Of a stretch of 64,000 nucleotides of DNA, positions 1-64,000 are shown piece by piece (position 1 is the stretch's first letter; every line of letters begins with the position of its first letter). A program made the position numbers and the translations under genes. This stretch comes from Thermodesulfovibrio sp. (GTDB lineage Bacteria > Nitrospirota > Thermodesulfovibrionia > Thermodesulfovibrionales > UBA6898). The DNA lies in the NCBI GenBank assembly GCA_013824615.1, contig PNOC01000001.1, positions 1-64,000 on the forward strand, given 5' to 3'. The notes beneath the pieces were generated by a model. That model was not told the origin of the DNA and did not search any database. It saw only the letters and a list, made by a program, of their open reading frames with translations.

Positions 1-1327
1 AACCTGCAATGATGCCAGCTGCGGCTCCCTTTTTGTTTCCGCGCTTCCAGTAGAGGCCGAAGATGATTGAAGGGGCAAAGATCGTCACCGCCTCAAAGGA
101 CTTCAGGCCCATATCCACCAGGCTATAGAACTCACCGATTGAAATTGCAAAAACATAACCGAGAAAGGTGCAGCCGAGGATAACCAGGCGCTTTATATTC
201 AGTATGACCGCAGGGAAGCCCTCCATCTCATTGAATCTGAAAATTGCAGGCATGACCAGACTGTTCATGACCATGGTGCTGAGGGCCAGAGATTCGACGA
301 TCACCATCCCGGTAGCTGCAGAAAAGCCGCCGATAAAAACAAAGAGCGCAAGGAATTGCCTCCCCTGCTCCAGCGGAATAGTCAGAACAAAACTGTCAGC
401 CCCTGCCTGACTGCCACCGAGCAGCAGGCCGCCGAACGCTACCGGCAGCACAAAAATATTAATGAGGAAAAGATAGAGAGGAAAGAGCCAGACAGCCTTC
501 GAGACGTGAGCGGGGTCAGAGTTCTCAACGACCGCGACGTGAAACTGGCGCGGCAGGAACATGATCGCCATCATCGAGAGAAAGAGAAGCGATGCCCATT
601 CCGTATGGCTGAGCGGTGTGCCGACGCCGAGAAAAAGAAGCTCCCCGAACTCGGACCCTTTTATTTTATCGAAGATATCCGCAAAACCGTCAAAGAGGCC
701 ATAGGTAACGAAGATGCCGACCGCGAGGAAGGCCGCCAGCTTGACGATCGACTCAAAGGCTATGGCAAAGACAAGGCCCTCATGCCGCTCGGACGTGTCC
801 AGCCTGCGTGCTCCAAAAATAATAGAGAAGATGCCAAGGATCAGCGTAATCATCCAGCCGGCAGCCGAAAGACCCGCGGTCGAACCGGTGAGGATCGAAA
901 AGGAATTCATGATGGCCTTGATCTGCAGGCCGAGGTAAGGGGTTATGCCCACAACGGCTACGATTGTGATGAGCGCTGAAAGAAAGAGTGAATTGCCGTA
1001 ACGCGAGCCGACAAAATCCGAGAGTGTCGTGATTCTGTTCTCCTTTGCGATGCGGATCATTTTTCTGAGAAGAAGCACCCACAAAGACGCCATCAGCGTT
1101 GGCCCCAGATAAATGGTCAGGAAGGAAAGGCCCGAGGTTGCCGCCTTCCCGACACTGCCGTAAAACGTCCAGGAGGTGCAGTAAACAGCCAGGGAAAGCG
1201 AATAAATATATGGATTTGAAACGATACTCCTGCCTGCCTTTTCCCTTCTGTCGGCTATATGAGCAATCAGAAAAAGCAGGCTGAGGTAGCCGAGAATTCC
1301 GAAAAAAAGCAGCCAGCCCTGAAACAC
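1..1327 (-). CDS. SSS sodium/solute symporter domain, probably N-terminus of a CbrA-type sensor kinase (3' end off window)
   Basis: About 442 residues are visible before the frame leaves the left edge. Many hydrophobic helices are present. The stretch NPYIYSLSLAVYCTSWTFYG followed by GSVGKAATSG and a LGPT segment is typical of SSS-family permease domains fused to histidine kinases (CbrA type), and less so of plain acetate or proline permeases. No kinase domain is visible, so the fusion is inferred from that family resemblance. The start is taken as GTG at 1327, two bases past the stop of the small upstream gene. No strong ribosome site precedes it, which suggests translational coupling. A plain sodium/solute symporter is the alternative. 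The substrate cannot be told. Confidence 0.75.
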   Translation of the reverse strand, partial: MFQGWLLFFGILGYLSLLFLIAHIADRREKAGRSIVSNPYIYSLSLAVYCTSWTFYGSVGKAATSGLSFLTIYLGPTLMASLWVLLLRKMIRIAKENRITTLSDFVGSRYGNSLFLSALITIVAVVGITPYLGLQIKAIMNSFSILTGSTAGLSAAGWMITLILGIFSIIFGARRLDTSERHEGLVFAIAFESIVKLAAFLAVGIFVTYGLFDGFADIFDKIKGSEFGELLFLGVGTPLSHTEWASLLFLSMMAIMFLPRQFHVAVVENSDPAHVSKAVWLFPLYLFLINIFVLPVAFGGLLLGGSQAGADSFVLTIPLEQGRQFLALFVFIGGFSAATGMVIVESLALSTMVMNSLVMPAIFRFNEMEGFPAVILNIKRLVILGCTFLGYVFAISIGEFYSLVDMGLKSFEAVTIFAPSIIFGLYWKRGNKKGAAAGIIAG

Positions 1328-1328
1328 G

Positions 1329-1502
1329 CTATTCGCCGCGCCGCTGCAGGGTACTCATCAGGAGTTTTACCGCAAGGATGTACAGGCCCCAGCAACCAAA
1401 GAGATAATAGGGAAGTGACCCTGAAAAAATCTCAAGAAACGGCCAGTTAAAAAGAAGAAGACCCAACAGGAAGAGAAACGCCCAGCGCTCCCTGCCGTTC
1501 AT
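1329..1502 (-). CDS. small two-helix membrane protein (DUF3311-like), 57 aa
   Basis: ATG at 1502 opens a 57-codon frame with AGGA about 8 nt upstream. The protein has two hydrophobic helices, one from residue 7 to about 25 and one from about 31 to 50, around a short loop with LPYYLFGCWG, and a basic tail QRRGE. Small DUF3311-type proteins commonly sit directly upstream of SSS symporters, and this one ends one base before the GTG of such a gene. The pairing suggests an accessory or assembly role. Family assignment rests on size, topology and context, not on a search. Confidence 0.6.
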   Translation of the reverse strand: MNGRERWAFLFLLGLLLFNWPFLEIFSGSLPYYLFGCWGLYILAVKLLMSTLQRRGE

Positions 1503-1545
1503 ACGGTGATCCTGTCAGGCAAGACAGCTATTCGTTCCATGAATA

Positions 1546-1573
1546 ATTATATATAAATGACGTCATAAGTAAA
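1546..1573 (-). promoter_or_regulatory. promoter candidate with ATGACGTCAT palindrome, for the SSS pair
   Basis: On the minus strand a perfect TATAAT lies at 1551-1546, about 45 nt before the small-gene ATG. A weak -35 (TTTACT) lies 16 nt upstream. The spacer holds a perfect 10-bp palindrome, ATGACGTCAT, at 1557-1566. That is a position where a repressor would block RNA polymerase. The regulator is unknown. Confidence 0.4.
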
Positions 1574-1608
1574 GAAAAAAGTTGACAGCCCGTTATCCCC
1601 ATTTTATG

Positions 1609-1639
1609 GCCGTCATTCCCGCGGAGGCGGGAATCCAAG
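1609..1639. repeat. dispersed palindromic repeat unit
   Basis: CGTCATTCCCGC followed closely by GCGGGAATCCA forms an 8-bp stem (ATTCCCGC/GCGGGAAT) with a 4-nt loop. This is the widespread 'GTCATTCCCGC...GCGGGAATCC' family of small intergenic hairpin repeats found in many bacterial genomes. Confidence 0.7.
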
Positions 1640-1739
1640 TTTCTCATATTGTCAACCTGTAGTACAAATCCTCCCATTCAGGGTTATGTTCCTCGATCAG
1701 CTTGAGTTTCAATACCCAAACTCTCATCCTGTCAGTTTA

Positions 1740-1812
1740 AGCCGTCATACTCGCGAAGGCGGGTATCCAAAAGCCTTTGAAACATTGGATTCCCGTCTGC
1801 ACGGGAATGACA
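1740..1812. repeat. two repeat units in opposite orientation
   Basis: A diverged unit (GCCGTCATACTCGCG then GGCGGGTATCC) is followed by an inverted unit (TTGGATTCCCG then ACGGGAATGAC). Together they make a composite inverted repeat of the same family as the copy at 1609-1639. The element overlaps the 5' extension of the next open frame, so a start codon inside it (ATG 1777) is unlikely to be real. Confidence 0.65.
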
Positions 1813-1899
1813 AAAAAACCCCTAAAAATACTTTCAACAGCCTGCTATATCCTGATAAAGATCATACCACCTGCTCTGTATCTGTATTATGATACACCT

Positions 1900-2919
1900 G
1901 TGGAAAAGATAAACAGGACGTATATCAGGTACGCGAGATATGCTCTGCAGGCATACGTGCTGCTCGTGCTCCTCTATGCCGGATACCGGTTTTATCTGTT
2001 TGTTACGCAGTATGAACATCCGGGCAGCACAGAGGAAATATCCCTTTCGCTGGACGACCGGCCAGCCTCTGTCGAGGGCTTTCTTCCGATCGGCGCACTG
2101 ATGTCCCTGAAACTATGGATAACCACCGGGGTCTTCGACCGCATTCATCCGGCAGGTCTGGTCATCTTTATAGCTGCACTGCTTATGGCCGTTCTGCTGA
2201 AAAAGGGGTTCTGCGGCTGGATCTGTCCTGTCGGAGCCCTGTCGGATGCAATATGGAAGCTCCGGCAGCGGGTCTTCACCAAACGCTTCAGCATGAACCG
2301 GTGGGTTGATTATGCCCTGCGGTCGATCAAGTATATCCTCATGGCCCTGTTTATCTATATTATTGTCATCAAAATGGATCCCGGAGCGATCGCGGCCTTT
2401 ATTGAAGGAGATTACTATAAGATCGCCGACGTAAAGATGCTCTATTTTTTCACCAGAATGAGTACGACGACGTTGGTTAGCCTTCTCGTCCTCTTCGTGC
2501 TATCCCTGGTATACCGAAATTTCTGGTGCCGGTATCTCTGCCCCTATGGCGGTCTCCTTGGACTGCTCAGCATGCTCAGTCCTCTCAAGGTAACCAGAAA
2601 TAATGAGGCCTGCATACACTGCAACCGCTGCTCAGAGAACTGCCCTTCATCAATCCGTGTTGCAGAATTGTCACGTATCAGAACACCTGAATGCACGGGG
2701 TGCCTCACCTGTGTCAGCCACTGCCCTGCAAAAGGCGCCCTCGATGTGGCCATGCCGGGTCGCCGGCCGCTGCATCCGGGGATATTTGTTCTTCTTGTTT
2801 CGGCACTTTTTTTCGGTACCCTCTGCATCGGTTGGCTTACCGGCAACTGGAAGTCTGCTGTTACCAGCAGCGACTATCAGCGTATAATTCCCGCGACTTC
2901 TTTTCTCGAACATCCCTGA
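1900..2919 (+). CDS. NapH/CcoG-type membrane polyferredoxin, 4Fe-4S binding
   Basis: The protein of about 339 residues has several membrane helices and two CxxxCP motifs (CGWICPVGAL and CRYLCPYGGL) placed as in the NapH/NosR/CcoG electron-transfer family. Two classical ferredoxin clusters follow, CIHCNRCSENCP and CTGCLTCVSHCP, for two [4Fe-4S] centres. A further helix and a short tail end the protein. It probably passes quinol electrons to a partner across the membrane. No nap, nos or cco genes are nearby, so the partner is unknown. GTG at 1900 is chosen because upstream in-frame codons lie in repeat DNA. The ribosome site is weak, so the exact start is uncertain. Confidence 0.75.
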   Translation: MEKINRTYIRYARYALQAYVLLVLLYAGYRFYLFVTQYEHPGSTEEISLSLDDRPASVEGFLPIGALMSLKLWITTGVFDRIHPAGLVIFIAALLMAVLLKKGFCGWICPVGALSDAIWKLRQRVFTKRFSMNRWVDYALRSIKYILMALFIYIIVIKMDPGAIAAFIEGDYYKIADVKMLYFFTRMSTTTLVSLLVLFVLSLVYRNFWCRYLCPYGGLLGLLSMLSPLKVTRNNEACIHCNRCSENCPSSIRVAELSRIRTPECTGCLTCVSHCPAKGALDVAMPGRRPLHPGIFVLLVSALFFGTLCIGWLTGNWKSAVTSSDYQRIIPATSFLEHP

Positions 2920-3192
2920 CCCATACAGCTCAGACTGTATCACCTTCCTTCTGTGCTATAATCAATCCAATTTTTTCAGGATTATGTCCCGACTTGGGTA
3001 TACCCGGTTGGAGGGGCCTGTATCTGATGGCCGCCAGGATCCAACAGCTGTGTGATGGCCAGGTATTTTTCGCAGCAGGCAGATTCTGCGGCGGTATCGT
3101 CTCCGGCGCTGTCATTAGGCAATGCAGTACTTTTTGTTATACAATAGATATATAAAACAAATTCAATCGCTGCTGATGCAAGGAGACTATAT
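2920..3192. other. intergenic leader of lon, no supported gene
   Basis: Two AT-rich -10-like blocks are visible, CTATAAT around 2954 and GTTATACAAT around 3137. Neither has a convincing -35 at proper spacing. I see no protein-coding or structured RNA signature here. Confidence 0.4.
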
Positions 3193-5577
3193 ATGGCTGA
3201 ACTGGATAAATCACAAGAAAAGACAGAACGGGAGGTCGAAATCCCGGATTCTCTGCCGATATTACCTGTCAGGGACATTGTTGTTTTTCCCTACATGATC
3301 ATCCCTCTTTTCGTCGGCCGCGAGATTTCTATCAAGGCCATAGAGCACGCCTTGAGCAAGGACAGGATGATCTTGCTACTTACCCAGAAGGACCTGAGCC
3401 TGGAGAACCCTTCCACCGGGGACCTCTACCAGATCGGCACGGTCGGCATGATCATGCGCATGCTGAAACTTCCGGACGGCAGAGTGAAGATCCTGGTACA
3501 GGGTCTGGCCAAGGCCCGGGTGAAGCAGTTCTCCACGAGTGAGACCTTCTTCGCGGCCAGCATCGAGAAGATTGAAGATATCAGGCAGTCGGAAATATCC
3601 ATAGAAGAAGAGGCTCAGATACGCACGGTTAAGGAGCAGCTTGATAAGGCAATCTCCTACGGAAAGACAGTACTTCCGGACATCATGGTAGTCATTGAAA
3701 ATCTTGACGATCCCGGAAGACTGGCTGACCTGGTGGCGTCGAACCTTGGCATTAAATCCGAGCAGGCCCAGGAGATACTGGAAATCGTTGATCCGGTACG
3801 GAGACTGAGGCGCGTGAGTGATATTCTGAACCATGAAATAGAACTCCTGATCGTGCAGCAGAAGATCCAGTCTGAGGCTCGCGGCGAAATCGACAAGACG
3901 CAGCGGGAGTATTTCCTGAGAGAGCAGCTCAAGGCAATTCAGAAGGAACTCGGCGATATAGACGAGCGGGCCGAGGAAGTCCGCGAGTTCAAGAAGAAGA
4001 TCGACGAGGCAAAGATGCCGGAAAAGGTACTCAAAGAGGCTGAAAAGCAGCTCAAGCGGATAGAAAAGATGCATCCCGACAGCGCAGAAGCCGGGACCAT
4101 CCGGACCTATCTTGACTGGCTCGTGGAACTGCCCTGGTCCAAGAGCACCAAAGATAATCTCGACATCAAGCTTGCCAAGAAGATACTGAATGACGATCAT
4201 TATGATCTCGAAAAGGTAAAGGAAAGGATCCTTGAATACCTGAGCGTAAGAAAGCTCAAGGAAAAGATGAAAGGACCTATCCTCTGCTTCATAGGGCCGC
4301 CCGGAGTCGGCAAGACCTCCCTCGGCAGATCCATAGCCCGGTCTTTGGGCAGGGAGTTTGTGCGGATGTCGCTGGGAGGTGTCAGGGATGAGGCGGAGAT
4401 ACGCGGCCACCGCCGCACCTATGTCGGCGCCCTCCCCGGCCGTATCATACAGGGAATCAAACAGGCGGGAACGAACAACCCGGTATTCATGCTTGATGAG
4501 ATCGATAAGATCGGAACGGATTTCAGGGGAGACCCGTCCTCTGCTCTGCTTGAAGTGCTCGATCCTGAGCAGAACTTTTCTTTTGCCGATCATTATCTGG
4601 CGGTGCCGTTTGACCTGACCAATGTCATGTTCATTACAACCGGCAACCTGGCTGACCCCATACCCGGCCCGCTCAGAGACAGAATGGAGCTCATCTACCT
4701 CTCCGGCTATACCTCTGAGGAGAAGCTTGGAATTGCCCGCACCTACCTGCTTCCGAAGCAGCTTGAGGAACACGGTCTCAATAATAAAATTCTGGAGATT
4801 ACGGATGAGGCACTGCTGCTGCTGATCTCTCAGTATACGAGGGAAGCCGGCGTGAGAAACCTTGAACGTGAGATTGCGAACCTCTGCAGAAAAGTAGCCA
4901 AGAGAATCGCCGAGAGCAGGCAGAAGACGTTCAATGTCGAGCCCAAAAACCTCAAGAGCTTCCTGGGGGTACCCAAGTATCTCCCTGAAGAAGAGATGCT
5001 CTACGACGAAGTGGGCGTGGCGACCGGACTGGCCTGGACCGAGGCAGGAGGCGACATCATCTATATTGAAGCCACGACCATGATGGGAAAAGGAAACCTT
5101 ACCCTCACCGGACAGCTCGGCGACGTCATGAAGGAATCTGCTCAGGCAGCTCTCAGCTATATACGGTCCCGTTCGGAATCACTCGGCATAAAGGAAGATG
5201 TTTTTTCCAAGACAGATATCCATGTGCATGTCCCTGCCGGTGCTACTCCGAAGGATGGTCCTTCTGCGGGTATCACCCTGGCTACGGCGCTTGCCTCTGT
5301 ACTGACCGGAAGGCCGGTCAGCCGCAGCATAGCCATGACCGGAGAGGTGACCCTGCGCGGACGTGTGCTGCCGATTGGCGGCCTCAAGGAGAAGACCCTG
5401 GCCGCAAAGCGCATGGGCATCAAGAAAGTTATTATCCCGGCCCGCAACAAAAAGGATCTGGAGGACATACCCAAATATATAAAGCAGGATATGGAGTTTA
5501 TCTTTGCCAGCGATATGGACCAGGTTCTGAAGGTCGCTTTGAAACCGGCAAAAAAACCTATGGGCAAGAAGAAATAG
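3193..5577 (+). CDS. lon: Lon protease (endopeptidase La)
   Basis: At 794 aa this is full length for Lon: an ATP-dependent cytoplasmic serine protease that removes misfolded and regulatory proteins. The N-terminal substrate domain starts around residue 20 ([13 protein letters not shown]). The AAA+ module has Walker [10 protein letters not shown] near residue 368. The C-terminal proteolytic domain carries PKDGPSAG with the catalytic Ser near residue 690 and the Lys of [11 protein letters not shown] near 733. AGGAG sits about 8 nt before the ATG. No CIRCE element or clear heat-shock promoter is visible upstream. It is followed 28 nt later by thiL. Confidence 0.97.
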
Positions 5578-5605
5578 ACTGCCGGAATATGTCCTTACGT
5601 CAGTC

Positions 5606-6619
5606 ATGAAGCTTGCCGAGGCTGGAGAACTTCATCTTGTAGACCGGCTGAGGAAGCGTTTCAGCGGGAAACTTACTGACCGCAGGGGCGTCGAACTTGT
5701 TCTGGGTATTGGTGACGACGCAGCGGCCATTCAGCCCAACCAGACGAATAGTCCGCATCTTCTGCTGACCACCGACATGATGGTCGAGGGAGTACATTTC
5801 GACCTGAGATGGACTACCCTTTTTCAGCTCGGGTATAAGCTCGTATCGGTAAATGTCAGTGATATCTGTGCCATGGGTGGCAGACCGGAATACCTGCTGC
5901 TGAATTTCTCCTGCCCGGGAAGTCTGGACCTCAAGCAGTATGATCTTTTTTTTGATGGTATTGAGGCGGCCTTAAAGAAATACTCAATTCAACTGATCGG
6001 CGGCGATATCTCCTCTTCTGACAAGATCGTCCTTTCGGCTACAGCCGTTGGCACTGCTTCGAAAATTCTCCGGAGGGCCGGCGCCAGCCCGGGCGAATTC
6101 ATCCATGTCACCGGATGCCTCGGGGATGCTGCCGCAGGTCTGGCGATCATGAAAAATCTCAGAAAGCAGATCCTGATCGAGACTGGTGCTGTCCCGAATT
6201 TACAGCTTCCGTGGAATATCATTGAACCAGTAATCCGCCGACACCTGATGCCTGATGCGGTAAACCCGGATATATTTATAAGACAGGCAACCGCCATGAT
6301 GGACATCAGCGATGGCCTGCTGATCGACCTGGAAAGGCTCTGCAAGGAGAGCAAGGTCGGTGCAAGAATTCAGGTCGACCGTCTCCCCCTGTCTCAGGGT
6401 TTGATCGGGGCATCCCGTCTTTTAAAAATGTCGCCGGTTGACCTTGCACTTAATGGAGGAGAAGATTATGAACTGCTGTTTACTGCCTCAGAACCTCAGG
6501 TAGTCGGTGCCACCTGCATTGGAGAGGTTACGCGCTCGGGATTGAAGGTAATCGGTCCTGACGGTAAACAGATGAAGCAGACTCCGAAGGGATACGAACA
6601 CTTTGGCATTCAGGGCTAA
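5606..6619 (+). CDS. thiL: thiamine-monophosphate kinase
   Basis: The 337-aa protein phosphorylates thiamine monophosphate to thiamine diphosphate with ATP, the last step of cofactor synthesis. Recognisable motifs are the N-terminal LGIGDDAAAI (Mg-ATP acidic residues), TTDMMVEGVHF, MDISDGLLIDL and GGEDYELLFT, in the order usual for ThiL of the PurM/ThiL fold. The ATG at 5606 gives the normal N-terminus (LAEAGELHLVDRLRKRF). The ribosome site is weak. The 3' end overlaps the next gene by 17 nt. No other thi genes are in the window. Confidence 0.95.
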   Translation: MKLAEAGELHLVDRLRKRFSGKLTDRRGVELVLGIGDDAAAIQPNQTNSPHLLLTTDMMVEGVHFDLRWTTLFQLGYKLVSVNVSDICAMGGRPEYLLLNFSCPGSLDLKQYDLFFDGIEAALKKYSIQLIGGDISSSDKIVLSATAVGTASKILRRAGASPGEFIHVTGCLGDAAAGLAIMKNLRKQILIETGAVPNLQLPWNIIEPVIRRHLMPDAVNPDIFIRQATAMMDISDGLLIDLERLCKESKVGARIQVDRLPLSQGLIGASRLLKMSPVDLALNGGEDYELLFTASEPQVVGATCIGEVTRSGLKVIGPDGKQMKQTPKGYEHFGIQG

Positions 6620-7031
6620 ACTCAGGCAGATCTTCTCTGTTCAGGAGCCGCCCCGACGCATTGCAGGAGCTTTTGCCCTGGGTGTATTCATCGGGATGTC
6701 GCCCCTCCTCGGGGTTCATACAATACTCGGCATAGCTTGTGCCTGGCTGCTTAAACTGAACCGGCTGGTAACGCTTGTGGGTGTCTATGTCACCAACCCC
6801 TGGACTATAGTCCCGATCTATACTTTCGGTACCTGGCTGGGAACTCTCCTGCTCGGCATGGATACCATACTGCCTCCAATCGACTGGGCACACATATCAT
6901 TTTCGGCCCTGCTGAAGGATTTTCGGCCTCTCCTCATGCCGTTTATTATCGGGAATACTGTACTGGGTCTGGTATCAGCAGCTGTCAGCTACGCGGTCAT
7001 ATTAAAGGCAGTAAAGAAGGAACATGTCTAA
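6603..7031 (+). CDS. DUF2062 membrane protein
   Basis: The 142-aa protein starts with TTG inside the thiL end. It has a short basic N-terminus, then RRIAGAFALGVFIGMSPLLG, characteristic of DUF2062, and a second conserved block VTNPWTIVPIY. At least three hydrophobic helices place it in the inner membrane. Function is not established for the family. It overlaps thiL by 17 nt and rimO by 8 nt, so translation is probably coupled in a thiL-DUF2062-rimO-M50 operon. Confidence 0.8.
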   Translation: MAFRAKLRQIFSVQEPPRRIAGAFALGVFIGMSPLLGVHTILGIACAWLLKLNRLVTLVGVYVTNPWTIVPIYTFGTWLGTLLLGMDTILPPIDWAHISFSALLKDFRPLLMPFIIGNTVLGLVSAAVSYAVILKAVKKEHV

Positions 7032-8322
7032 GGTCCACCTTATAAGCCTCGGCTGCCCAAAGAACCAGGTAGATTCTGAACAACTGCTGGCAAAGCTGGC
7101 CGCCCGGAATATTCATTATGCGTCTGATCCCGAAGAGGCGGACGTTATTGTGATCAATACCTGCGGTTTTATCGAGGCCGCCAAGAAAGAGTCGATCGAC
7201 GAGATATTAAAAGCGGTCCGCCTGAAGGCGGGAGGCCGGAAGAAACTGCTTGTATATGGCTGCCTGGCAAAAAGATACGGGGAGGAACTCAAAAAAGAGA
7301 TTCCTGAGATTGATGCCCTCTGGGGGGTTGCTGAAGAGGATGCGATAATCGAATACTGCAGCAGCCGGATTCCTAAGACAAAGGGCAGGACGACACTTAC
7401 GATCAGGCGTGGTTCTCCTGACCGGTTTCATGACACGCATTACGCCTACCTCAAGATCGCAGAGGGGTGCGACCGGGGCTGCACCTACTGTGCCATTCCT
7501 GATATCCGCGGCAGGTATCGGAGCATCAATCCCGACGAAATTCTCTCTGCGGCAGAAGGGCATATACGCGAAGGCATGCGGGAGCTGATCGTGGTTGCCC
7601 AGGACATAACTGCCTACGGCAGGGATCTGCAGGGATATGACCTTTCCCGGCTGCTGACCGATCTGGCCGCCCTTCCCGGCGATTTCTGGATCCGGCTGCT
7701 GTATCTTTATCCGACTGCAGTCAACGATCGCCTGCTCGAAACGATCGCCTCACAGGAAAAGATCTGCAACTATATTGATATGCCCCTGCAGCATACCGAA
7801 AAAAATATCCTGAAGCTTATGGGAAGGGCCGGAAGCAGGACGTTGTTTGAAAAAATCATAAAGCGCATCAGAGAAATCATCCCCGACGTGGCACTGCGTT
7901 CGACAGTAATCGTCGGTTTTCCCCAGGAGAGCGAGAATGATTTCGAAAATATGCTCGCCTTCGCAGAAAAGATACAGTTCGATCGTCTCGGGGCGTTCAC
8001 TTTTTCAAGAGAAGACGGGACCCCTGCTGCCCTGCTGAAGGGGCAGATTCCGAAAAAGATAAAACAGTCCCGGTACAACCGGCTGATGGCTATGCAGGCC
8101 GGCATCTCCCTGGCAAAAAACAAGGCCCTGGTCGGGAAATCATTTCGGGCCCTGGTGGATGAGGCTGAGGAGGGCATTGCAATAGCCCGGATATATTCAC
8201 AGGCACCCGAGATTGACGGGGTGGTGATCATAAAAGACAGCACTATTGCCAGGGGAGATTTTATCTCGGTCCTCATAGATAAAGCCTCTGACTATGACCT
8301 GGAGGGCAGCGTCCTGCGTTGA
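7024..8322 (+). CDS. rimO: ribosomal protein uS12 methylthiotransferase RimO
   Basis: The 432-aa radical SAM enzyme adds a methylthio group to the conserved Asp of ribosomal protein S12. The N-terminal UPF0004 domain has three cluster cysteines (SLGCPKNQVD, INTCGF, VYGCLAKRY). The radical SAM CxxxCxxC is GCDRGCTYC near residue 148. A TRAM-like C-terminus closes it. The opening MSKVHLISLGCPKNQVDSE separates RimO from MiaB. ATG at 7024 overlaps the previous gene by 8 nt. Confidence 0.95.
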   Translation: MSKVHLISLGCPKNQVDSEQLLAKLAARNIHYASDPEEADVIVINTCGFIEAAKKESIDEILKAVRLKAGGRKKLLVYGCLAKRYGEELKKEIPEIDALWGVAEEDAIIEYCSSRIPKTKGRTTLTIRRGSPDRFHDTHYAYLKIAEGCDRGCTYCAIPDIRGRYRSINPDEILSAAEGHIREGMRELIVVAQDITAYGRDLQGYDLSRLLTDLAALPGDFWIRLLYLYPTAVNDRLLETIASQEKICNYIDMPLQHTEKNILKLMGRAGSRTLFEKIIKRIREIIPDVALRSTVIVGFPQESENDFENMLAFAEKIQFDRLGAFTFSREDGTPAALLKGQIPKKIKQSRYNRLMAMQAGISLAKNKALVGKSFRALVDEAEEGIAIARIYSQAPEIDGVVIIKDSTIARGDFISVLIDKASDYDLEGSVLR

Positions 8323-9161
8323 AGACGATACCCTGGCTGCATATCCTCCTCTTCCTGCTGACCTTTCTCTCGACGCTGGTCGTCGGCGTTGAGCACTCGG
8401 GTGTCAGCCTTTTCACCATCCTCGATAATCCGGCAAATATTTTCAGGGGCTTTCCATTTTCGATAACCCTGCTCGTCATCCTGCTGTCACACGAGTTTTC
8501 GCACTACTATTTTTCGCGGCGTCACCATGTTGAGGCCACCCTTCCCTATTTTATTCCGGCACCGACGCTCTTTGGTACCCTGGGTGCCTTTATCAAGATG
8601 AAGTCGCCGATTACAACAAAAAATGCCCTCATGGACATCGGAGCCTCAGGACCGATCGCAGGTTTTGTCGTGTCAGTCCTTGCGACGGTTGTCGGACTTT
8701 CGATGTCAACGGTCATGCCGGTCGTCAAACAGCCGGGGATGATGATCTTCGGAGATTCGCTGCTCTTCACCGCACTTTCAAAAATAATCCTCGGTGCTAT
8801 ACCCGCTGATCAGGATGTTCTGCTCCATCCCATCGCCTTTGCCGGCTGGATCGGCTTTTTTGTCACCGCCATGAATCTTCTGCCTATCGGCCAGCTCGAC
8901 GGCGGACATATTGCCTATGCGCTTCTGGGTGACCGGCATCGCCTGCTTTCAAAGGTCCTGATTGTGGTGCTGGTACTCCTCGGTGTACTGATCTTCGAAG
9001 GCTGGATCGTCTGGGCGATCCTGCTGGTTGTCCTCGGCATCCGGCATCCGGCGATCGTGGAGCCGTATATTCCGCTGGACGAACGCCGTAAGGTCACGGG
9101 GATAATCTCCCTGATCATCTTCATCCTGACCTTCATCCCGGTGCCGATCACGATTTTATAG
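8319..9161 (+). CDS. M50-family site-2 intramembrane metalloprotease
   Basis: The 280-aa polytopic protein carries the zinc-binding HEFSH (HExxH) motif near residue 58 and the second M50 motif NLLPIGQLDGGH near residue 185. It lacks a PDZ insertion of the RseP kind, so it belongs to the smaller, cyanobacterial/plant EGY-like branch of site-2 proteases. It cleaves a membrane substrate within the bilayer, but the substrate is unknown. TTG at 8319 overlaps the rimO stop by 4 nt. Confidence 0.85.
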   Translation: MKTIPWLHILLFLLTFLSTLVVGVEHSGVSLFTILDNPANIFRGFPFSITLLVILLSHEFSHYYFSRRHHVEATLPYFIPAPTLFGTLGAFIKMKSPITTKNALMDIGASGPIAGFVVSVLATVVGLSMSTVMPVVKQPGMMIFGDSLLFTALSKIILGAIPADQDVLLHPIAFAGWIGFFVTAMNLLPIGQLDGGHIAYALLGDRHRLLSKVLIVVLVLLGVLIFEGWIVWAILLVVLGIRHPAIVEPYIPLDERRKVTGIISLIIFILTFIPVPITIL

Positions 9162-9201
9162 GGGCAAGAGGGACAACAACCGGTAGCTTAATGATTTATC
9201 G

Positions 9202-9408
9202 TCACTTTTCGAAATCAGACTTATCCAAACCTGACTGACGTACTATAGAGGCAAACGTGCCATGTGGCATTTCTTTTCTTGGCGAGGGGACAATTACAGT
9301 TCTATCGTCTTTGCGAAACTTCTTGTGGCTTCCGGTCTGGTCTATCTCGATGAACCCTTTTTTCAGTAGTACGGCAACAATATGCCGTGAGGAATACAGC
9401 TTAGGCAT
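9202..9408 (-). CDS. hicA: HicA-family mRNA interferase toxin
   Basis: The 68-aa protein has the HicA double-stranded-RNA-binding-like fold sequence. It carries GSHKKFRKDD with the catalytic His, then a TVIVP strand and a C-terminal IVRQSGLDKSDF helix. HicA toxins cleave mRNA and are neutralised by HicB. Here hicA is the second gene of the pair and overlaps hicB by 8 nt, which ensures antitoxin is made first. Confidence 0.9.
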   Translation of the reverse strand: MPKLYSSRHIVAVLLKKGFIEIDQTGSHKKFRKDDRTVIVPSPRKEMPHGTFASIVRQSGLDKSDFEK

Positions 9409-9619
9409 ACAGCTTGGCTTCTCCGATTAATGTTTCACCTATATCGTGGAATGCGGCAAGTTTCTTTTTTGGCTCATTGCGAAAATAGAGCTCAACAGCA
9501 TCCTTAAGGTTGGTTAAGGCCTCTTCAATAGTATCCCCGCAACTGGCGATATCTATATTCAGGCACTGAGATACATAATATTTGCCTTCCCTGTAAATAA
9601 CATATTTAAAAGCTTTCAT
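9401..9619 (-). CDS. hicB: HicB-family antitoxin
   Basis: The 72-aa protein shows the HicB partial RNase H-like fold: YVIYREGKYYVSQCLNID followed by GDTIEEALTNLKDAVELYF. No separate C-terminal DNA-binding domain is visible in this short form. A good ribosome site (AGGAGG) precedes the ATG. The gene order antitoxin-toxin with overlap is typical for chromosomal hicBA in many anaerobes. Confidence 0.88.
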   Translation of the reverse strand: MKAFKYVIYREGKYYVSQCLNIDIASCGDTIEEALTNLKDAVELYFRNEPKKKLAAFHDIGETLIGEAKLYA

Positions 9620-9639
9620 GCGATGTACCTCCTGTTTTG

Positions 9640-9669
9640 ATTATATATATTTTACCGCATTCATTCTAA
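9640..9669 (-). promoter_or_regulatory. hicBA promoter candidate
   Basis: On the minus strand TATAAT at 9645-9640 lies 18 nt after TTAGAA at 9669-9664. AGGAGG and the hicB ATG follow within 25 nt. The long TATATATA run makes the -10 region easy to melt. No clear operator palindrome is seen. Confidence 0.45.
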
Positions 9670-9764
9670 TGCCGGCAATGGTGGTCGATCAAACCCGGAA
9701 TGAAATACCCATTCAGCTTCAGATCTGGGTTCACCTAAGCATATACAGCAGGAGCACAGGAGTA

Positions 9765-11750
9765 TCAGGTCTTTCCCTTGAAATACTGCAGTGCCGTTTT
9801 CATGGCTTCCTGTCCGCCGGTAAACAACAGGATATCGTCTTTGCTCAATCTGAAATCGGGTGCCGGGTTCGGCATGACCTCAGCCCCGCGTCTGACGGCA
9901 ATGACCGTCACCCCGGTTATCTTCCTTATCTGCAGATCGGCAATGCTCTTTCCCGCCAGGAAGGAATCCGGCGGAACCTTGTACCCGTCCATTTCGATCT
10001 CCGGAAGCCACTCGCACTTTTCGAAGAGATGCCGCTTCGGCAAGTCGGGATTCCGCAGGGCCGTATAGCTGTTATGCCTGATCTTTTCGACCATATCCAG
10101 GATGATGCCGCCGGGAAAATTGTATTGATGAAGCACCCTCGAGAATATCTCGATGGAGGTCTCAAACTCCTCCGGTATCACCTCATTGGCACCGAGCGCC
10201 CTCAGGTCCTCTACTTCGACAAGGTACCGCGTCCGCACGACGATAAAGATATCAGGGCTTTCGTGCCGCGCAATCGAAACAATCCGCCGTGTTGACACGG
10301 GGTCCGATATGGCAACGACCAGAAGTCGTGCCCTGCTGATGCTCAGGTTGTGGAGCAGCTCGACGCTGGAGGCGTCGCCGTAATATATGGGCTCGCCTTT
10401 CTTTTTCATCTTCTGCACCGTGTCGGCATTCATTTCGAGAATAACATAGGGTATTTCAGCCTCTGCCAGGACCCGTGCCAGGTTCATCCCGTTCAGGCCG
10501 AAACCTATGATAATGACATGATCCTGCCTCCGTGCGGGATGGCCTGCCCTTTCAGACACTTTTTTCATCTGAGCAACCCGTTTGAGGAGATGCCTCGAGG
10601 CGACCCATCCCGACAGCGATGGCGCTGCGTTGAGAACAAAGGGAGTCAGAATCATGGTCACGACAGACGAGGCAAGAAAGACCTGGTGCATATCTTCGGT
10701 TATCAAGCCGGCTGCCCTGCCCGCTATGGCTAGTACGAACGAGAATTCTCCTATCTGGGCAAGTCCCAATCCAGCCTGCAGAGAGGTCCTGAAGGGACTG
10801 CCGGCCAGGAGTGATGCAGCAGTTCCGGTCAGCAGTTTCAATAAAAAAATCAGCAGCACAGCCGCAGCGATTTTTGGATAGTTTCCGGCGGCAAACCCGA
10901 TATTCAACAGCATACCTGCCGATACAAAGAAGAGCCCCATAAAGCTCTCCTTGAACGGCAGGATGTCGGCAGTCGCCTGATGGGCATACTCGGATTCCGA
11001 TATAACCAGGCCTGCCAGAAAGGCTCCGAGGGCCAGGGAAAGTCCGAACTTCGACGTGAAATAGGCGATGCCGAGACAGAGAAGAATGATCGTTGATATG
11101 AAGAGCTCACGGCTCCGCGTGCGCACGATGTGATGCAACAGCCTCGGTACCAGCCACCGGGCACTCAGGAGCACCGACATGATAATAAAGGCGGCTTTTC
11201 CCATTTTCAGCCCGATATCAGGCAGATCTATTGTCGCACCAGCCAGGGAAGGGGTCAGGAGCATGAGCGGTACAACGCAGAGGTCCTGGAAGATCAGGAT
11301 CCCGACCATCATCCGTCCATGAGGGGAGTCTATGTCACCCTTCTCGGTCAACATCTTCATTACGATTGCCGTACTGCTCAATGCGATGAGAAAGCCGAAG
11401 AATATGGACCTGTTCAGACTTCCGGTTGCAGCATAGGATATCAGGGCGCTCAGCCCAATGGTAAGAAAAACCTGCGCACCGCCTCCTGCAACCACAGCCT
11501 TCTTCATTCTCAGGAGCCTTGTGAGAGAAAATTCGATGCCTATGGTAAAGAGGAGCAGGACAACGCCGATTTCAGCCATAAGTTCGACAGCATGGGTATC
11601 TTTCAACAGTCCCAGCCCGTGGGGTCCGATAAGAATCCCCGCCAGCAGAAAACCCACAAGAGCTGGTATTTTTAACCGGCTAAGAGCGAAGACAATCAAG
11701 GCGGAAACACCGAGAATAATAACAAGCGATCTGAGTATATCCGTTTCCAT
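9765..11750 (-). CDS. KefB/KefC-type monovalent cation:proton antiporter (CPA2) with RCK domains
   Basis: The 661-aa membrane protein has an N-terminal CPA2 exchanger domain of about 12 helices (to about residue 390). A TrkA-N/RCK nucleotide-binding domain follows (HVIIIGFGLNGMNLARVLAE, with the GxGxxG-like turn) and then a TrkA-C domain (about residues 575-655, with ADLQIRKITGVTVIAVRRG). Family members exchange K+ or Na+ for H+ under control of nucleotides or glutathione adducts. No kefF/kefG-like partner is adjacent. It stands alone between hicBA and rplI, with its 5' end facing rplI. Confidence 0.9.
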   Translation of the reverse strand: METDILRSLVIILGVSALIVFALSRLKIPALVGFLLAGILIGPHGLGLLKDTHAVELMAEIGVVLLLFTIGIEFSLTRLLRMKKAVVAGGGAQVFLTIGLSALISYAATGSLNRSIFFGFLIALSSTAIVMKMLTEKGDIDSPHGRMMVGILIFQDLCVVPLMLLTPSLAGATIDLPDIGLKMGKAAFIIMSVLLSARWLVPRLLHHIVRTRSRELFISTIILLCLGIAYFTSKFGLSLALGAFLAGLVISESEYAHQATADILPFKESFMGLFFVSAGMLLNIGFAAGNYPKIAAAVLLIFLLKLLTGTAASLLAGSPFRTSLQAGLGLAQIGEFSFVLAIAGRAAGLITEDMHQVFLASSVVTMILTPFVLNAAPSLSGWVASRHLLKRVAQMKKVSERAGHPARRQDHVIIIGFGLNGMNLARVLAEAEIPYVILEMNADTVQKMKKKGEPIYYGDASSVELLHNLSISRARLLVVAISDPVSTRRIVSIARHESPDIFIVVRTRYLVEVEDLRALGANEVIPEEFETSIEIFSRVLHQYNFPGGIILDMVEKIRHNSYTALRNPDLPKRHLFEKCEWLPEIEMDGYKVPPDSFLAGKSIADLQIRKITGVTVIAVRRGAEVMPNPAPDFRLSKDDILLFTGGQEAMKTALQYFKGKT

Positions 11751-11861
11751 AGTAACATGGTACCATAAGCAACACCCAACATCACCTTAACGTATCAACA
11801 CAATTCATACAGTACTCGGGGATACACCCGCTCAGCAACCGGCACTGTTTCACCCGATGCC

Positions 11862-11886
11862 TTGATTGTACCGGTTATGCTATAAT
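11862..11886 (+). promoter_or_regulatory. extended -10 promoter for rplI-dnaB
   Basis: TATAAT at 11881-11886 is preceded by TGC, an extended -10 (TATGCTATAAT). TTGATT lies 13 nt upstream, too close for a normal -35, so the extended -10 probably dominates. The predicted leader to the rplI ATG is about 30 nt. Confidence 0.6.
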
Positions 11887-11925
11887 GTATGACCCATAAA
11901 AAATAACTGCAAGGAGATCGTTATA

Positions 11926-12369
11926 ATGAAAGTTTTTTTAAAAGAAGATGTCAGGACCCTCGGGAAGATTGGTGACGTGGTCACCGTAGCTGAAGGCTAC
12001 GCCCGGAATTATCTGCTGCCGCAGAAAATCGCTGTCGAGGCAAACACTAAAAACATCAAGGAGTTTGAACATAACAAGCGCATCATCCAGGAAAAAGCTG
12101 TCAAGGTTCGTGATGCGAACAAGGCCGCTGCCGACAGTCTGTCTGCCCTCACCCTCACCATACGCGCAAAGGCCGGGGAAGAGGAGAAGCTCTTTGGTTC
12201 CGTCACCAATATGGACATTGCCGAGGCCCTGAAGGCTGAAGGTCACGATATCGACAGGAAGAAGATCCACCTGGAGGAGCCGATCAAGAGACTCGGGAGC
12301 TTTACCGCAGAAATCAGAATCCATCATGATGTAACTGCCTCGGTTAAAATTAATGTCATTCCCGAATGA
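11926..12369 (+). CDS. rplI: 50S ribosomal protein bL9
   Basis: The 147-aa protein is normal length. The N-terminal rRNA-binding domain begins MKVFLKEDV and carries the conserved GDVVTVAEGYARNYLLP. The C-terminal domain ends with a VKINVIPE strand. AAGGAG lies before the ATG. The stop overlaps the dnaB start by 4 nt. The rplI-dnaB pairing is common in bacteria, usually after rpsF/ssb/rpsR, which are absent here. Confidence 0.97.
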   Translation: MKVFLKEDVRTLGKIGDVVTVAEGYARNYLLPQKIAVEANTKNIKEFEHNKRIIQEKAVKVRDANKAAADSLSALTLTIRAKAGEEEKLFGSVTNMDIAEALKAEGHDIDRKKIHLEEPIKRLGSFTAEIRIHHDVTASVKINVIPE

Positions 12370-13739
12370 AGGAAATAGAATCAACGCTTGAAAAACTGCC
12401 CCCCCAGAACATAGAGGCTGAACAGTCTGTTCTGGGGGCGGTCCTCATAGACAACAATGCCCTGACCACCTCGCTCGAACTACTCACCCAGGACTATTTT
12501 TACCGTGACTCTCACCGCCGGATCTTTCTGGCAATGATCGAGCTTTTCGACAAGAACGAGCCGATAGACATCATAACCCTGACTGACCATATGAAGCGGA
12601 AAGGCGAAATCGATCAGATCGGGGGAGTCCCGTACCTGACGTCTCTTGTCTCGATGATCTCGACCTCGGCCAATATCCGTTATCATGCGAAGATAGTCAG
12701 GGAAAAGGCGATGATCAGGGGCCTGCTGCATACCGCCACAGACATAGCGCGGAATGTCTATGAGAGCGATTTTGACGCTGAAGAGCTGATAGACTATGCG
12801 GAAAAACAGATATTTGATCTCTCTGAAAAAAGAATCAATGTAGCCTTCTCGACATTGAAGGATGTCATTAAGGACAGCTTCAAGATGATCGAACTGCTGC
12901 ACAGCCGGAAAGAAACCGTCACCGGGGTGCCGACCGGGTTTAAGGAGCTTGACGAGATGACGACCGGCTTTCAGAGGAGCGACCTGATTATCATCGGCGG
13001 CAGGCCCTCGATGGGAAAAACAGCCTTCAGTCTCAATATTGCCCAGCACGTGGGCGTTAACCTGAAGGAGCCGGTCGCTGTCTTCAGCCTTGAAATGTCC
13101 AAGGAGCAGCTCGCCTTCAGAATGCTCTGTTCAGAGGCAATGGTCGACTCGAACCAGATCAGAAAAGGTTTCATCAAAAAAGACGACTGGCACAGCCTGA
13201 CCTCTGCCGCCAGCAAGCTCGCTGAATCGCCCATATTCATCGATGATTCCTCGGCGATAAATATCCTGGAGATGCGTGCCAAGGCCAGAAGACTTAAGGC
13301 TGAACACGGCCTCAGCCTCGTTGTTGTCGACTACCTGCAGCTGATGCGTGGACGGGGGAACACGGAACGCCGCGAGCAGGAGATATCCGAGATATCACGG
13401 TCACTCAAGGCCCTGGCCAAGGAACTGAAGGTGCCGGTGATAGCCTTGAGCCAGCTTAACCGTGGGGTGGAAACACGGACCGGCACGAAGAAACCGACCC
13501 TGGCCGACCTTAGAGAATCAGGGGCTATTGAACAGGATGCCGACGTTATTATTTTCCTCTACCGTGACGAGGTGTACAACAAAAACAGTCCCGACAATAA
13601 GGGCAAGGCTGAAATCATCATTGCCAAACAGAGAAATGGCCCAACCGGAGAGATTCCGCTTACTTTCCTTGCGCACTGCACGCGTTTTGTTAATTCCTCG
13701 GATATCGCCTTTCACGATATTGAGGATGACACGTTCTAA
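12366..13739 (+). CDS. dnaB: replicative DNA helicase DnaB
   Basis: The 457-aa hexameric helicase unwinds DNA at the replication fork. The N-terminal primase-interacting domain (about residues 12-110) begins PPQNIEAEQSVLGAVLIDN. The RecA-like domain has Walker A GGRPSMGKTAF near residue 211, Walker B VVVDYLQLM and the conserved SQLNRGVE. There is no intein insertion. Translation is coupled to rplI through an ATGA overlap. Confidence 0.97.
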   Translation: MKEIESTLEKLPPQNIEAEQSVLGAVLIDNNALTTSLELLTQDYFYRDSHRRIFLAMIELFDKNEPIDIITLTDHMKRKGEIDQIGGVPYLTSLVSMISTSANIRYHAKIVREKAMIRGLLHTATDIARNVYESDFDAEELIDYAEKQIFDLSEKRINVAFSTLKDVIKDSFKMIELLHSRKETVTGVPTGFKELDEMTTGFQRSDLIIIGGRPSMGKTAFSLNIAQHVGVNLKEPVAVFSLEMSKEQLAFRMLCSEAMVDSNQIRKGFIKKDDWHSLTSAASKLAESPIFIDDSSAINILEMRAKARRLKAEHGLSLVVVDYLQLMRGRGNTERREQEISEISRSLKALAKELKVPVIALSQLNRGVETRTGTKKPTLADLRESGAIEQDADVIIFLYRDEVYNKNSPDNKGKAEIIIAKQRNGPTGEIPLTFLAHCTRFVNSSDIAFHDIEDDTF

Positions 13740-13754
13740 CCACGAGGTGGACCT

Positions 13755-14558
13755 ATGAAGAGAAGTCCTGCTGTTGCCGGCCAGTTTTATCACGGAACTA
13801 ATGCCCGCCTGAAGGAACAGGTGGAACAGTATATGCGCCGTGATACCCCCAAAGAAACAGTCGTGGGCATCATGTCTCCCCATGCCGGACTTATCTATTC
13901 AGGCCATGTTGCAGGCGAGGTGTTTTCCTCAATAAAAATGCCGCAGACCTTCATCATGCTCGGGCCAAACCATACCGGGCTCGGTCAGGCCATCTCGCTT
14001 ATGGATGCGGGGGAGTGGGAGATTCCGACAGGTCTTTTTAAGATAGACAGCAGGCTTGCCTCCAAAATAGCCCTGAACTCAGACAGGATCTCACGTGATG
14101 CACAGGCGCATATCTTCGAGCATTCTTTGGAGGTTCAGCTGCCCTTTATAGGCTATTTTTCTACTGAAATCAAAATTGTGCCGATTGCACTCCTTTCTGC
14201 ATCTTATGAGGACTGCCTTGATCTGGCCAGGGCGATTGCAGAAGCTGTCCGGTCGGTTGATTATCCCGTGGTTATACTGGCAAGCTCGGATATGAGCCAC
14301 TACGTTACCGAAAAGCAGGCCCGCAGGATGGATACCATGGCGATCGAAAAAATACTGGCACTTGACCCGGCTGGCTTGTATGAGACCGTTCGCAGAGAGC
14401 GGATATCGATGTGCGGGTATCTCCCGGCAACCGTCATGCTGGCGGCCTCGAAGCTGCTCGGGGCCGATTCTGCCCGGATGATCAAGTATGCCACCTCAGG
14501 AGAAGTCTCCGGCGACTTTGACAGTGTTGTCGGCTATGCGGGAATAGTAGTTAAATAG
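13755..14558 (+). CDS. amrB: MEMO1 / AmmeMemoRadiSam system protein B family
   Basis: The 267-aa protein has the family opening RSPAVAGQFY. It also has SPHAGLIYSGHVAGEVF, LGPNHTG, FEHSLEVQLPF and ASSDMSHY, whose His/Asp residues line a metal site related to non-haem dioxygenases. In many genomes the gene sits with AMMECR1 and a radical SAM gene, but neither is adjacent here. It lies 15 nt after dnaB. Biochemical role is unknown. The symbol follows recent family naming. Confidence 0.88.
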   Translation: MKRSPAVAGQFYHGTNARLKEQVEQYMRRDTPKETVVGIMSPHAGLIYSGHVAGEVFSSIKMPQTFIMLGPNHTGLGQAISLMDAGEWEIPTGLFKIDSRLASKIALNSDRISRDAQAHIFEHSLEVQLPFIGYFSTEIKIVPIALLSASYEDCLDLARAIAEAVRSVDYPVVILASSDMSHYVTEKQARRMDTMAIEKILALDPAGLYETVRRERISMCGYLPATVMLAASKLLGADSARMIKYATSGEVSGDFDSVVGYAGIVVK

Positions 14559-14582
14559 TACTCTGATCTTTGTGCAGGTAAT

Positions 14583-14611
14583 TTGACAGAGTCCCCGGTA
14601 TTGTTTTAACC
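14583..14611 (+). promoter_or_regulatory. possible promoter upstream of gmhA
   Basis: A perfect TTGACA at 14583-14588 is followed after 17 nt by TTAACC, a poor -10. It would start the gmhA-ruvCAB run in the 78-nt gap after the Memo gene. Confidence 0.35.
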
Positions 14612-14636
14612 TAATAAAGTAATCGCCCCCTATTCC

Positions 14637-15224
14637 ATGAAAGAAAAAATATATAAAGAATTCGCAGAGAGTATTTCCGTCAAGGAGAAGTTTCTTCAAA
14701 CCCACATCGATTCCATCATTGAAGTGTCCAAGGTAATTGCTGCGACCTTCAATGACGGCGGAAAGGTGATCCTCTTCGGCAACGGGGGGAGCGCCTCCGA
14801 TGCCTCCCATATAGCCGGAGAATTTGTGAACCGGTTCAAAAAAGAGCGGCCCGGACTGCCTGCCATTGCGCTTAATACAGACGTAGCAGTAATCACCTCT
14901 ATTGCGAATGACTATGATTTTTCCGAGATCTTTGCCCGCCAGTTAAAAGCCCTTGCGGTGGAAGGCGATCTGGTAATCGCCATTACCACGAGCGGTGCTT
15001 CTCCGAATGTGCTGAAGGCGCTGGACGCGGCGAAAAAGAAGAAACTGAAGACCGTACTGCTGACCGGCTCAAAGGGTGAAAAACTCGCCGGCAAGATGAC
15101 GCATGCCTTTGTCGTACCTTCAGACAACACCCCCAGAGTCCAGGAGACGCATATTACCCTCGGTCATGTCCTCTGCCTGATGGTCGAGGAAATCCTCTTT
15201 GAAGAGCCCCGCAAGAAAAAGTAG
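14637..15224 (+). CDS. gmhA: D-sedoheptulose-7-phosphate isomerase (phosphoheptose isomerase)
   Basis: The 195-aa SIS-fold enzyme converts sedoheptulose 7-phosphate to D-glycero-D-manno-heptose 7-phosphate, the first step to the LPS core heptose. Visible are GNGGSASDASHIAGEFVNRF (phosphate and zinc site), SIANDYDF, ITTSGASPNVLKAL and the HITLGH segment with the zinc His residues. This indicates an LPS-type outer membrane. Its last 26 nt overlap the proposed ruvC start. Confidence 0.95.
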   Translation: MKEKIYKEFAESISVKEKFLQTHIDSIIEVSKVIAATFNDGGKVILFGNGGSASDASHIAGEFVNRFKKERPGLPAIALNTDVAVITSIANDYDFSEIFARQLKALAVEGDLVIAITTSGASPNVLKALDAAKKKKLKTVLLTGSKGEKLAGKMTHAFVVPSDNTPRVQETHITLGHVLCLMVEEILFEEPRKKK

Positions 15225-15747
15225 TCCGGAGTTCACGATTCTTGGCATTGACCCGGGGAGTATATTCTGCGGCTATGGGGTCATCAGGAGCAACGGCAGG
15301 GACGCCAGCTACATCGCCTCGGGGAGGATTGCACCGCCTGCCTCGAACCCGCTGCATATACGCCTCAAAGCCATTCATGAGGCCCTGACAGAAATCATTG
15401 CCACCTACCAGCCGACGGATGTGGTTGTCGAAAAGGTCTTCTTTGCAAAAAGTGCAAAGGCAGCCCTGCAGCTCGGTCAGGCCCGGGGAGTTGTTCTCCT
15501 TGCGGCAGCCTGCGGGGGGATTACCCTCCACGAACGCAGTGCCCTTGAGGTGAAAAAGGCTGTTGTCGGGTACGGCAGGGCCGAAAAAAGCCAGGTCCAG
15601 GAGATGGTAAAGATGATACTGAAGATCAGGGGTACTCTCTACCCCGACAGCGCCGACGCCCTCGCCCTTGCCCTCTGTTATATGAATACTTTACAATTCA
15701 ATATCGCCGTGAAATCACAGAATAATCACATGACAGAGCAGCAATGA
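15199..15747 (+). CDS. ruvC: crossover junction endodeoxyribonuclease RuvC
   Basis: The 182-aa Holliday-junction resolvase has acidic residues in GIDPG, VVEKVFF and SADALALALC, matching the Asp/Glu/Asp(Asp) metal site. The start is TTG at 15199 inside the gmhA end. No better start lies between it and the conserved GIDPG strand, so the N-terminus carries about 14 extra residues. The ruvCAB order is complete and co-directional. Confidence 0.95.
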   Translation: MKSPARKSSPEFTILGIDPGSIFCGYGVIRSNGRDASYIASGRIAPPASNPLHIRLKAIHEALTEIIATYQPTDVVVEKVFFAKSAKAALQLGQARGVVLLAAACGGITLHERSALEVKKAVVGYGRAEKSQVQEMVKMILKIRGTLYPDSADALALALCYMNTLQFNIAVKSQNNHMTEQQ

Positions 15748-16316
15748 TCGGCTCACTGAGGGGAAAGATCATTTCCCGGAGACCGGACTCACTCCTGGTG
15801 GAAGTCAATGGTGTCGGCTATGCCGTAACCGCAACCATCCCGACCCTGGCCAATCTGCCGGCAGACGGCCGCGAGGTATTTCTCTATATTCATACTCATG
15901 TCCGGGAAGATGCCCTGCAGCTCTTCGGTTTTGAATCTGAAGACGAAAAAAGAACTTTTCTCATCCTGATCAATATTTCAGGTATCGGACCCAAGGTAGC
16001 CCTGAATATCCTCTCGGGCATGCCCTACAACGACTTTCTCAGGGCGATTGAGACTGAAGATATCACGATGCTCTGCAGAATTCCCGGTCTCGGGAAGAAG
16101 ACAGCCGGCAGACTGGTTCTCGAACTCAGGGAAAAACTGCCGGCAGCTGAGGGGGTAAGGGATAAACTCTTCGAAGACACCCTGTCGGCCCTCATAAATC
16201 TTGGATATAAGCGAAACCTTGCACAGGATTACCTGGAGCAGACCTATAAAAAGGGACATACCGATATCGAAAATCTGTTAAAGGAGACGCTGAAACTGCT
16301 GACCGGAAATGCGTAA
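15744..16316 (+). CDS. ruvA: Holliday junction DNA helicase subunit RuvA
   Basis: The 190-aa junction-binding protein starts [10 protein letters not shown], typical for the OB-fold domain I. It has two helix-hairpin-helix segments ([15 protein letters not shown] and [16 protein letters not shown]) and a C-terminal domain III that contacts RuvB. The ATG overlaps the ruvC stop (ATGA). Confidence 0.96.
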
Positions 16317-17352
16317 GGAAGATTCCGTAATAAAAAATGATATGGACCAGGACAGGCTGATCACCCCGGATGAAACCGTTGATGATCTCTCGCTTGATCT
16401 GAATCTGCGGCCGTCCTCTCTTGACGAGTTTATCGGCCAGGACAGCATCAAGGAGAATCTGAAAATCTTCATCCAGGCTGCCCGTAACCGCAGAGATACG
16501 CTCGACCATATCCTCTTCTGCGGCCCCCCGGGGCTGGGGAAGACAACCCTGTCGCATATTATAGCCACGGAGTTGAAGGTCAATATCAAGATCACCTCGG
16601 GCCCGGTGCTTGAGAGGGCCGGAGATCTGGCCGCCATACTGACCAACCTTGCGGACAAAGACATTCTCTTTATCGATGAAATCCACCGGCTTCCGCGCAT
16701 TGTAGAGGAAGTCCTCTATCCTGCCATGGAGGATTTTCAGCTTGATATCATTATCGGGCAGGGCCCGAATGCCCGGACCATGAAGATAACTCTGCCGAAG
16801 TTTACTCTGATCGGCGCAACGACCAGGACAGGGCTGCTGACCTCACCGCTTCGGGACAGGTTCGGCATCATCGACAGGCTGAGCTATTATGGCCCGGAGG
16901 AACTGAAAAAAATTGTCGTGCGCTCTGCCCAGATTATGAACGTCGGCGTGACTGAGGATGCGGCGCTCGAAATGGCGCGGCGCTCCCGCGGAACCCCGCG
17001 GATAGCCAACCGGCTGCTCAAGAGAGTCAGGGACTTTGCACAGGTGCTGGGGGACGGGACTATTGACATGAAGATCGCCAAGAGTTCTCTCACCTCATTG
17101 AACGTCGACGAGCGCGGCCTGGATGACATGGACAGAAAACTCCTCATGACCATTATCGATAAGTTCTCCGGTGGTCCGGTTGGTATAGAGACGATTGCTG
17201 CGTCTCTGCGTGAGGACAAGGAGACGATCGAGGACGTCTATGAGCCGTACCTTATGCAGGAAGGGTTCCTCGACCGCACACCTCGCGGCCGTGCTGCGAC
17301 GAAAGCAGCCTATCTGCACCTCGGGAAAACAGCCCCCCGGGCACTGTTTTAG
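16309..17352 (+). CDS. ruvB: Holliday junction branch migration ATPase RuvB
   Basis: The 347-aa AAA+ motor has [12 protein letters not shown], Walker [11 protein letters not shown], Walker B FIDEIHRL, sensor-1 IGATTRTG and an arginine-finger stretch LRDRFG. A winged-helix C-terminus ([13 protein letters not shown], then [10 protein letters not shown]) completes the normal architecture. It overlaps ruvA by 8 nt. Confidence 0.97.
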
Positions 17353-17364
17353 GTCTTCAGCGCC

Positions 17365-17904
17365 TTGAAGGTCCTGATGCATATCTGCTGCTCGAACTGC
17401 AGCATATACCCTCTTCAGAAATTTCTGATGGACGGCCACGACGTGCGCGGGCTCTGGTTCAACCCCAATATCCATCCGTATACTGAATATACCAGCAGAA
17501 GGGATGCACTGAAAAAACTTCAGAAGATATGGGGCCTTGACCTCGAATATATCGACGAGTATCCGCTTGATGCGTTTCTGCAGTCGATCACGGGCAAGGG
17601 GAGCGCACGGTGCGAAGTCTGCTATTCCATCAGACTCGACAGGACTGCTGAAACTGCAAAAAAAATGGGTATACCGGCCTTCAGCACGTCGCTGCTTGCA
17701 AGTCCTTACCAGAAATTTGATATGATAAAAGACATAGGAAAAGCCGCTGAACAAAGGCATGGTGTTCAGTTCCTGGCAGAGGACTTCAGACAGGGCTGGC
17801 ATCTTTCAAAGACTTTCTCAAGAGAATTTGAACTTTACCGGCAGAAATACTGCGGGTGCATCTATTCTGAAATGGAACGCTATCAGAAGAGGCAACCCGG
17901 ATAA
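17365..17904 (+). CDS. queH: epoxyqueuosine reductase QueH
   Basis: The 179-aa iron-sulfur enzyme catalyses the last step of queuosine synthesis, reducing epoxyqueuosine in tRNA. The conserved cysteines are in HICCSNC near the N-terminus, RCEVCYSIRL in the middle and YCGC near the C-terminus. This matches QueH (formerly DUF208) rather than the B12-dependent QueG. The start is TTG at 17365, 12 nt after ruvB. queA lies three genes downstream. Confidence 0.9.
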   Translation: MKVLMHICCSNCSIYPLQKFLMDGHDVRGLWFNPNIHPYTEYTSRRDALKKLQKIWGLDLEYIDEYPLDAFLQSITGKGSARCEVCYSIRLDRTAETAKKMGIPAFSTSLLASPYQKFDMIKDIGKAAEQRHGVQFLAEDFRQGWHLSKTFSREFELYRQKYCGCIYSEMERYQKRQPG

Positions 17905-17947
17905 CGACAATACTATAGTCAATGACCCTAATTCTCATACAACATAA

Positions 17948-18175
17948 ATGAACACCGGCGCTGAGTATCTCGGAAGAATGCTTCTTATAACCGGGCTCGT
18001 CCTGTCGCTGACAGGCGGCCTGTTTCTCCTTGCGGGCAAGATCCCGTGGCTGGGCAGGCTGCCGGGAGACTTCATGATTCAGAAAAAGAATTTCACCCTT
18101 TACCTTCCTCTGGCAACAAGCATTCTGGTGAGTATTCTGCTCACGCTTCTCTTCAGATTTATGGGCAGAAAATAA
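17948..18175 (+). CDS. DUF2905 small membrane protein
   Basis: The 75-aa protein has two hydrophobic helices separated by a conserved turn, GKIPWLGRLPGDF, and a FTLYLPLATS strand, the DUF2905 signature. Function is unknown. It is one base upstream of the spoIID-like gene, so it is likely co-translated. Confidence 0.8.
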   Translation: MNTGAEYLGRMLLITGLVLSLTGGLFLLAGKIPWLGRLPGDFMIQKKNFTLYLPLATSILVSILLTLLFRFMGRK

Positions 18176-18176
18176 T

Positions 18177-19166
18177 ATGCTTAAGGCCTTTTTATCCGTA
18201 CTGATCAGTCTGGTGTTATCGGTTGTGACCACTGCCTCAGCTCAGACAGCTTCCATCAAGGTCCTGATTCTGGATGACGTCTTCCAGTCTATTCCGAAAA
18301 AAGATGAAGCGCTCGAACGGGTCGGTAAGATGCAGGGAGACCTGCTGGTCAACGGCAGCCACTATGTCGGCGACATCGAGGTATGGAAGGGAAAGGCAGG
18401 TATGTATCTTATCAATGAACTGCCGCTTGAGGATTATATAAAAAGTGTGGTCAGTGCAGAAATCGGTGCAAACTGGGATATGGAGGCCCTGAAGGCGCAG
18501 GCGGTCATCTCGCGCACCTATGCTCTTTTCCAGAAGAAAGCGAATAACAATCAGAACTTTGACCTCACGTCCTCTGTGCTGCATCAGGTCTATAAAGGCA
18601 GTACTGTGGATGCGCGCATCGCCTATGCCGTCATGAATACCGGGGGAGAGGTGCTGACCTATAACGGCAGGCTGATCGAGGCTTTGTATCATTCCACGTG
18701 CGGTGGTCAGACAGAAGATGTTGAAGAAGTCTTCGGAAAGAACTATCCCTATCTCAAGCCGGTTTCGTCTGTCTGCGACCTTTCGCCTTATGCCGTCTGG
18801 GAACGGAAGATCCCGGTCGAGGAGATCGAAAAAGGGCTAACCCTGGAAGGCATACGGGAAATATCCGTAAAATCTCATACCGGAACCCAGAGAGTGAGAA
18901 TTATTGAAGTTTCGCACAAGACGGGCGTATTGACGGTCAAGGCCACCGACCTCAGAAGACTGCTGGGCTGGAGCAGACTGCCGAGCACCAATTTCGAGTT
19001 GCGCAGGGAGAACGGCGCGTATGTTTTTGAGGGAAAGGGCTATGGGCACGGTGTTGGACTCTGTCAGTGGTCTGCGCTCCAGATGGCCCGGGACGGAAAG
19101 TCCTACCGGGAAATACTGGATATTTTCTATCCCGGAACCCTGCTGCGAGTACATGAAGACCGCTGA
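18177..19166 (+). CDS. SpoIID/LytB domain protein, probable secreted peptidoglycan lytic enzyme
   Basis: The 329-aa protein has an N-terminal signal peptide (hydrophobic core, then ASAQT). The SpoIID/LytB domain includes LPLEDYIKSVVSAEIG, LKAQAVISRTYAL, STCGGQTEDVEEVFG and the ending GHGVGLCQWSALQMA. In sporulators SpoIID is a lytic transglycosylase that acts on denuded glycan. Gram-negative homologues are less studied. It overlaps queA by 14 nt and is near a SPOR-domain gene, suggesting a cell-wall job. Confidence 0.88.
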   Translation: MLKAFLSVLISLVLSVVTTASAQTASIKVLILDDVFQSIPKKDEALERVGKMQGDLLVNGSHYVGDIEVWKGKAGMYLINELPLEDYIKSVVSAEIGANWDMEALKAQAVISRTYALFQKKANNNQNFDLTSSVLHQVYKGSTVDARIAYAVMNTGGEVLTYNGRLIEALYHSTCGGQTEDVEEVFGKNYPYLKPVSSVCDLSPYAVWERKIPVEEIEKGLTLEGIREISVKSHTGTQRVRIIEVSHKTGVLTVKATDLRRLLGWSRLPSTNFELRRENGAYVFEGKGYGHGVGLCQWSALQMARDGKSYREILDIFYPGTLLRVHEDR

Positions 19167-20154
19167 GTATGATTTTCCCCTCCCTGAGGAGCTTATAGCA
19201 AGCAGACCGGTAACAGCAAGGGACTCTGCACGCCTGATGGTCCTGCGTCGCGACGGCAGAACGGAACACCGTACGTTTTCAGAGCTTCCTGAACTGCTGA
19301 TACCCGGTGACATGCTCGTCATAAACAACTCACGGGTCTTTCCCGCCAGAGTCAGAGGAACGAAACCAGATGGAAGCAGCCTGGACATCCTGCTCGTCAG
19401 CGAAAATAGCGACAAATCCTGGATCATCATGACGAAAGGCAGGTATTCCGGGGAGGTGGTCATTGAAAACACGCTCTCCGCTGCAATAACACATGGAAAA
19501 ACTGCGGTCTTCAGCAGGGATATTCGGGACGTAATATGGAAGATCGGAAGAATGCCTCTGCCGCCGTATATCAGGAGGGATGCAGACGAGCAGGACCGGG
19601 AGCGCTACCAGACGGTTTACGCCGAGAAGGAAGGTTCTATCGCTGCTCCGACTGCCGGACTTCATTTCACCCCTGCCCTGCTCGACCGGTTGAAGGCTGC
19701 AGGAATACTCATACGGACCGTAACGCTCCATGTAGGTATCGGCACCTTCAGACCGGTGAAAGCGGTCCGCGTTGAGGACCATGACATGGCAGAGGAATCA
19801 TTTGAGATCAATGCCGGGCTTATCCCTGAAATTCACCGGGTAAGGAATTCAGGCCGGCGCGTTATCGCGGTGGGAACGACTTCGACCAGGACACTTGAGG
19901 GATATGCCAGCGGCAACTGCACCGTTTTTCCATCAGACGGGTGCATCACCGGCACCACTGATATCTTCATTCGTGAGGGACATCCTCTGCGGCTGGTCGA
20001 CGCTCTTATCACAAACTTTCATCTGCCCTGCTCCACCCCTCTGATGCTGGTATCGGCCTTTGCGGGAAGGGAGCGGCTGCTTGGGGCATACGAAATCGCC
20101 ATAGCCATGGGATATAGATTTTTCTCATATGGTGATGCTATGCTTTTTCTATGA
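19153..20154 (+). CDS. queA: S-adenosylmethionine:tRNA ribosyltransferase-isomerase QueA
   Basis: The 333-aa enzyme transfers and isomerises the ribose of SAM onto 7-aminomethyl-deazaguanine in tRNA to give epoxyqueuosine. The start MKTAEYDFPLPEELIASRP at 19153 is the family N-terminus. An in-frame upstream ATG at 19021 lies inside spoIID and is rejected. Other motifs are NSRVFPARV, SIAAPTAGLHFT, HVGIGTFRPV and GTTSTRTLE. Its product is the substrate of QueH encoded upstream. Confidence 0.95.
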   Translation: MKTAEYDFPLPEELIASRPVTARDSARLMVLRRDGRTEHRTFSELPELLIPGDMLVINNSRVFPARVRGTKPDGSSLDILLVSENSDKSWIIMTKGRYSGEVVIENTLSAAITHGKTAVFSRDIRDVIWKIGRMPLPPYIRRDADEQDRERYQTVYAEKEGSIAAPTAGLHFTPALLDRLKAAGILIRTVTLHVGIGTFRPVKAVRVEDHDMAEESFEINAGLIPEIHRVRNSGRRVIAVGTTSTRTLEGYASGNCTVFPSDGCITGTTDIFIREGHPLRLVDALITNFHLPCSTPLMLVSAFAGRERLLGAYEIAIAMGYRFFSYGDAMLFL

Positions 20155-20176
20155 TACGAAAGGCCCTCGGGAGATA

Positions 20177-20854
20177 ATGCAGTTGCTACAATCCGGCAAA
20201 GGTATCGTGATCGTTATAACGGTCGTTTTTTCCTGTCTGAGCTTTACCCTCGGCTTTTTTGTCGGAAAATTCGGGACTCCCCGCCGGCCTGAAACTACGG
20301 CTGTTTCCCCCGAGCCGCAGGTTCAGCCTCCTGCGCTGGTTCAGTCCGGGGCACCTCAGCAGTCTCCACAGCCTCCTGAACCGGGGAAAGCTCAGACTGA
20401 GCTGTTGGTCGCCCCGGCACAACTGCAGCCGGCTCCGGCAGAGCCTCCTGCCAGACCCTCCCTCCCCCCTCAAGGCAATCCCTCTCCGGAACCCAGAATA
20501 GAGCGGGAGGTAATAGCCAGGCAGGTTAAGGAGGTCTCAAAGGCCACCCTGCCGGAAAACAAACAGCTCAATACGCATGACAGTCCTCAGCCCAAAAAAG
20601 AGGATAGTGCCGAATCCCTGTACTCTGTGCAGCTGGGGGCTTTCAGGAATAAAGCAGAGGCCACGAAATTCAGGGCGAAATATTCGAAAAAAGGGTATAA
20701 AATATATATGGATACAGTTAAGACTGACAATAAAGTAACAACGTATAAGCTCCGTACCGGTGAATTCAGGGAAAAGAAGGACGCCGAGGTGCTTGCAGTC
20801 AAACTGAAAAAGACCGAAAGCCTGAAAACGTTTGTTGTTACGATCAGTAAATAA
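20177..20854 (+). CDS. SPOR-domain membrane protein
   Basis: The 225-aa protein has one N-terminal helix, a long Pro/Gln/Glu-rich periplasmic linker (about residues 35-140) and a C-terminal SPOR domain (YSVQLGAFRNKAEATKF, then YKLRTGEF). SPOR domains bind glycan strands stripped of stem peptides at the division septum. ATG at 20177 is preferred over 20129 because GGGAG sits 6 nt upstream and the helix follows directly. Confidence 0.85.
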   Translation: MQLLQSGKGIVIVITVVFSCLSFTLGFFVGKFGTPRRPETTAVSPEPQVQPPALVQSGAPQQSPQPPEPGKAQTELLVAPAQLQPAPAEPPARPSLPPQGNPSPEPRIEREVIARQVKEVSKATLPENKQLNTHDSPQPKKEDSAESLYSVQLGAFRNKAEATKFRAKYSKKGYKIYMDTVKTDNKVTTYKLRTGEFREKKDAEVLAVKLKKTESLKTFVVTISK

Positions 20855-20863
20855 GGAGCCCTT

Positions 20864-21835
20864 ACGGAAACGCGCGTCATAGAGTTCGGCAGTGAAAAAG
20901 AACTTCCGTTTATTCAGAAGAGTCTTGAGAAAAACCTGAGACTCATCGGGGAGGCTCTTGACATTCAGGCAAGCTCCCGCGGCAACCGTATTTTTCTGCG
21001 CGGGGATGATATCCGGGTCACGACAGCCGAGCGCCTGGTGAGGGAGCTCTGCGCATCCGGGACGGACCTCTCCGGCATGAGTCCCCAGGACATTAAGGAC
21101 GCCCTGCAGTCCTGCCCTGACGACAGTGCCGGTCCTTTGCAGGAGATTCTGCAGGGCAATATCCAGGTTGCCTCCAAGCGACGGGTTATAGTCCCAAAAA
21201 CCGAGAACCAGCGCTACTATATCGATGCGATCAGAAATTATGATATCGTCATCGGCATAGGTCCTGCCGGGACAGGCAAGACCTATCTCGCCATGGCAAT
21301 GGCGATAAGCTCGTTTCTGAAAAAAGAGGTGAGCAGGATCGTGCTTGCCCGCCCCGCTATCGAAGCGGGTGAAAAACTCGGGTTTCTGCCCGGAGACATG
21401 TTTGAGAAGGTGAACCCCTATCTCAGACCCCTTTATGATGCGCTTTACGATATGATGGAATATGAGCAGGCCTCCAAACTGATCGAGCGGGGAGTTATTG
21501 AGATCGCCCCCCTGGCGTTCATGAGGGGACGGACTCTGAATGATGCCTTCATTATTCTTGACGAGGCCCAGAACACCACCTCTGAGCAGATGAAGATGTA
21601 CCTGACCCGTTTGGGCTTCAATTCGCGCACGGTCATCACCGGGGATATTACACAGATAGACCTGCCGCAGGGGAAGACCTCCGGCCTTATTGAAGTAACC
21701 AGAATTCTCGAAGGCGTGGAGGGAATAAAATTTGTCTCATTCTCCGAGCGTGATGTCGTCCGACACAAACTGGTACAATTGATATTGAGGGCTTATGATA
21801 AATATGAAAAACGGAATACCTCAGGACAGCAGTAA
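20864..21835 (+). CDS. phoH: PhoH family ATPase (PhoH/PhoL), apparent ACG start
   Basis: The ATPase core has IGIGPAGTGKTYLAMAMA (Walker A), RPAIEAGEKLGFLPGD, FIILDEAQNTT (Walker B) and VITGDITQIDLP, as in PhoH-like proteins usually paired with YbeY. The conserved KH-like N-terminal part (IEFGSEKELPFIQ, then SRGNRIFLRG) continues upstream of the first GTG (21038) to the stop of the previous gene, with no ATG, GTG or TTG. An AAGGAG at 20853-20858 is spaced 5 nt from ACG at 20864, giving a normal 323-aa protein. A GTG start at 21038 would remove this domain. Confidence 0.85.
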   Translation, partial: TETRVIEFGSEKELPFIQKSLEKNLRLIGEALDIQASSRGNRIFLRGDDIRVTTAERLVRELCASGTDLSGMSPQDIKDALQSCPDDSAGPLQEILQGNIQVASKRRVIVPKTENQRYYIDAIRNYDIVIGIGPAGTGKTYLAMAMAISSFLKKEVSRIVLARPAIEAGEKLGFLPGDMFEKVNPYLRPLYDALYDMMEYEQASKLIERGVIEIAPLAFMRGRTLNDAFIILDEAQNTTSEQMKMYLTRLGFNSRTVITGDITQIDLPQGKTSGLIEVTRILEGVEGIKFVSFSERDVVRHKLVQLILRAYDKYEKRNTSGQQ

Positions 21836-23342
21836 ACCGTTTTTCTCCCAGGAGCTGCCGGTGAAGATACTTTTTCTCTTCGCGGCTTCTCTGGCGGTCT
21901 CGCTCGCGATCATGGTTGATTTCAGTCTGCAGCGTCTGGTCGGGGGGACCCTGATCGGCTTTGTCCTGCTCTTTATCCTCTACCGGGATATCATGCGCTA
22001 CAAGCCCTCGTACCTCAACAACTACAATATGCTGCTGCTGCTGGTGCTGATGATTGTCAGCACCCTGGTCATCGGACGTGTTGTCGAATACCTGCTAAAA
22101 AATCTTTCGATCGGGACCGGGTTTATCGATGTCGACACTGCGGTCTTCGGCATTCCGATAGCAGCAGGCGCCATGCTGATCACGCTCCTGTTCGACTTTC
22201 ATACCGCCATCACCTTTTCGTTCACCATCAGCCTGCTGACCGGATACTGGCTGCAGGATTCAACGTATTCTATCTATTCTTTTGCCGGCAGCCTGACCGC
22301 TGCCTTCAGCGTCATACGCTGCAAACGACGCTCGGCCATCCTCCGGGGCGGCTTCTATGTGATCATCGTAAATATCCTGATCGCTTTAATCATTCTGCTT
22401 TCCAAGGGAGATCTGTTTACCACCAAGGCCCTTTCTGCCACGGTCTTTGCCCTTTTTGCAGGCCTTACGGTATCGTCGATTGTTTCGATGATGCTGCCGC
22501 TGCTTGAATATGTCTTTAAGGTGACGACCGACATCAGCCTGCTTGAACTCCTGGACCTTAACCAGCCACTGATGAAATCGCTGATGATCAATGCACCGGG
22601 CACGTATCACCACAGCGTCATTGTCGGGAATCTTGTGGAGTCGGCGGCAGAGACGGTCGGGGTGAATCCACTCCTGGGCAGAGTGAGTTCCTACTATCAC
22701 GACATCGGTAAAATAAAGATGCCGGATTATTTTGTCGAGAACCAGGGCGGCGCACCGAACCGGCACGACAAACTGACCCCCCATATGAGCAGCATGATCA
22801 TTACAAACCACATTAAAGAGGGGGTCGAACTGGCTAAGCAGCATAAACTGCCCCAGTCGATCATCGATATAATCCAGCAGCACCACGGCACCTCGGTCAT
22901 CACGTATTTCTATCAGAGGGCAAAGGACCAGATCCACGAGGGCCTCCCTGCCGAGGACGATTACAAATATGCGGGTCCAAAACCCCAGACCCGTGTGGCA
23001 GCGCTGGTGATGATGGCCGACGCAGTCGAGGCGGCTTCACGGGTTCTGAAAGACCCCACTCCGGCCAGGATTGCGGCCCTTGTGGACAAGATCATCAACC
23101 ATATCTTTCTTGACGGTCAGCTCGACGAGTGTGAACTGACCCTGAAGGACATATCGTCCATCAAGCAGATGTTCACGTATATTCTCACCAGTATTTTTCA
23201 TAAACGCATAGACTATCCGGGGTTCGATTTCGGCCATGCCAATACTCATAAAGAACAGTCAAAGATCGATAAGCATAAATCTGAAGAGGACAGAAAAGGA
23301 CTTAAACAGGGCGCTCAGGCTGCTCGGACTGCAGCAGTCTGA
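21795..23342 (+). CDS. 7TM-HD family (PgpH/YqfF-like) HD phosphohydrolase
   Basis: The 515-aa protein has about seven membrane helices (residues 20-250). A cytosolic HD domain follows, with YHHSVIVGNLVESAAE, SYYHDIGKIKMPDYFVENQ and IIQQHHGTS, then MMADAVEAASR. PgpH of this family hydrolyses cyclic di-AMP. The usual large extracytoplasmic 7TMR-HDED domain at the N-terminus is missing. It overlaps phoH by 41 nt and ybeY by 107 nt. The phoH-HD-ybeY-dgkA order is a classical bacterial cluster. Confidence 0.88.
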   Translation: MINMKNGIPQDSSKPFFSQELPVKILFLFAASLAVSLAIMVDFSLQRLVGGTLIGFVLLFILYRDIMRYKPSYLNNYNMLLLLVLMIVSTLVIGRVVEYLLKNLSIGTGFIDVDTAVFGIPIAAGAMLITLLFDFHTAITFSFTISLLTGYWLQDSTYSIYSFAGSLTAAFSVIRCKRRSAILRGGFYVIIVNILIALIILLSKGDLFTTKALSATVFALFAGLTVSSIVSMMLPLLEYVFKVTTDISLLELLDLNQPLMKSLMINAPGTYHHSVIVGNLVESAAETVGVNPLLGRVSSYYHDIGKIKMPDYFVENQGGAPNRHDKLTPHMSSMIITNHIKEGVELAKQHKLPQSIIDIIQQHHGTSVITYFYQRAKDQIHEGLPAEDDYKYAGPKPQTRVAALVMMADAVEAASRVLKDPTPARIAALVDKIINHIFLDGQLDECELTLKDISSIKQMFTYILTSIFHKRIDYPGFDFGHANTHKEQSKIDKHKSEEDRKGLKQGAQAARTAAV

Positions 23343-23676
23343 ACTGAGCGTTGTCTTTGTCGGAGATGCGGCAATGCGGCGGTTGAACCGTCAGTACCGC
23401 GGACTCGACAAGACTACTGATGTTCTTTCTTTCCCCCTCTGTGAATCCGGCCTGCCCGCAGCAGGAGAGCCTCTGGGGGATATCGTTATCAGTGTCCCCA
23501 GGGCGGCAGCACAGGCTGCGTCCTATGACGTTTCCTTCAGGGAAGAACTGCTGCGGCTTTTGCTGCACGGTCTGCTGCACCTCCTCGGGTATGACCATGA
23601 AAAAAACGCCTATCAGAAGCAGCGGATGCAGCGGAAGGAGAAGGAACTGATTCATGCCCTTGCGCCAATGGATTAG
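23236..23676 (+). CDS. ybeY: endoribonuclease YbeY
   Basis: The 146-aa zinc-dependent RNase acts in 16S rRNA 3' maturation and ribosome quality control. The metal motif is HGLLHLLGYDHE. DKTTDVLSFPL and LGDIVIS precede it as usual. ATG at 23236 gives the standard N-terminus (ILIKNSQR), so the gene really overlaps the preceding HD gene by 107 nt in another frame. Confidence 0.95.
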   Translation: MPILIKNSQRSISINLKRTEKDLNRALRLLGLQQSELSVVFVGDAAMRRLNRQYRGLDKTTDVLSFPLCESGLPAAGEPLGDIVISVPRAAAQAASYDVSFREELLRLLLHGLLHLLGYDHEKNAYQKQRMQRKEKELIHALAPMD

Positions 23677-24352
23677 GAGCGCCAACTGTGCTATTGAGGG
23701 CATACTGCACGGGGCACGGACTCAGCCCCACCTCCGGTATCACTTTTATTCAGCTGCCGTAGTTCTCCTCCTGAGCTATGTCCTGGGCATTTCCCGGTCT
23801 GAATTCATCGTTATTACCCTGGCGGTTATCCTGGTACTGTCTGCAGAGATGCTCAATAGTGCGATTGAGGCAGTCGTCGATCTGCTTTCCCCTGAGTACT
23901 CGGAAAAAGCGCGGATTGCAAAAGACATTGCAGCAGGAGCCGTGCTTATCACCGCCTTTGGAGCGGCAGTGCTCGGCTATATGATCCTCTTTCCCTATAT
24001 CAGGGATATTTTTCATCAGGGCCTTTCGATAGCAAAGCATTCCAAGGAAGAAATAGCCCTTATCTCGCTGGTGCTGGTTCTGATCGTCGTCATCATTGCC
24101 AAATCTTATTTTGGCAAAGGACATCCGCTGCGGGGTGGCATGCCCAGCGGGCACGCGGCACTCGCCTTTTCAGCGTGGATATGCATAACCTTTATAACGG
24201 AAAGTTTTATTACCTCGATGCTCTGCTTCATGCTGGCCGCTGCGATTGCCCAGAGCAGGGTTTCATTCAAGGTGCACAGCGCGTGGGAGGTGGTTGCGGG
24301 TGCTCTGCTGGGGGCGCTTCTGACATTCCTTCTTTTCAGGATATTTTACTGA
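23654..24352 (+). CDS. DgkA-type diacylglycerol/undecaprenol kinase fused to a PAP2 phosphatase
   Basis: The 232-aa protein joins two membrane modules. Residues 1-115 look like the Gram-positive-style DgkA kinase (RSANCAIEGILHGARTQPHL, then LSAEMLNSAIEAVVDL). Residues 135-232 look like PAP2 (MPSGHAALAFSAW, then SRVSFKVHSAWEVVAGALLG, the SGH and SRxxxxxH catalytic motifs). The first would phosphorylate a lipid alcohol and the second remove phosphate, probably in undecaprenyl phosphate recycling. It overlaps ybeY by 23 nt and ends the long plus-strand run. Confidence 0.88.
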   Translation: MPLRQWIRSANCAIEGILHGARTQPHLRYHFYSAAVVLLLSYVLGISRSEFIVITLAVILVLSAEMLNSAIEAVVDLLSPEYSEKARIAKDIAAGAVLITAFGAAVLGYMILFPYIRDIFHQGLSIAKHSKEEIALISLVLVLIVVIIAKSYFGKGHPLRGGMPSGHAALAFSAWICITFITESFITSMLCFMLAAAIAQSRVSFKVHSAWEVVAGALLGALLTFLLFRIFY

Positions 24353-24429
24353 CTGCAGACCTCCTGTTCACTATGCAGCTGTCTGCCTGCAGCCGGAAAC
24401 AGACAGGCAACTGCTAACGGATAAAGCGA

Positions 24430-26439
24430 TCAGATCGTGAACGTAATGAGGACCTCATCAGTTTCTACCGCTTTGCCGATAGTTGCAGATACTTTTTCCA
24501 CAACTCCGTCGCAGGGGGATGAAACACCACATTCCATTTTCATGGATTCGATAACCACCAGGTCCTGGCCGCGGTATACACGGTCGCCTTTTTTGACCAG
24601 AACGCTGACTACCATGCCGGGAAGGGGTGTGAGAAGCACATTTGCCTGGGCATCTTTTTTCACTTTCGGCATATACTGGGCCAGTTCCCACTCCCGCGGA
24701 GTGTAGATTTCGAAAATGCGGGAGATCCCGCAAAAAGCCGTCCATATAAAATTCTGCCGGTACTGAAGCCTGAAGTATTGATTGACACCGTTTATCGACA
24801 GTTTCAGCCTTCGCCGGTAGAATTCAAACACCGGGGCAACAACTGCATATTCCCTGCCGTTAATCAAAACACTCCAATCCTGATAGGAGAGTTGTCCGCG
24901 CAACTCGACTTCAAAGATATCCTTGTTGCCCTTCACAACATAACGATGCACCTGAGCCGGACGGTGAGACAGCCCGACCTTCGCAGCCATAGGTTTAAGC
25001 GATTCGCGGACCAGATTCTTGCGGTTATGATACACGACGGTCGTGGCAAGCACCATGGTTTCAAGCTGCTCCATCGGCGGGTCGATCCTGGCCTCGCCAT
25101 CCTCATAGTATTCATCAATAAATCCGGTAGAAAGCTCGCCTTTGACAAAAGCAGGGTGGTTCAGAATAGAGTTTGCAAAATTCAGATTGGTTGTCACGCC
25201 CTCGACATGATAGCGATTCAAGGCATTGATCAGGGTGGTCCGTGCCTCTTCCCGCGTTTCTCCCCAGCTGATCACTTTGGAGAGAAGAGAGTCGTAATAC
25301 ACGCTGACGAAACTGCCGGCCTCAACACCGCTGTCAAGCCTGATATTTTTTCCCTTGAGATTTGAGTACCGGGTGAGCAGTCCGGTGGAAGGCAGAAAAT
25401 TACGACCAGAATCCTCTGCGCAGATTCTGGCCTCGATGGACCAGCCCTTGATGGTGACATCCTCCTGCGAGAGCGGCAGAGGTTCGCCCGATGCAACTCT
25501 AAGCTGCAGTTCGACCAGGTCAAGGGACGTAACCATCTCCGTGACCGGATGCTCCACCTGAAGCCTTGTATTCATTTCCATAAAGAAGAAGTTTCTCTGA
25601 TCATCCATGATGAATTCCACGGTGCCTGCATTGGAATACCCTGCCTCCCGCGCCAGGGCACAGGCCATATCACCCATGCGGGCTCTGAGGTCCGCATCAA
25701 CCGCCAGGGAGGGGGCCTCCTCGATCACCTTCTGATAGCGCCGCTGGATCGAGCATTCACGCTCTCCAAGAGAAACGACTTTCCCGTGCTGGTCAGCAAT
25801 AATCTGGATCTCAATATGGCGGGGATTGCTCACAAACCGTTCCAGGAAAATCCGGTCGTCACCAAATGCCTTGCGGGTCTCATCCTGTGCCGACTGCAGG
25901 GCGGATTCAAGTTCCTCCGGCGCAGCAACCCTGCGCATGCCACGGCCTCCGCCGCCGGCCGCCGGTTTCAGCAGAACGGGATACCCGATTTTTGCAGCAA
26001 GTTCCTTGATTTCCTCAAGGTCACCTACAGGCTGGTTGTGACCCGGCACCACCGGCACCCCTGCTTTCACCGCAATATTTTTGGCCGATATTTTATCTCC
26101 GAGAGCAGCGATCACCTCTGACGACGGCCCGATAAATACAAGCCCCGCCTCGACCACGGCTGCAGCAAATTTTGAATTTTCCGAAAGAAATCCATAACCC
26201 GGATGAATAGCCTGGCAGCCCTGGTCAGTTGCAGCCCTGATAATTTTATCATACATAAGATAGGAGGAAGGAGAAGGTGACGGTCCAATATGAACCGCCT
26301 CGTCCGCCTCGCGAACATGAAGTGAACGCGCATCTATATCCGAATACACGGCAACGGTTTTAATATTCAGCCGCCTGCAGGTCCGGATTATACGGATAGC
26401 AATCTCACCCCGGTTGGCTATAAGAATTTTATTAAACAT
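24430..26439 (-). CDS. pccA: propionyl/acetyl-CoA carboxylase alpha subunit (biotin carboxylase + biotin carrier)
   Basis: The 669-aa protein has a biotin carboxylase domain (residues 1-445) with FNKILIANRGEIAIRIIR, the glycine-rich AAGGGGRGMR loop and EMNTRLQVEHPVTEM. A linker follows, then a C-terminal biotinyl domain with ESMKMECG holding the biotinylated Lys. The canonical tetrapeptide Ala is Ser here. With the carboxyltransferase gene 9 nt upstream it would carboxylate propionyl-CoA to (S)-methylmalonyl-CoA. It is the last gene of the propionate operon. Confidence 0.92.
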   Translation of the reverse strand: MFNKILIANRGEIAIRIIRTCRRLNIKTVAVYSDIDARSLHVREADEAVHIGPSPSPSSYLMYDKIIRAATDQGCQAIHPGYGFLSENSKFAAAVVEAGLVFIGPSSEVIAALGDKISAKNIAVKAGVPVVPGHNQPVGDLEEIKELAAKIGYPVLLKPAAGGGGRGMRRVAAPEELESALQSAQDETRKAFGDDRIFLERFVSNPRHIEIQIIADQHGKVVSLGERECSIQRRYQKVIEEAPSLAVDADLRARMGDMACALAREAGYSNAGTVEFIMDDQRNFFFMEMNTRLQVEHPVTEMVTSLDLVELQLRVASGEPLPLSQEDVTIKGWSIEARICAEDSGRNFLPSTGLLTRYSNLKGKNIRLDSGVEAGSFVSVYYDSLLSKVISWGETREEARTTLINALNRYHVEGVTTNLNFANSILNHPAFVKGELSTGFIDEYYEDGEARIDPPMEQLETMVLATTVVYHNRKNLVRESLKPMAAKVGLSHRPAQVHRYVVKGNKDIFEVELRGQLSYQDWSVLINGREYAVVAPVFEFYRRRLKLSINGVNQYFRLQYRQNFIWTAFCGISRIFEIYTPREWELAQYMPKVKKDAQANVLLTPLPGMVVSVLVKKGDRVYRGQDLVVIESMKMECGVSSPCDGVVEKVSATIGKAVETDEVLITFTI

Positions 26440-26448
26440 GGTGACCCC

Positions 26449-28008
26449 TCACAGTGGAATATTCCCGTGTTTCCTCTGCGGCCGGTTTGTCCGCTTGTTT
26501 TCCAGAAACTGGAGGCTTCGGATCAGCCGGTGCCTTGTATCGCGGGGATTGATGACGTCGTCGATGAATCCTCTTTTGGCAGCCATGAACGGATTGGCGT
26601 ACGTCTGCCGGTATTCGTCCGTTTTCAGGGCGAGCATCGCCTCCGGGTCTTCCGCCTCTTCAATCTCTTTACGGTAGATAATCTGTGCTGCGCCTTTGGG
26701 ACCGAGCACCGCGATTTCGGCTGCAGGCCAGGCTAAATTCATATCGCAGCCGATATGTTTGGAATTCATGACCACGTAGGCACCTCCGTATGCTTTCCGA
26801 ATGATGACCGTTATCCGCGGCACCGTTGCTTCTGAAAAGGCATACAGCAGCTTTGCCCCGTGCCGGATAATGCCCCCGTGCTCCTGCTCAGGACCGGGCA
26901 TGAAACCCGGTACATCCTCAAGGCAGACGAGCGGAATATTGAAGGCATCGCAGAAACGGACAAACCGGGCGGCCTTTTCCGAGGCCTGCACGTCAAGTAC
27001 GCCGGCAAGCACAGCGGGCTGATTGGCGATGAGGCCGATGGTCTGTCCGCCGAGACGACCGAAGCCCACAATAATATTCCTGGCAAAATAAGGATGGATT
27101 TCCAGAAATTCCGCCCCGTCAAGAATACTGGTAATGAGAATCTTCATGTCATAGGTCTGGTTCGGGTTTGCCGGAACCAGGTAATCCAGCGCAGGATCCG
27201 AGCGTTCAGCCGGGTCCCTCAGATCAAGAATCGGCGCCTGCTGCCGGTTATTTGAAGGCAGATAATTGATCAGCCGCCTCACCTCCCGCAGGCAGAGTAT
27301 ATCATTGGGAAAGGCGAAGTGAGCCACCCCGCTTTTTTTGCTGTGCACCATGGCCCCGCCCAGTTCTTCTGCGGTAATGTCCTGGTGGGTGACGGTCTTG
27401 ACCACATTGGGTCCTGTAACAAACATGTAGGAGGTGTTTTCGACCATGAACGTGAAATCTGTTATGGCCGGGCTGTAGACCGCACCGCCGGCGCAGGGCC
27501 CCATGATGCATGATATCTGAGGCACCACTCCGCTTGCCTGGACATTGCGGTGGAAAATCTCTCCATACGCTGCCAGAGATTCAACCCCTTCCTGGATACG
27601 GGCGCCGCCGGAATCGTTCAGCCCGATAATAGGCGCTCCGACACGCACGGCATGGTCCATGACCTTGCAGATCTTCTGCGCATGGGCCTCCCCCAACGCC
27701 CCTCCCATGATCGTAAAATCCTGGCTGAATACGAAGACCTCCCGGCCGTCAATGGTGCCATGTCCGGTAATCACCCCGTCGCCGGGAAACTCACCGATCC
27801 CGCTATTCTGGCTTGCCCTTCCCGTCATCAGGAGATCGAATTCTTCAAACGAACCCTCATCAAGGAGCAGATCGATACGCTCCCGCGCGGTCAGTTTACC
27901 TTTGCGGTGCTGGGCCTCGATTCTTTTGGCCCCTCCACCGAGAAAAGCTTCCTCTTTCATGGATTCAAGTTTTGTCAGATTATCCTGTTCTGGACGTTGC
28001 ACGATCAC
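26449..28008 (-). CDS. pccB: propionyl-CoA carboxylase beta subunit (carboxyltransferase)
   Basis: The 519-aa carboxyltransferase has the two crotonase-like halves typical of PccB/MmdA. The first includes [19 protein letters not shown] and [12 protein letters not shown]; the second includes [20 protein letters not shown] and [12 protein letters not shown] nearby biotin carboxylase makes carboxylation more likely than sodium-pumping decarboxylation. The start GTG at 28008 overlaps the epimerase stop by 4 nt, with GGAGG just ahead. Confidence 0.93.
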
Positions 28009-28421
28009 CCCTCCTTGAAAAGGTTCTGTTCACAAAACTCGGTGAGCACGCCCATGGTACTCTTAGGGTGCAGAAAAGCCACCTGTTTGCCGCCGGCGCC
28101 CTCTATGGGAATCTCATTAATCAACCTGCATCCATGCTTCCGGGCTGTTCCCAACTGACCTTCAATATCATCGGTCTGGTAGGCAATATGATGGAAGCCC
28201 TCACCCTTCTTTTCCAGAAATCCGGCAATGGGGCTGTCATCAGAGGTGGGTTCCAGCAGTTCGATATGGATATCGCCCACGGTAAAAAAAGCGGTCCGCA
28301 CTTTTTGCGAGGCCACAACCTCTTCCTTTTCACAGACAAGCCCGAGTACCTCTTCATAGAATTTGCGCGCAGTCTCAATAGACCTCACCGCAATCCCCAG
28401 ATGATCAATTTTCTCAATCAT
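28005..28421 (-). CDS. mce: methylmalonyl-CoA epimerase
   Basis: The 138-aa VOC-fold enzyme interconverts (S)- and (R)-methylmalonyl-CoA. [20 protein letters not shown] opens it, and metal-ligand positions lie in [23 protein letters not shown] and TEFCE. ATG at 28421 is chosen. An in-frame TTG at 28442 would add seven residues. It links the carboxylase to the mutase. Confidence 0.92.
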
Positions 28422-28476
28422 GGTATCTGTATAACTCCTCAATGTTTTAATGTAGCGGGGCTAAGAACTACCCACC

Positions 28477-28529
28477 CCTTCGACAAGCTCAGGGTGACAA
28501 TCTTGTCATGGTGAGCCTGTCGAACCATG
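28477..28529. repeat. dispersed inverted repeat between mutase and epimerase genes
   Basis: TTCGACAAGCTCAGGGTGAC followed by an inverted partner (TTGTCATGGTGAGCCTGTCGAA) forms a long imperfect hairpin. This 'TTCGACAAGCTCAGG' type is a common dispersed intergenic repeat in environmental bacterial genomes. It may act as a weak terminator or RNA stabiliser inside the operon. Confidence 0.7.
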
Positions 28530-28550
28530 CAACCTCTGTCCTGAATCGAA

Positions 28551-30191
28551 TCATCCCCTGTACTCACCGAACACCTCCCGCAGGACGTGGCAGATCTCGC
28601 CCAGCGTAGCGTATGTTTTAACGGCTGCAAGTATCTCAGGCATCAGGTTCGATGAATTCCGGGCAGATACGGATAAATTCGCCAGCGCTTCCTGAACTTC
28701 TTTGTTGTTACGTCTCTCACGCAGTTCTTTAAGGCCCTGAACCTGAGCATTCTCCACTTCAGGATTTACTCTCAGCAGAGGCGGTTTTGTTTTTTCCTCA
28801 ATCTTAAACTCGTTGACCCCGACAATAATGCGCTCGCCTTTTTCGATCTCCTGCTGATACTCATAGGCACTATTTTCGATCTGGCGCTGGATAAAACCAC
28901 CTTCAATGGCAGCCACCACACCGCCGGCTTTATCGATTTTAGCAATGAGTTCAGAGGCCTGCGCCTCGATGCGGTCGGTGAGCTCCTCTATAAAATAGGA
29001 ACCTGCCAGGGGATCAACGGAACTGGTCACCCCTGATTCATGGGCTATCACCTGTTGTGTGCGCAGGGCCGTGCGTACGGAATCCTCAGTAGGCAGAGAC
29101 AGTGCCTCATCCCGGGAATTGGTATGCAGCGACTGGGTGCCGCCAAGGACCGCAGACAAAGCCTGCAGTGCGACTCTTACAATATTATTGTCTATCTGCT
29201 GGGCAGTAAGCGTGTAGCCTGCGGTCTGCGTATGGAAGCGAAGCATCAGGCTTGCCGGCTTTGAGGCATTGAAACGCTCTTTCATGATACGGGCCCAGAG
29301 TCTTCTGGCAGCCCTGAACTTGGAAACCTCTTCAAGAAGATCAGAGGAGGCATTGAAAAAGAACGAAAGCCTCGGGGCAAAATTATCGAGTTCCAGCCCG
29401 GCATCCAGTGCGGCCTGCACATACGTTATACCGTTGGCCAGAGTGAACGCCACTTCCTGGACAGCCGTGGACCCGGCTTCCCGGATATGATAGCCTGAGA
29501 TGGAAATCGTATTGAATTCCGGAGTATGTTCGGTACACCACTTGAAGGTGTCGGTGATCAGCCGCAGGCTCGGCCTGGGCGGAAAGATATACGTGCCGCG
29601 GGCCACGTATTCCTTCAGAATATCGTTCTGGATCGTTCCCTTGATTTTGCTGATCTCCACCCCCTGCTTTTCGGCCACAGCCACATACATGGCAAGGAGT
29701 ATGGCAGCAGGCGCGTTGATGGTCATGGAGGTTGAGACCTTATCCAGCGGAATCCGGTCAAAAAGGAGTTCCATGTCAGCCAAAGAATCAATGGCAACAC
29801 CGACCTTCCCCACTTCGCCCTCGGCCATCGGGTCATCGGAGTCGTAGCCGATCTGGGTCGGCAGATCAAAGGCAACGGATAGCCCGGTGGTTCCCTGGTC
29901 CAACAGGTACCGGTAACGCTGGTTCGATTCCAATGCAGATGAAAAACCGGCATACTGGCGCATAGTCCAGAGCCGTCCGCGATACATGGTGGGCTGCACT
30001 CCGCGGGTATAGGGATATCGTCCGGGAAACCCTATATCTTGAAGATAGTGATCATCGAGCCGGTCCGGAACGGCAAGCCGGGGAATTTCCTCGCCGCCAT
30101 GATTTATAAACTTCTCTTTCCTCTCCGGATAACGGATGAGGCTTTCCTCCAGCTTTTTTTCCCAATCTATCTGTTCAGGATGTTTTTCCAT
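28551..30191 (-). CDS. methylmalonyl-CoA mutase large (catalytic) subunit
   Basis: The 546-aa TIM-barrel subunit lacks the C-terminal cobalamin domain, which is encoded separately at 31213-31635. [20 protein letters not shown] contains the substrate Tyr and the Met/Arg pattern of methylmalonyl-CoA rather than isobutyryl-CoA mutases. [18 protein letters not shown] and RISFHTQT-like [13 protein letters not shown] are also present. It isomerises (R)-methylmalonyl-CoA and succinyl-CoA with adenosylcobalamin. Confidence 0.93.
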
Positions 30192-30269
30192 GATAATTAT
30201 CCAATCTGGCTGATAGTAACCTTCGGTTTCCGAAGGCCGATTTCTCTTTTTTCATTTATAATTCCTGAA

Positions 30270-31184
30270 TCACTCTTGTCCGAGCAGTCTTGCAGCCTGC
30301 AGACGTGGGGCTCCTTTACGGACATGATCCCATTTTTCTATCTTCTCGATTATCGAAGGCTTTATCATCTCAAGGGCCCAGTCCAATACTTCAAGGTCAT
30401 ACGCCTTTTCCCTGCGTGTCCTGCGTTCGCCGGTTTCCCGGTGTGAAATGTCAACTGTTTCAATTGCCGCAAGCAGTTCGTCCGTACCCCGTCCCTCTGA
30501 CGCCACAGTCATACAGACGTTGACCCTGTCTTTCTCTTTGCCGCCTTCACGGGCAATAGACTCCATGTCCATTGCAAGGGTTTCAGCCCCTGCACAGTCC
30601 GCCTTATTTACGATCAGGATATCGGCCACCTCCAGAAGTCCTGCCTTCATGGCCTGAATGTCATCGCCCAGGCCAGGAGCAAGCACCAGTGCTGTGATAT
30701 CTGCAAGCCTGATGATATCCATTTCCGATTGCCCTACCCCTACGGTTTCAATGATAATTACAGAGCAGCCGCTGCCGGCAAGTATCCTCACCGCGGCTCC
30801 TGCCGCAGCACATAACCCTCCCAGCCGGCCCCGCGTAGCCATGGAACGGACAACCACATCCTTATCCAGGGCATGCCCCATCATACGAATCCTGTCACCC
30901 AGGATAGCACCGCCTGAAATGGGTGAAGACGGGTCTACTGCAATGACCCCAACCCTTTTCCCCAGAGAGCGGTACCTTGATATAATCCGGTCGGTCAAGG
31001 TGGATTTCCCGGCCCCTGGAGGACCGGTTATCCCCAAAACCATTGCCTGATCAACAAGCGAATCATCGAGGGATGAGAGTATTTCATCTGCCATAGGATC
31101 ATTTTCCTCAACAAGCGAAATGGCCCGGGCGATTCCCCTTGGGTCACGCTCTCTCAAGCCCCTCAGAATGGTTTCACTCATCAT
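30270..31184 (-). CDS. meaB: methylmalonyl-CoA mutase-associated GTPase MeaB
   Basis: The 304-aa SIMIBI-class G protein loads and protects the mutase cofactor. Its P-loop is GITGPPGAGKSTLTDRII, followed by DPSSPISGGAILGDRIRM, ETVGVGQSE and NKADCAGA for guanine binding. It sits between the two mutase subunit genes, 28 nt after the small one. Confidence 0.94.
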   Translation of the reverse strand: MMSETILRGLRERDPRGIARAISLVEENDPMADEILSSLDDSLVDQAMVLGITGPPGAGKSTLTDRIISRYRSLGKRVGVIAVDPSSPISGGAILGDRIRMMGHALDKDVVVRSMATRGRLGGLCAAAGAAVRILAGSGCSVIIIETVGVGQSEMDIIRLADITALVLAPGLGDDIQAMKAGLLEVADILIVNKADCAGAETLAMDMESIAREGGKEKDRVNVCMTVASEGRGTDELLAAIETVDISHRETGERRTRREKAYDLEVLDWALEMIKPSIIEKIEKWDHVRKGAPRLQAARLLGQE

Positions 31185-31212
31185 CAGTGGTGTCTCTCCG
31201 GCCTTCTGTTAT

Positions 31213-31635
31213 TCAGTTTCTGCGCGCCTCCTGTGTTTCACAGGCAGTGCGAAAAGCAGCAATGATCTGTGCCACAGGGGTTCCGGGGGTAAATACCGCG
31301 TTAATCCCCGCCTCTTTGAGAAGCACAATATCTTCATCAGGGATAATACCGCCGCCCAGTACCGGAATATCTCCAGCCCCGGCAGACTTAAGGGCCCTGA
31401 CCACTGCAGGAAAAAGGCTCAGATGCGCCCCGGAAAGTAGTGACAGGCCCACGGCAGAAACATCTTCCTGTACAGCCGCGGCAGCAATTTCGTCCGGCGT
31501 CCTTCGAATACCGGTATAGACCACCTCGAAACCGGCATCACGAAGGGCGCGGGCAATGAATTTAGCACCCCTGTCATGACCGTCCAGTCCTGGTTTTCCG
31601 ATCAATACTCTATGCGTTTTTTTTTGTTCAGCCAT
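31213..31635 (-). CDS. methylmalonyl-CoA mutase small subunit (B12-binding)
   Basis: The 140-aa Rossmann-like cobalamin domain carries the lower-ligand motif GLDGHDRGAK (DxHxxG), the LSLLSGAH strand and the VLGGGIIPDED loop. It must pair with the separate 546-aa catalytic subunit. The split arrangement is known from archaea and various anaerobes. It lies between sucD and meaB. Confidence 0.94.
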   Translation of the reverse strand: MAEQKKTHRVLIGKPGLDGHDRGAKFIARALRDAGFEVVYTGIRRTPDEIAAAAVQEDVSAVGLSLLSGAHLSLFPAVVRALKSAGAGDIPVLGGGIIPDEDIVLLKEAGINAVFTPGTPVAQIIAAFRTACETQEARRN

Positions 31636-31670
31636 TTAATACCCCACGCAGGAAATCACTTTCTAAAATA

Positions 31671-32540
31671 TTAAAAAATCCCGGCACAGAAATCACCGAA
31701 CCTGCCGAGATTTTCACATACATGAATGCCGGCTTCCTTCATGACCGCAATCTTTGACTGGGCCGTGCCGCTGCTACCGTTGACGATCGCCCCGGCATGT
31801 CCCATGCGTCTGCCCGGAGGCGCGCTTAATCCCGCGACAAACCCGACAACGGGTTTCGTGACTTTTTCGATGATATAGGCAGCAGCTTCTTCCTCAGCAG
31901 TACCACCGATTTCTCCTACAAGAACAATTCCCTTGGTTTCCGGGTCCTCTTCAAAGGCCCTGAGGCAATCGATAAAGTTTGTCCCGTTTACAGGGTCGCC
32001 TCCGATACCGAGGCAGGTTGTCTGGCCGATTCCCTTTGTGGTCAACTGATGCACCACCTCATAGGTCAGAGTGCCGGAGCGAGAGACAACACCAATAGGT
32101 CCGCCGGGCTTATGGATGAAGCCGGGCATAATGCCGATCTTGCACTGGCCGGGCGTTATGATCCCGGGACAGTTCGGACCGATGAGCCGTGCTTTTTTCC
32201 CAATCATATAATTCTTGATCCGCATCATGTCGAGCACCGGAATGCCTTCAGTAATGGCAACGATGAGATCAACATCACCGTCGACCGCTTCTTTGATTGC
32301 ATGTGCGGCAAAGGCCGGAGGCACAAATACCATACTGCAGTTCGCACCGGTCTCCCGAACAGCTTCCTGGACAGTATTAAATACCGGCACATTGTCCATG
32401 GTCTGTCCGCCCTTCCCGGGAGTCACGCCGGCCACAACCCGTGTACCGTATTCAATGCACTGCCGTGTATGGAACTGTCCTTCTTTCCCGGTAATTCCCT
32501 GGACGAGCAGTCTTGTTTCTTTATCGACGAATATTGCCAT
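31671..32540 (-). CDS. sucD: succinate-CoA ligase alpha subunit
   Basis: The 289-aa subunit binds CoA and carries the active-site His. [30 protein letters not shown] and the phosphohistidine loop [11 protein letters not shown] are visible. With SucC it interconverts succinyl-CoA and succinate with nucleotide triphosphate formation. It is 33 nt after sucC. Confidence 0.96.
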
Positions 32541-32573
32541 GATGTATTATCTATCTTTCCCTGCGACGCTCAT

Positions 32574-33737
32574 TTATTTTCCGACGATCGCGGCTACTTT
32601 TCCTGCCGCATCACCGAGGTCCTCTGCTGTGATAAGATTCAGACCCGATGCCGCAAGAATTTCCCTGCCCTTTTCAACGTTGGTTCCCTGCAGACGGATC
32701 ACCACCGGCACCGTTATTCCTGTCTTCCGGGCGGCCTTGACAACCCCTTCTGCCAGGACATCGCACCGGAGTATACCGCCGAATATATTGATCAGAATCC
32801 CTTTAACGTTCGTGTCGCTTAAAAGAATTCGAAAGCCGTTTTCGACCATTTCCTCGTTTGCTCCGCCGCCTACATCAAGGAAGTTAGCAGGTTCGGCACC
32901 GGCACTCTTGATAAGATCCATGGTGGCCATGGCCAGTCCGGCACCATTGACCATATTGCCGATATTTCCGTCCAGATTGATATAGTTGAGATTGAATTTC
33001 GAGGCCTCCACTTCCAGGGGGTCCTCTTCATCAATATCCCTGAATTTCAGAATATCCTTCTGCCGAAACAGTGCGTTATCATCAATGACCATTTTCGCAT
33101 CCAGCGCAAGCAGATTCTCCTGGGCGGTTATCACGAGCGGATTGATCTCAAGCAAAGAACAGTCGGTTGAGATAAAAAGTCCGTAGAGGTTTTCGAGCAG
33201 CGTGGAAAGCTTTGGGGCAAGTGAACCGGTAAGATTAAGGCCAGCTGCGATTTCCCTGCAATGAGCAGGCTCGATCCCGGTGAGCGGATTAATCAGCACC
33301 TTGATTATCTTTTCAGGACTCCGTGCCGCGACTTCTTCAATATCCATCCCCCCTGCCCGGCTGGCAATGATCATGATCTGTGCGGTGGACCGGTCCGGGA
33401 TGATCGAAAGATACAGCTCCTGGGCAATATCAAGTCCCTGCTCCACCAGGAGTCTGCTGACCTTCTTCCCCTCGGGTCCTGTCTGGGGCGTCACCAGCGG
33501 CCGGCCCAGTATTGCAACTGCCGCGCTCTGCACCTCATCAAGACTCCGGGCAATTTTGACCCCCCCGCCCTTGCCGCGGCCGCCTGCATGGATCTGTGCC
33601 TTGACGACAACAGGAAATTTGCCAAGCCTTTCGGCTGCAGAAGATGCCTCAGCAGGGCTTACTGCAAGATATCCCTCAGGCACCGGAATATGATGGTTCC
33701 GAAATAACTCCTTGGCCTGGTATTCATGAATTTTCAT
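32574..33737 (-). CDS. sucC: succinate-CoA ligase beta subunit
   Basis: The 387-aa ATP-grasp subunit opens MKIHEYQAKELFRNHHIPVP. It has QIHAGGRGKGGGVKIA, LEINPLV and a C-terminal CoA-ligase half with NIFGGILRCD and VIRLQGTNVEKGREIL. It is the first gene of the eight-gene operon. Linkage to the mutase genes rather than to TCA-cycle dehydrogenases points to a role in propionate metabolism. Confidence 0.96.
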   Translation of the reverse strand: MKIHEYQAKELFRNHHIPVPEGYLAVSPAEASSAAERLGKFPVVVKAQIHAGGRGKGGGVKIARSLDEVQSAAVAILGRPLVTPQTGPEGKKVSRLLVEQGLDIAQELYLSIIPDRSTAQIMIIASRAGGMDIEEVAARSPEKIIKVLINPLTGIEPAHCREIAAGLNLTGSLAPKLSTLLENLYGLFISTDCSLLEINPLVITAQENLLALDAKMVIDDNALFRQKDILKFRDIDEEDPLEVEASKFNLNYINLDGNIGNMVNGAGLAMATMDLIKSAGAEPANFLDVGGGANEEMVENGFRILLSDTNVKGILINIFGGILRCDVLAEGVVKAARKTGITVPVVIRLQGTNVEKGREILAASGLNLITAEDLGDAAGKVAAIVGK

Positions 33738-33792
33738 TAAGCCGCCTGTCTCCCAATAATATTCCGCTACCTGTAATAAGAATACTTGCTCA

Positions 33793-33822
33793 ATATTAAC
33801 AGAATAAACCCTATGTCGGCAA
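33793..33822 (-). promoter_or_regulatory. promoter candidate for the sucC-pccA operon
   Basis: On the minus strand TTGCCG at 33822-33817 and TAATAT at 33798-33793 are spaced 18 nt apart. The leader to sucC is about 50 nt. This is the only reasonable sigma-70-type pair seen just upstream of the operon. Confidence 0.45.
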
Positions 33823-33829
33823 TACAGAT

Positions 33830-33844
33830 ATAAGATGATCTTAT
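33830..33844. promoter_or_regulatory. 15-bp palindrome upstream of the propionate operon promoter
   Basis: ATAAGATGATCTTAT is a near-perfect dyad (7-bp arms around one base) ending 8 nt upstream of the proposed -35. That placement suits an activator or repressor site. The cognate factor is not known. Confidence 0.45.
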
Positions 33845-34370
33845 GCTATCTGAAAATAAATTGTTTTGAAATCCATAGCAACCAACACATCAACATCCCC
33901 CTTCAGGAAAATACGCGCCAAAGTCCGCAAAAACCTGACGAATTCAAGAACTTCCCTGCAAACACAGCAATCTAAACCCTGAAGAGATTGCGCAATGCCA
34001 GCAGCTTCTTCCTGGAGTCAACGAGTGTTTCACTTTTTTAATGTACTCGAACTTCCGTTCCTAATCCCCAAAATGAAGAGGTCTCCGCCGGCGAGAAGTA
34101 CTCTCTAAAGTTGAGATGGCAGCCATAACAGCTGAAATTTCATGTACACCTGATAACCCTCAGATAGCCGCCGGCGCAACTCCGCAAAAGTTCACCCCGA
34201 ATCACGCGGGTATTTTGTGTTATTGAGAGGGTCGCTCTTTTGGGGATGCCATCCTGCGGCCCGAAATATCGGTCGCCGCTCTCTCATTGCTGAGTTTCGT
34301 GGTCTGTGCGACTATCACGTTGAGGCAGCTGACGTCTCACCTTTTCACGAATTACTCAGGCTCAGCGAAC
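33845..34370. other. gene-poor islet, left part, no supported gene
   Basis: About 525 bases without an intact gene. On the minus strand near 34040-33980 a short open piece ends LVDSRKKLLALRNLFRV and could be the decayed tail of a protein, but no start or family is seen. On the plus strand a frame from 34217 runs into the RHH gene without a plausible start site and is treated as fortuitous. Confidence 0.35.
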
Positions 34371-34410
34371 TGGTGTATTCTGATGCAAAATGGTGTATAC
34401 TAATACATAT
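34371..34410 (+). promoter_or_regulatory. tandem 20-bp direct repeat, promoter/operator of the RHH gene
   Basis: Two adjoining 20-nt units, each starting TGGTGTAT, agree at about 15 of 20 positions (34371-34390 and 34391-34410). The second contains a -10-like TATACT at 34396-34401 and runs into the ATG at 34409, which implies a very short or leaderless mRNA. Tandem sites over the promoter are what RHH autorepressors usually bind. Confidence 0.5.
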
Positions 34411-34666
34411 GGACACAATCGAAAAGACAGTCCGCCAAAGCGTCTCGCTCCCGTCTCCACTGGCCAAGCGAGTGAAGGCTTTGGCAAAAAGCCAAAAAGT
34501 CAGTTCTAATCGGATACTGGTAGATCTTGTCGAAACAGGGCTGCGATCAAAAGAAGAGGAAAAACGCAAATTCTTTGAGTTGGCTGATCGTTTAAGCATA
34601 TCAACCGACGCGAAAGAACAGCAGGAATTGAAAGATCAACTTGCCCGAATGACTTTCGGAGAATGA
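34409..34666 (+). CDS. ribbon-helix-helix (Arc/CopG-like) protein, probable antitoxin-type regulator
   Basis: The 85-aa protein has a short N-terminal strand (VRQSVSLPSPLAKRV) followed by two helices with a turn at SQKVSSNRILVDLVE, the RHH pattern. A charged helix-rich tail (EEEKRKFFELADRL) follows. ATG at 34409 is chosen because the tandem repeat abuts it and the RHH strand follows at once. The stop touches the GTG of the next small gene. This organisation resembles toxin-antitoxin or autoregulated pairs. Confidence 0.65.
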   Translation: MDTIEKTVRQSVSLPSPLAKRVKALAKSQKVSSNRILVDLVETGLRSKEEEKRKFFELADRLSISTDAKEQQELKDQLARMTFGE

Positions 34667-34909
34667 GTGCCGAAAATCCAGTGGACCAATCTGCCTCCTG
34701 CTCTCCGCGACCATCTATTTGATCGCTTACAACAGCGCAAAATAACCGCTGAGGATGTCTACCAACTGAAACTCTGGCGGGAATCCGAGCCCGAAGCCCC
34801 GGACGGGGAGTGGTATAAGGATTTCGGTTCGTTCAAAATCTGCGGCAAGGGAAAGTACCCCAAGACCTTTCTTCTTCGAGGGCAGCCCAGCAAGGGTCAA
34901 GCATTGTAA
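34667..34909 (+). CDS. 80-aa protein of unknown function, partner of the RHH gene
   Basis: GTG at 34667 directly follows the RHH stop. The protein opens PKIQWTNLPPALRDHLFDRL, then a helix KITAEDVYQLKLWRES, a WYKDFGSFKICG strand and GKYPKTFLLRGQ at the end. There are no signal peptide, membrane helices or obvious nuclease motif. Several Trp/Phe and basic residues suggest a compact RNA- or protein-binding fold. I do not recognise a characterised family. Its position suggests the effector or toxin of a two-gene module. Confidence 0.55.
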   Translation: MPKIQWTNLPPALRDHLFDRLQQRKITAEDVYQLKLWRESEPEAPDGEWYKDFGSFKICGKGKYPKTFLLRGQPSKGQAL

Positions 34910-35432
34910 TATTACAGCGTTTCTGGCAGGATATAATCGAATTGGTGGCAGTTTTCACCGGAATGAGCACCAATACGCAACCACATCTTTTGATACTATT
35001 TTCGATGAAGGTTTTTTTCGGGATTACACACGGGAGAAATAGAACCTGACATCTCGCCTCACGCCAACGAGATACCAGATGCCCACGAGATCCGTAAAGT
35101 TACGGGACGAATTGAACAGGGATGAGTAGTTGAAACCCGCGCTGACTTCTGTGAGAACATCTCGGATTTTGCGGACTATTGACACTGCGAACTTGTGGCT
35201 GAAACAAACATTTTTATCGTTGTGTGAAAGCCTCCTATTCCGCTCGTACTGCTCACAGATTTTCGTCCGCCTGAAACTTTTTGTTGGAAGAGTGAAAGCA
35301 ACATCCGTAGAATGGAAGCCTCACAACGTGTTACAGGAAGTCAGCAGCGGGGCTTACAAATATTGAAAATTCGATTTCTGACTTTTACACATATATCTCA
35401 CACCTGCGAGAACTCCGGAGCACCGAAAACTT
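34910..35432. other. gene-poor islet, right part, possible gene remnants
   Basis: About 520 bases with no convincing gene. One plus-strand frame from roughly 34880 to 35039 reads protein-like near its end (GGSFHRNEHQY, then FDEGFFRDYTREK) but has no start. A second piece ends near 35120 with HEIRKVTGRIEQG. An open frame at 35130-35366 has no ribosome site and odd composition. These may be decayed accessory genes. Confidence 0.3.
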
Positions 35433-36275
35433 TTACTTGATCTGGCGTACCAGGCCGCCGAGGACAGTACCGGGGCCGACCTCTGCAAAGGTGTCGGCAC
35501 CCTGCTCCCTCAGGCCTTGGACCGTCTCAACCCACCTGACGCTGCTGTAAATCTGCTTGACCAGATTCGAAGTGATCGTATCATCCGTATACGGCCGGGC
35601 ACTGCAGTTGGCGATGCAGGGAATCTTAAGACTGCCGAAACTGAATCCGCTGAGGAATGCTTCAAACTCTTCTGCGGCAGGCTTCATATAACGGCTGTGA
35701 AAGGCGCCGCTGACAGGGAGAATAACAGCCCTTTTGGCACCTTTTTCTTTCATCTGAGGAGCGATAGCCTCTATGTCCGCCTTAGGGCCGGAGATGACGG
35801 TCTGGCCCGGAGAATTGAAGTTTGCCACATCGATACTGGCAGCATTAAGCTCTGCCAGGACAGCGGCAACCGCGTCGCCGTCCATCCCCAGTATGGCAGC
35901 CATGCCGCCGCCGGAGGCCGCGTTCATCAGCGCCCCGCGCTTCTGGACCAGCTTAAGCCCCGTACCAAAATCAAAGGCACCCGCAGCATACAGGGCAGCA
36001 TACTCGCCCAGGCTGTGGCCTATAACAAAATCGGGAACACCGGCCCCGTCGTCAATTTTGGCGTGGTAACTCAGGACATCGACAATGTAGAGCGCAGGCT
36101 GCGTATAGTCAGTACGCTTCAGCTTATCTTCAGGATTGACGAGGCAGAGCTCTCTGATCGAGTACCCGAGAATCGCATCAGCCTCAGCGACCAGGCCCGG
36201 ATATCTTTCAAAGAGGTCAGCGCCCATGCCGAGGGATTGGGAACCCTGACCAGGAAACATGAATACCGTTGCCAT
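35433..36275 (-). CDS. fabD: malonyl-CoA:acyl-carrier-protein transacylase
   Basis: The 280-aa acyltransferase has FMFPGQGSQSLGMG, the nucleophile loop IGHSLGEYAALYAAGA and the His loop SGAFHSRYM. It loads malonyl units on ACP for fatty acid synthesis. Unusually it is 6 nt downstream of etfA, in an operon with an acyl-CoA dehydrogenase rather than with other fab genes. A different acyl specificity or a trans-acting polyketide role is possible. Confidence 0.9.
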   Translation of the reverse strand: MATVFMFPGQGSQSLGMGADLFERYPGLVAEADAILGYSIRELCLVNPEDKLKRTDYTQPALYIVDVLSYHAKIDDGAGVPDFVIGHSLGEYAALYAAGAFDFGTGLKLVQKRGALMNAASGGGMAAILGMDGDAVAAVLAELNAASIDVANFNSPGQTVISGPKADIEAIAPQMKEKGAKRAVILPVSGAFHSRYMKPAAEEFEAFLSGFSFGSLKIPCIANCSARPYTDDTITSNLVKQIYSSVRWVETVQGLREQGADTFAEVGPGTVLGGLVRQIK

Positions 36276-36281
36276 TTTAAA

Positions 36282-37469
36282 TTACTGCCCTTTTAATTCC
36301 TTGATTTTTCTGGTAAGCAGGGGAAGTATCTCGAAGAGATCTCCGACAATACCGTAGGTCGCAATATTAAAGATTGGCGCCTCCGGATTTTTATTGATAG
36401 CAACAATAATATCCGAAGATTGCATACCCACAACATGCTGGACTGCCCCTGATATGCCGCAGGCGATATAGAGCGTCGGACCAACGGTCTTGCCGGTCTG
36501 GCCGACCTGGTGACGGTATGGAATCCAGCCCTCGTCGACCGCTGCCCTGGAAGCGGCAATACTCCCGTTGAGGGCCTCGGCAAGTTCGAATAGGGCCTGA
36601 AAACCCTTGTCGCCTCCGACTCCTCTGCCGCCGGCAACAATCACATTGGCATCATGAAGGTTTACCGCAACTTCAGATACCTCCTTCACCGTCTCGAGCA
36701 CCTTTGTCCTCGAGGTGATACCCTCTGCACTGACCGCGATAATCTCGCCTTTCCTGCCCTTGTCAAACTCCCCCTTCTGCATGACCCGGGGGCGGACCGT
36801 AGCCATCTGCGGCCGGGTATGCGGGCAGAGGATAGTCGCCATGATATTGCCTCCGAAGGCAGGCCTCACCTGGAGAAGGTTCTTTGTCTCAGGGTCAATC
36901 TGCAGCGAGGTGCAGTCCGCTGTCAAACCGGTATGGAGGCGGGCAGCCACTCTTGGAATAAAAGATCTGCCGATCGGGGTTGCGCCTGCGAGGACTATTT
37001 CGGGTTTGTGCTCCGAGATAAGACGCGTCAGTAAATTCGCATACGGCTCATCGTTGAAGTCCTGCAGCAGTTCCTCCCCGCAGTAATAGACACGGTCAGC
37101 CCCCCAGTGGAGCAGTTCTTCAGGTCCTGAAGAAACTCTGCCAAACAATACCGCAGACAGACTGGTCCCCAGATCTTCGGCAAGTCTCCGCCCGGCACCC
37201 AGCAGTTCGAAGGAAACCCCTGCAAGCTTACCGTCACGCTGCTCGGCAAATACCCAGACACCGCTGCCCTGCCCTTTTTCTTTCTTGTCCGATTCCTCTG
37301 CAATCTCAATAATTGCCCCTTCAGGGCAGACGCCGAGACAGGCCCGGCAGAGCTGGCATAGTTCAGTAATCCTGGCCGCATCCTCATGCATCACAATCGC
37401 ATCATACGGGCAGGAAGCCACGCAGGTTGCACAGCCGGTACATTTCTCTGTTCTGACTTTTATAAACAT
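36282..37469 (-). CDS. etfA: electron transfer flavoprotein alpha subunit with N-terminal 2[4Fe-4S] ferredoxin domain
   Basis: The 395-aa protein opens with a bacterial-ferredoxin domain (CTGCATCVASCP and CQLCRACLGVCP, residues 10-60). A linker then leads to a normal ETF-alpha with VVAGGRGVGGDKGF and the FAD site GWIPYRHQVGQTGKTV followed by GISGAVQH. Such ferredoxin-EtfA fusions occur in anaerobes and link acyl-CoA oxidation to iron-sulfur carriers. The gene overlaps etfB by 10 nt. Confidence 0.93.
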   Translation of the reverse strand: MFIKVRTEKCTGCATCVASCPYDAIVMHEDAARITELCQLCRACLGVCPEGAIIEIAEESDKKEKGQGSGVWVFAEQRDGKLAGVSFELLGAGRRLAEDLGTSLSAVLFGRVSSGPEELLHWGADRVYYCGEELLQDFNDEPYANLLTRLISEHKPEIVLAGATPIGRSFIPRVAARLHTGLTADCTSLQIDPETKNLLQVRPAFGGNIMATILCPHTRPQMATVRPRVMQKGEFDKGRKGEIIAVSAEGITSRTKVLETVKEVSEVAVNLHDANVIVAGGRGVGGDKGFQALFELAEALNGSIAASRAAVDEGWIPYRHQVGQTGKTVGPTLYIACGISGAVQHVVGMQSSDIIVAINKNPEAPIFNIATYGIVGDLFEILPLLTRKIKELKGQ

Positions 37470-38242
37470 TTTGACTCCTGCAGGTCTGCTACAAGCTTGT
37501 TGACCATCTCCTCCGGTGTACCGTGCAGCATGGTACGGTTGGTCTTCGCCTCCGGAGCAAAAATATTTCTTACCTGCGTTGGGGAACCCTTCAGTCCGAG
37601 GTCCTGCTCTTCCACCTTCAGATCCGCGGCAGTAAGCTTAAGGATATCGGCTTTTTTGGCAGCCATCTTTCCCTTGAGTGAAGGCAGCCGGGGGACGTTC
37701 AGCTCACGAACAACGGTCAACAGCACCGGTAACGTCGACTCGACAATGTCATACCCGTCGTCCATCAGCCGCTGCACAACAATCCTGTCAGCCGTTACTT
37801 CAACTATTTTACGGATATACGCTATATGAGGAATATCGAGGAATTCGGCAATCTCGGGGCCGACCTGCGCGGTATCACCGTCGATGGCCTGCTTGCCGCA
37901 GATAATGATATCAGCGCCGATATGGGCGATAGCCTTGTACAGGGCATAGGCTGTTGCCCAGGTATCCGAACCGGCAAAAAGCCTGTCCGTCAGCAGAACT
38001 GCCTTATCAACGCCCAGGGATATCGTCTCCCGCAGTGCCAGCTCAGCCTGTGGCGGCCCCATCGTCACCGTAGTGACCTCTCCGCCGGCCATCTCCCGAA
38101 GCTGCAGCCCTGCCTCGACAGCATGCAGGTCATAGGGGTTGATGATGCTCGGAACCCCGTCACGCATCAGTGTATTCGTCTCAGGGTTTATTCTGACCTC
38201 AGCAGTATCAGGAACCTGCTTTACACAGACTACAATCTTCAC
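37460..38242 (-). CDS. etfB: electron transfer flavoprotein beta subunit
   Basis: The 260-aa subunit starts MKIVVCVKQVPDTAEVRI and has NPYDLHAVEAGLQL, GKQAIDGDTAQVGPEIAE and the family signature VVRELNVPRLPSLKG. It binds AMP or a second FAD. It forms the heterodimer with the ferredoxin-EtfA encoded downstream. Confidence 0.95.
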   Translation of the reverse strand: MKIVVCVKQVPDTAEVRINPETNTLMRDGVPSIINPYDLHAVEAGLQLREMAGGEVTTVTMGPPQAELALRETISLGVDKAVLLTDRLFAGSDTWATAYALYKAIAHIGADIIICGKQAIDGDTAQVGPEIAEFLDIPHIAYIRKIVEVTADRIVVQRLMDDGYDIVESTLPVLLTVVRELNVPRLPSLKGKMAAKKADILKLTAADLKVEEQDLGLKGSPTQVRNIFAPEAKTNRTMLHGTPEEMVNKLVADLQESKCL

Positions 38243-38304
38243 GCTTTCACCCTCCCGTGCATACCCAACGGTTATTGTCGCAGAATTATCTCAAGCAAAG
38301 AAAG

Positions 38305-38323
38305 ATTCCTGCAAGGCAGGAAT
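38305..38323 (-). terminator. hairpin between acyl-CoA dehydrogenase and etfB
   Basis: ATTCCTG and CAGGAAT form a perfect 7-bp stem with a 5-nt loop. On the minus strand it is followed by a CTTTCTTT tract. It could be a partial terminator or an mRNA processing site in the 108-nt gap. Confidence 0.35.
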
Positions 38324-38350
38324 TACAGTATCACGCTCATGCCGAAACGG

Positions 38351-39508
38351 CTATTTGTTCCGGGCCGCTTCCTTGATCAGCGCCTGGCCGATAACGTTCC
38401 TCTGTATCTGGTTTGTCCCTTCATATATCTGGAGTATCTTGGCATCGCGCATCATCTTTTCCACCGGATACTCTTTCATATAACCGGAACCGCCCATCAC
38501 CTGGACCGCATCCACCGTTACCTTCATCGCAACATCAGTAGCAAAAACTTTTGCCATGGCAGACTCTTTGGAAACATCCTTGGCCCCGCTGTCGACCAGG
38601 CGGGAGACGGCATAGACCAATGCACGTGCCGCTTCTATCGAGGTTGCCATGTCAGCCAGCATATGCTGAACAGCCTGAAACGTAATGACCGGATGGCCAA
38701 ACTGGACCCTCTGGCGGGCAAACTTAACTGCTTCATCAAAGGCGCCCTGCGCCACACCGACACCCTGGGAGCCAACCCCGGTCCTTGAGTGGTCAAGGGT
38801 TTTCATGGCCACAAGGAACCCGGTGCCCTCTTTGCCGATGAGATTTTCTTTCGGTACTCTGCAGTTGTCGAAGATCAATTCGGTCGTGGCAGACGCCCTG
38901 ATACCCATCTTGTTCTCCTTCTTGCCGAACGTAAAGCCAGGGGTGCCCTTTTCAACCACAAAGGCAGACGCGCCACGCGGTCCCTTGGAGCGGTCGGTGA
39001 TCGCTATAATCGTGTATATCTCGGCTTCACCGCCGTTCGTAATCCACTGCTTGGTCCCGTTGATCACATATTCGTTGCCCTCAAGCTTTGCTGTTGTCTG
39101 AGTCCCGCCGGCGTCACTCCCCGCATTCGCCTCGGTCAGGCCAAAGGCGACCAGCCTCTTGCCGGCGGCAATATCAGGAAGGAACTTCTTTTTCTGGGCG
39201 TCAGTACCGAACAACAGCAGCGGATACGTCCCGAGTGCATTGGCTGCAAAAGTCGTCGAAACACCAAGGCAGGCCCGCGAAAGCTCTTCGACTGCAATAG
39301 CAAGTTCAAGGCTTCCCTTGCCGAGACCACCATATTCCTCAGGAATAAAAAGTCCGAACAGGTCTGACTGAGCAAGAGTCTTCATAATGTCCCAGGGAAA
39401 TTCACCGGTCTCATCAAGCTCGGCGCGGACCGGAACAATCTTTTCCTCGGCAATCTGCCTCGCGAGATCCCTAATCATTACCTGTTCTTCAGTCAGAAAA
39501 TAATCCAT
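38351..39508 (-). CDS. acyl-CoA dehydrogenase
   Basis: The 385-aa flavoenzyme starts MDYFLTEEQVMIRDLARQIA at 39508 with GGAGG nearby. An upstream in-frame start at 39541 lacks this. It has AFGLTEANAGSDAGG, KQWITNGGEAEIY and IYEGTNQIQRNVIGQ with the likely catalytic Glu. It belongs to the short/branched-chain group of butyryl- or isovaleryl-type enzymes, but the chain length cannot be fixed by reading. Electrons pass to the ETF encoded downstream. Confidence 0.93.
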   Translation of the reverse strand: MDYFLTEEQVMIRDLARQIAEEKIVPVRAELDETGEFPWDIMKTLAQSDLFGLFIPEEYGGLGKGSLELAIAVEELSRACLGVSTTFAANALGTYPLLLFGTDAQKKKFLPDIAAGKRLVAFGLTEANAGSDAGGTQTTAKLEGNEYVINGTKQWITNGGEAEIYTIIAITDRSKGPRGASAFVVEKGTPGFTFGKKENKMGIRASATTELIFDNCRVPKENLIGKEGTGFLVAMKTLDHSRTGVGSQGVGVAQGAFDEAVKFARQRVQFGHPVITFQAVQHMLADMATSIEAARALVYAVSRLVDSGAKDVSKESAMAKVFATDVAMKVTVDAVQVMGGSGYMKEYPVEKMMRDAKILQIYEGTNQIQRNVIGQALIKEAARNK

Positions 39509-39646
39509 TATCAAAAACCTCCAGAGTTTCAAAAAGCTCAAACACGATCTGAGTAATTAGAACTGTTCATTTTACCAGAAATACAGATGATTTTGAAAGA
39601 AAAATCCCTGTTCTCAGGCAAGATTTGAATTACGCGCTGAGCCTTT

Positions 39647-40495
39647 CTAATGTTTATTGATTTCCTCTTTGCTCGCCGTTACACTCTTGCCTGAGGACTT
39701 TTTCCCGCGTTTGGATTGCCGCTTCAGGCTGTTGTAGAGATCATAGGCCTCTTTCGGTTTTGCGTTCTCATGAACCACCGCCCTGACCGCCTGTATCATC
39801 GCCACCGGATCGTCGGACTGAAATATATTTCTACCCATGTCAACCCCGGCCGCCCCGCGCTTTATTGCATTATACGTAAGTTCGAGGGCCTCGTACTCAG
39901 GGAGCTTTTTGCCGCCGGCCATCACCAGCGGGACAGGGCAGGTCTTCACCAGCTTTTCGAAACCGTCGCAGTAATAGGTTTTGACACAGTGCGCACCGAG
40001 TTCAGCCGCAATACGACAGCAAAGGGCAAGATAGCGTACATCCCGCACCATGTCCTTGCCGACCGCCGTAACAGCAAGAACAGGTATCCCGTAGCGGGTA
40101 CCCTCATCAACCAGTTTTGTCAGGTTGAGGAGAGTCTGTTTTTCATGCGGTGAGCCCACATAGATTGAAAGCGCTACAGCAGCAACGTTCAGCCGCACAG
40201 CGTCCTCCATAGAGACGGTGATACCCTCATTCGACAGTTCGCTCAGTATGCTGTTGCCACCGGAAACCCTTAAAACAATGGGGGTCTCCGAGGCCGGGTC
40301 CACGGAGGTGCGCAGGACTCCCCGTGTCGGCATAAGCGCATCAGCATAGGACAGCAAAGGTTTGATAGTCCTGGCGGCATCCTCCAGGCCTGTCGTTGGC
40401 CCGAGAAAATAACCGTGATCGACCGCCAGCATGACCGTTCTGCCATCAGACCTGAAAATCCGCGAAAAACGATTTTTTAAACCCCAATCCATCAT
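39647..40495 (-). CDS. LsrF-like class I aldolase/thiolase (DhnA family)
   Basis: The 282-aa TIM-barrel protein closely follows the LsrF pattern: [54 protein letters not shown] and [12 protein letters not shown]. The Lys in KTYY or GGKKLPE could form the Schiff base. In E. coli LsrF degrades phospho-AI-2 products, but no lsr transport or kinase genes are here, so another ketose-phosphate substrate is likely. ATG at 40495 follows a strong AGGAGG. A zinc dehydrogenase gene lies 79 nt upstream. Confidence 0.85.
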
Positions 40496-40574
40496 AATAA
40501 AACCTCCTGATCTGCAAATAGTTTTTGTGTAAGAAGCAATAATTTCTTTACGGACGTGCACTGACTGTATGTTG

Positions 40575-41597
40575 TTACGGCTGGATAATAACTTTAATCG
40601 ATTCCTTTGCCTCTTCAACCAGCTGAAATCCCCGATTAATCTCAGACAACGGCAAGGTATGGGTAATCATTGATCCGACATCGACCCTTTTCTGTCTTAT
40701 GAGCTCCATCGCCCGCATGTGCTCATCATAATTGGCAGCATACGATGACGTCAGGGTTATCTCATTTCTCCAGAACAGGTCATTGACCGGCAGCGTAACC
40801 GACGCCCCCTGAGCCGCAGGCGCAAAAAACAGGATGGTCCCACCGCGATCAATGGAAGCAAAGGCCTGTTTAATAGCAGGAGGTGCCCCCGCCGTCAGTA
40901 TAACGATATCCGCCGGACGGCCCTTATTGACACTCCTCAGGGCAGCCGGAACATCCTCTGCTGCGGAAAATACATAGTCGGCCCCAAGTTTTTTGGCAGC
41001 TCTCATCCGAAAAGGGTCTACGTCTGTTGCAACCACAAGCGCTGCTCCGAGAACACGGGCCAGTTGAATATGCAGAAGTCCGGAGATGCCGCTGCCGATC
41101 ACCAGCACGCTTTTTCCCATATCCATGCCGGCGCTGCGCTGCCCCCGATAGACGCAGGCGAGCGGTTCGATAAAGGTTGCTTCCTCAAAAGACATTTCCT
41201 CAGGCAGCAGGAATATCCCCCGGTCAACATTGATCTGGGGCAGTCTCAGATATTCGGCAAAACCTCCGGGATGAAAATTTGTTTTTCTTAGAGTCTCGCA
41301 GACAGTATGATGGTCATGACGGCAGTAATGGCAGGTGTTGCAGGGCACGTGATGGGCAGCGGCTATGCGGTCACCCTGCCTGTATTTTGTAACGCCCTCA
41401 CCTACAGAAACAATCTCTCCTGCTATCTCGTGCCCGAGGACCAAAGGTCCCCTTCCGGCACGGTACCAGTGCATGACGTCACTGCCGCAGATGCCGCTGC
41501 TCCCGACACGAACCAGTACCTCTCCTGCAGAGATCTCGGGGACCGGCATAGTCTCTATGCGCAGGTCGTCCTTTCCGTGGTAAACCGCGGCTTTCAT
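40575..41597 (-). CDS. zinc-dependent MDR alcohol/polyol dehydrogenase
   Basis: The 340-aa medium-chain dehydrogenase has catalytic-zinc ligands in SGICGSD and LGHEIAGE. Structural-zinc cysteines lie in [15 protein letters not shown], and the Rossmann turn is [15 protein letters not shown]. It resembles sorbitol/threonine-type dehydrogenases. ATG at 41597 has GGAG 7 nt upstream and a normal N-terminus. A GTG at 41633 overlapping the previous gene is possible. It likely works with the LsrF-like aldolase on a sugar-derived substrate. Confidence 0.85.
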
Positions 41598-41625
41598 TTC
41601 TTTGCTCCGCATGACCGCATCCGCC

Positions 41626-42966
41626 TCAGGCACTGATGTTCATCTCCCTGATAACGAGACTGGCGCAGCCGATGCCGCCATAAAATTTCAGGTCGTCTGC
41701 TACCGCGTCAATACTGCTGAACAGCTCAAGGATATTGCCCGAGATAACAGCCTCTTTTACCGGATAAACCGGGACACCATTTTCTATCCAGAGACCGGTC
41801 ACCCCTACAGAGTAATCTCCGGATACCGGGTTTGCCGTATGGATGCCCATCGCATCAAGCACATGAAGACCGGTGCCGACCGAAGCAGCAAGAGCCTGCC
41901 GCGGAATCAGAGTCTCTCCAGACGCCGCCTCCAGATACAGGTTCGATATCCCCACCGCCGGCAGCGAGGCATATCCACCCCTGGAGGCGTTGCCGGTGGA
42001 GGGCACTGCCCATTTCCGTCCGGTATAGGTATTATGCAAAAACCCCTGCAGGACACCGCAGTCGAAAAGTACCTTCTTCCTTGAAGGCACACCCTCGTCA
42101 TCCACCGGACAGCTGCCGAGCATTCCGGGCAGTTGTCCATCGTCCACAATGCTGATCCGCGGGCTGAGGATTGAATTCCCCTGCCTTCCGTTGAGCAGGG
42201 ACTTGCCCTTCTGCGCGTAGTCTGCTGAAAGAGCATCGGAGAGTATTCCGAGAAAATCAGCAGCGACCGAACTCTCGAGTATGACCGGGGCCCTGCGGGC
42301 GCTGAATTTCCGTGCGCCCAGCAAAGAGCAGGCATGCCTTGCCGCATTCACCCCTGTCTCTTCAAAGGAAATACCACGAAGGAAACGGCTGCCGGAATAT
42401 TCAAAGCCTGCCTGTGCATCTCCCTTGTCCTCGGCAATAACCGTTATCTGTGCCGAGCAGGCAGTAGAGCAGTAGCCTGCATGCACTTTTTTTGAGTTCA
42501 TAATGAGCAGTTCTGCAGATGCAAAGGATCCGGAAGCCTTCCGTATCTTTGAAACACGACTGTCAGCGCTGCGTGCGGCATCTTCCATCAGGACAGCCAG
42601 ACGAATCGCCTCCTCTTCTTTGGTTGCTTCTACCTCAGGATCCTGAAGAACAAGCGCAGAAGGGTTGGAAGGATCGGGCAGCTCAAGATATACGTCAGAA
42701 TCTGCATAAGCGGCTGCAGCAACAGCATTACGCACCACGGTATCCGCGTCATCCAGCAGGTTGGAGTACGAAAAACCCGGACACCCTTTTCTGAGCACCC
42801 GCAGGCCATACCCAAAACTTCTGGAAGATTTCAGCGCATCCACCTGCCGGTCTTTCACTTCAACCGTCAAGCCCCGTGCCGACCGGATGTATATTTCAGC
42901 CTGATCGGCCCCGGCACGCAGGGCCCTTTTCAGGATATCCTCACCGAATCCGTGGTCAATGGCCAC
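41626..42966 (-). CDS. pmbA: PmbA/TldE-family metallopeptidase subunit
   Basis: The 446-aa protein matches the TldE (PmbA) branch: LTVEVKDRQVDALKSS, STACSAQITVIAEDKGD, GCPVDDEGV-like SCPVDDEGVPSRK and the C-terminal GDYSVGVTGLWIENG. TldD/TldE heterodimers degrade unfolded peptides or mature modified peptides. TldE lacks the HExxxH site, and none is visible here. No tldD is in the window. GTG at 42966 follows GGAGG, though TTG at 42993 would overlap queD by 4 nt. Confidence 0.88.
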   Translation of the reverse strand: MAIDHGFGEDILKRALRAGADQAEIYIRSARGLTVEVKDRQVDALKSSRSFGYGLRVLRKGCPGFSYSNLLDDADTVVRNAVAAAAYADSDVYLELPDPSNPSALVLQDPEVEATKEEEAIRLAVLMEDAARSADSRVSKIRKASGSFASAELLIMNSKKVHAGYCSTACSAQITVIAEDKGDAQAGFEYSGSRFLRGISFEETGVNAARHACSLLGARKFSARRAPVILESSVAADFLGILSDALSADYAQKGKSLLNGRQGNSILSPRISIVDDGQLPGMLGSCPVDDEGVPSRKKVLFDCGVLQGFLHNTYTGRKWAVPSTGNASRGGYASLPAVGISNLYLEAASGETLIPRQALAASVGTGLHVLDAMGIHTANPVSGDYSVGVTGLWIENGVPVYPVKEAVISGNILELFSSIDAVADDLKFYGGIGCASLVIREMNISA

Positions 42967-42989
42967 AGAGGGCAGCCTCCGGAGACAAC

Positions 42990-43361
42990 TCAATCCTCAT
43001 AGTAGGAAGCTGAGGCCGTATCAGACTCCCATACGGTGACAGCTGCGACGTTCAGGCCATCCCCGTTGATCTTTTTTCTGAGTGAATCAAATATCCACTT
43101 GGCGATATTCTCTGACGATGGGTTCTTTTCAGTAAAAGGGAAGACATCGTTCAGAAAGGCATGGTCAAGCGGGGCAACCACCTCACGGGCTATCTTCTTT
43201 AAATCACGGAAATCCATCGCAATATCGATCTCATTCAATCTCTCGGCCATGACATTGACCTGGACCCGCCAGTTATGTCCGTGCATATTTTCACAGTTGC
43301 CTTTATAGCCCCTGAGCTGATGGGCCGCAGCAAATGAAACCTCAACGGTCACTTCATACAT
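42990..43361 (-). CDS. queD: 6-carboxy-5,6,7,8-tetrahydropterin synthase
   Basis: The 123-aa PTPS-family enzyme makes 6-carboxytetrahydropterin, the second intermediate of queuosine and other deazapurines. Zinc His residues are in FAAAHQL and MHGHNW, with the catalytic Cys in GNCENMHGH. A C-terminal VWESDTASASY binds the pterin. It lies upstream of the pmbA gene, 26 nt after hpt. Confidence 0.93.
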   Translation of the reverse strand: MYEVTVEVSFAAAHQLRGYKGNCENMHGHNWRVQVNVMAERLNEIDIAMDFRDLKKIAREVVAPLDHAFLNDVFPFTEKNPSSENIAKWIFDSLRKKINGDGLNVAAVTVWESDTASASYYED

Positions 43362-43387
43362 GCATACACCTCCATGATAAGTTCTTT

Positions 43388-43909
43388 CTAAGTTCTTTTC
43401 CTGAATGCTGAAATATAGGGCAGATTTCTGAACTTGTTGTCGTAGTCCAGCCCATAGCCCACGACAAATTCATCCGGTATCTCAAAACCCACGTAATCGA
43501 GCGGCACATCGACCTTCCGCCGTTCTTTCTTGTCCAGGAATGTGCAGATCCTGAGGCTTTCCGGCCCCTGTCTTAATATGCGTTCACGCAGATAATTCAG
43601 CGTGATCCCGGTATCGACAATGTCCTCCACAAGCAATACATTTTTTCCCGCAATTTCCTCGCGGATATCATAGTGAATCCTCACTTCGCCGGTGGATTCA
43701 TCATTGAGATAGCTGGATGCGATCAGAAAATCGATGGACAAAGGCGTCTGGATATACCGCACAAGGTCACTGAAAAAAACAAAGGCACCCTTCAGAATAC
43801 CTATGGCCAGGAGGTCCTTCCCCTCATAATCCGCGGAAATCATACCCGCCAGTTCACTGACACGCTTACTAATCTGTTCCACCGTCAACAGGGGCTTACC
43901 GACAACCAT
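43388..43909 (-). CDS. hpt: hypoxanthine phosphoribosyltransferase
   Basis: The 173-aa purine-salvage enzyme has the PRPP-binding signature VLLVEDIVDTGITL. It also has GILKGAFVFFSDL near the N-terminus and DEFVVGYGLDYDNKFRNLP at the C-terminus, the purine-binding part. GGAGG precedes the ATG. It is the first gene of hpt-queD-pmbA. Confidence 0.95.
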   Translation of the reverse strand: MVVGKPLLTVEQISKRVSELAGMISADYEGKDLLAIGILKGAFVFFSDLVRYIQTPLSIDFLIASSYLNDESTGEVRIHYDIREEIAGKNVLLVEDIVDTGITLNYLRERILRQGPESLRICTFLDKKERRKVDVPLDYVGFEIPDEFVVGYGLDYDNKFRNLPYISAFRKRT

Positions 43910-44014
43910 GCAGAATCCTCCATGAAAATTAATTTATTATATTAACGTGATGTCTGATTTATCTCAAGTAAGCACAAGCGGACCCGAATAGAGAGATTCC
44001 CCACTCAGGCTCGC

Positions 44015-44860
44015 TTACACACCCTCTGGGCACCCGCTGCCGCCGGGTTCAGCGGCAGCAAAATTCTTTTTCAAGCCCTCAATCCTGAACAAAGGTTCCT
44101 TACTCAGCTTTTCCTCGAGACGCTCAGCAGAAAGCTGGCTATAGAAAACCGGATGCAGCAGTTCCGGGTCTTCAATGTTCCCGATGACATGCTGCAGCAA
44201 TGCAGGGTCTCTGGCAATAATATCAGTAATTTTCAGGGTTCGATAGAGTCTGATACAGGTGTTAATCTCTACGCTGTCCGGCTGCAACCGCCTGAAGAGG
44301 TCGAGATAGAATTCAAGCGTCTCCTCCTGTTCATAAGGGAAGCCTGTCAGAAAATCAATTATGATCTTTATCCCATTTGAACGCGCGCTGAAGACGATCT
44401 TCTCAATATCTCCCCAGTAGAGTGGACATTTTTTCCATGAATCAACCGTCAGGGTGATCAGGGAAACGCCGGTCTCCTGCATAAGCCGGAACATAGTTCT
44501 GTTATGGTTTGAAGGCTTCAGGTACAGCGCCCAATCAATGCGGAGACCTGCTTCTTTGAGGGCCTTCAGAAAATATATCGAGTAATCAAGGTCCTCATTG
44601 AACTCGGAATCACAAAGGTGAAATCTGCGTAAGCCCTTAGCAGTACAATTGCTTATTTCGGATATAACATCGGGAATTCTCCGGAAGGACACACGCGTAT
44701 CTGCCTCGGAGCAGTAAATGCAGGAAGAACTGCAGCCCTGGTGCGTTAGAAAACCGGCTATACCTTCTGCAGATTCAAGACCTCCGGCACCATCCCCGGA
44801 GCCGACCAGAGGCATACGGGGAAGCCTGTAACGATTCGGATTAACCGGCAACATATTCAT
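44015..44860 (-). CDS. radical SAM protein, short form lacking a B12-binding domain
   Basis: The 281-aa protein has the cluster motif GCSSSCIYCSEAD (CxxxCxxC) near residue 43. Then come a barrel half with RFHLCDSEFNEDLDYS and a late GFPYEQEETLEFYLDLF, as in B12-binding radical SAM enzymes. The N-terminus (NPNRYRLPRMPLVG) looks like the linker that normally follows a cobalamin domain, which is absent. It may be a genuine short version or a 5'-truncated gene. The substrate is unknown. Confidence 0.7.
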   Translation of the reverse strand: MNMLPVNPNRYRLPRMPLVGSGDGAGGLESAEGIAGFLTHQGCSSSCIYCSEADTRVSFRRIPDVISEISNCTAKGLRRFHLCDSEFNEDLDYSIYFLKALKEAGLRIDWALYLKPSNHNRTMFRLMQETGVSLITLTVDSWKKCPLYWGDIEKIVFSARSNGIKIIIDFLTGFPYEQEETLEFYLDLFRRLQPDSVEINTCIRLYRTLKITDIIARDPALLQHVIGNIEDPELLHPVFYSQLSAERLEEKLSKEPLFRIEGLKKNFAAAEPGGSGCPEGV

Positions 44861-44918
44861 AAGGCAGAGTTGCTATCCTAAAGAATTGTATAATCTCACC
44901 TCTTCTAACACGCTGTTT

Positions 44919-45095
44919 TTAAACCTTTGTCTTCCTCCCGGTCTTCTTTAATGCATTACTTGAAGTTGCCGCTCCCTCCGACTTTTTCAGTTCTTTGCCA
45001 CAGCAGAACACCGGCATCATATGCCCCTTGCCGTCTGCAGTCATGTAATGTTTCACTCCGCATTTCTTGCAGGTAATTGCTGCTCCTTCTGTCAT
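44919..45095 (-). CDS. small zinc-ribbon-like protein, 58 aa
   Basis: ATG at 45095 has GGAGG 9 nt upstream. The protein has ITCKKCGVKHYM and, about 17 residues later, VFCCGKELKK, a CxxC...CC arrangement suited to one zinc ion. A basic, Lys/Thr-rich tail follows. Function is unknown. An in-frame extension upstream lacks a ribosome site and is rejected. Confidence 0.6.
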   Translation of the reverse strand: MTEGAAITCKKCGVKHYMTADGKGHMMPVFCCGKELKKSEGAATSSNALKKTGRKTKV

Positions 45096-45273
45096 GGTAC
45101 ACCTCCGAAGAATATGTTTTATTATAGAACAAATCATCCATTTACCTCCCGCACCTGCAGAAGCCGTAGTATTCACTGCCATGCCATGAATAAGCACTGC
45201 AACAAACCCGAAGAATATGCTAGACTTTAATGTCAAAACCGGCATTTTTTTAACATTCTTGCTGAAGGGGGAT

Positions 45274-47007
45274 ATGATGGCATCCGACAAGGGGATTCTG
45301 ATTTATAACAGAAGTGAGTCTGAAAGGTCCCATCTCACTTCCTTGCTGAAGATAGGGGACAACCGCATCTTCTCCACTGCCGACGCACTTGAGGCCCTGC
45401 ACATTCTTCAGAAGGAAGACATACGTGTTGTCCTGGCCGGCAGTGACCTTGCTGCCATGACAAGAGAGGATTTCAGAGAGCTTGTCGAGAAGGTCCGACC
45501 CGGGGTAGCGACGGTATTCACATCTCCTTTCTTCAACAAAGATAAAGAGTTTACGATCGATATCAGTGAATTTGTGGATCTGGTTAATGACCATATCAGG
45601 AAAGAAAATATTCTGAATAAGGAGCTGCATGAAGTAAAGCAGTTCGCTTACTCAATAGCTGACAGGCTCCTGCAGATCTTTGCAGTTAATGACCGTTATT
45701 TTTACAATCACGACCATCTCGTTGCTGAAATGTCGCGTAAAATTGCGGTCAGGATGCAACTGGACAGCAGCCTGGTCGAAGCCGTTCCCATGGCTGCACT
45801 GTTGAGGGACATAGGCAGGGTTGTCATCCATCAGCAGATCCTGGAGGAGACCAAGAAACTCAACCAGATCGAACTCACACCGATTAAGGCCCATCCGATC
45901 CATACCATGCAGATATTGAGGCGCGTCCGCTTTCCATGGAACCTCGACTCTATTATTATCCAGCACCATGAGCACTACGACGGCAGCGGTTATCCTATGG
46001 GTCTGAAGGGCCGGGAGATAACGATTGGGGCACGCATCATCGCTGTGGTCGACGCTTTTTATGCCATGACAACGGACAGGCCCTACCGCAAGGCCTTACC
46101 CAGAGACAGGGCAATCGCCGAGATGAAAAAAAATGCCGGCAGCCAGTTTGACCCTGAGGTGATCGAGGTATTTCTTTCGGTCATCGGGGAGGAGACAGGC
46201 GAAGCAAGTGTGGAAAACAGCCTGCTGATCTTTGAGCGCGAAAACAATGTCGCTGCCATGGTGAAACTGAGCAGCGCCGCTGCAGACCTCGACGTCATTC
46301 ATGCAACCAGCAGCATCGAGGCGATCAGCCGGATCAGGCAGAAAGACCCGAGGCTGATCATCCTGGATACCGATGCGCTTGAACCGGAAACCTTCATGAG
46401 GTTTTATCATACAGCCCGTCAGTCAGCACCTGTTTCTAGCAGGTTTCTGATGATCATATCCGGTCATGAACAGCCAGGACGCTTTGACAATGACGTGGAG
46501 TATATAACGAGGCCGCTCAGCATCGAGCAGTTAACGCTTGCAATAAGAAATCTGCTTTTTGAAAGCGCTCCGGTCACCGTCGCTGAAGAAGTGCACGGCC
46601 TTACCGGTACACTTGAAGACTTCAACCTGGTCGATATTATACAGATTCTGAGTCTTGGCCTCAAAACAGCGAAGGTCGAGATTACACACGGACGTGAATC
46701 AGGAATGCTGTTTCTGCTGCGTGGGAAGATTGTTTACGCTTCCGCCGGCACGCTCAGGGGCCCGGAGGCTTTTTTTGAACTTATCCGGTGGAAGAAAGGG
46801 TTCTTTTATATCATGCACGGACAGACCATAGAGGAAGTAAACGTGACTGCCGACACCATGCATCTGTTGATGGATGCCTGCTTAGTTATAGACGAAAAGA
46901 CTCAGCCGCTGCATGAATCCGTTGAAAAAAGCAGCAAGCCGGGGGGACCGGTTACAGCTCCGCCCGGGTCTCCAGGGCATCAGCAAGGTAAGAGATCAGT
47001 TTTCTGA
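45274..47007 (+). CDS. receiver-like / degenerate HD-GYP / receiver-like / DUF4388 regulatory protein
   Basis: The 577-aa protein starts at ATG 45274 after AAGGGGG. Residues 1-110 resemble a receiver domain without a clear phospho-Asp. Residues 130-310 form an HD-GYP domain with HHEHYDGSGYP (231-241). The metal-binding HD is replaced by Arg178-Asp179 in LLRDIGR. A second receiver-like domain (LIILDTDALEPETF) follows. DUF4388 (LTGTLEDFNLVDIIQILSLG) ends it. HD-GYP proteins hydrolyse cyclic di-GMP, and this one may instead bind it. Its 3' end overlaps obgE by 56 nt on the other strand. Confidence 0.85.
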   Translation: MMASDKGILIYNRSESERSHLTSLLKIGDNRIFSTADALEALHILQKEDIRVVLAGSDLAAMTREDFRELVEKVRPGVATVFTSPFFNKDKEFTIDISEFVDLVNDHIRKENILNKELHEVKQFAYSIADRLLQIFAVNDRYFYNHDHLVAEMSRKIAVRMQLDSSLVEAVPMAALLRDIGRVVIHQQILEETKKLNQIELTPIKAHPIHTMQILRRVRFPWNLDSIIIQHHEHYDGSGYPMGLKGREITIGARIIAVVDAFYAMTTDRPYRKALPRDRAIAEMKKNAGSQFDPEVIEVFLSVIGEETGEASVENSLLIFERENNVAAMVKLSSAAADLDVIHATSSIEAISRIRQKDPRLIILDTDALEPETFMRFYHTARQSAPVSSRFLMIISGHEQPGRFDNDVEYITRPLSIEQLTLAIRNLLFESAPVTVAEEVHGLTGTLEDFNLVDIIQILSLGLKTAKVEITHGRESGMLFLLRGKIVYASAGTLRGPEAFFELIRWKKGFFYIMHGQTIEEVNVTADTMHLLMDACLVIDEKTQPLHESVEKSSKPGGPVTAPPGSPGHQQGKRSVF

Positions 47008-47962
47008 TGCCGCTGCCGGTTGCAGCGGAAACGGTCAGAAAGTCAATACCCTTCTCTGTGCAATAGGACTCAAGCTGAGACAGGCGCTCTCCGCTGCCCG
47101 CAATATCAGCTTTGGTCCCGACCACGGTCTGGGGCTTTTTCAGAAGTTCCGGGCTGTAGAGTTCAAGTTCCCGGTTAATAGTCTCGAGGTCCGCGACCGG
47201 ATCACGTTCGGGCATATCTGAAATATCAACCAGATGCAGCAGCCTCGAGGTGCGTTCCACATGGCGCAAAAACTGAAAACCAAGCCCGATACCTTTATGC
47301 GCCCCCTCAATAAGGCCGGGAATATCGGCAACCACAAAACTCTTCCGGTTCTCCGGCTTCACCACCCCGAGATTCGGGACCAGAGTCGTAAACTCGTAGT
47401 CGGCAATCTTCGGACGGGCGGCGGAAATGACAGATATCAACGTCGATTTTCCTGCATTGGGCAGGCCGATCAGTCCTACATCCGCAATCAGCTTGAGTTC
47501 AAGAATAAGCGTGCATTCGCCACCCTCTTCACCCGGTTGCGCATACTGTGGTGCCTGCCTGGTTGCAGTGGCAAAATGAGAATTTCCGAGCCCTCCCCTT
47601 CCTCCTTTCGCAACAACCGCCCGCGCACTGTCGTGGTCAAGGTCGAAAAGGACTTCCCCCGTTGCTGCGTCTTTTATCAGCGTGCCGACCGGAACAGGGA
47701 GCAGCAGGTCTTCCCCGTCCTTCCCGTGCATCCTCTGCTTCTGACCATGTTCACCGCGCTCAGCCCGGTATTCACGCTTGTAGCGGAAATCAAGGAGGGT
47801 GTTATAATCATGGGAGGCTGTAAAGATAATGTGCCCACCCCGGCCGCCGTCGCCCCCGTCCGGCCCGCCGCGCGGAACAAATTTCTCACGGCGAAAATGG
47901 ACAGAACCGCGGCCGCCGTCACCGGCCTTCACATAGATCGTTGCATAGTCGACAAATTTCAT
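46952..47962 (-). CDS. obgE: Obg-family GTPase
   Basis: The 336-aa ribosome-associated GTPase has the glycine-rich Obg fold (KAGDGGRGSVHFRREKF, GGPDGGDGGRGG). Its G domain has GLPNAGKST, DIPGLIEGAHKGIGLGFQFL and GTKAD. The long C-terminal extension is absent. ATG at 47962 gives the standard MKFVDYA start. It follows rplU-rpmA, the usual order, but a strong hairpin lies just upstream. Confidence 0.95.
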   Translation of the reverse strand: MKFVDYATIYVKAGDGGRGSVHFRREKFVPRGGPDGGDGGRGGHIIFTASHDYNTLLDFRYKREYRAERGEHGQKQRMHGKDGEDLLLPVPVGTLIKDAATGEVLFDLDHDSARAVVAKGGRGGLGNSHFATATRQAPQYAQPGEEGGECTLILELKLIADVGLIGLPNAGKSTLISVISAARPKIADYEFTTLVPNLGVVKPENRKSFVVADIPGLIEGAHKGIGLGFQFLRHVERTSRLLHLVDISDMPERDPVADLETINRELELYSPELLKKPQTVVGTKADIAGSGERLSQLESYCTEKGIDFLTVSAATGSGIRKLISYLADALETRAEL

Positions 47963-47972
47963 ACATGGTTCC

Positions 47973-48016
47973 AAAAAATAAAAAAGGCAGATACCAGATC
48001 TGCCTTTTTTATTTTT
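47973..48016 (-). terminator. intrinsic terminator after rpmA (bidirectional)
   Basis: GGCAGAT (47986-47992) and ATCTGCC (47998-48004) form a 7-bp stem with a 5-nt loop. It is flanked by A and T runs that extend pairing and supply a U tract in either direction. It ends only about 11-17 nt before the obgE start, so obgE is either read through or started locally. Confidence 0.85.
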
Positions 48017-48031
48017 ATAAAAGAGGGAATA

Positions 48032-48295
48032 TCAAGCCTGAGCAGGCGGATATACGCTGATTTTCAGTCTGTCCCTGTCTTTTCTCTCGAAATTCACTAC
48101 GCCGTCAACCAGCGCGAATAACGTATCATCAGAACCCTTCCCTACGTTGTTTCCGGGATGGAACTTGGTGCCCCTCTGACGAACGAGTATGTTGCCGGCC
48201 CGTACCTTCTCGCCGCCAAACTTCTTGACGCCCAGGCGCTGTGCATTACTGTCGCGACCGTTTCGTGAACTACCAACACCTTTTTTATGTGCCAT
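48032..48295 (-). CDS. rpmA: 50S ribosomal protein bL27
   Basis: The 87-aa protein starts [20 protein letters not shown], the bacterial L27 N-terminus that reaches the peptidyl-transferase centre. There is no Firmicute-type cleaved leader. [20 protein letters not shown] follows. It is 4 nt after rplU. Confidence 0.98.
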
Positions 48296-48299
48296 TGCT

Positions 48300-48617
48300 C
48301 TATCCTCCGACGACTATTTCTTTAATCTTAAGCAGGGTGTAGGTCTGCTTATGCCCGTTGAGCTTGCGATACCCTTTTCTCGGTTTCTGCTTGTAGACAA
48401 GGACCTTGGGGTCTCTCTTGTTACCGATGACTTCGGCAGTTACCGATGCCTTATCGACATAGGGCTTTCCGATGACAACACCGGAATCCTGCGATACAAA
48501 AAGGACTTTATCGATACTGATCTCAGAACCGCTTTCAGACGGCAACTTCTGGACCTTTATCGTTTCTCCAGGAGTTACCCTGTGCTGCTGGCCTCCTGTT
48601 TCAATCACTGCGTACAT
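48300..48617 (-). CDS. rplU: 50S ribosomal protein bL21
   Basis: The 105-aa protein starts [20 protein letters not shown] and ends with [20 protein letters not shown], the conserved L21 rRNA-binding tail. It is the first gene of rplU-rpmA(-obgE). GGAGG precedes the ATG. Confidence 0.98.
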
Positions 48618-48648
48618 AATCTTTCACCTCCGGACAAATTGTGACCAT

Positions 48649-48677
48649 TATAATAACACATAAAATATTATTTGTCA
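48649..48677 (-). promoter_or_regulatory. promoter candidate for rplU-rpmA
   Basis: On the minus strand a perfect TATAAT at 48654-48649 lies 17 nt after TGACAA at 48677-48672. The AT-rich spacer and short leader to rplU fit a strong ribosomal-protein promoter. The -35 nearly touches the glnA terminator. Confidence 0.55.
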
Positions 48678-48678
48678 C

Positions 48679-48710
48679 AAAAAAGGGAAGGTCTCAGCCT
48701 TCCCTTTTTT
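48679..48710 (-). terminator. intrinsic terminator of glnA
   Basis: AAGGGAAGG (48683-48691) and CCTTCCCTT (48698-48706) form a 9-bp stem with a 6-nt loop. The flanking A6/T6 runs give a U tract on the minus strand, 33 nt past the glnA stop. Confidence 0.88.
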
Positions 48711-48742
48711 GCCTGAAATATATCTCCTGCTCTAATTGCGGT

Positions 48743-50155
48743 TTAGATATCGTAATACAGGAAGAACTCATACGGATGCGGCCTGAGTCTTAGTGCATCC
48801 ACTTCATTCTTTCTCTTGTAGCTGATCCAGGTGTCAATTGCGTCCTGGGTGAAGACATCGCCCTTCAGCAGGAACTCATGATCTGCCTCAAGTGCGTTGA
48901 GTGCCTCATCGAGACTGCCCGGCATAGTCGGCACTGATGCCAGTTCTTCAGGCCCGAGATCGTAGATATCCTTATCGAGCGGCTCTCCCGGATGGATCTT
49001 GTTCTCGATGCCATCGAGGCCGGCCATCAGCATTGCGGAAAATGCCAGATAGGTATTGCATGAAGGATCAGGGAACCTGACCTCAACCCTCTTGGCCTTG
49101 GGGCTTGCAGAATAGGTCGGGATCCTGATCGAGGCAGAACGGTTTCTGGCCGAGTAGGCCAGGTTCACCGGGGCCTCAAATCCGGGGGTAAGTCTCTTGT
49201 ACGAGTTGGTGGTAGGGTTGGTCAATGCTGCGAGGGCATGAGCATGCTTCAGTATGCCACCGATATAATAAATTGCCATCTCGCTGAGACCTGCATAGCC
49301 GTTGCCAGCAAAGAGAGGCTTGCCCTTCTTCCAGATGCTCTGATGCACATGCATACCTGAACCGTTGTCTCCGAAAAGAGGTTTCGGCATAAACGTCGCT
49401 GTCTTGCCGTTCCTGTTGGCGACATTCTTCACAATATATTTAAAGAGCATGTTCTTATCTGCCATTTTGACCAGAGAATCGAAACGCATATCGATCTCTG
49501 CCTGTCCTGCGGTGGCGACCTCGTGGTGCTCTCTTTCTACATAGATGCCGCACTTGATCATCTCCATGACCATCTCGGTCCTGAGATTCACCTGGCTGTC
49601 TGTCGGCGGTACCGGGAAATATCCTTCCTTATGCCTTGGCTTATATCCGAGGTTCGGGCTCTCATCGCGGCCTGAGTTCCAGATGCCCTCTGACGAGTCG
49701 ATGAAATAGTATCCACTATGCGCATTCTGGTCGAACTGGATGTTGTCGAAAATAAAGAACTCAGCCTCAGGACCGAAATAAGCAGTGTCGCCGATGCCGG
49801 TTGACTTGAGGTAGTTCTCTGCCTTCTGGGCAATGAAACGGGGGTCTCTGGTGTACTGCTCCTTGGTGATCGGGTCAACGATATTGCAGATAAGGCTTAT
49901 CGTTGGGTATTCCATAAAAGGATCCATAAATGCAGTCTCGGCATCCGGTATGATCAACATATCCGAGGTGTTGATCGCCTGCCAGCCCCTGATCGAGGAA
50001 CCGTCAAAACCGAGTCCCTCCTCGAAAACCTCTTCCTTAAGCTCTGCTATCGGTACAGCAAAGTGCTGCCAGATTCCCGGAAAATCAAGGAACTTGAAAT
50101 TCGCCATTACTGCCTTGTTCTCCTGTGCTAACTTGAGTACGTCCTTTGATGTCAT
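48743..50155 (-). CDS. glnA: glutamine synthetase, type I
   Basis: The 470-aa enzyme makes glutamine from glutamate, ammonia and ATP. It has [37 protein letters not shown]-like [13 protein letters not shown] and [13 protein letters not shown] Tyr near residue 398 in [10 protein letters not shown] matches the adenylylation site of the GlnE-controlled class. AAGGAGG precedes the ATG. It is the last gene after GATase and glnB, and a terminator follows. Confidence 0.97.
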
Positions 50156-50238
50156 TGCTCCTCCTTAAGAGTAATTATTTGACCGGCATGACCCTCTCCC
50201 GCAATCTGCTGCAGACGGCCAGTTCCGGTTTCCGGATG

Positions 50239-50580
<342 letters not shown>

Positions 50581-50609
50581 TCACCTCCTTGTCATATGCT
50601 GCATATAGT

Positions 50610-51299
50610 TTATCTGAAAAAAACCTTGTAAAAATTCAATGCCCTGCCTGCATACTCCTCATAAAACATTTCAGTATCGCTCTTCAGCCTGTCCTTGTCA
50701 ATAGCCTCATTTTTTAACCAGTCATAAATCATTTCCCGGGTGACCTCCAGATGAAACTGAAACGCATAGGAAGTACTCCCATATCTGAAGGCCTGATTAG
50801 GATACAGTGCAGACTGTGCGAGCCTTGCAGAGCCTTCCGGCAGGTCAAACGTTTCTCCATGCCAGTGAAAAACTTTAAACCGCGTGGTGAAATCTCCGGT
50901 GCGCGGGTGCAGGGCAACCTGAGTCATCACCGGATCAGTAAGGCCTGCATCCAGAAGTTCGATATCGTACCAGCCAACCTCCGGTGCCGGACCGGCATAC
51001 ACCGATGCCCCAAGAGCCCTCGCCATAAGCTGTGCCCCAAGGCAGACACCGAGGACCTTCTTCCCCTTCTGCATAAACTCCGCAGCAAGATTAATTTCCT
51101 TCAGCAGATATGGATAGAGCGCGGTATCATTAACACTCATCGGTCCACCCATCATCACCAGGGTTTCAAAGTCCCCTGCATCAGGAATAGCCTCCGCTGA
51201 GCAGTCCACAAGGCGATAACTGATCCCGTTGTCCCGGAGATAGTCCTCAATGGTGCCCGGCCCTTCATGCGGAACATTTTTTAATATCAGAACAGCCAT
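50610..51299 (-). CDS. class I glutamine amidotransferase-like protein
   Basis: The 229-aa protein has the GATase-1 triad: the nucleophile in GVCLGAQLMARALG, and His-Glu in FQFHLEVT. An N-terminal ETLVMMGGPMSV loop precedes them. It resembles the GMP synthase-like stand-alone amidotransferases, some of which act on gamma-glutamyl amines. It lies 32 nt upstream of glnB, suggesting a nitrogen-scavenging role. No synthase partner is adjacent. Confidence 0.82.
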   Translation of the reverse strand: MAVLILKNVPHEGPGTIEDYLRDNGISYRLVDCSAEAIPDAGDFETLVMMGGPMSVNDTALYPYLLKEINLAAEFMQKGKKVLGVCLGAQLMARALGASVYAGPAPEVGWYDIELLDAGLTDPVMTQVALHPRTGDFTTRFKVFHWHGETFDLPEGSARLAQSALYPNQAFRYGSTSYAFQFHLEVTREMIYDWLKNEAIDKDRLKSDTEMFYEEYAGRALNFYKVFFR

Positions 51300-51518
51300 G
51301 CCTATGTTTATACAAGAATCTTGCCATGTTCTGCAAGCTGTAACAGCGCGGTCTCAGGAATACCTGATCCGGCGATCTGCATGAATATTAATCAGGACTG
51401 CACAATTATCAGGCAGAATACGCTCTGGAACAGGAGGCTCGCCGCTGCAGCAGCCGACTGGACAATTGGCATGAAAAATGAAATGATATAGCAATTATGA
51501 AAATCATGAAGGGATATC
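51300..51518. other. divergent intergenic region between GATase and NifA-like genes
   Basis: About 220 bases with no gene. A sigma-54-like TGGCA-N-TTGT pattern on the minus strand lies too close to the GATase start to work there. No convincing sigma-54 or sigma-70 pair was found for the plus-strand gene. Confidence 0.35.
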
Positions 51519-53063
51519 ATGCGCAAAGACTATAAGGCCATAGAGGTTACCGCTCTCTACGAAATCAGCAAACTGCTGAGTTCGTCTATCAATCTCCGAA
51601 CCAATCTGCGGGGTGTCCTCAGAGTCTTGTCGGAATATCTTGAGATGCGGAGAGGCACCGTTGCCCTGCGGTCCGGCAGTGAGGTTTCGATAATTGCAGC
51701 CTACGGAATGTCCGAGGAGGAAATCGGGAGGGGCACCTATCGTCTCGGCGAAGGCATCATCGGACGCGTTGCGAAGCATGGCTCACCGGTAGTCATCCCG
51801 GATATTGAAACCGAGCCGATGTTTCTGAATAAGACGGGCGCCCGGGTTAACAGCAAGAAAGAGAAGGTAGCCTTTCTCTGCGTACCGATCAAATTCAAGA
51901 CAGAGATACTCGGCGTCCTGAGCGTTGACCGGCTTTTCAATCATGCAGCGGTATCATTCGAAGAGGACATAAAACTCCTGAAGATAATCGCCTCGTTTAT
52001 AGCACAGTCAATAAAACTCCACCGCGAACTCGAACGGGAGCGGGAAGCCTTTCATGAAGAGCGGGAGCATCTGCGCCACCAGCTCAAGGGCAGATACCGG
52101 ATAGAGAACATGATCGGTCAATCAGACCAGATGCAGGAGGTCTTTGAGACCGTTCACCGTGTCGCGCCGTCCAGGGCCAATGTCCTGCTGCGGGGTGAAA
52201 GCGGAACAGGAAAAGAACTAATCGCCAAGGCGATCCATTACATGAGCCCCAGGGCCAAAGGACCTTTTATCAAATTCAACTGCGCCTCGATACCCGAAGG
52301 CCTACTGGAGTCCGAACTCTTTGGGCATGAGAAGGGTTCCTTTACCGGCGCAGCCGCGATGCGGAAGGGGCGCTTTGAACTGGCAGATACCGGAACTATT
52401 TTTCTCGATGAAATCGGCGATCTGCCCCTGTCGCTCCAGCCCAAGATTTTAAGGGTCCTGCAGGAACGCGAGTTTGAGAGAGTCGGAGGAGAAAAAACGA
52501 TCAGCGTCAATATCCGTGTCATAGCCGCAACGAGCCGCGACCTGGAAGGGTATGTTGCCTCCCGCAGGTTCCGTGAGGACCTCTATTATCGTCTCAATGT
52601 CGTGCCGGTTTTCATCCCGCCCCTTCAGCAAAGGAAAGAGGACATCCCTCTGCTGGTCGATTATTTTCTGAAGAAGTATAATGATGAAAACGGGAAGGCA
52701 GCGACTATTTCACCGGAGGTAATGAAGGTACTCACCCTTTACCTCTGGCCAGGCAATGTCAGGGAGCTCGAAAACACGATCGAAAGGCTCGTGGTCATGG
52801 CTTCCGGAAACTCCGTATCGCTGAGGGAAGTGCCTGCCCAGATCCGTGACTCTTCACAGAAGACGGCCACGTCGTCCCGGCCTCCCGATGCCCTCCCCTC
52901 AACCGTAGCCGACATGGAAAAACAGAGGATCGTCGATGCACTGGTACAGTCGGGATGGAACCAGAGCCGTGCCGCCAGGATACTTGGCATAACACCACGG
53001 CAGATCGGGTACAAAATAAAGAAATATGGAATAGACGAAGAGAAAGGGCACAACCGGAGTTAA
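51519..53063 (+). CDS. NifA-like sigma-54-dependent activator (GAF-AAA+-HTH)
   Basis: The 514-aa protein has an N-terminal GAF domain (residues 20-170). A sigma-54 AAA+ domain follows with Walker A GESGTGKE near residue 226, the sigma-54 contact loop GSFTGA (usually GAFTGA) near 273 and TIFLDEIGDL. The C-terminal Fis-type HTH is QSGWNQSRAARILGITPRQI, very NifA-like. The interdomain cysteines of oxygen-sensitive NifA are not evident. It is divergent from the GATase-glnB-glnA cluster and probably controls nitrogen genes. Confidence 0.9.
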   Translation: MRKDYKAIEVTALYEISKLLSSSINLRTNLRGVLRVLSEYLEMRRGTVALRSGSEVSIIAAYGMSEEEIGRGTYRLGEGIIGRVAKHGSPVVIPDIETEPMFLNKTGARVNSKKEKVAFLCVPIKFKTEILGVLSVDRLFNHAAVSFEEDIKLLKIIASFIAQSIKLHRELEREREAFHEEREHLRHQLKGRYRIENMIGQSDQMQEVFETVHRVAPSRANVLLRGESGTGKELIAKAIHYMSPRAKGPFIKFNCASIPEGLLESELFGHEKGSFTGAAAMRKGRFELADTGTIFLDEIGDLPLSLQPKILRVLQEREFERVGGEKTISVNIRVIAATSRDLEGYVASRRFREDLYYRLNVVPVFIPPLQQRKEDIPLLVDYFLKKYNDENGKAATISPEVMKVLTLYLWPGNVRELENTIERLVVMASGNSVSLREVPAQIRDSSQKTATSSRPPDALPSTVADMEKQRIVDALVQSGWNQSRAARILGITPRQIGYKIKKYGIDEEKGHNRS

Positions 53064-53088
53064 GGCCGGCTGCACCCTTTCATGCCGG

Positions 53089-54549
53089 CTACTGCTTAAC
53101 GGAAAGCGTCACAAAGGTCGAGGCCCCGTTCCTGAAGATCAGGACCAGCAGGTCCTCGTCTTTTTTAAGCTTGGATGCAATTTCCTGATATTCCTTGAGG
53201 CTGCTGATCTTCTTTCTGTTAATCTCCTGGATTACGTCACCCTGAATAAGTACCCCGGATGCTGGTACATTATCACCGATATCATTAATGACAACCCCCT
53301 TGATGCGAACCGGAATATTCATCTTCTTCGCCAATTCAGGCGTTATCTCCTGAACCCCAATGCCCTTCAAGGCGTTCTGGTAATCCCCGGGCTCGCCCTG
53401 CTGGTCAGACGGAACATCGCCTATGATCACTTTAACAGACTGTCTGATGCCATCCCGCAGAATGGTCAATACATGCTCCTCCCCGGGAGAAGTATTGGCG
53501 ACCATATTCCTGAGCTGATAGGGCTCGGCAGTCCGCTTGCCGTCATACTCGATAATGATGTCCCCCCGCTTGATGCCGGCCTTCTCTGCAGGGCTGTTCT
53601 CAACAGCATCGCTCACCAGAATGCCGGTATCTTCATTCATTTTGAACTGCTTTGAAAGTTCCGGGGTTATCTTCTGGATCGAGACGCCAAGCCATCCGCG
53701 GACGACCTTCCCCTTTTGAACGAGGCTGTCCATAATCGACTTGATCATGTTGCTCGGTATTGCAAACCCAATGCCCTGATACCCGCCGCTGGTGCTGAAT
53801 ATCGCCGTGTTAATTCCGACCAGTTCTCCGCGCGGATTGACCAGCGCCCCACCCGAATTGCCGGGGTTAATCGCAGCATCGGTCTGGATGAAATCCTCAT
53901 AGTCTGCAATACCGACATTTGCCCTGCCGATTGCACTGACAATGCCCATGGTTACGGTCTGGTTCAGGCCATAGGGATTGCCGACAGCCAGAACAATCTC
54001 TCCGACCTGGAGCTTTTCGGAATTGCCCCACGGCAGTGTCGGAAGCTCCTTAGCTTCAATCTTGACAATAGAAATCTCGGTCTTGGGATCGGAGCCGATT
54101 ACCTTGCCAATGTACTCCTTTTTGTCGGCCAGCGTTACCTTGATCTCATCAGCCTCCTTGACAACATGATAATTTGTCACAATATAACCGTCGGCGGAAA
54201 CAATAACCCCTGAGCCAAGTCCTGCCGATTTTCGCTCGCGGGGCTGGCGCTGACGGTTAAACTGATCTCCGAAAAAGCGCTTAAAAAACGGGTCATCAAA
54301 AAGGTCCATGCCGCCCTGAATTTTGACCGTACGGGTCGTTGAGATATTCACAATAGCCGGCTTGACTGCCGAGGCAATCTCGGCCATCGCCCTTCCGGTC
54401 TTCGTCAGGTGGTCTATGGACTGATCGGAGATTTTAGAGGATGCTGCTGTTGCAACGGTAACAGTCCAGGTCAACAGCAGAGCGCTGACCAGAAGCAACA
54501 GCACCTTCGATGCCCCTTGCTCACGTCTGAACGCTATTTGTAGTGTCAT
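53089..54549 (-). CDS. DegP/DegQ-type periplasmic serine protease (HtrA) with two PDZ domains
   Basis: The 486-aa protein has a signal peptide (helix about residues 15-36), a trypsin-like domain and two PDZ domains (about 270-370 and 390-480). His128 lies in TNYHVV and Ser232 in NPGNSGGALV. The third triad position is Glu158 (DPKTEISIVKI) where HtrA proteins normally have Asp. The Q-linker-like RQPRER loop fits Do-type members. It refolds or degrades periplasmic proteins. Strong GGAGG before ATG. It is convergent with the NifA-like gene. Confidence 0.92.
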   Translation of the reverse strand: MTLQIAFRREQGASKVLLLLVSALLLTWTVTVATAASSKISDQSIDHLTKTGRAMAEIASAVKPAIVNISTTRTVKIQGGMDLFDDPFFKRFFGDQFNRQRQPRERKSAGLGSGVIVSADGYIVTNYHVVKEADEIKVTLADKKEYIGKVIGSDPKTEISIVKIEAKELPTLPWGNSEKLQVGEIVLAVGNPYGLNQTVTMGIVSAIGRANVGIADYEDFIQTDAAINPGNSGGALVNPRGELVGINTAIFSTSGGYQGIGFAIPSNMIKSIMDSLVQKGKVVRGWLGVSIQKITPELSKQFKMNEDTGILVSDAVENSPAEKAGIKRGDIIIEYDGKRTAEPYQLRNMVANTSPGEEHVLTILRDGIRQSVKVIIGDVPSDQQGEPGDYQNALKGIGVQEITPELAKKMNIPVRIKGVVINDIGDNVPASGVLIQGDVIQEINRKKISSLKEYQEIASKLKKDEDLLVLIFRNGASTFVTLSVKQ

Positions 54550-54687
54550 ATGTCCTCCGGTTGAGATTTTTTTTTAGAATAATACCAATTTGTGAAAAAA
54601 ATGTGAAGACTTCCTTTATGGGCACGATGCGGGCGAGGAAAGGGATCTGAACATAAACTGAATACAGTTTTTGAGGTACAATAGACC

Positions 54688-56841
54688 ATGCTGGTGGAAC
54701 TTCAGGGCCAATTAGAGAGAATAACCTACCATAACGAAGAAAACCATTATATCATCGCGCGGCTGAAGGTGCGCGGCCAGAGAAACCTTGTTACTATCGT
54801 GGGAAATGTTGTTTCCGTATCGCCGGGCGAGATGCTGAACCTGAAGGGGTCCTGGGACATGCATCCGAAATACGGTGAACAGTTCAAAATCTCTTCATAT
54901 GAAACTGTTGTTCCGGCAACCGTAAAAGGAATTGAGCGATATCTCGGCTCCGGGTTGATCAAGGGCATCGGCCCGGTGATGGCCAAGCGTCTCGTCGAAA
55001 AGTTTGGCGAAGAAACCCTGGACATAATTGAAAAATCTACTGAACGCCTGCAGGAGGTGGAGGGAATCGGGGCCAAGCGGATCGGTATGATCAAGACTGC
55101 CTGGGATGAGCAGAAGGAAGTCAGGAACGTCATGGTCTTTCTGCAGAACCACGAAGTCAGCTCCGCATATGCCGCCAAGATATACAAGCAGTACGGCAGG
55201 GAGTCAATCAGCGTAGTCCGGGAAAACCCTTACCGTCTTGCCTCAGATATATTCGGCATCGGGTTTCTCACTGCCGACAAGATTGCTCAGAAGCTCGGCA
55301 TTCCTCGGGACTCGCAGATCCGGGCCGAAGAAGGCATCCTCTATGTACTTCAGAAGCTGGCAGACGAAGGGCATGTTTATTACCCGGAAACAGAACTCAT
55401 TGACGAAGCCATGAAGATCCTTGAAATTGATGAAACCATTGTCAGGGCGGCCCTGCTATCGGTCACCGGTGATAAGAAAGTTGTACTGGAAAAGGAACGG
55501 GCTTATCTCGTCCGCTTTTATGTTTCAGAGACAGGTATAGCTGAACAGCTTCGCTCTGTGCTGACTATTCCGAAAAGCCACTCACTGCTGGATCAGGCAG
55601 CTCCCTTCGACCTGGTAGAAAAAGAGCTTCGGATCACCCTCGCCGAACGACAGCGAGAGGCAGTCCAGGCTGCTGTCTCCCAAAAAGTTTTGGTAGTTAC
55701 CGGAGGACCGGGCACCGGCAAGACAACGATCATCAGGGCCATCATCGGGCTTTACCGCAAGTCCGGCCAGAGCGTACTTCTCGCCGCACCGACAGGAAGG
55801 GCAGCCAAACGCATGTCCGAGGCCTCCGGCTTTGAGGCAAAGACTATACACCGGCTGCTGGAGTTCAGCCCGACAAAGGGAGGGTTTAAACGCAATGAGG
55901 ACAGCCCTCTTGAGGCTGACCTTATTATCATCGACGAAGCCTCCATGATCGACACCCAGTTGATGTATCATTTTCTGAAAGCCATCCCTTTGCGTGCGAC
56001 ACTGGTCCTGGTCGGTGACATAGATCAGCTCCCCTCTGTGGGAGCGGGTAATGTACTTAAGGACATTATTGATTCCGGGGCCGTCCCCACCATCACCCTG
56101 AATGAAATCTTCAGACAGTCAAGCCGGAGTCTCATCGTGGTTAACGCTCATAAAATCAACCATGGCGAGTTTCCGTATATAAACTCGGAACGGGAGACTT
56201 CCCAGGACTTCTACTTTTTTCAGTGCGAGGAACCCTCAGAAGCCTGCAGCATGATCGTCGATATGTGCATAAAAAGGATACCGGACAAATTCGGGTATCA
56301 CCCGGTAAACGATATTCAGGTCCTCTCTCCCATGCATCGCGGCATTATCGGGGCGGCCAACCTCAATGCCGAACTCCAAAAACATCTCAACAAGTCTACC
56401 GTCGAAGTGATAAGGGCGGGCAGGAGTTTGAAGACCGGGGACAAGGTGATGCAGATCCGGAACAACTATGACAAGGACGTCTTTAATGGCGATATCGGAA
56501 GAATCACTTCTCTCGACCTTGAAGAACAGTCACTCCTGGTCAATTTCGACGGCAGACAGGTCGCCTACGATTTCATTGAACTGGACGAAATCGTTCTTGC
56601 ATACGCGATCTCTGTCCACAAATCACAGGGTAGTGAATACCCGGTAGTCATTCTGCCTGTTCTGACGCAGCATTATATGATGCTTCAGCGAAATCTTTTG
56701 TATACGGCAATCACCAGAGGCAAAAAGCTGGTTGTGGTAATCGGCACAAAAAAAGCCCTGGCAATCGCCATAAAGAATAACAAACAGCAGCTGCGGTATA
56801 CCGGATTAAAGGAAAGGCTTCAGACTGCTTCAGAACGCTGA
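54688..56841 (+). CDS. recD2: RecD2-type ATP-dependent DNA helicase
   Basis: The 717-aa SF1B helicase has an N-terminal OB/HhH region (GPVMAKRLVEKFGEETLDII, VEGIGAKRIG). Walker A is GGPGTGKTTIIRAI, Walker B is IIDEASMIDT, and motif VI lies in AYAISVHKSQGSEYPVVI. It is the RecBC-independent RecD2/TraA branch, a 5'-3' helicase. No recB or recC is near. It is divergent from the HtrA gene. Confidence 0.94.
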   Translation: MLVELQGQLERITYHNEENHYIIARLKVRGQRNLVTIVGNVVSVSPGEMLNLKGSWDMHPKYGEQFKISSYETVVPATVKGIERYLGSGLIKGIGPVMAKRLVEKFGEETLDIIEKSTERLQEVEGIGAKRIGMIKTAWDEQKEVRNVMVFLQNHEVSSAYAAKIYKQYGRESISVVRENPYRLASDIFGIGFLTADKIAQKLGIPRDSQIRAEEGILYVLQKLADEGHVYYPETELIDEAMKILEIDETIVRAALLSVTGDKKVVLEKERAYLVRFYVSETGIAEQLRSVLTIPKSHSLLDQAAPFDLVEKELRITLAERQREAVQAAVSQKVLVVTGGPGTGKTTIIRAIIGLYRKSGQSVLLAAPTGRAAKRMSEASGFEAKTIHRLLEFSPTKGGFKRNEDSPLEADLIIIDEASMIDTQLMYHFLKAIPLRATLVLVGDIDQLPSVGAGNVLKDIIDSGAVPTITLNEIFRQSSRSLIVVNAHKINHGEFPYINSERETSQDFYFFQCEEPSEACSMIVDMCIKRIPDKFGYHPVNDIQVLSPMHRGIIGAANLNAELQKHLNKSTVEVIRAGRSLKTGDKVMQIRNNYDKDVFNGDIGRITSLDLEEQSLLVNFDGRQVAYDFIELDEIVLAYAISVHKSQGSEYPVVILPVLTQHYMMLQRNLLYTAITRGKKLVVVIGTKKALAIAIKNNKQQLRYTGLKERLQTASER

Positions 56842-56891
56842 AGCTCGCCTCACCCTGCTCCCCCAAACCCTTGCGACCAAGCCCTCTCAAC

Positions 56892-56920
56892 TTGTACCGC
56901 TCTCAGGATAGTGATATCCT
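56892..56920 (+). promoter_or_regulatory. promoter/palindrome just upstream of the usp-ATPase operon
   Basis: TTGTAC (56892-56897) and TATCCT (56915-56920) are spaced 17 nt apart. AGGATA (56905-56910) and TATCCT form a perfect 6-bp dyad around GTGA covering the -10. The ATG follows 10 nt later, so the leader would be minimal. Operator function is an inference. Confidence 0.35.
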
Positions 56921-56930
56921 GTAGACATAC

Positions 56931-57785
56931 ATGAAGCAGATTGAATACAGAAAGATTCTTGCTGCAGTCAACGAACATGTCAACTCTGAAATATCGGCCC
57001 GGTTTGCCATACAGCTGGCAAAGGAAGCCGGATGCGGACTTTGCCTCTGTTTTGTCGCAGAGAAAAACCTTCCGGAAGATTCCCTTCGCCTGGCAGAAGA
57101 GGCTGCAAACAGGCTTTTTCACCGTGCAAAGCAGCTGGACGTTCCTGTCGAGATCATCCTTGCCCACGGAGATCCCGTGGACGAGATACAGAAACTTGTA
57201 TCCTCGGAAAATATCGATATCGTCTTCGCTGCGACACGTCATGAGGATATCGAAAAAAGGTTCTTCCAGGGGACAACAGCACGGCGTCTCTCGCTGTCGC
57301 TCTCCTGCTCTGTCGCTCTTGTCAGGGTTGTGCATATGGGACGAATTCATCCCGGGAAAATACTGGTACCGCTCAAGGCAGGGATTCGTCGCATTCAGGA
57401 AAAGGCCTATATTACGTCGATGCTGGCACGTTCCTTCGATTCCGGTGTTTATCTGCTTCACTCGACAAGACCGCTCATGCGCTTTTTTCACGGTGAGCTC
57501 CACCTTACTCCTGATGAATGGGAAACAAAGATTCCGAAAGATATATCGGACTTTATTAATTGCCTGGACGAGTACGGCATTGCGCACGAAAAAAAGCTTC
57601 TGCCAGGAAAGACCGGCAGAAATATAACGATTGAGGCTGCAGCCAGGAGACACGACCTGATCATCATGGGCGCCAGTGAGCGCGGCCTGCTTAATTCCAT
57701 TTTCAAAGGAAATCCGGTTGAAGAGGTGCTCAGGGATACGCCCTGCAACCTCATTATTCTGAAACTCCGTCATGAAGATACATAA
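56931..57785 (+). CDS. universal stress protein, tandem UspA domains
   Basis: The 284-aa protein has two Usp folds. The first covers residues 1-140 (RKILAAVNEHVNSEISARFA). The second has ILVPLKAGIRRIQEKAYI and ends with DLIIMGASERGLLNSIFKG followed by CNLIILKL. The ATP-binding GxxG-9x-G pattern is clear only in the second half. It overlaps the P-type ATPase gene by 14 nt, so the two are co-translated and may be functionally linked. Confidence 0.88.
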   Translation: MKQIEYRKILAAVNEHVNSEISARFAIQLAKEAGCGLCLCFVAEKNLPEDSLRLAEEAANRLFHRAKQLDVPVEIILAHGDPVDEIQKLVSSENIDIVFAATRHEDIEKRFFQGTTARRLSLSLSCSVALVRVVHMGRIHPGKILVPLKAGIRRIQEKAYITSMLARSFDSGVYLLHSTRPLMRFFHGELHLTPDEWETKIPKDISDFINCLDEYGIAHEKKLLPGKTGRNITIEAAARRHDLIIMGASERGLLNSIFKGNPVEEVLRDTPCNLIILKLRHEDT

Positions 57786-60435
57786 CCTCGCAAAAGATGC
57801 CGTATTTCAGACTCTTGTCACAGCAGAAAACGGTCTCTCGGAAGCGGAGGCAGCCAAGAGATTATCAGAATTCGGCCTGAACGAGATCAAAGAAGTCAGG
57901 AAGACACCCCTCTCTCTGAGGTTTCTGAAACAGTTCACTCATTTTCTGGCAATACTTCTTTTTATTGGGGCAGGACTTTCTTTTTTGTCGGATTATCTCC
58001 ATCCGGGAGAGGGAATGTTCAGCCTTGGAGTCGCCATTGTTGGGGTAATAATCATTAACGCGCTATTCACCTTTATCCAGGAATACAAGGCCGAAAAAAC
58101 CGTAGAGAAATTGCGGCAGTTTCTGCCCTTCTCGATAAGGACTATCCGGGATGGAAAGGAAAAAGAGATACCTTCAAAAGACGTTGTCCCCGGGGATATC
58201 ATCCTGCTCTCTGAGGGCATCAAGGTGCCTGCTGATTCCAGGCTGATAGAAGCCTCATATCTCATGGTGAATAATGCGCCGCTCACCGGTGAATCTGAGT
58301 CCGTTCTCCTGAACGTTGAACCATCAGAGGGTGAGCTGATCGAGAGCAAAAACATTGCTTTTGCCGGAGCCACCGTGATAAGCGGAACAGGCAAAGCGGT
58401 CGTCTTTGCCTCAGGCATGAGGACCGAGTTCGGCCGGATTGCCCATCTCACGAGCGCTGTGGAATCCGGTCTCAGTCCCCTTCAAAAGGAGATCGTAAAG
58501 GCAACGAGGGTTGTTGCCGCTATCGCTGCGTCCGTCGGCATTATCTTTTTCTGTCTCGGTCTCATAACCGGCAGAAATTTCTGGGACAATTTTATTTTTA
58601 CCATCGGTATCACCGTTGCCCTCATTCCGGAAGGCATGCTCCCCACGGTAACCCTGGCGCTGGCCATGGGAAGCCAGAGGATGGCGAAGAGAAAGGCGCT
58701 CATCAAGACGCTGACGTCGGTAGAAACACTCGGCTCGGTGACGGTGATCTGCACTGACAAGACGGGAACCCTTACCCAAAATAAAATGGATGTCCGGAAG
58801 GTCAGCACTGAAGGGCAGATCCTCGCTGCAGATAATCTGAAAAGTCTGGGTAATCACCCGATAATGAAAACAGCCCTTCTCTGCAATAATGCCCGCTTTG
58901 TCGATGGACTCTATACCGGAGACCCGACAGAAATAGCCCTGCTCAACGTAGCGCAGGCGCATACAGAAAATATCAGCGCAGCAAGGGTCTTCGAAATACC
59001 CTTTGATTCCGACAGAAAGAGGATGGTTACGGTCAATGTGGCGGATGGAAAGACCTGTGCCTACGCAAAAGGTGCAATCGAGGTCCTTCTGCCACTCTGC
59101 ACGCAGGTAGGCGGAGACAACGGAATAGTCCCCCTGGATGAGGACCAGAGGACAAAGGCTGTTGACACCTGTCACGCACTTATGGATGAGGGCCTCAGGG
59201 TGCTGGCCTTTGCTTACAAAGAAATTGATAGTTTTGACGTTAAAACCCCCGACCCGGCAGAGGTCGAAACAGGGCTTGTTTTTGCCGGACTTATCGGTCT
59301 TGAGGACCCACCCAGGCCCGAGGTCCGCGATGCGATCCAAAAGTGTAATGAGGCAGGCATAAAGGTAATTATGATCACTGGTGACGGTAGCAGGACTGCC
59401 ATTGCTATTGCCAGAGAGATAGGCCTGACTAAGGACACCCCCGTCGTTATCGAGGGAGTGAACTTTGAGCAGATGGATGATGCAGAACTGAAAAAAAGCC
59501 TCGCACAGCGGGAAGTTATCTTTGCAAGGATGGCCCCAAAGCATAAGATGCGCGTAGTGGCTGCACTCCAGGAAGAGGGCGAGGTTGTTGCCGTAACCGG
59601 TGACGGCGTCAATGACGCACCGGCACTGAAAAAGGCGGATATCGGCATTGCCATGGGAATATCCGGGACTGATGTTGCGAAGGAGGCATCGGATATGGTC
59701 CTTCTGGATGATAATTTCGCAACGATTGTCATTGCGGTTGAAGAAGGAAGGGCTGTATATGAGAATATAAAAAAGTTCATAACGTATATCTTCGCATCAA
59801 ATATTCCGGAGGCAATACCCTATCTTGCCTACATCCTCCTGAATATCCCTCTGCCTCTGACCATCCTGCAGATACTTGCCGTTGACCTGGGAACAGATAT
59901 GCTGCCGGCCCTGGCCCTGGGTGCAGAGAAGCCAACCCCCGGCATCATGAAACAGCCGCCCCGACGCAGGGGGGAACGGCTGCTGAATTTTGGCCTGCTG
60001 ACCCGAGCCTATCTCTTTCTGGGACCGCTTGAGGCCGTGGCCTGTATGTTCGGATTCTTCTGGGTCCTCCATCAGGGGGGATGGTTGTGGGGAGAAATTC
60101 CCAAACCGAACAGTATTCTCTATCTTCAGGCCACTACTGCCTGCCTGACCGCAATAGTACTGACTCAGATAGCCAATGTATTTGCCTGCAGATCTTTCAG
60201 CGAGTCTGTGGTGAGTCCTGGTTTCTTTTCGAACAAGTTGATCTTTGCAGGCATAGCCTTTGAGCTTCTGCTGCAGCTGTTAATCGTCTACACCCCCTGG
60301 GGAAACCGCATATTTTCAACAGCCCCGCTCAGTATCTCAGTATGGGGGATGCTCATACCTTTCATGTTTCTGCTCCTGTTTGCAGATGAGACGAGGAAGT
60401 TACTCTATCGCAGCAGAAGGGCTAAGACCGGATAG
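57772..60435 (+). CDS. P2-type cation ATPase of Na+,K+-ATPase-like (IIC) type
   Basis: The 887-aa pump opens with a cation_ATPase_N domain. It has the TGES actuator loop (APLTGESESVL), the phosphorylation site CTDKTGTLTQNKM (Asp near residue 328) and GDGVNDAPALKKADIG. Ion-site segments resemble Na+,K+-ATPase more than SERCA: M4 PEGMLPTVT, M5 SNIPEAIPYL and M6 DLGTDMLPALALG. In M8 the stretch TQIANVFACR aligns with the animal QWAD segment but has Asn where the third-Na+ Asp lies. No beta subunit is seen. A Ca2+ or H+ role is not excluded. Confidence 0.9.
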   Translation: MKIHNLAKDAVFQTLVTAENGLSEAEAAKRLSEFGLNEIKEVRKTPLSLRFLKQFTHFLAILLFIGAGLSFLSDYLHPGEGMFSLGVAIVGVIIINALFTFIQEYKAEKTVEKLRQFLPFSIRTIRDGKEKEIPSKDVVPGDIILLSEGIKVPADSRLIEASYLMVNNAPLTGESESVLLNVEPSEGELIESKNIAFAGATVISGTGKAVVFASGMRTEFGRIAHLTSAVESGLSPLQKEIVKATRVVAAIAASVGIIFFCLGLITGRNFWDNFIFTIGITVALIPEGMLPTVTLALAMGSQRMAKRKALIKTLTSVETLGSVTVICTDKTGTLTQNKMDVRKVSTEGQILAADNLKSLGNHPIMKTALLCNNARFVDGLYTGDPTEIALLNVAQAHTENISAARVFEIPFDSDRKRMVTVNVADGKTCAYAKGAIEVLLPLCTQVGGDNGIVPLDEDQRTKAVDTCHALMDEGLRVLAFAYKEIDSFDVKTPDPAEVETGLVFAGLIGLEDPPRPEVRDAIQKCNEAGIKVIMITGDGSRTAIAIAREIGLTKDTPVVIEGVNFEQMDDAELKKSLAQREVIFARMAPKHKMRVVAALQEEGEVVAVTGDGVNDAPALKKADIGIAMGISGTDVAKEASDMVLLDDNFATIVIAVEEGRAVYENIKKFITYIFASNIPEAIPYLAYILLNIPLPLTILQILAVDLGTDMLPALALGAEKPTPGIMKQPPRRRGERLLNFGLLTRAYLFLGPLEAVACMFGFFWVLHQGGWLWGEIPKPNSILYLQATTACLTAIVLTQIANVFACRSFSESVVSPGFFSNKLIFAGIAFELLLQLLIVYTPWGNRIFSTAPLSISVWGMLIPFMFLLLFADETRKLLYRSRRAKTG

Positions 60436-60470
60436 AACTGCGGACTCAGCGTAAACGCGTGCTTATGCGC

Positions 60471-61184
60471 TTATCGGTCTTGCCCTGGTTCCATCCTAAG
60501 TCTGTACCCTATGCCGGGCTCGTTGATGAAAAACCGCGGCCTGGCCGGATCGGCCTCCAGCTTGTGGCGTATCTGAGCCATGTATATCCGCAAGTAGTGA
60601 GTCTGATCGGCATATCCTGGGCCCCATACCTCTTTCATAAGTTGGCTGTGCGTTATCACCTTCCCTGCATGTCTTATCAGGGTGGCCAGCAGCTTATATT
60701 CGATCGGGGTCACGTGGACTTCTTTCTCGTCGATAAATACCTGCCTCTTGGAAAAATCGACTTTGAGGTTTGCAAGGACAAAAACCGGCTCATCGCCCCC
60801 TGTCTGCTGCCGGGACAGATGACGGAGAGCCACACGAATTCGCGCCATTAGTTCTCCTGCGCCAAAGGGTTTTGTAAGATAATCATCAGCACCGGCATCG
60901 AGCGCCCGTATTTTGTCATTCTCCTGTTCCCTGGCTGAAATCACAATAACAGGAACGTGGCTCCACTCACGCAATCTTTTCGTAACTTCAATCCCATCGA
61001 TATCAGGAAGCCCAAGATCCAGCAGCACAATATCCGGATTGCGCGTTGCAGCCTCATTCAGTCCCTCCTGTCCGGATTGCGCCTCTATAAGCCTGTACCC
61101 GTGACCCTGAAGCGTTATCTTCAGGAATCTCCTCATCTGGGGCTCATCTTCGATCAAAAGAACCGTTGCCTTCTCGTCCGTCAT
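60471..61184 (-). CDS. kdpE: KdpE-type response regulator
   Basis: The 237-aa OmpR-class regulator has a receiver domain with phospho-Asp in LLDLGLPDIDG and the KPFGAGEL Lys. A winged-helix domain follows with VHVTPIEYKLLATLIRHAGKV and VWGPGYADQTHYLRIYMAQI, diagnostic for KdpE. It activates kdpFABC under K+ limitation. It overlaps kdpD by 4 nt. It is convergent with the P-type ATPase gene. Confidence 0.94.
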   Translation of the reverse strand: MTDEKATVLLIEDEPQMRRFLKITLQGHGYRLIEAQSGQEGLNEAATRNPDIVLLDLGLPDIDGIEVTKRLREWSHVPVIVISAREQENDKIRALDAGADDYLTKPFGAGELMARIRVALRHLSRQQTGGDEPVFVLANLKVDFSKRQVFIDEKEVHVTPIEYKLLATLIRHAGKVITHSQLMKEVWGPGYADQTHYLRIYMAQIRHKLEADPARPRFFINEPGIGYRLRMEPGQDR

Positions 61185-63880
61185 GGTACCTCGTCCGCTT
61201 CGATTTCCTGTTCCGGCCCTGGAGGTTCTTCTCCCACAGGGAGGGTGAATCTGAAAATAGCTCCACCGCCCTCGCGATTCTCAGACCAAATGCGTCCTCC
61301 ATGTGCGATGACAATCGCCCGACAGATCGTTAGTCCCAGTCCAATCCCTCCGCCGGCAGACGACCCCCGCATAAACTTTTCAAAAATGCTCTCTTCAGCG
61401 CCGTCAGGAATTCCGGGACCGCGGTCTGACAGTTCCACAACGACATAATCTCCCTGGACGACAGCGCTCAGCTCAAGAGGCGATACCGTTGGTGTATATT
61501 TGAGGGCGTTATCAAAGAGATTCATAAGTACCTGCTCAATGAGCAGAGGGTCAAAAGGGATGAGAGGCAGGTGTTCAGATAAGTCGATTTTGAGGGGACG
61601 GTCTTTGAGTCTGTCATGCAGCCTGTTAAGCACAACGCCGACGATCTCCTCAAGAGATTGCCATTCCTTTTTTACCGTAATTGCTTTGGACTCAAGTCGG
61701 GTCATATCGAGGACATTGCGGATGAGCTGGTTGAGATGGTCAGATTCCTCATAAATAGTCTGAATCAACTCGCGGCGATTAAACTGATCGAGAACAACGT
61801 CCTGCTGCAGCAAGGTCGATGCAGCCCCGGTAATGGCGGCCAGGGGAGTGCGCAGATCATGAGAAACCGAGCTGAGCATCGTATTGCGCAAGGTCTCGGT
61901 CTCTGCCTGAAGGAGGGCCTGCTGGGCCTCTTCGGCAAGAAAGGCGCGTTCAATTGCCAGTGCCGTCTGGTTTGCAAAACTCTCGAGTGCATGAACCTGA
62001 TCCTGATCAAAGGAAACAACGGCCGGCCCGGGAAGAATCCCCAATACCCCCACCGTCTTTGATGAGGCCACAAGGGGCAGATATAAGGCCTTTGACCCTG
62101 GCAGGGTATCTGTCCCAAGACCTGCGCGCTGATGATGGTCAAAGGTCCACTGGGCCACACTCGCCTCCCGCCGGTCCGGCGCAAAGGCGTTCGGCCCCAT
62201 AAACGGGACTTCCAGTATTCCTTTTTCGCCGGGGATGAGGACAACAGCCTTACTGGAGAAGACCTCGCCGATCTGTCGTATCGCGGCAGCGCTCAACCGG
62301 TCAAAGCCCCGCTCATGCGCAAGTTCACGGCTCAGGCTATACAAGGCGGCTGTCCTCCTTTCCCTTTGACGGGCGGCAGATGCCTGCTCACGCACCCGAA
62401 GGGTCAAGCTGCTGATCACCAGGGCAACAACAAACATGACGACAAATGAGACAAGATATTTTGCGTCACCAACGGCAAAAGTGAAAACAGGAGGAACAAA
62501 AAAGAAGTCAAACGCAGCAATACTCAAAACGGTTGCCAGAAGTGACGGACCCCTGCTGGTGAGGCTCGACGTAACTACAATGCCAAGGATATATACCATG
62601 GAAACGTCTACAAGAGTCACATACGGGGAAATAAGAGCGGCCAGCCCGGTGCTTCCTGCCACACCTCCAAGACTTAATAACCAGTCGCGAGTTCGCAACC
62701 GTTGCAATGCGGGTTTTGGAACAGGCGCAGGCAGGGCCTCGGCAGACTCTCCTGAAATTACATAAACATCAATATTGCCGCTTTCGCGGACAACTTCGTC
62801 CAGCAGAGAGCCGTAAATCCTGTCTTTCCAGCGGGGATGGGTGGGTTTTCCAACTATGAGCTTGGTGACATTTCTGGATCGGGCATAGTTCAGTATCTCC
62901 TCGCTTGCCTTATGCCCCGAGAGTGTCACAGTTTCAGCCCCCAGGCTCTCGGCCAGCCTCATATGCTCTGCCAACTGTCTCATATCAGCCTCTGACGGTT
63001 TCACCATGGCAGGGGCCTCAATGTTGACCGCAAGCCATTGAGCATGCAGACCTGCAGCCATCCGTTTGGCCGAACGAATCAGCCGTATGGAGCGGGGGTT
63101 TGCCCCAACGCAAACCATGATACGTTCACCTGCAGGCCAGATCTCCCGGACACCCTTGACCTGCCGGTAATCCTGCATCTGCTCGTCAACGCATTCTGCT
63201 GTCCGGCGCAGTGCAAGCTCGCGCAAGGCAAGCAGATTTCCCCTGCGGAAGAAATGCTGCCTGGCCCGATCCGCAAGTTCGGCCACATAGACCTTCCCCT
63301 CTTTGAGGCGCTGCAGGAGATCTTCCGGAGGAAGGTCGATGAGTTCAACCTCGTCGGCACGGTCGAGGACCAGGTCAGGCAGGGTTTCCCTCACGACAAC
63401 TCCGGTGATCTGGGAGACGACATCGTTGAGGCTCTCAACGTGCTGTACGTTCAAGGAAGCGTATACATTAATCCCCGCTGCCAACAACTCGAAGACGTCC
63501 TGCCAGCGCTTTTTATGCCGGGACCCGGGAGCATTAGTATGCGCAAGTTCGTCAATCAGGATTAACCCGGGTTTACGCTTCAGTGCTGCATCGAGATCGA
63601 ATTCACGAAGGATCGTACCGCTGTATTCAATTTCGCGACGGGGGATGATTTCAAGCCCTTCGACAAGCGCCTCGGTCTCCCTGCGGCCGTGGGTCTCAAC
63701 GATCCCTGCAGCGACGTCAATCCCCTCAGACCGTTTCTCGCGTGCAGCCGCGAGCATGGCATAGGTTTTGCCGACACCGGGCGCAGCTCCAAAAAATATC
63801 TTCAGTTTTCCCTGTTGCTCGCGCTCCTCGTCAACCTTCAACTGCGCCAACAGTTCGTCAGGGCTGGGACGATTGTCCAT
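61181..63880 (-). CDS. kdpD: KdpD sensor histidine kinase
   Basis: The 899-aa protein starts with the KdpD domain (FFGAAPGVGKTYAMLAAA, then DELAHTNAPGSRHKKRWQD). A Usp-like domain follows (about 250-370), then four helices of the DUF4118 region (about 395-500), a GAF domain and a histidine kinase core. The phospho-His is in SSVSHDLRTPLAAI and the ATP site has GPGIPDG and GGIGLGLTIC. It senses K+ or turgor. kdpFABC are not in the window and could lie beyond the right edge. GGAG precedes the ATG. Confidence 0.95.
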   Translation of the reverse strand: MDNRPSPDELLAQLKVDEEREQQGKLKIFFGAAPGVGKTYAMLAAAREKRSEGIDVAAGIVETHGRRETEALVEGLEIIPRREIEYSGTILREFDLDAALKRKPGLILIDELAHTNAPGSRHKKRWQDVFELLAAGINVYASLNVQHVESLNDVVSQITGVVVRETLPDLVLDRADEVELIDLPPEDLLQRLKEGKVYVAELADRARQHFFRRGNLLALRELALRRTAECVDEQMQDYRQVKGVREIWPAGERIMVCVGANPRSIRLIRSAKRMAAGLHAQWLAVNIEAPAMVKPSEADMRQLAEHMRLAESLGAETVTLSGHKASEEILNYARSRNVTKLIVGKPTHPRWKDRIYGSLLDEVVRESGNIDVYVISGESAEALPAPVPKPALQRLRTRDWLLSLGGVAGSTGLAALISPYVTLVDVSMVYILGIVVTSSLTSRGPSLLATVLSIAAFDFFFVPPVFTFAVGDAKYLVSFVVMFVVALVISSLTLRVREQASAARQRERRTAALYSLSRELAHERGFDRLSAAAIRQIGEVFSSKAVVLIPGEKGILEVPFMGPNAFAPDRREASVAQWTFDHHQRAGLGTDTLPGSKALYLPLVASSKTVGVLGILPGPAVVSFDQDQVHALESFANQTALAIERAFLAEEAQQALLQAETETLRNTMLSSVSHDLRTPLAAITGAASTLLQQDVVLDQFNRRELIQTIYEESDHLNQLIRNVLDMTRLESKAITVKKEWQSLEEIVGVVLNRLHDRLKDRPLKIDLSEHLPLIPFDPLLIEQVLMNLFDNALKYTPTVSPLELSAVVQGDYVVVELSDRGPGIPDGAEESIFEKFMRGSSAGGGIGLGLTICRAIVIAHGGRIWSENREGGGAIFRFTLPVGEEPPGPEQEIEADEVP

Positions 63881-63883
63881 TAA

Positions 63884-64000
63884 TCACTCCTCAAATAACG
63901 CAAACAAATCCTCTTTGCCTTTCAAAGTCTTTATTGCCGCAGCGCTTCGTCGTGACAGAAAACTGTGCGCCATCACCTTAATGTTCACAAATCCCGGCAT
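63884..64000 (-). CDS. end of an unknown upstream gene or small ORF (partial)
   Basis: An open frame of 38 codons ends at TGA 63886-63884, 3 nt before kdpD. It reads to the window edge, where an ATG happens to fall. The tail is basic with SRRSAAAIKTLKGKEDLF. It does not resemble the KdpC C-terminus. It could be the end of a longer gene outside the window, and no function can be assigned. Confidence 0.35.
   Translation of the reverse strand: MPGFVNIKVMAHSFLSRRSAAAIKTLKGKEDLFALFEE

Follow-up and report, generated by a model that had tools for sequence, protein, structure and literature searches.

We propose that, in Nitrospirota, a single-chain, P2C-like usp-pump chassis has probably had its ion-binding core DNA exchanged by homologous recombination between species. 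The pump, without a beta subunit, would be expressed with a tandem Usp; the fixed chassis would comprise the Usp, helices M1-M2 and domains A, P and N, and the exchanged part would be the M3-M4 and M5-M8/M10 DNA, which carries the ion-binding residues. P2C-like pumps in prokaryotes are already known; what is new is that, judged from sequence comparison, the membrane core and the cytosolic scaffold of 77 Nitrospirota pumps have different histories.

The pump from which the analysis started is encoded in the window, i.e. the whole 64,000-nucleotide stretch of Thermodesulfovibrio sp. DNA that was analysed. It is 887 amino acids long with an ATG start (57772..60435, + strand) and was characterised by its open reading frame, Pfam, PDB relatives, motifs, a tree, a model and Foldseek. 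The presence of DKTGT (D329; 58756..58770, + strand), the established phosphorylation motif of P-type ATPases, together with PF00122, PF00702, PF00690 and PF00689, all above cut-offs, identifies it as a P2-type ATPase. Rfam families and tRNAs were also searched for, and none were found. Among the PDB relatives of the whole pump, Na+,K+-ATPases (539 bits) ranked above Listeria LMCA1 (501), SPCA1 (452) and SERCA (412). The NCBIfam ranking was headed by the PMR1-type Ca2+ ATPase model (TIGR01522, 646 bits against a cut-off of 798), followed by the Na,H/K alpha model (TIGR01106, 624 bits against a curated cut-off of 946), and the pump also missed the cut-off of a second P2A Ca2+-ATPase model (TIGR01116, 532 versus 703). 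A first AlphaFold model, made with 12 sequences, was poor (pLDDT 57); a second, made with 60 sequences, was good (pLDDT 86) and is the source of our helix assignments. The Foldseek list for the pump model was headed by Na+,K+-ATPase (top row 8jbk, TM 0.90), and this fold ranking separates P2C from P2A weakly (LMCA1 Z 39.4 versus 42.8 for the top row).

To place the pump, 41 P2C-like bacterial rows picked from a larger fetched set were combined in a quick, unrooted tree with references for types IIC (Artemia Na+,K+-ATPase) and IIA (Listeria LMCA1). The window pump grouped with the animal sodium pump and the bacterial P2C-like pumps, apart from P2A including LMCA1, and the 41 bacterial rows and Artemia alpha2KK lay together on one side of a branch with SH-aLRT 100. 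The original prediction of a P2C-like rather than P2A pump is thus borne out, placement among the bacterial Ca2+ (IIA) ATPases not being seen. A Ca2+ pump of the P2A type whose ion site is merely unusual, as the best NCBIfam model might suggest, is improbable: besides the tree, its M6 reads DLGTD where the P2A paralogue of the same genome has NLVTD, and Na+,K+-ATPase heads both the PDB and Foldseek rankings, although fold by itself is weak evidence. We rejected a Ca2+ pump on tree position and site residues. The description of the pump as 'ancestral-type' gains no support, the tree being unrooted; moreover, ancestry cannot be read from a single whole-gene tree because the pump family appears to exchange its membrane core.

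Ion-site residues were located by alignment and by comparison of the 77 pumps, using site positions in pig numbering (e.g. Ser775, Asp926). On the + strand, the M4 site is LIPEG (residues 284-288; 58621..58635), the M5 site YIFASNIPE (residues 672-680; 59785..59811), the M6 site DLGTD (residues 705-709; 59884..59898) and the M8 site QIAN (residues 799-802; 60166..60177); in M9, Glu831 (60262..60264), from the 77-pump comparison, occupies the Glu954 position, which is Glu in 77/77 pumps. The segments PEGMLPTVT, SNIPEAIPYL, DLGTDMLPAL and TQIANVF, first quoted from the sequence alone, are all present in the translation. When Na+,K+-ATPase alpha-3 is aligned to the pump by HMMER, SNIPE and DLGTDM fall opposite identical stretches and TQIANVF falls opposite VQWADLI. 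The sodium-pump pattern predicted for M4, M5 and M6 is upheld for M5 and M6 but only partly for M4, where Leu284 replaces the Asn of VANVPEG. Gastric Tyr340, the equivalent of Leu284, reportedly influences the second K+ site (PMC8481561). The window pump has 6/6 of the site I/II residues (Glu327, Ser775, Asn776, Glu779, Asp804 and Asp808). At the third Na+ site, the predicted replacement of Asp by Asn in M8 is seen, with the Gln retained: Asp926 is absent, the position being Asn in the window pump and in 73/77 pumps and Thr in 4/77. The lack of a beta subunit noted at first also agrees with the comparison, SYGQ/SYGE, described as the alpha/beta assembly motif in PMC9609216, being found in 0/77 pumps, window included. 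From these residues, the most likely activity of the window pump is export of Na+ (or H+) in return for K+ import, probably at a stoichiometry below 3Na+:2K+ because the third Na+ site is weakened by the Asp-to-Asn change.

Immediately upstream lies a tandem Usp protein of 284 amino acids (56931..57785, + strand), assigned from its open reading frame, Pfam Usp matches in two stretches and conservation upstream on the same strand. Its stop codon falls 14 nt inside the pump gene, exactly the overlap first noted, and we infer that usp and pump are co-translated. When synteny was surveyed, a same-strand upstream Usp was found in 76/76 close relatives having flank (pump score at least 1040 bits) and in 7/12 flanked loci at 950-1040 bits; the Usp probably regulates or stabilises the pump. 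The ATP-binding Usp motif is GxxGx9G[ST]. Even with G[STN] allowed, it was present in 5/86 Usp partners, the window Usp having GASERGLLNSIFKGN instead; a canonical ATP-binding sensor was therefore rejected, the motif being missing from most partners. The PDB match for the Usp was weak. At the usp start, one promoter-like match, inside and on the minus strand, was seen, and no terminator was found nearby. On the other side of the pump lie its convergent neighbours kdpE, a response regulator (60471..61184, - strand; open reading frame, family profile, local association), and kdpD, a sensor kinase (61181..63880, - strand; open reading frame, family profile), with kdpC, kdpB and kdpA following kdpD outside the window. 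The suggested tie to KdpDE stands as adjacency in the window but not as a general link: kdpE flanks the pump in 6/97 flanked loci, all 6 belonging to just two genera, both from the window's family, and kdpDE was dropped as a general functional partner.

The Nitrospirota set comprised 107 loci, or 105 unique loci without the duplicates L050 and L215; among the 105, L052 and L054 are from Geobacter and Desulfuromonadales. Seventy-nine of the 105 scored at least 1040 bits, and omission of L033, truncated at the edge of its contig, and of L138, needlessly since it appears complete, gave the 77 pumps. At least four core types are in circulation: NVPEG/SNIPEI; LIPEG/SNIPEA, the type of the window; LVPEG/SN[VI]AEL; and NVPEG/H[GL]T[PA]E with DLGTE. 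Across the 77 pumps, three site types required 15 changes on the cytosolic tree, where they are scattered and whose bootstrap had not settled, versus 2 on the membrane tree, where they are perfectly sorted, although this tree was computed after removal of the ion-site columns; for four core types, the numbers were 21 and 5. In approximately unbiased (AU) tests on 29 rows chosen from the 77, with groups picked after the trees were seen, the cytosolic data rejected a single H clade (p 2.7e-5) and a single SNxAE clade (p 7e-53). The membrane data in turn rejected the scaffold groups L031/L042/L045 (p 9e-37) and L047/L187/L156/L164 (p 4e-86) and, more weakly, L040/L134/L148/L149 (p 0.013).

The same division is visible in the DNA. 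Related pumps have the Usp and scaffold in common, but codons ~241-285 and ~661-840 fall to 47-78% nucleotide identity. Projected onto the window pump, change points in L042/L045, L042/L031, L045/L031 and L187/L156 delimit a first tract at codons 241-285, which the model places in M3 and the N-terminal half of M4 (58492..58626, + strand), and those of relatives a second at codons 661-837, which in the model runs from the middle of M5 through M8 to the beginning of M9 (59752..60282, + strand). Change points cluster near codons 241, 270-294, 650-676 and 801-838, and the right end of the second tract varies (801, 837 or the gene end). L045 is an H-type pump, and L042 and L045, which belong to one genus, are 94% alike in the A and P2 domains. 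Between these two, nucleotide identity is 67-90% in the Usp, mostly 77-92% in the scaffold, 47-74% in the tracts and 78-92% on the kdpED side; between L187 and L156, it is mostly 87-99% in the scaffold, 50-78% in the tracts and 90-100% over the last codons. At sites with the same amino acid, identical codons amount to 85% in the scaffold, 47% in M3-M4 and 49% in M5-M8 for L187/L156, and to 90, 77 and 41%, respectively, for L040/L149, in which only the left breakpoint is visible because the downstream side cannot be aligned. Where scaffold codon identity is at least 60%, M5-M8 codon identity is more than 20 points lower in 9/10 different-type pairs, which stem from three related groups and are not ten independent events, and in 0/16 same-type pairs. 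The codon signal is weak for L042/L031 (p 0.34 and 0.03), and for L145/L133 the drop is not significant (p 0.33 and 0.15).

Because identical-codon rates fall along with identity, these data point to DNA exchange and not to convergence. Convergent amino acid selection on the membrane helices, which would make the cores of different scaffolds alike with no need of recombination, has in its favour that ion sites are strongly selected and that separate lineages also have His (Actinomycetota) or Lys (L193) in place of Ser775. We nevertheless consider it very improbable, since ion-site columns were excluded from the membrane tree, and the drop at codons for unchanged amino acids refutes it for the clear pairs; in L187/L156, third positions are 91-97% identical in M1-M2 and the first A segment versus 43% in M3-M4 and 38-42% in M5-M8. 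It is also improbable that the mosaics are artefacts of chimeric contigs or mis-binned metagenome pieces. Many source genomes are draft assemblies, and L047 or L187 may be mis-binned because they are 93% alike despite being assigned to different families; however, these two assemblies, alike along most of the pump, carry the same mosaic. Further, the foreign DNA lies in two separate stretches, divided and flanked by native sequence, the contigs carrying L045 and L042 measure 197,065 and 213,825 bases, and similar breakpoint codons recur in separate groups. The pattern is also missing from the P2A paralogue control, in which a membrane drop of more than 20 points occurred in 0/121 pairs with scaffold identity of at least 65%, compared with 141/1021 different-type and 0/1471 same-type pairs of the pumps. 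Interspecies recombination is our preferred reading.

The exchange swaps sodium-pump-like Ser/Asp cores for His/Glu cores: in 10/10 H-type pumps His stands in for Ser775 and Glu for Asp808, and one further pump, L193, has the Lys/Glu pair of gastric H+,K+-ATPase. The H[GL]T[PA]E/DLGTE core may favour H+ over Na+, and we infer that core exchange would change the pumped ion. More tentatively, and with the balance somewhat against it, the usp-pump locus could be a natural exchange system for ion specificity, in which a single chassis for regulation and ATP hydrolysis acquires interchangeable membrane cores through recombination and would switch at one stroke between sodium-pump-like (Ser/Asp) and proton-pump-like (His/Glu) modes, both counter-transporting K+; the two tracts would have to arrive as a matched pair (M4 residue 284 with M5). 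That core exchange is neutral, His and Ser cores pumping identical ions, is rather unlikely; it accords with the Glu327, Tyr771, Glu779, Asp804, Gln923 and Glu954 positions being invariant across 77/77 pumps, but not with the paired His and Glu of the H-type, nor with gastric Lys791 and neighbouring residues setting the number of K+ ions (PMC8481561). A single clade of the His-type pumps of Nitrospirota and actinobacteria is rejected by the cytosolic data (p 0.00026); the membrane data are compatible with a shared source of the two sets of His cores but lend it no positive support (p 0.154). When further Lys-type pumps were sought in 175 genomes of the order, the query locus alone was near-identical, and the rest, in which the Lys was not read individually, had at most 65% identity over the stretch.

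Ion or stoichiometry changes in P2 pumps are normally studied by point mutation, and the second K+ in the gastric pump took five mutations (PMC8481561). Related bacteria appear to have repeatedly replaced the entire membrane core of a pump that retained its chassis and Usp partner, and the matched natural pairs in one genus would allow a direct test of what determines Na+ versus H+ and K+ number; as a warning, whole-gene trees of P2C pumps would mix two histories. We found no published report of P2C core exchange in the literature searched, subscription papers being outside its scope, and nothing on P-type pumps in the parts searched of a Nitrospira marina paper.

Compared with known systems, the window pump resembles animal Na+,K+-ATPase alpha (P2C) in M5 SNIPE, M6 DLGTDM, the M8 Gln and the M9 Glu but differs in its length of 887 amino acids, in lacking SYGQ/SYGE, in scoring below the TIGR01106 cut-off and in having Asn for Asp926, Leu for Asn324, Ile for Thr772 and Ala for Thr774. 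Like the prokaryotic Na,K-ATPase alpha-like proteins described in PMC9609216 and PMC10654040, it is a single chain with no beta motif and sodium-pump-like sites; the methanogen proteins, according to the latter paper, retain every Na+ and K+ site residue, whereas the window pump has Asn for the third-site Asp and belongs to a family in which the membrane core appears exchangeable. L193 shares both Lys791 and Glu820 with gastric H+,K+-ATPase alpha, and its M5-M6 stretch scores 105 bits with that enzyme versus 98 with sodium pumps. The H-type likewise has a basic residue at the M5 position of the gastric Lys, but it is His; in addition, Asp is found where the gastric enzyme has Glu820, Glu where it has Asp824, and there is no beta motif. 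Artemia alpha2KK (VAKVPEG, SKIPE) also varies at the M4 Asn position and beside Ser775 in M5, although there two Lys distinguish one animal isoform, whereas here whole cores appear to be exchanged. Finally, LMCA1 and the genome's P2A paralogue (G000:C4:4566-7328) are, like the window pump, bacterial single-chain P2 ATPases, but they have M6 NLV[TN]D and lie on the opposite side of a fully supported branch.

The window pump is a complete P2-type ATPase of 887 aa by ORF and domain search (57772-60435, + strand). The ORF upstream, for a tandem universal-stress-type protein (Usp; 56931-57785, +), reaches 14 nt into the pump gene with its 3' end, and its second Usp domain has GASERGLLNSIFKGN where the canonical ATP-binding motif would stand; behind the pump lie convergent kdpE and kdpD, then kdpC, kdpB and kdpA beyond the window. 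Sequence, tree and fold all bring the pump closest to the sodium pump. Its top PDB relative was Na+,K+-ATPase alpha-3 (539 bits; the Listeria Ca2+ pump LMCA1, 501), and Foldseek with its structure model (mean pLDDT 86) returned a Na+,K+-ATPase E1.3Na+ structure first (TM 0.90). The P2C-like placement originally predicted was upheld by a quick, unrooted reference tree, in which 41 chosen bacterial P2C-like rows, the window pump among them, share one side of a branch with an Artemia sodium pump, the other side holding 24 rows, P2A-like and others, with LMCA1 among them. Two results count against it: the highest NCBIfam score was for a PMR1-type Ca2+ model (646 bits, below its cut-off of 798; Na,H/K alpha, 624, cut-off 946), and in VIA-align LMCA1 stood just ~3 Z units under the first row. 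In the reference tree the bacterial rows closest to the animal sodium pump were L048, from the window's family (G012), and L060 (Amylibacter), placed on a long branch with unstarred support of 91 and 93. The genome's own P2A-like ATPase (L010:2494-7328, on G000:C4) is preceded by two membrane-protein ORFs, presumably TerC-like and UPF0016/TMEM165-like.

For the ion site we use pig residue numbering. The alignment shows that the window pump retains Glu327, Tyr771, Ser775, Asn776, Glu779, Asp804, Asp808, Gln923 and Glu954, and carries Asn324 to Leu, Thr772 to Ile, Thr774 to Ala and Asp926 to Asn changes; the earlier description of the site was therefore correct for M5, M6 and M8 and nearly so for M4, where the Asn324 place is Leu. 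This numbering agrees with the shark numbers of PMC8481561 less 7. Asp is retained at the Asp926 place in L060.

Pump matches at E <= 1e-225 occurred in 165 of 395 sampled Nitrospirota genomes, one per genome among those listed save G150, which has two. All 76 loci of at least 1040 bits with flank (three more have no flank) carry a tandem Usp immediately upstream on the same strand, bearing out the proposed Usp pairing, as do 7/12 loci at 950-1040 bits and 3/14 below 950. Of the 86 Usp-linked pumps, 56 had a start callable by pattern, and 39 of these 56 overlap their Usp gene by 1 to 14 nt. The general tie to kdpDE also proposed does not hold, kdpE adjoining the pump in just 6 of the 97 loci whose flank is available, namely L009, L031, L042, L043, L044 and L045, all in genera g1 and g5. 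Thus usp-pump is the conserved unit and kdp a local neighbour. Beyond Nitrospirota, the pairing was found in one Geobacter and one Desulfuromonadales genome (L052, L054) and was not seen at the other P2C-like loci compared, several with little flank. At L235 (G019:C105) and L049 (G031:C67) the pump gene is split over two frames, reflecting a frameshift, a pseudogene or an assembly error.

Orthologue alignment revealed that pumps sharing partner and place nevertheless differ at the ion site, because membrane segments and cytosolic scaffold differ in their identity pattern. Between L042 and L045, from one genus and both next to kdpDE, identity is 96% for the A domain and 92% for P2, but 67, 61 and 54% for M3-M4, M5-M6 and M7-M10; between L045 and L044 it is 94% over M5-M6 and 64% over the A domain. 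For 77 pumps (58 SNxPE, 9 SNxAE and 10 H, named by core motif), the cytosolic tree required 15 site-type changes and the membrane tree, made without ion-site columns, 2 (21 vs 5 with SNxPE divided by M4 residue into four core types); starred cytosolic branches alone demanded at least 6 (H), 4 (SNxAE) and 8 (SNxPE). Membrane-tree support was 100/100 for H and 99/96 for SNxAE. In AU tests on 29 rows, with groups selected once the trees had been viewed, cytosolic data rejected a single H clade (p 2.7e-5) and a single SNxAE clade (p 7e-53), and membrane data rejected three scaffold groups (p 9e-37, 4e-86 and 0.013). The window pump (LIPEG/SNIPEA) has its closest scaffold in the H-type L044 of the same genus and its closest core in L030, and thus joins this pattern. 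Usp identity tracks the scaffold (0.56) more than the core (0.35).

At the nucleotide level, L187 and L156 are 87-99% identical over most of the scaffold and 90-100% in the final codons, dipping to 59-78% at codons 210-300 and 50-69% at codons 660-840; L042 and L045 show mostly 77-92% from Usp to kdpED with dips to 61-74% and 47-63%. Change-point fits placed the edges of tract 1 at 220/241 and 270-294 and those of tract 2 at 650-676 and 801, 837 or the end of the gene. Pairs of the same type dipped only in the N domain or slightly at other places. At unchanged amino acids, identical codons fell from 85% in the scaffold to 47% and 49% in the tracts for L187/L156 (p 4e-7, 5e-13) and from 90% to 77% and 41% for L040/L149 (p 0.013, 2e-26), a pair whose downstream flank gave no usable alignment; the drop was not significant for L145/L133 and the signal weak for L042/L031. 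Among pairs with scaffold codon identity of at least 60%, M5-M8 dropped by >20 points in 0/16 same-type pairs and in 9/10 different-type pairs, the ten being drawn from three related groups. The tract differences point to DNA exchange and not convergence. As a control we used 19 P2A paralogues from the same genomes. At scaffold identity of at least 65%, membrane drops of >20 points occurred in 0/121 control pairs, and in 141/1021 different-type and 0/1471 same-type pump pairs; at 50-65%, 8/49 control pairs dropped, between distant paralogues. Scaffold identity correlated with membrane identity at 0.83 among the P2A paralogues and at 0.40 among the pumps.

Tract 1 contains the M4 position that corresponds to Asn324/Tyr340, and tract 2, beginning at or just ahead of the M5 site, contains the M5, M6 and M8 sites; in the structure model they cover M3 plus half of M4, and mid M5 onwards. 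The tracts match each other: among the SNxPE pumps whose residue 681 is Ile or Ala, 28/30 of those with Asn in M4 have Ile there and 27/27 of those with Leu in M4 have Ala (Fisher 3e-14, relatedness left in). Genus g5 holds all four core types and g23 three. All ten H cores have Ser775 to His and Asp808 to Glu, with Gly or Leu at the Asn776 place. His at the Ser775 place also occurs in a separate clade of Actinomycetota pumps (L075, L077, L079, L081 and L082; HTTPE, HAVPE, HATPE). The H-type L047 and L187 are 93% identical in genomes assigned to different families, by recent whole-pump transfer or mis-binning.

Overall, the histories are incongruent, nucleotides diverge tract by tract and Usp pairing is conserved. 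The cores have probably moved by homologous recombination, which we place between species because the pumps are nearly always single-copy at E <= 1e-225; selection may have favoured matched tracts, and core exchange may change the ion or the stoichiometry. Our search of the literature found no report of membrane-core exchange at a Usp-linked locus, which thus appears new on top of the prokaryotic P2C-like proteins without beta motif already described in PMC9609216 and PMC10654040. The residue logic separating Na+,K+- from H+,K+-ATPase is likewise known (PMC8481561), and one pump in one genome recalls the latter: L193 (G150:C1:68059-70680), the second pump of G150, lacks a Usp (the other, on C37, is a Usp-linked SNIAE pump) and has Lys where the gastric pump has Lys791 (the Ser775 place) and Glu where that pump has Glu820 (the Asp804 place). 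The highest score of its M5-M6 stretch was to gastric H+,K+-ATPase, at 105 bits vs 98 for sodium pumps.
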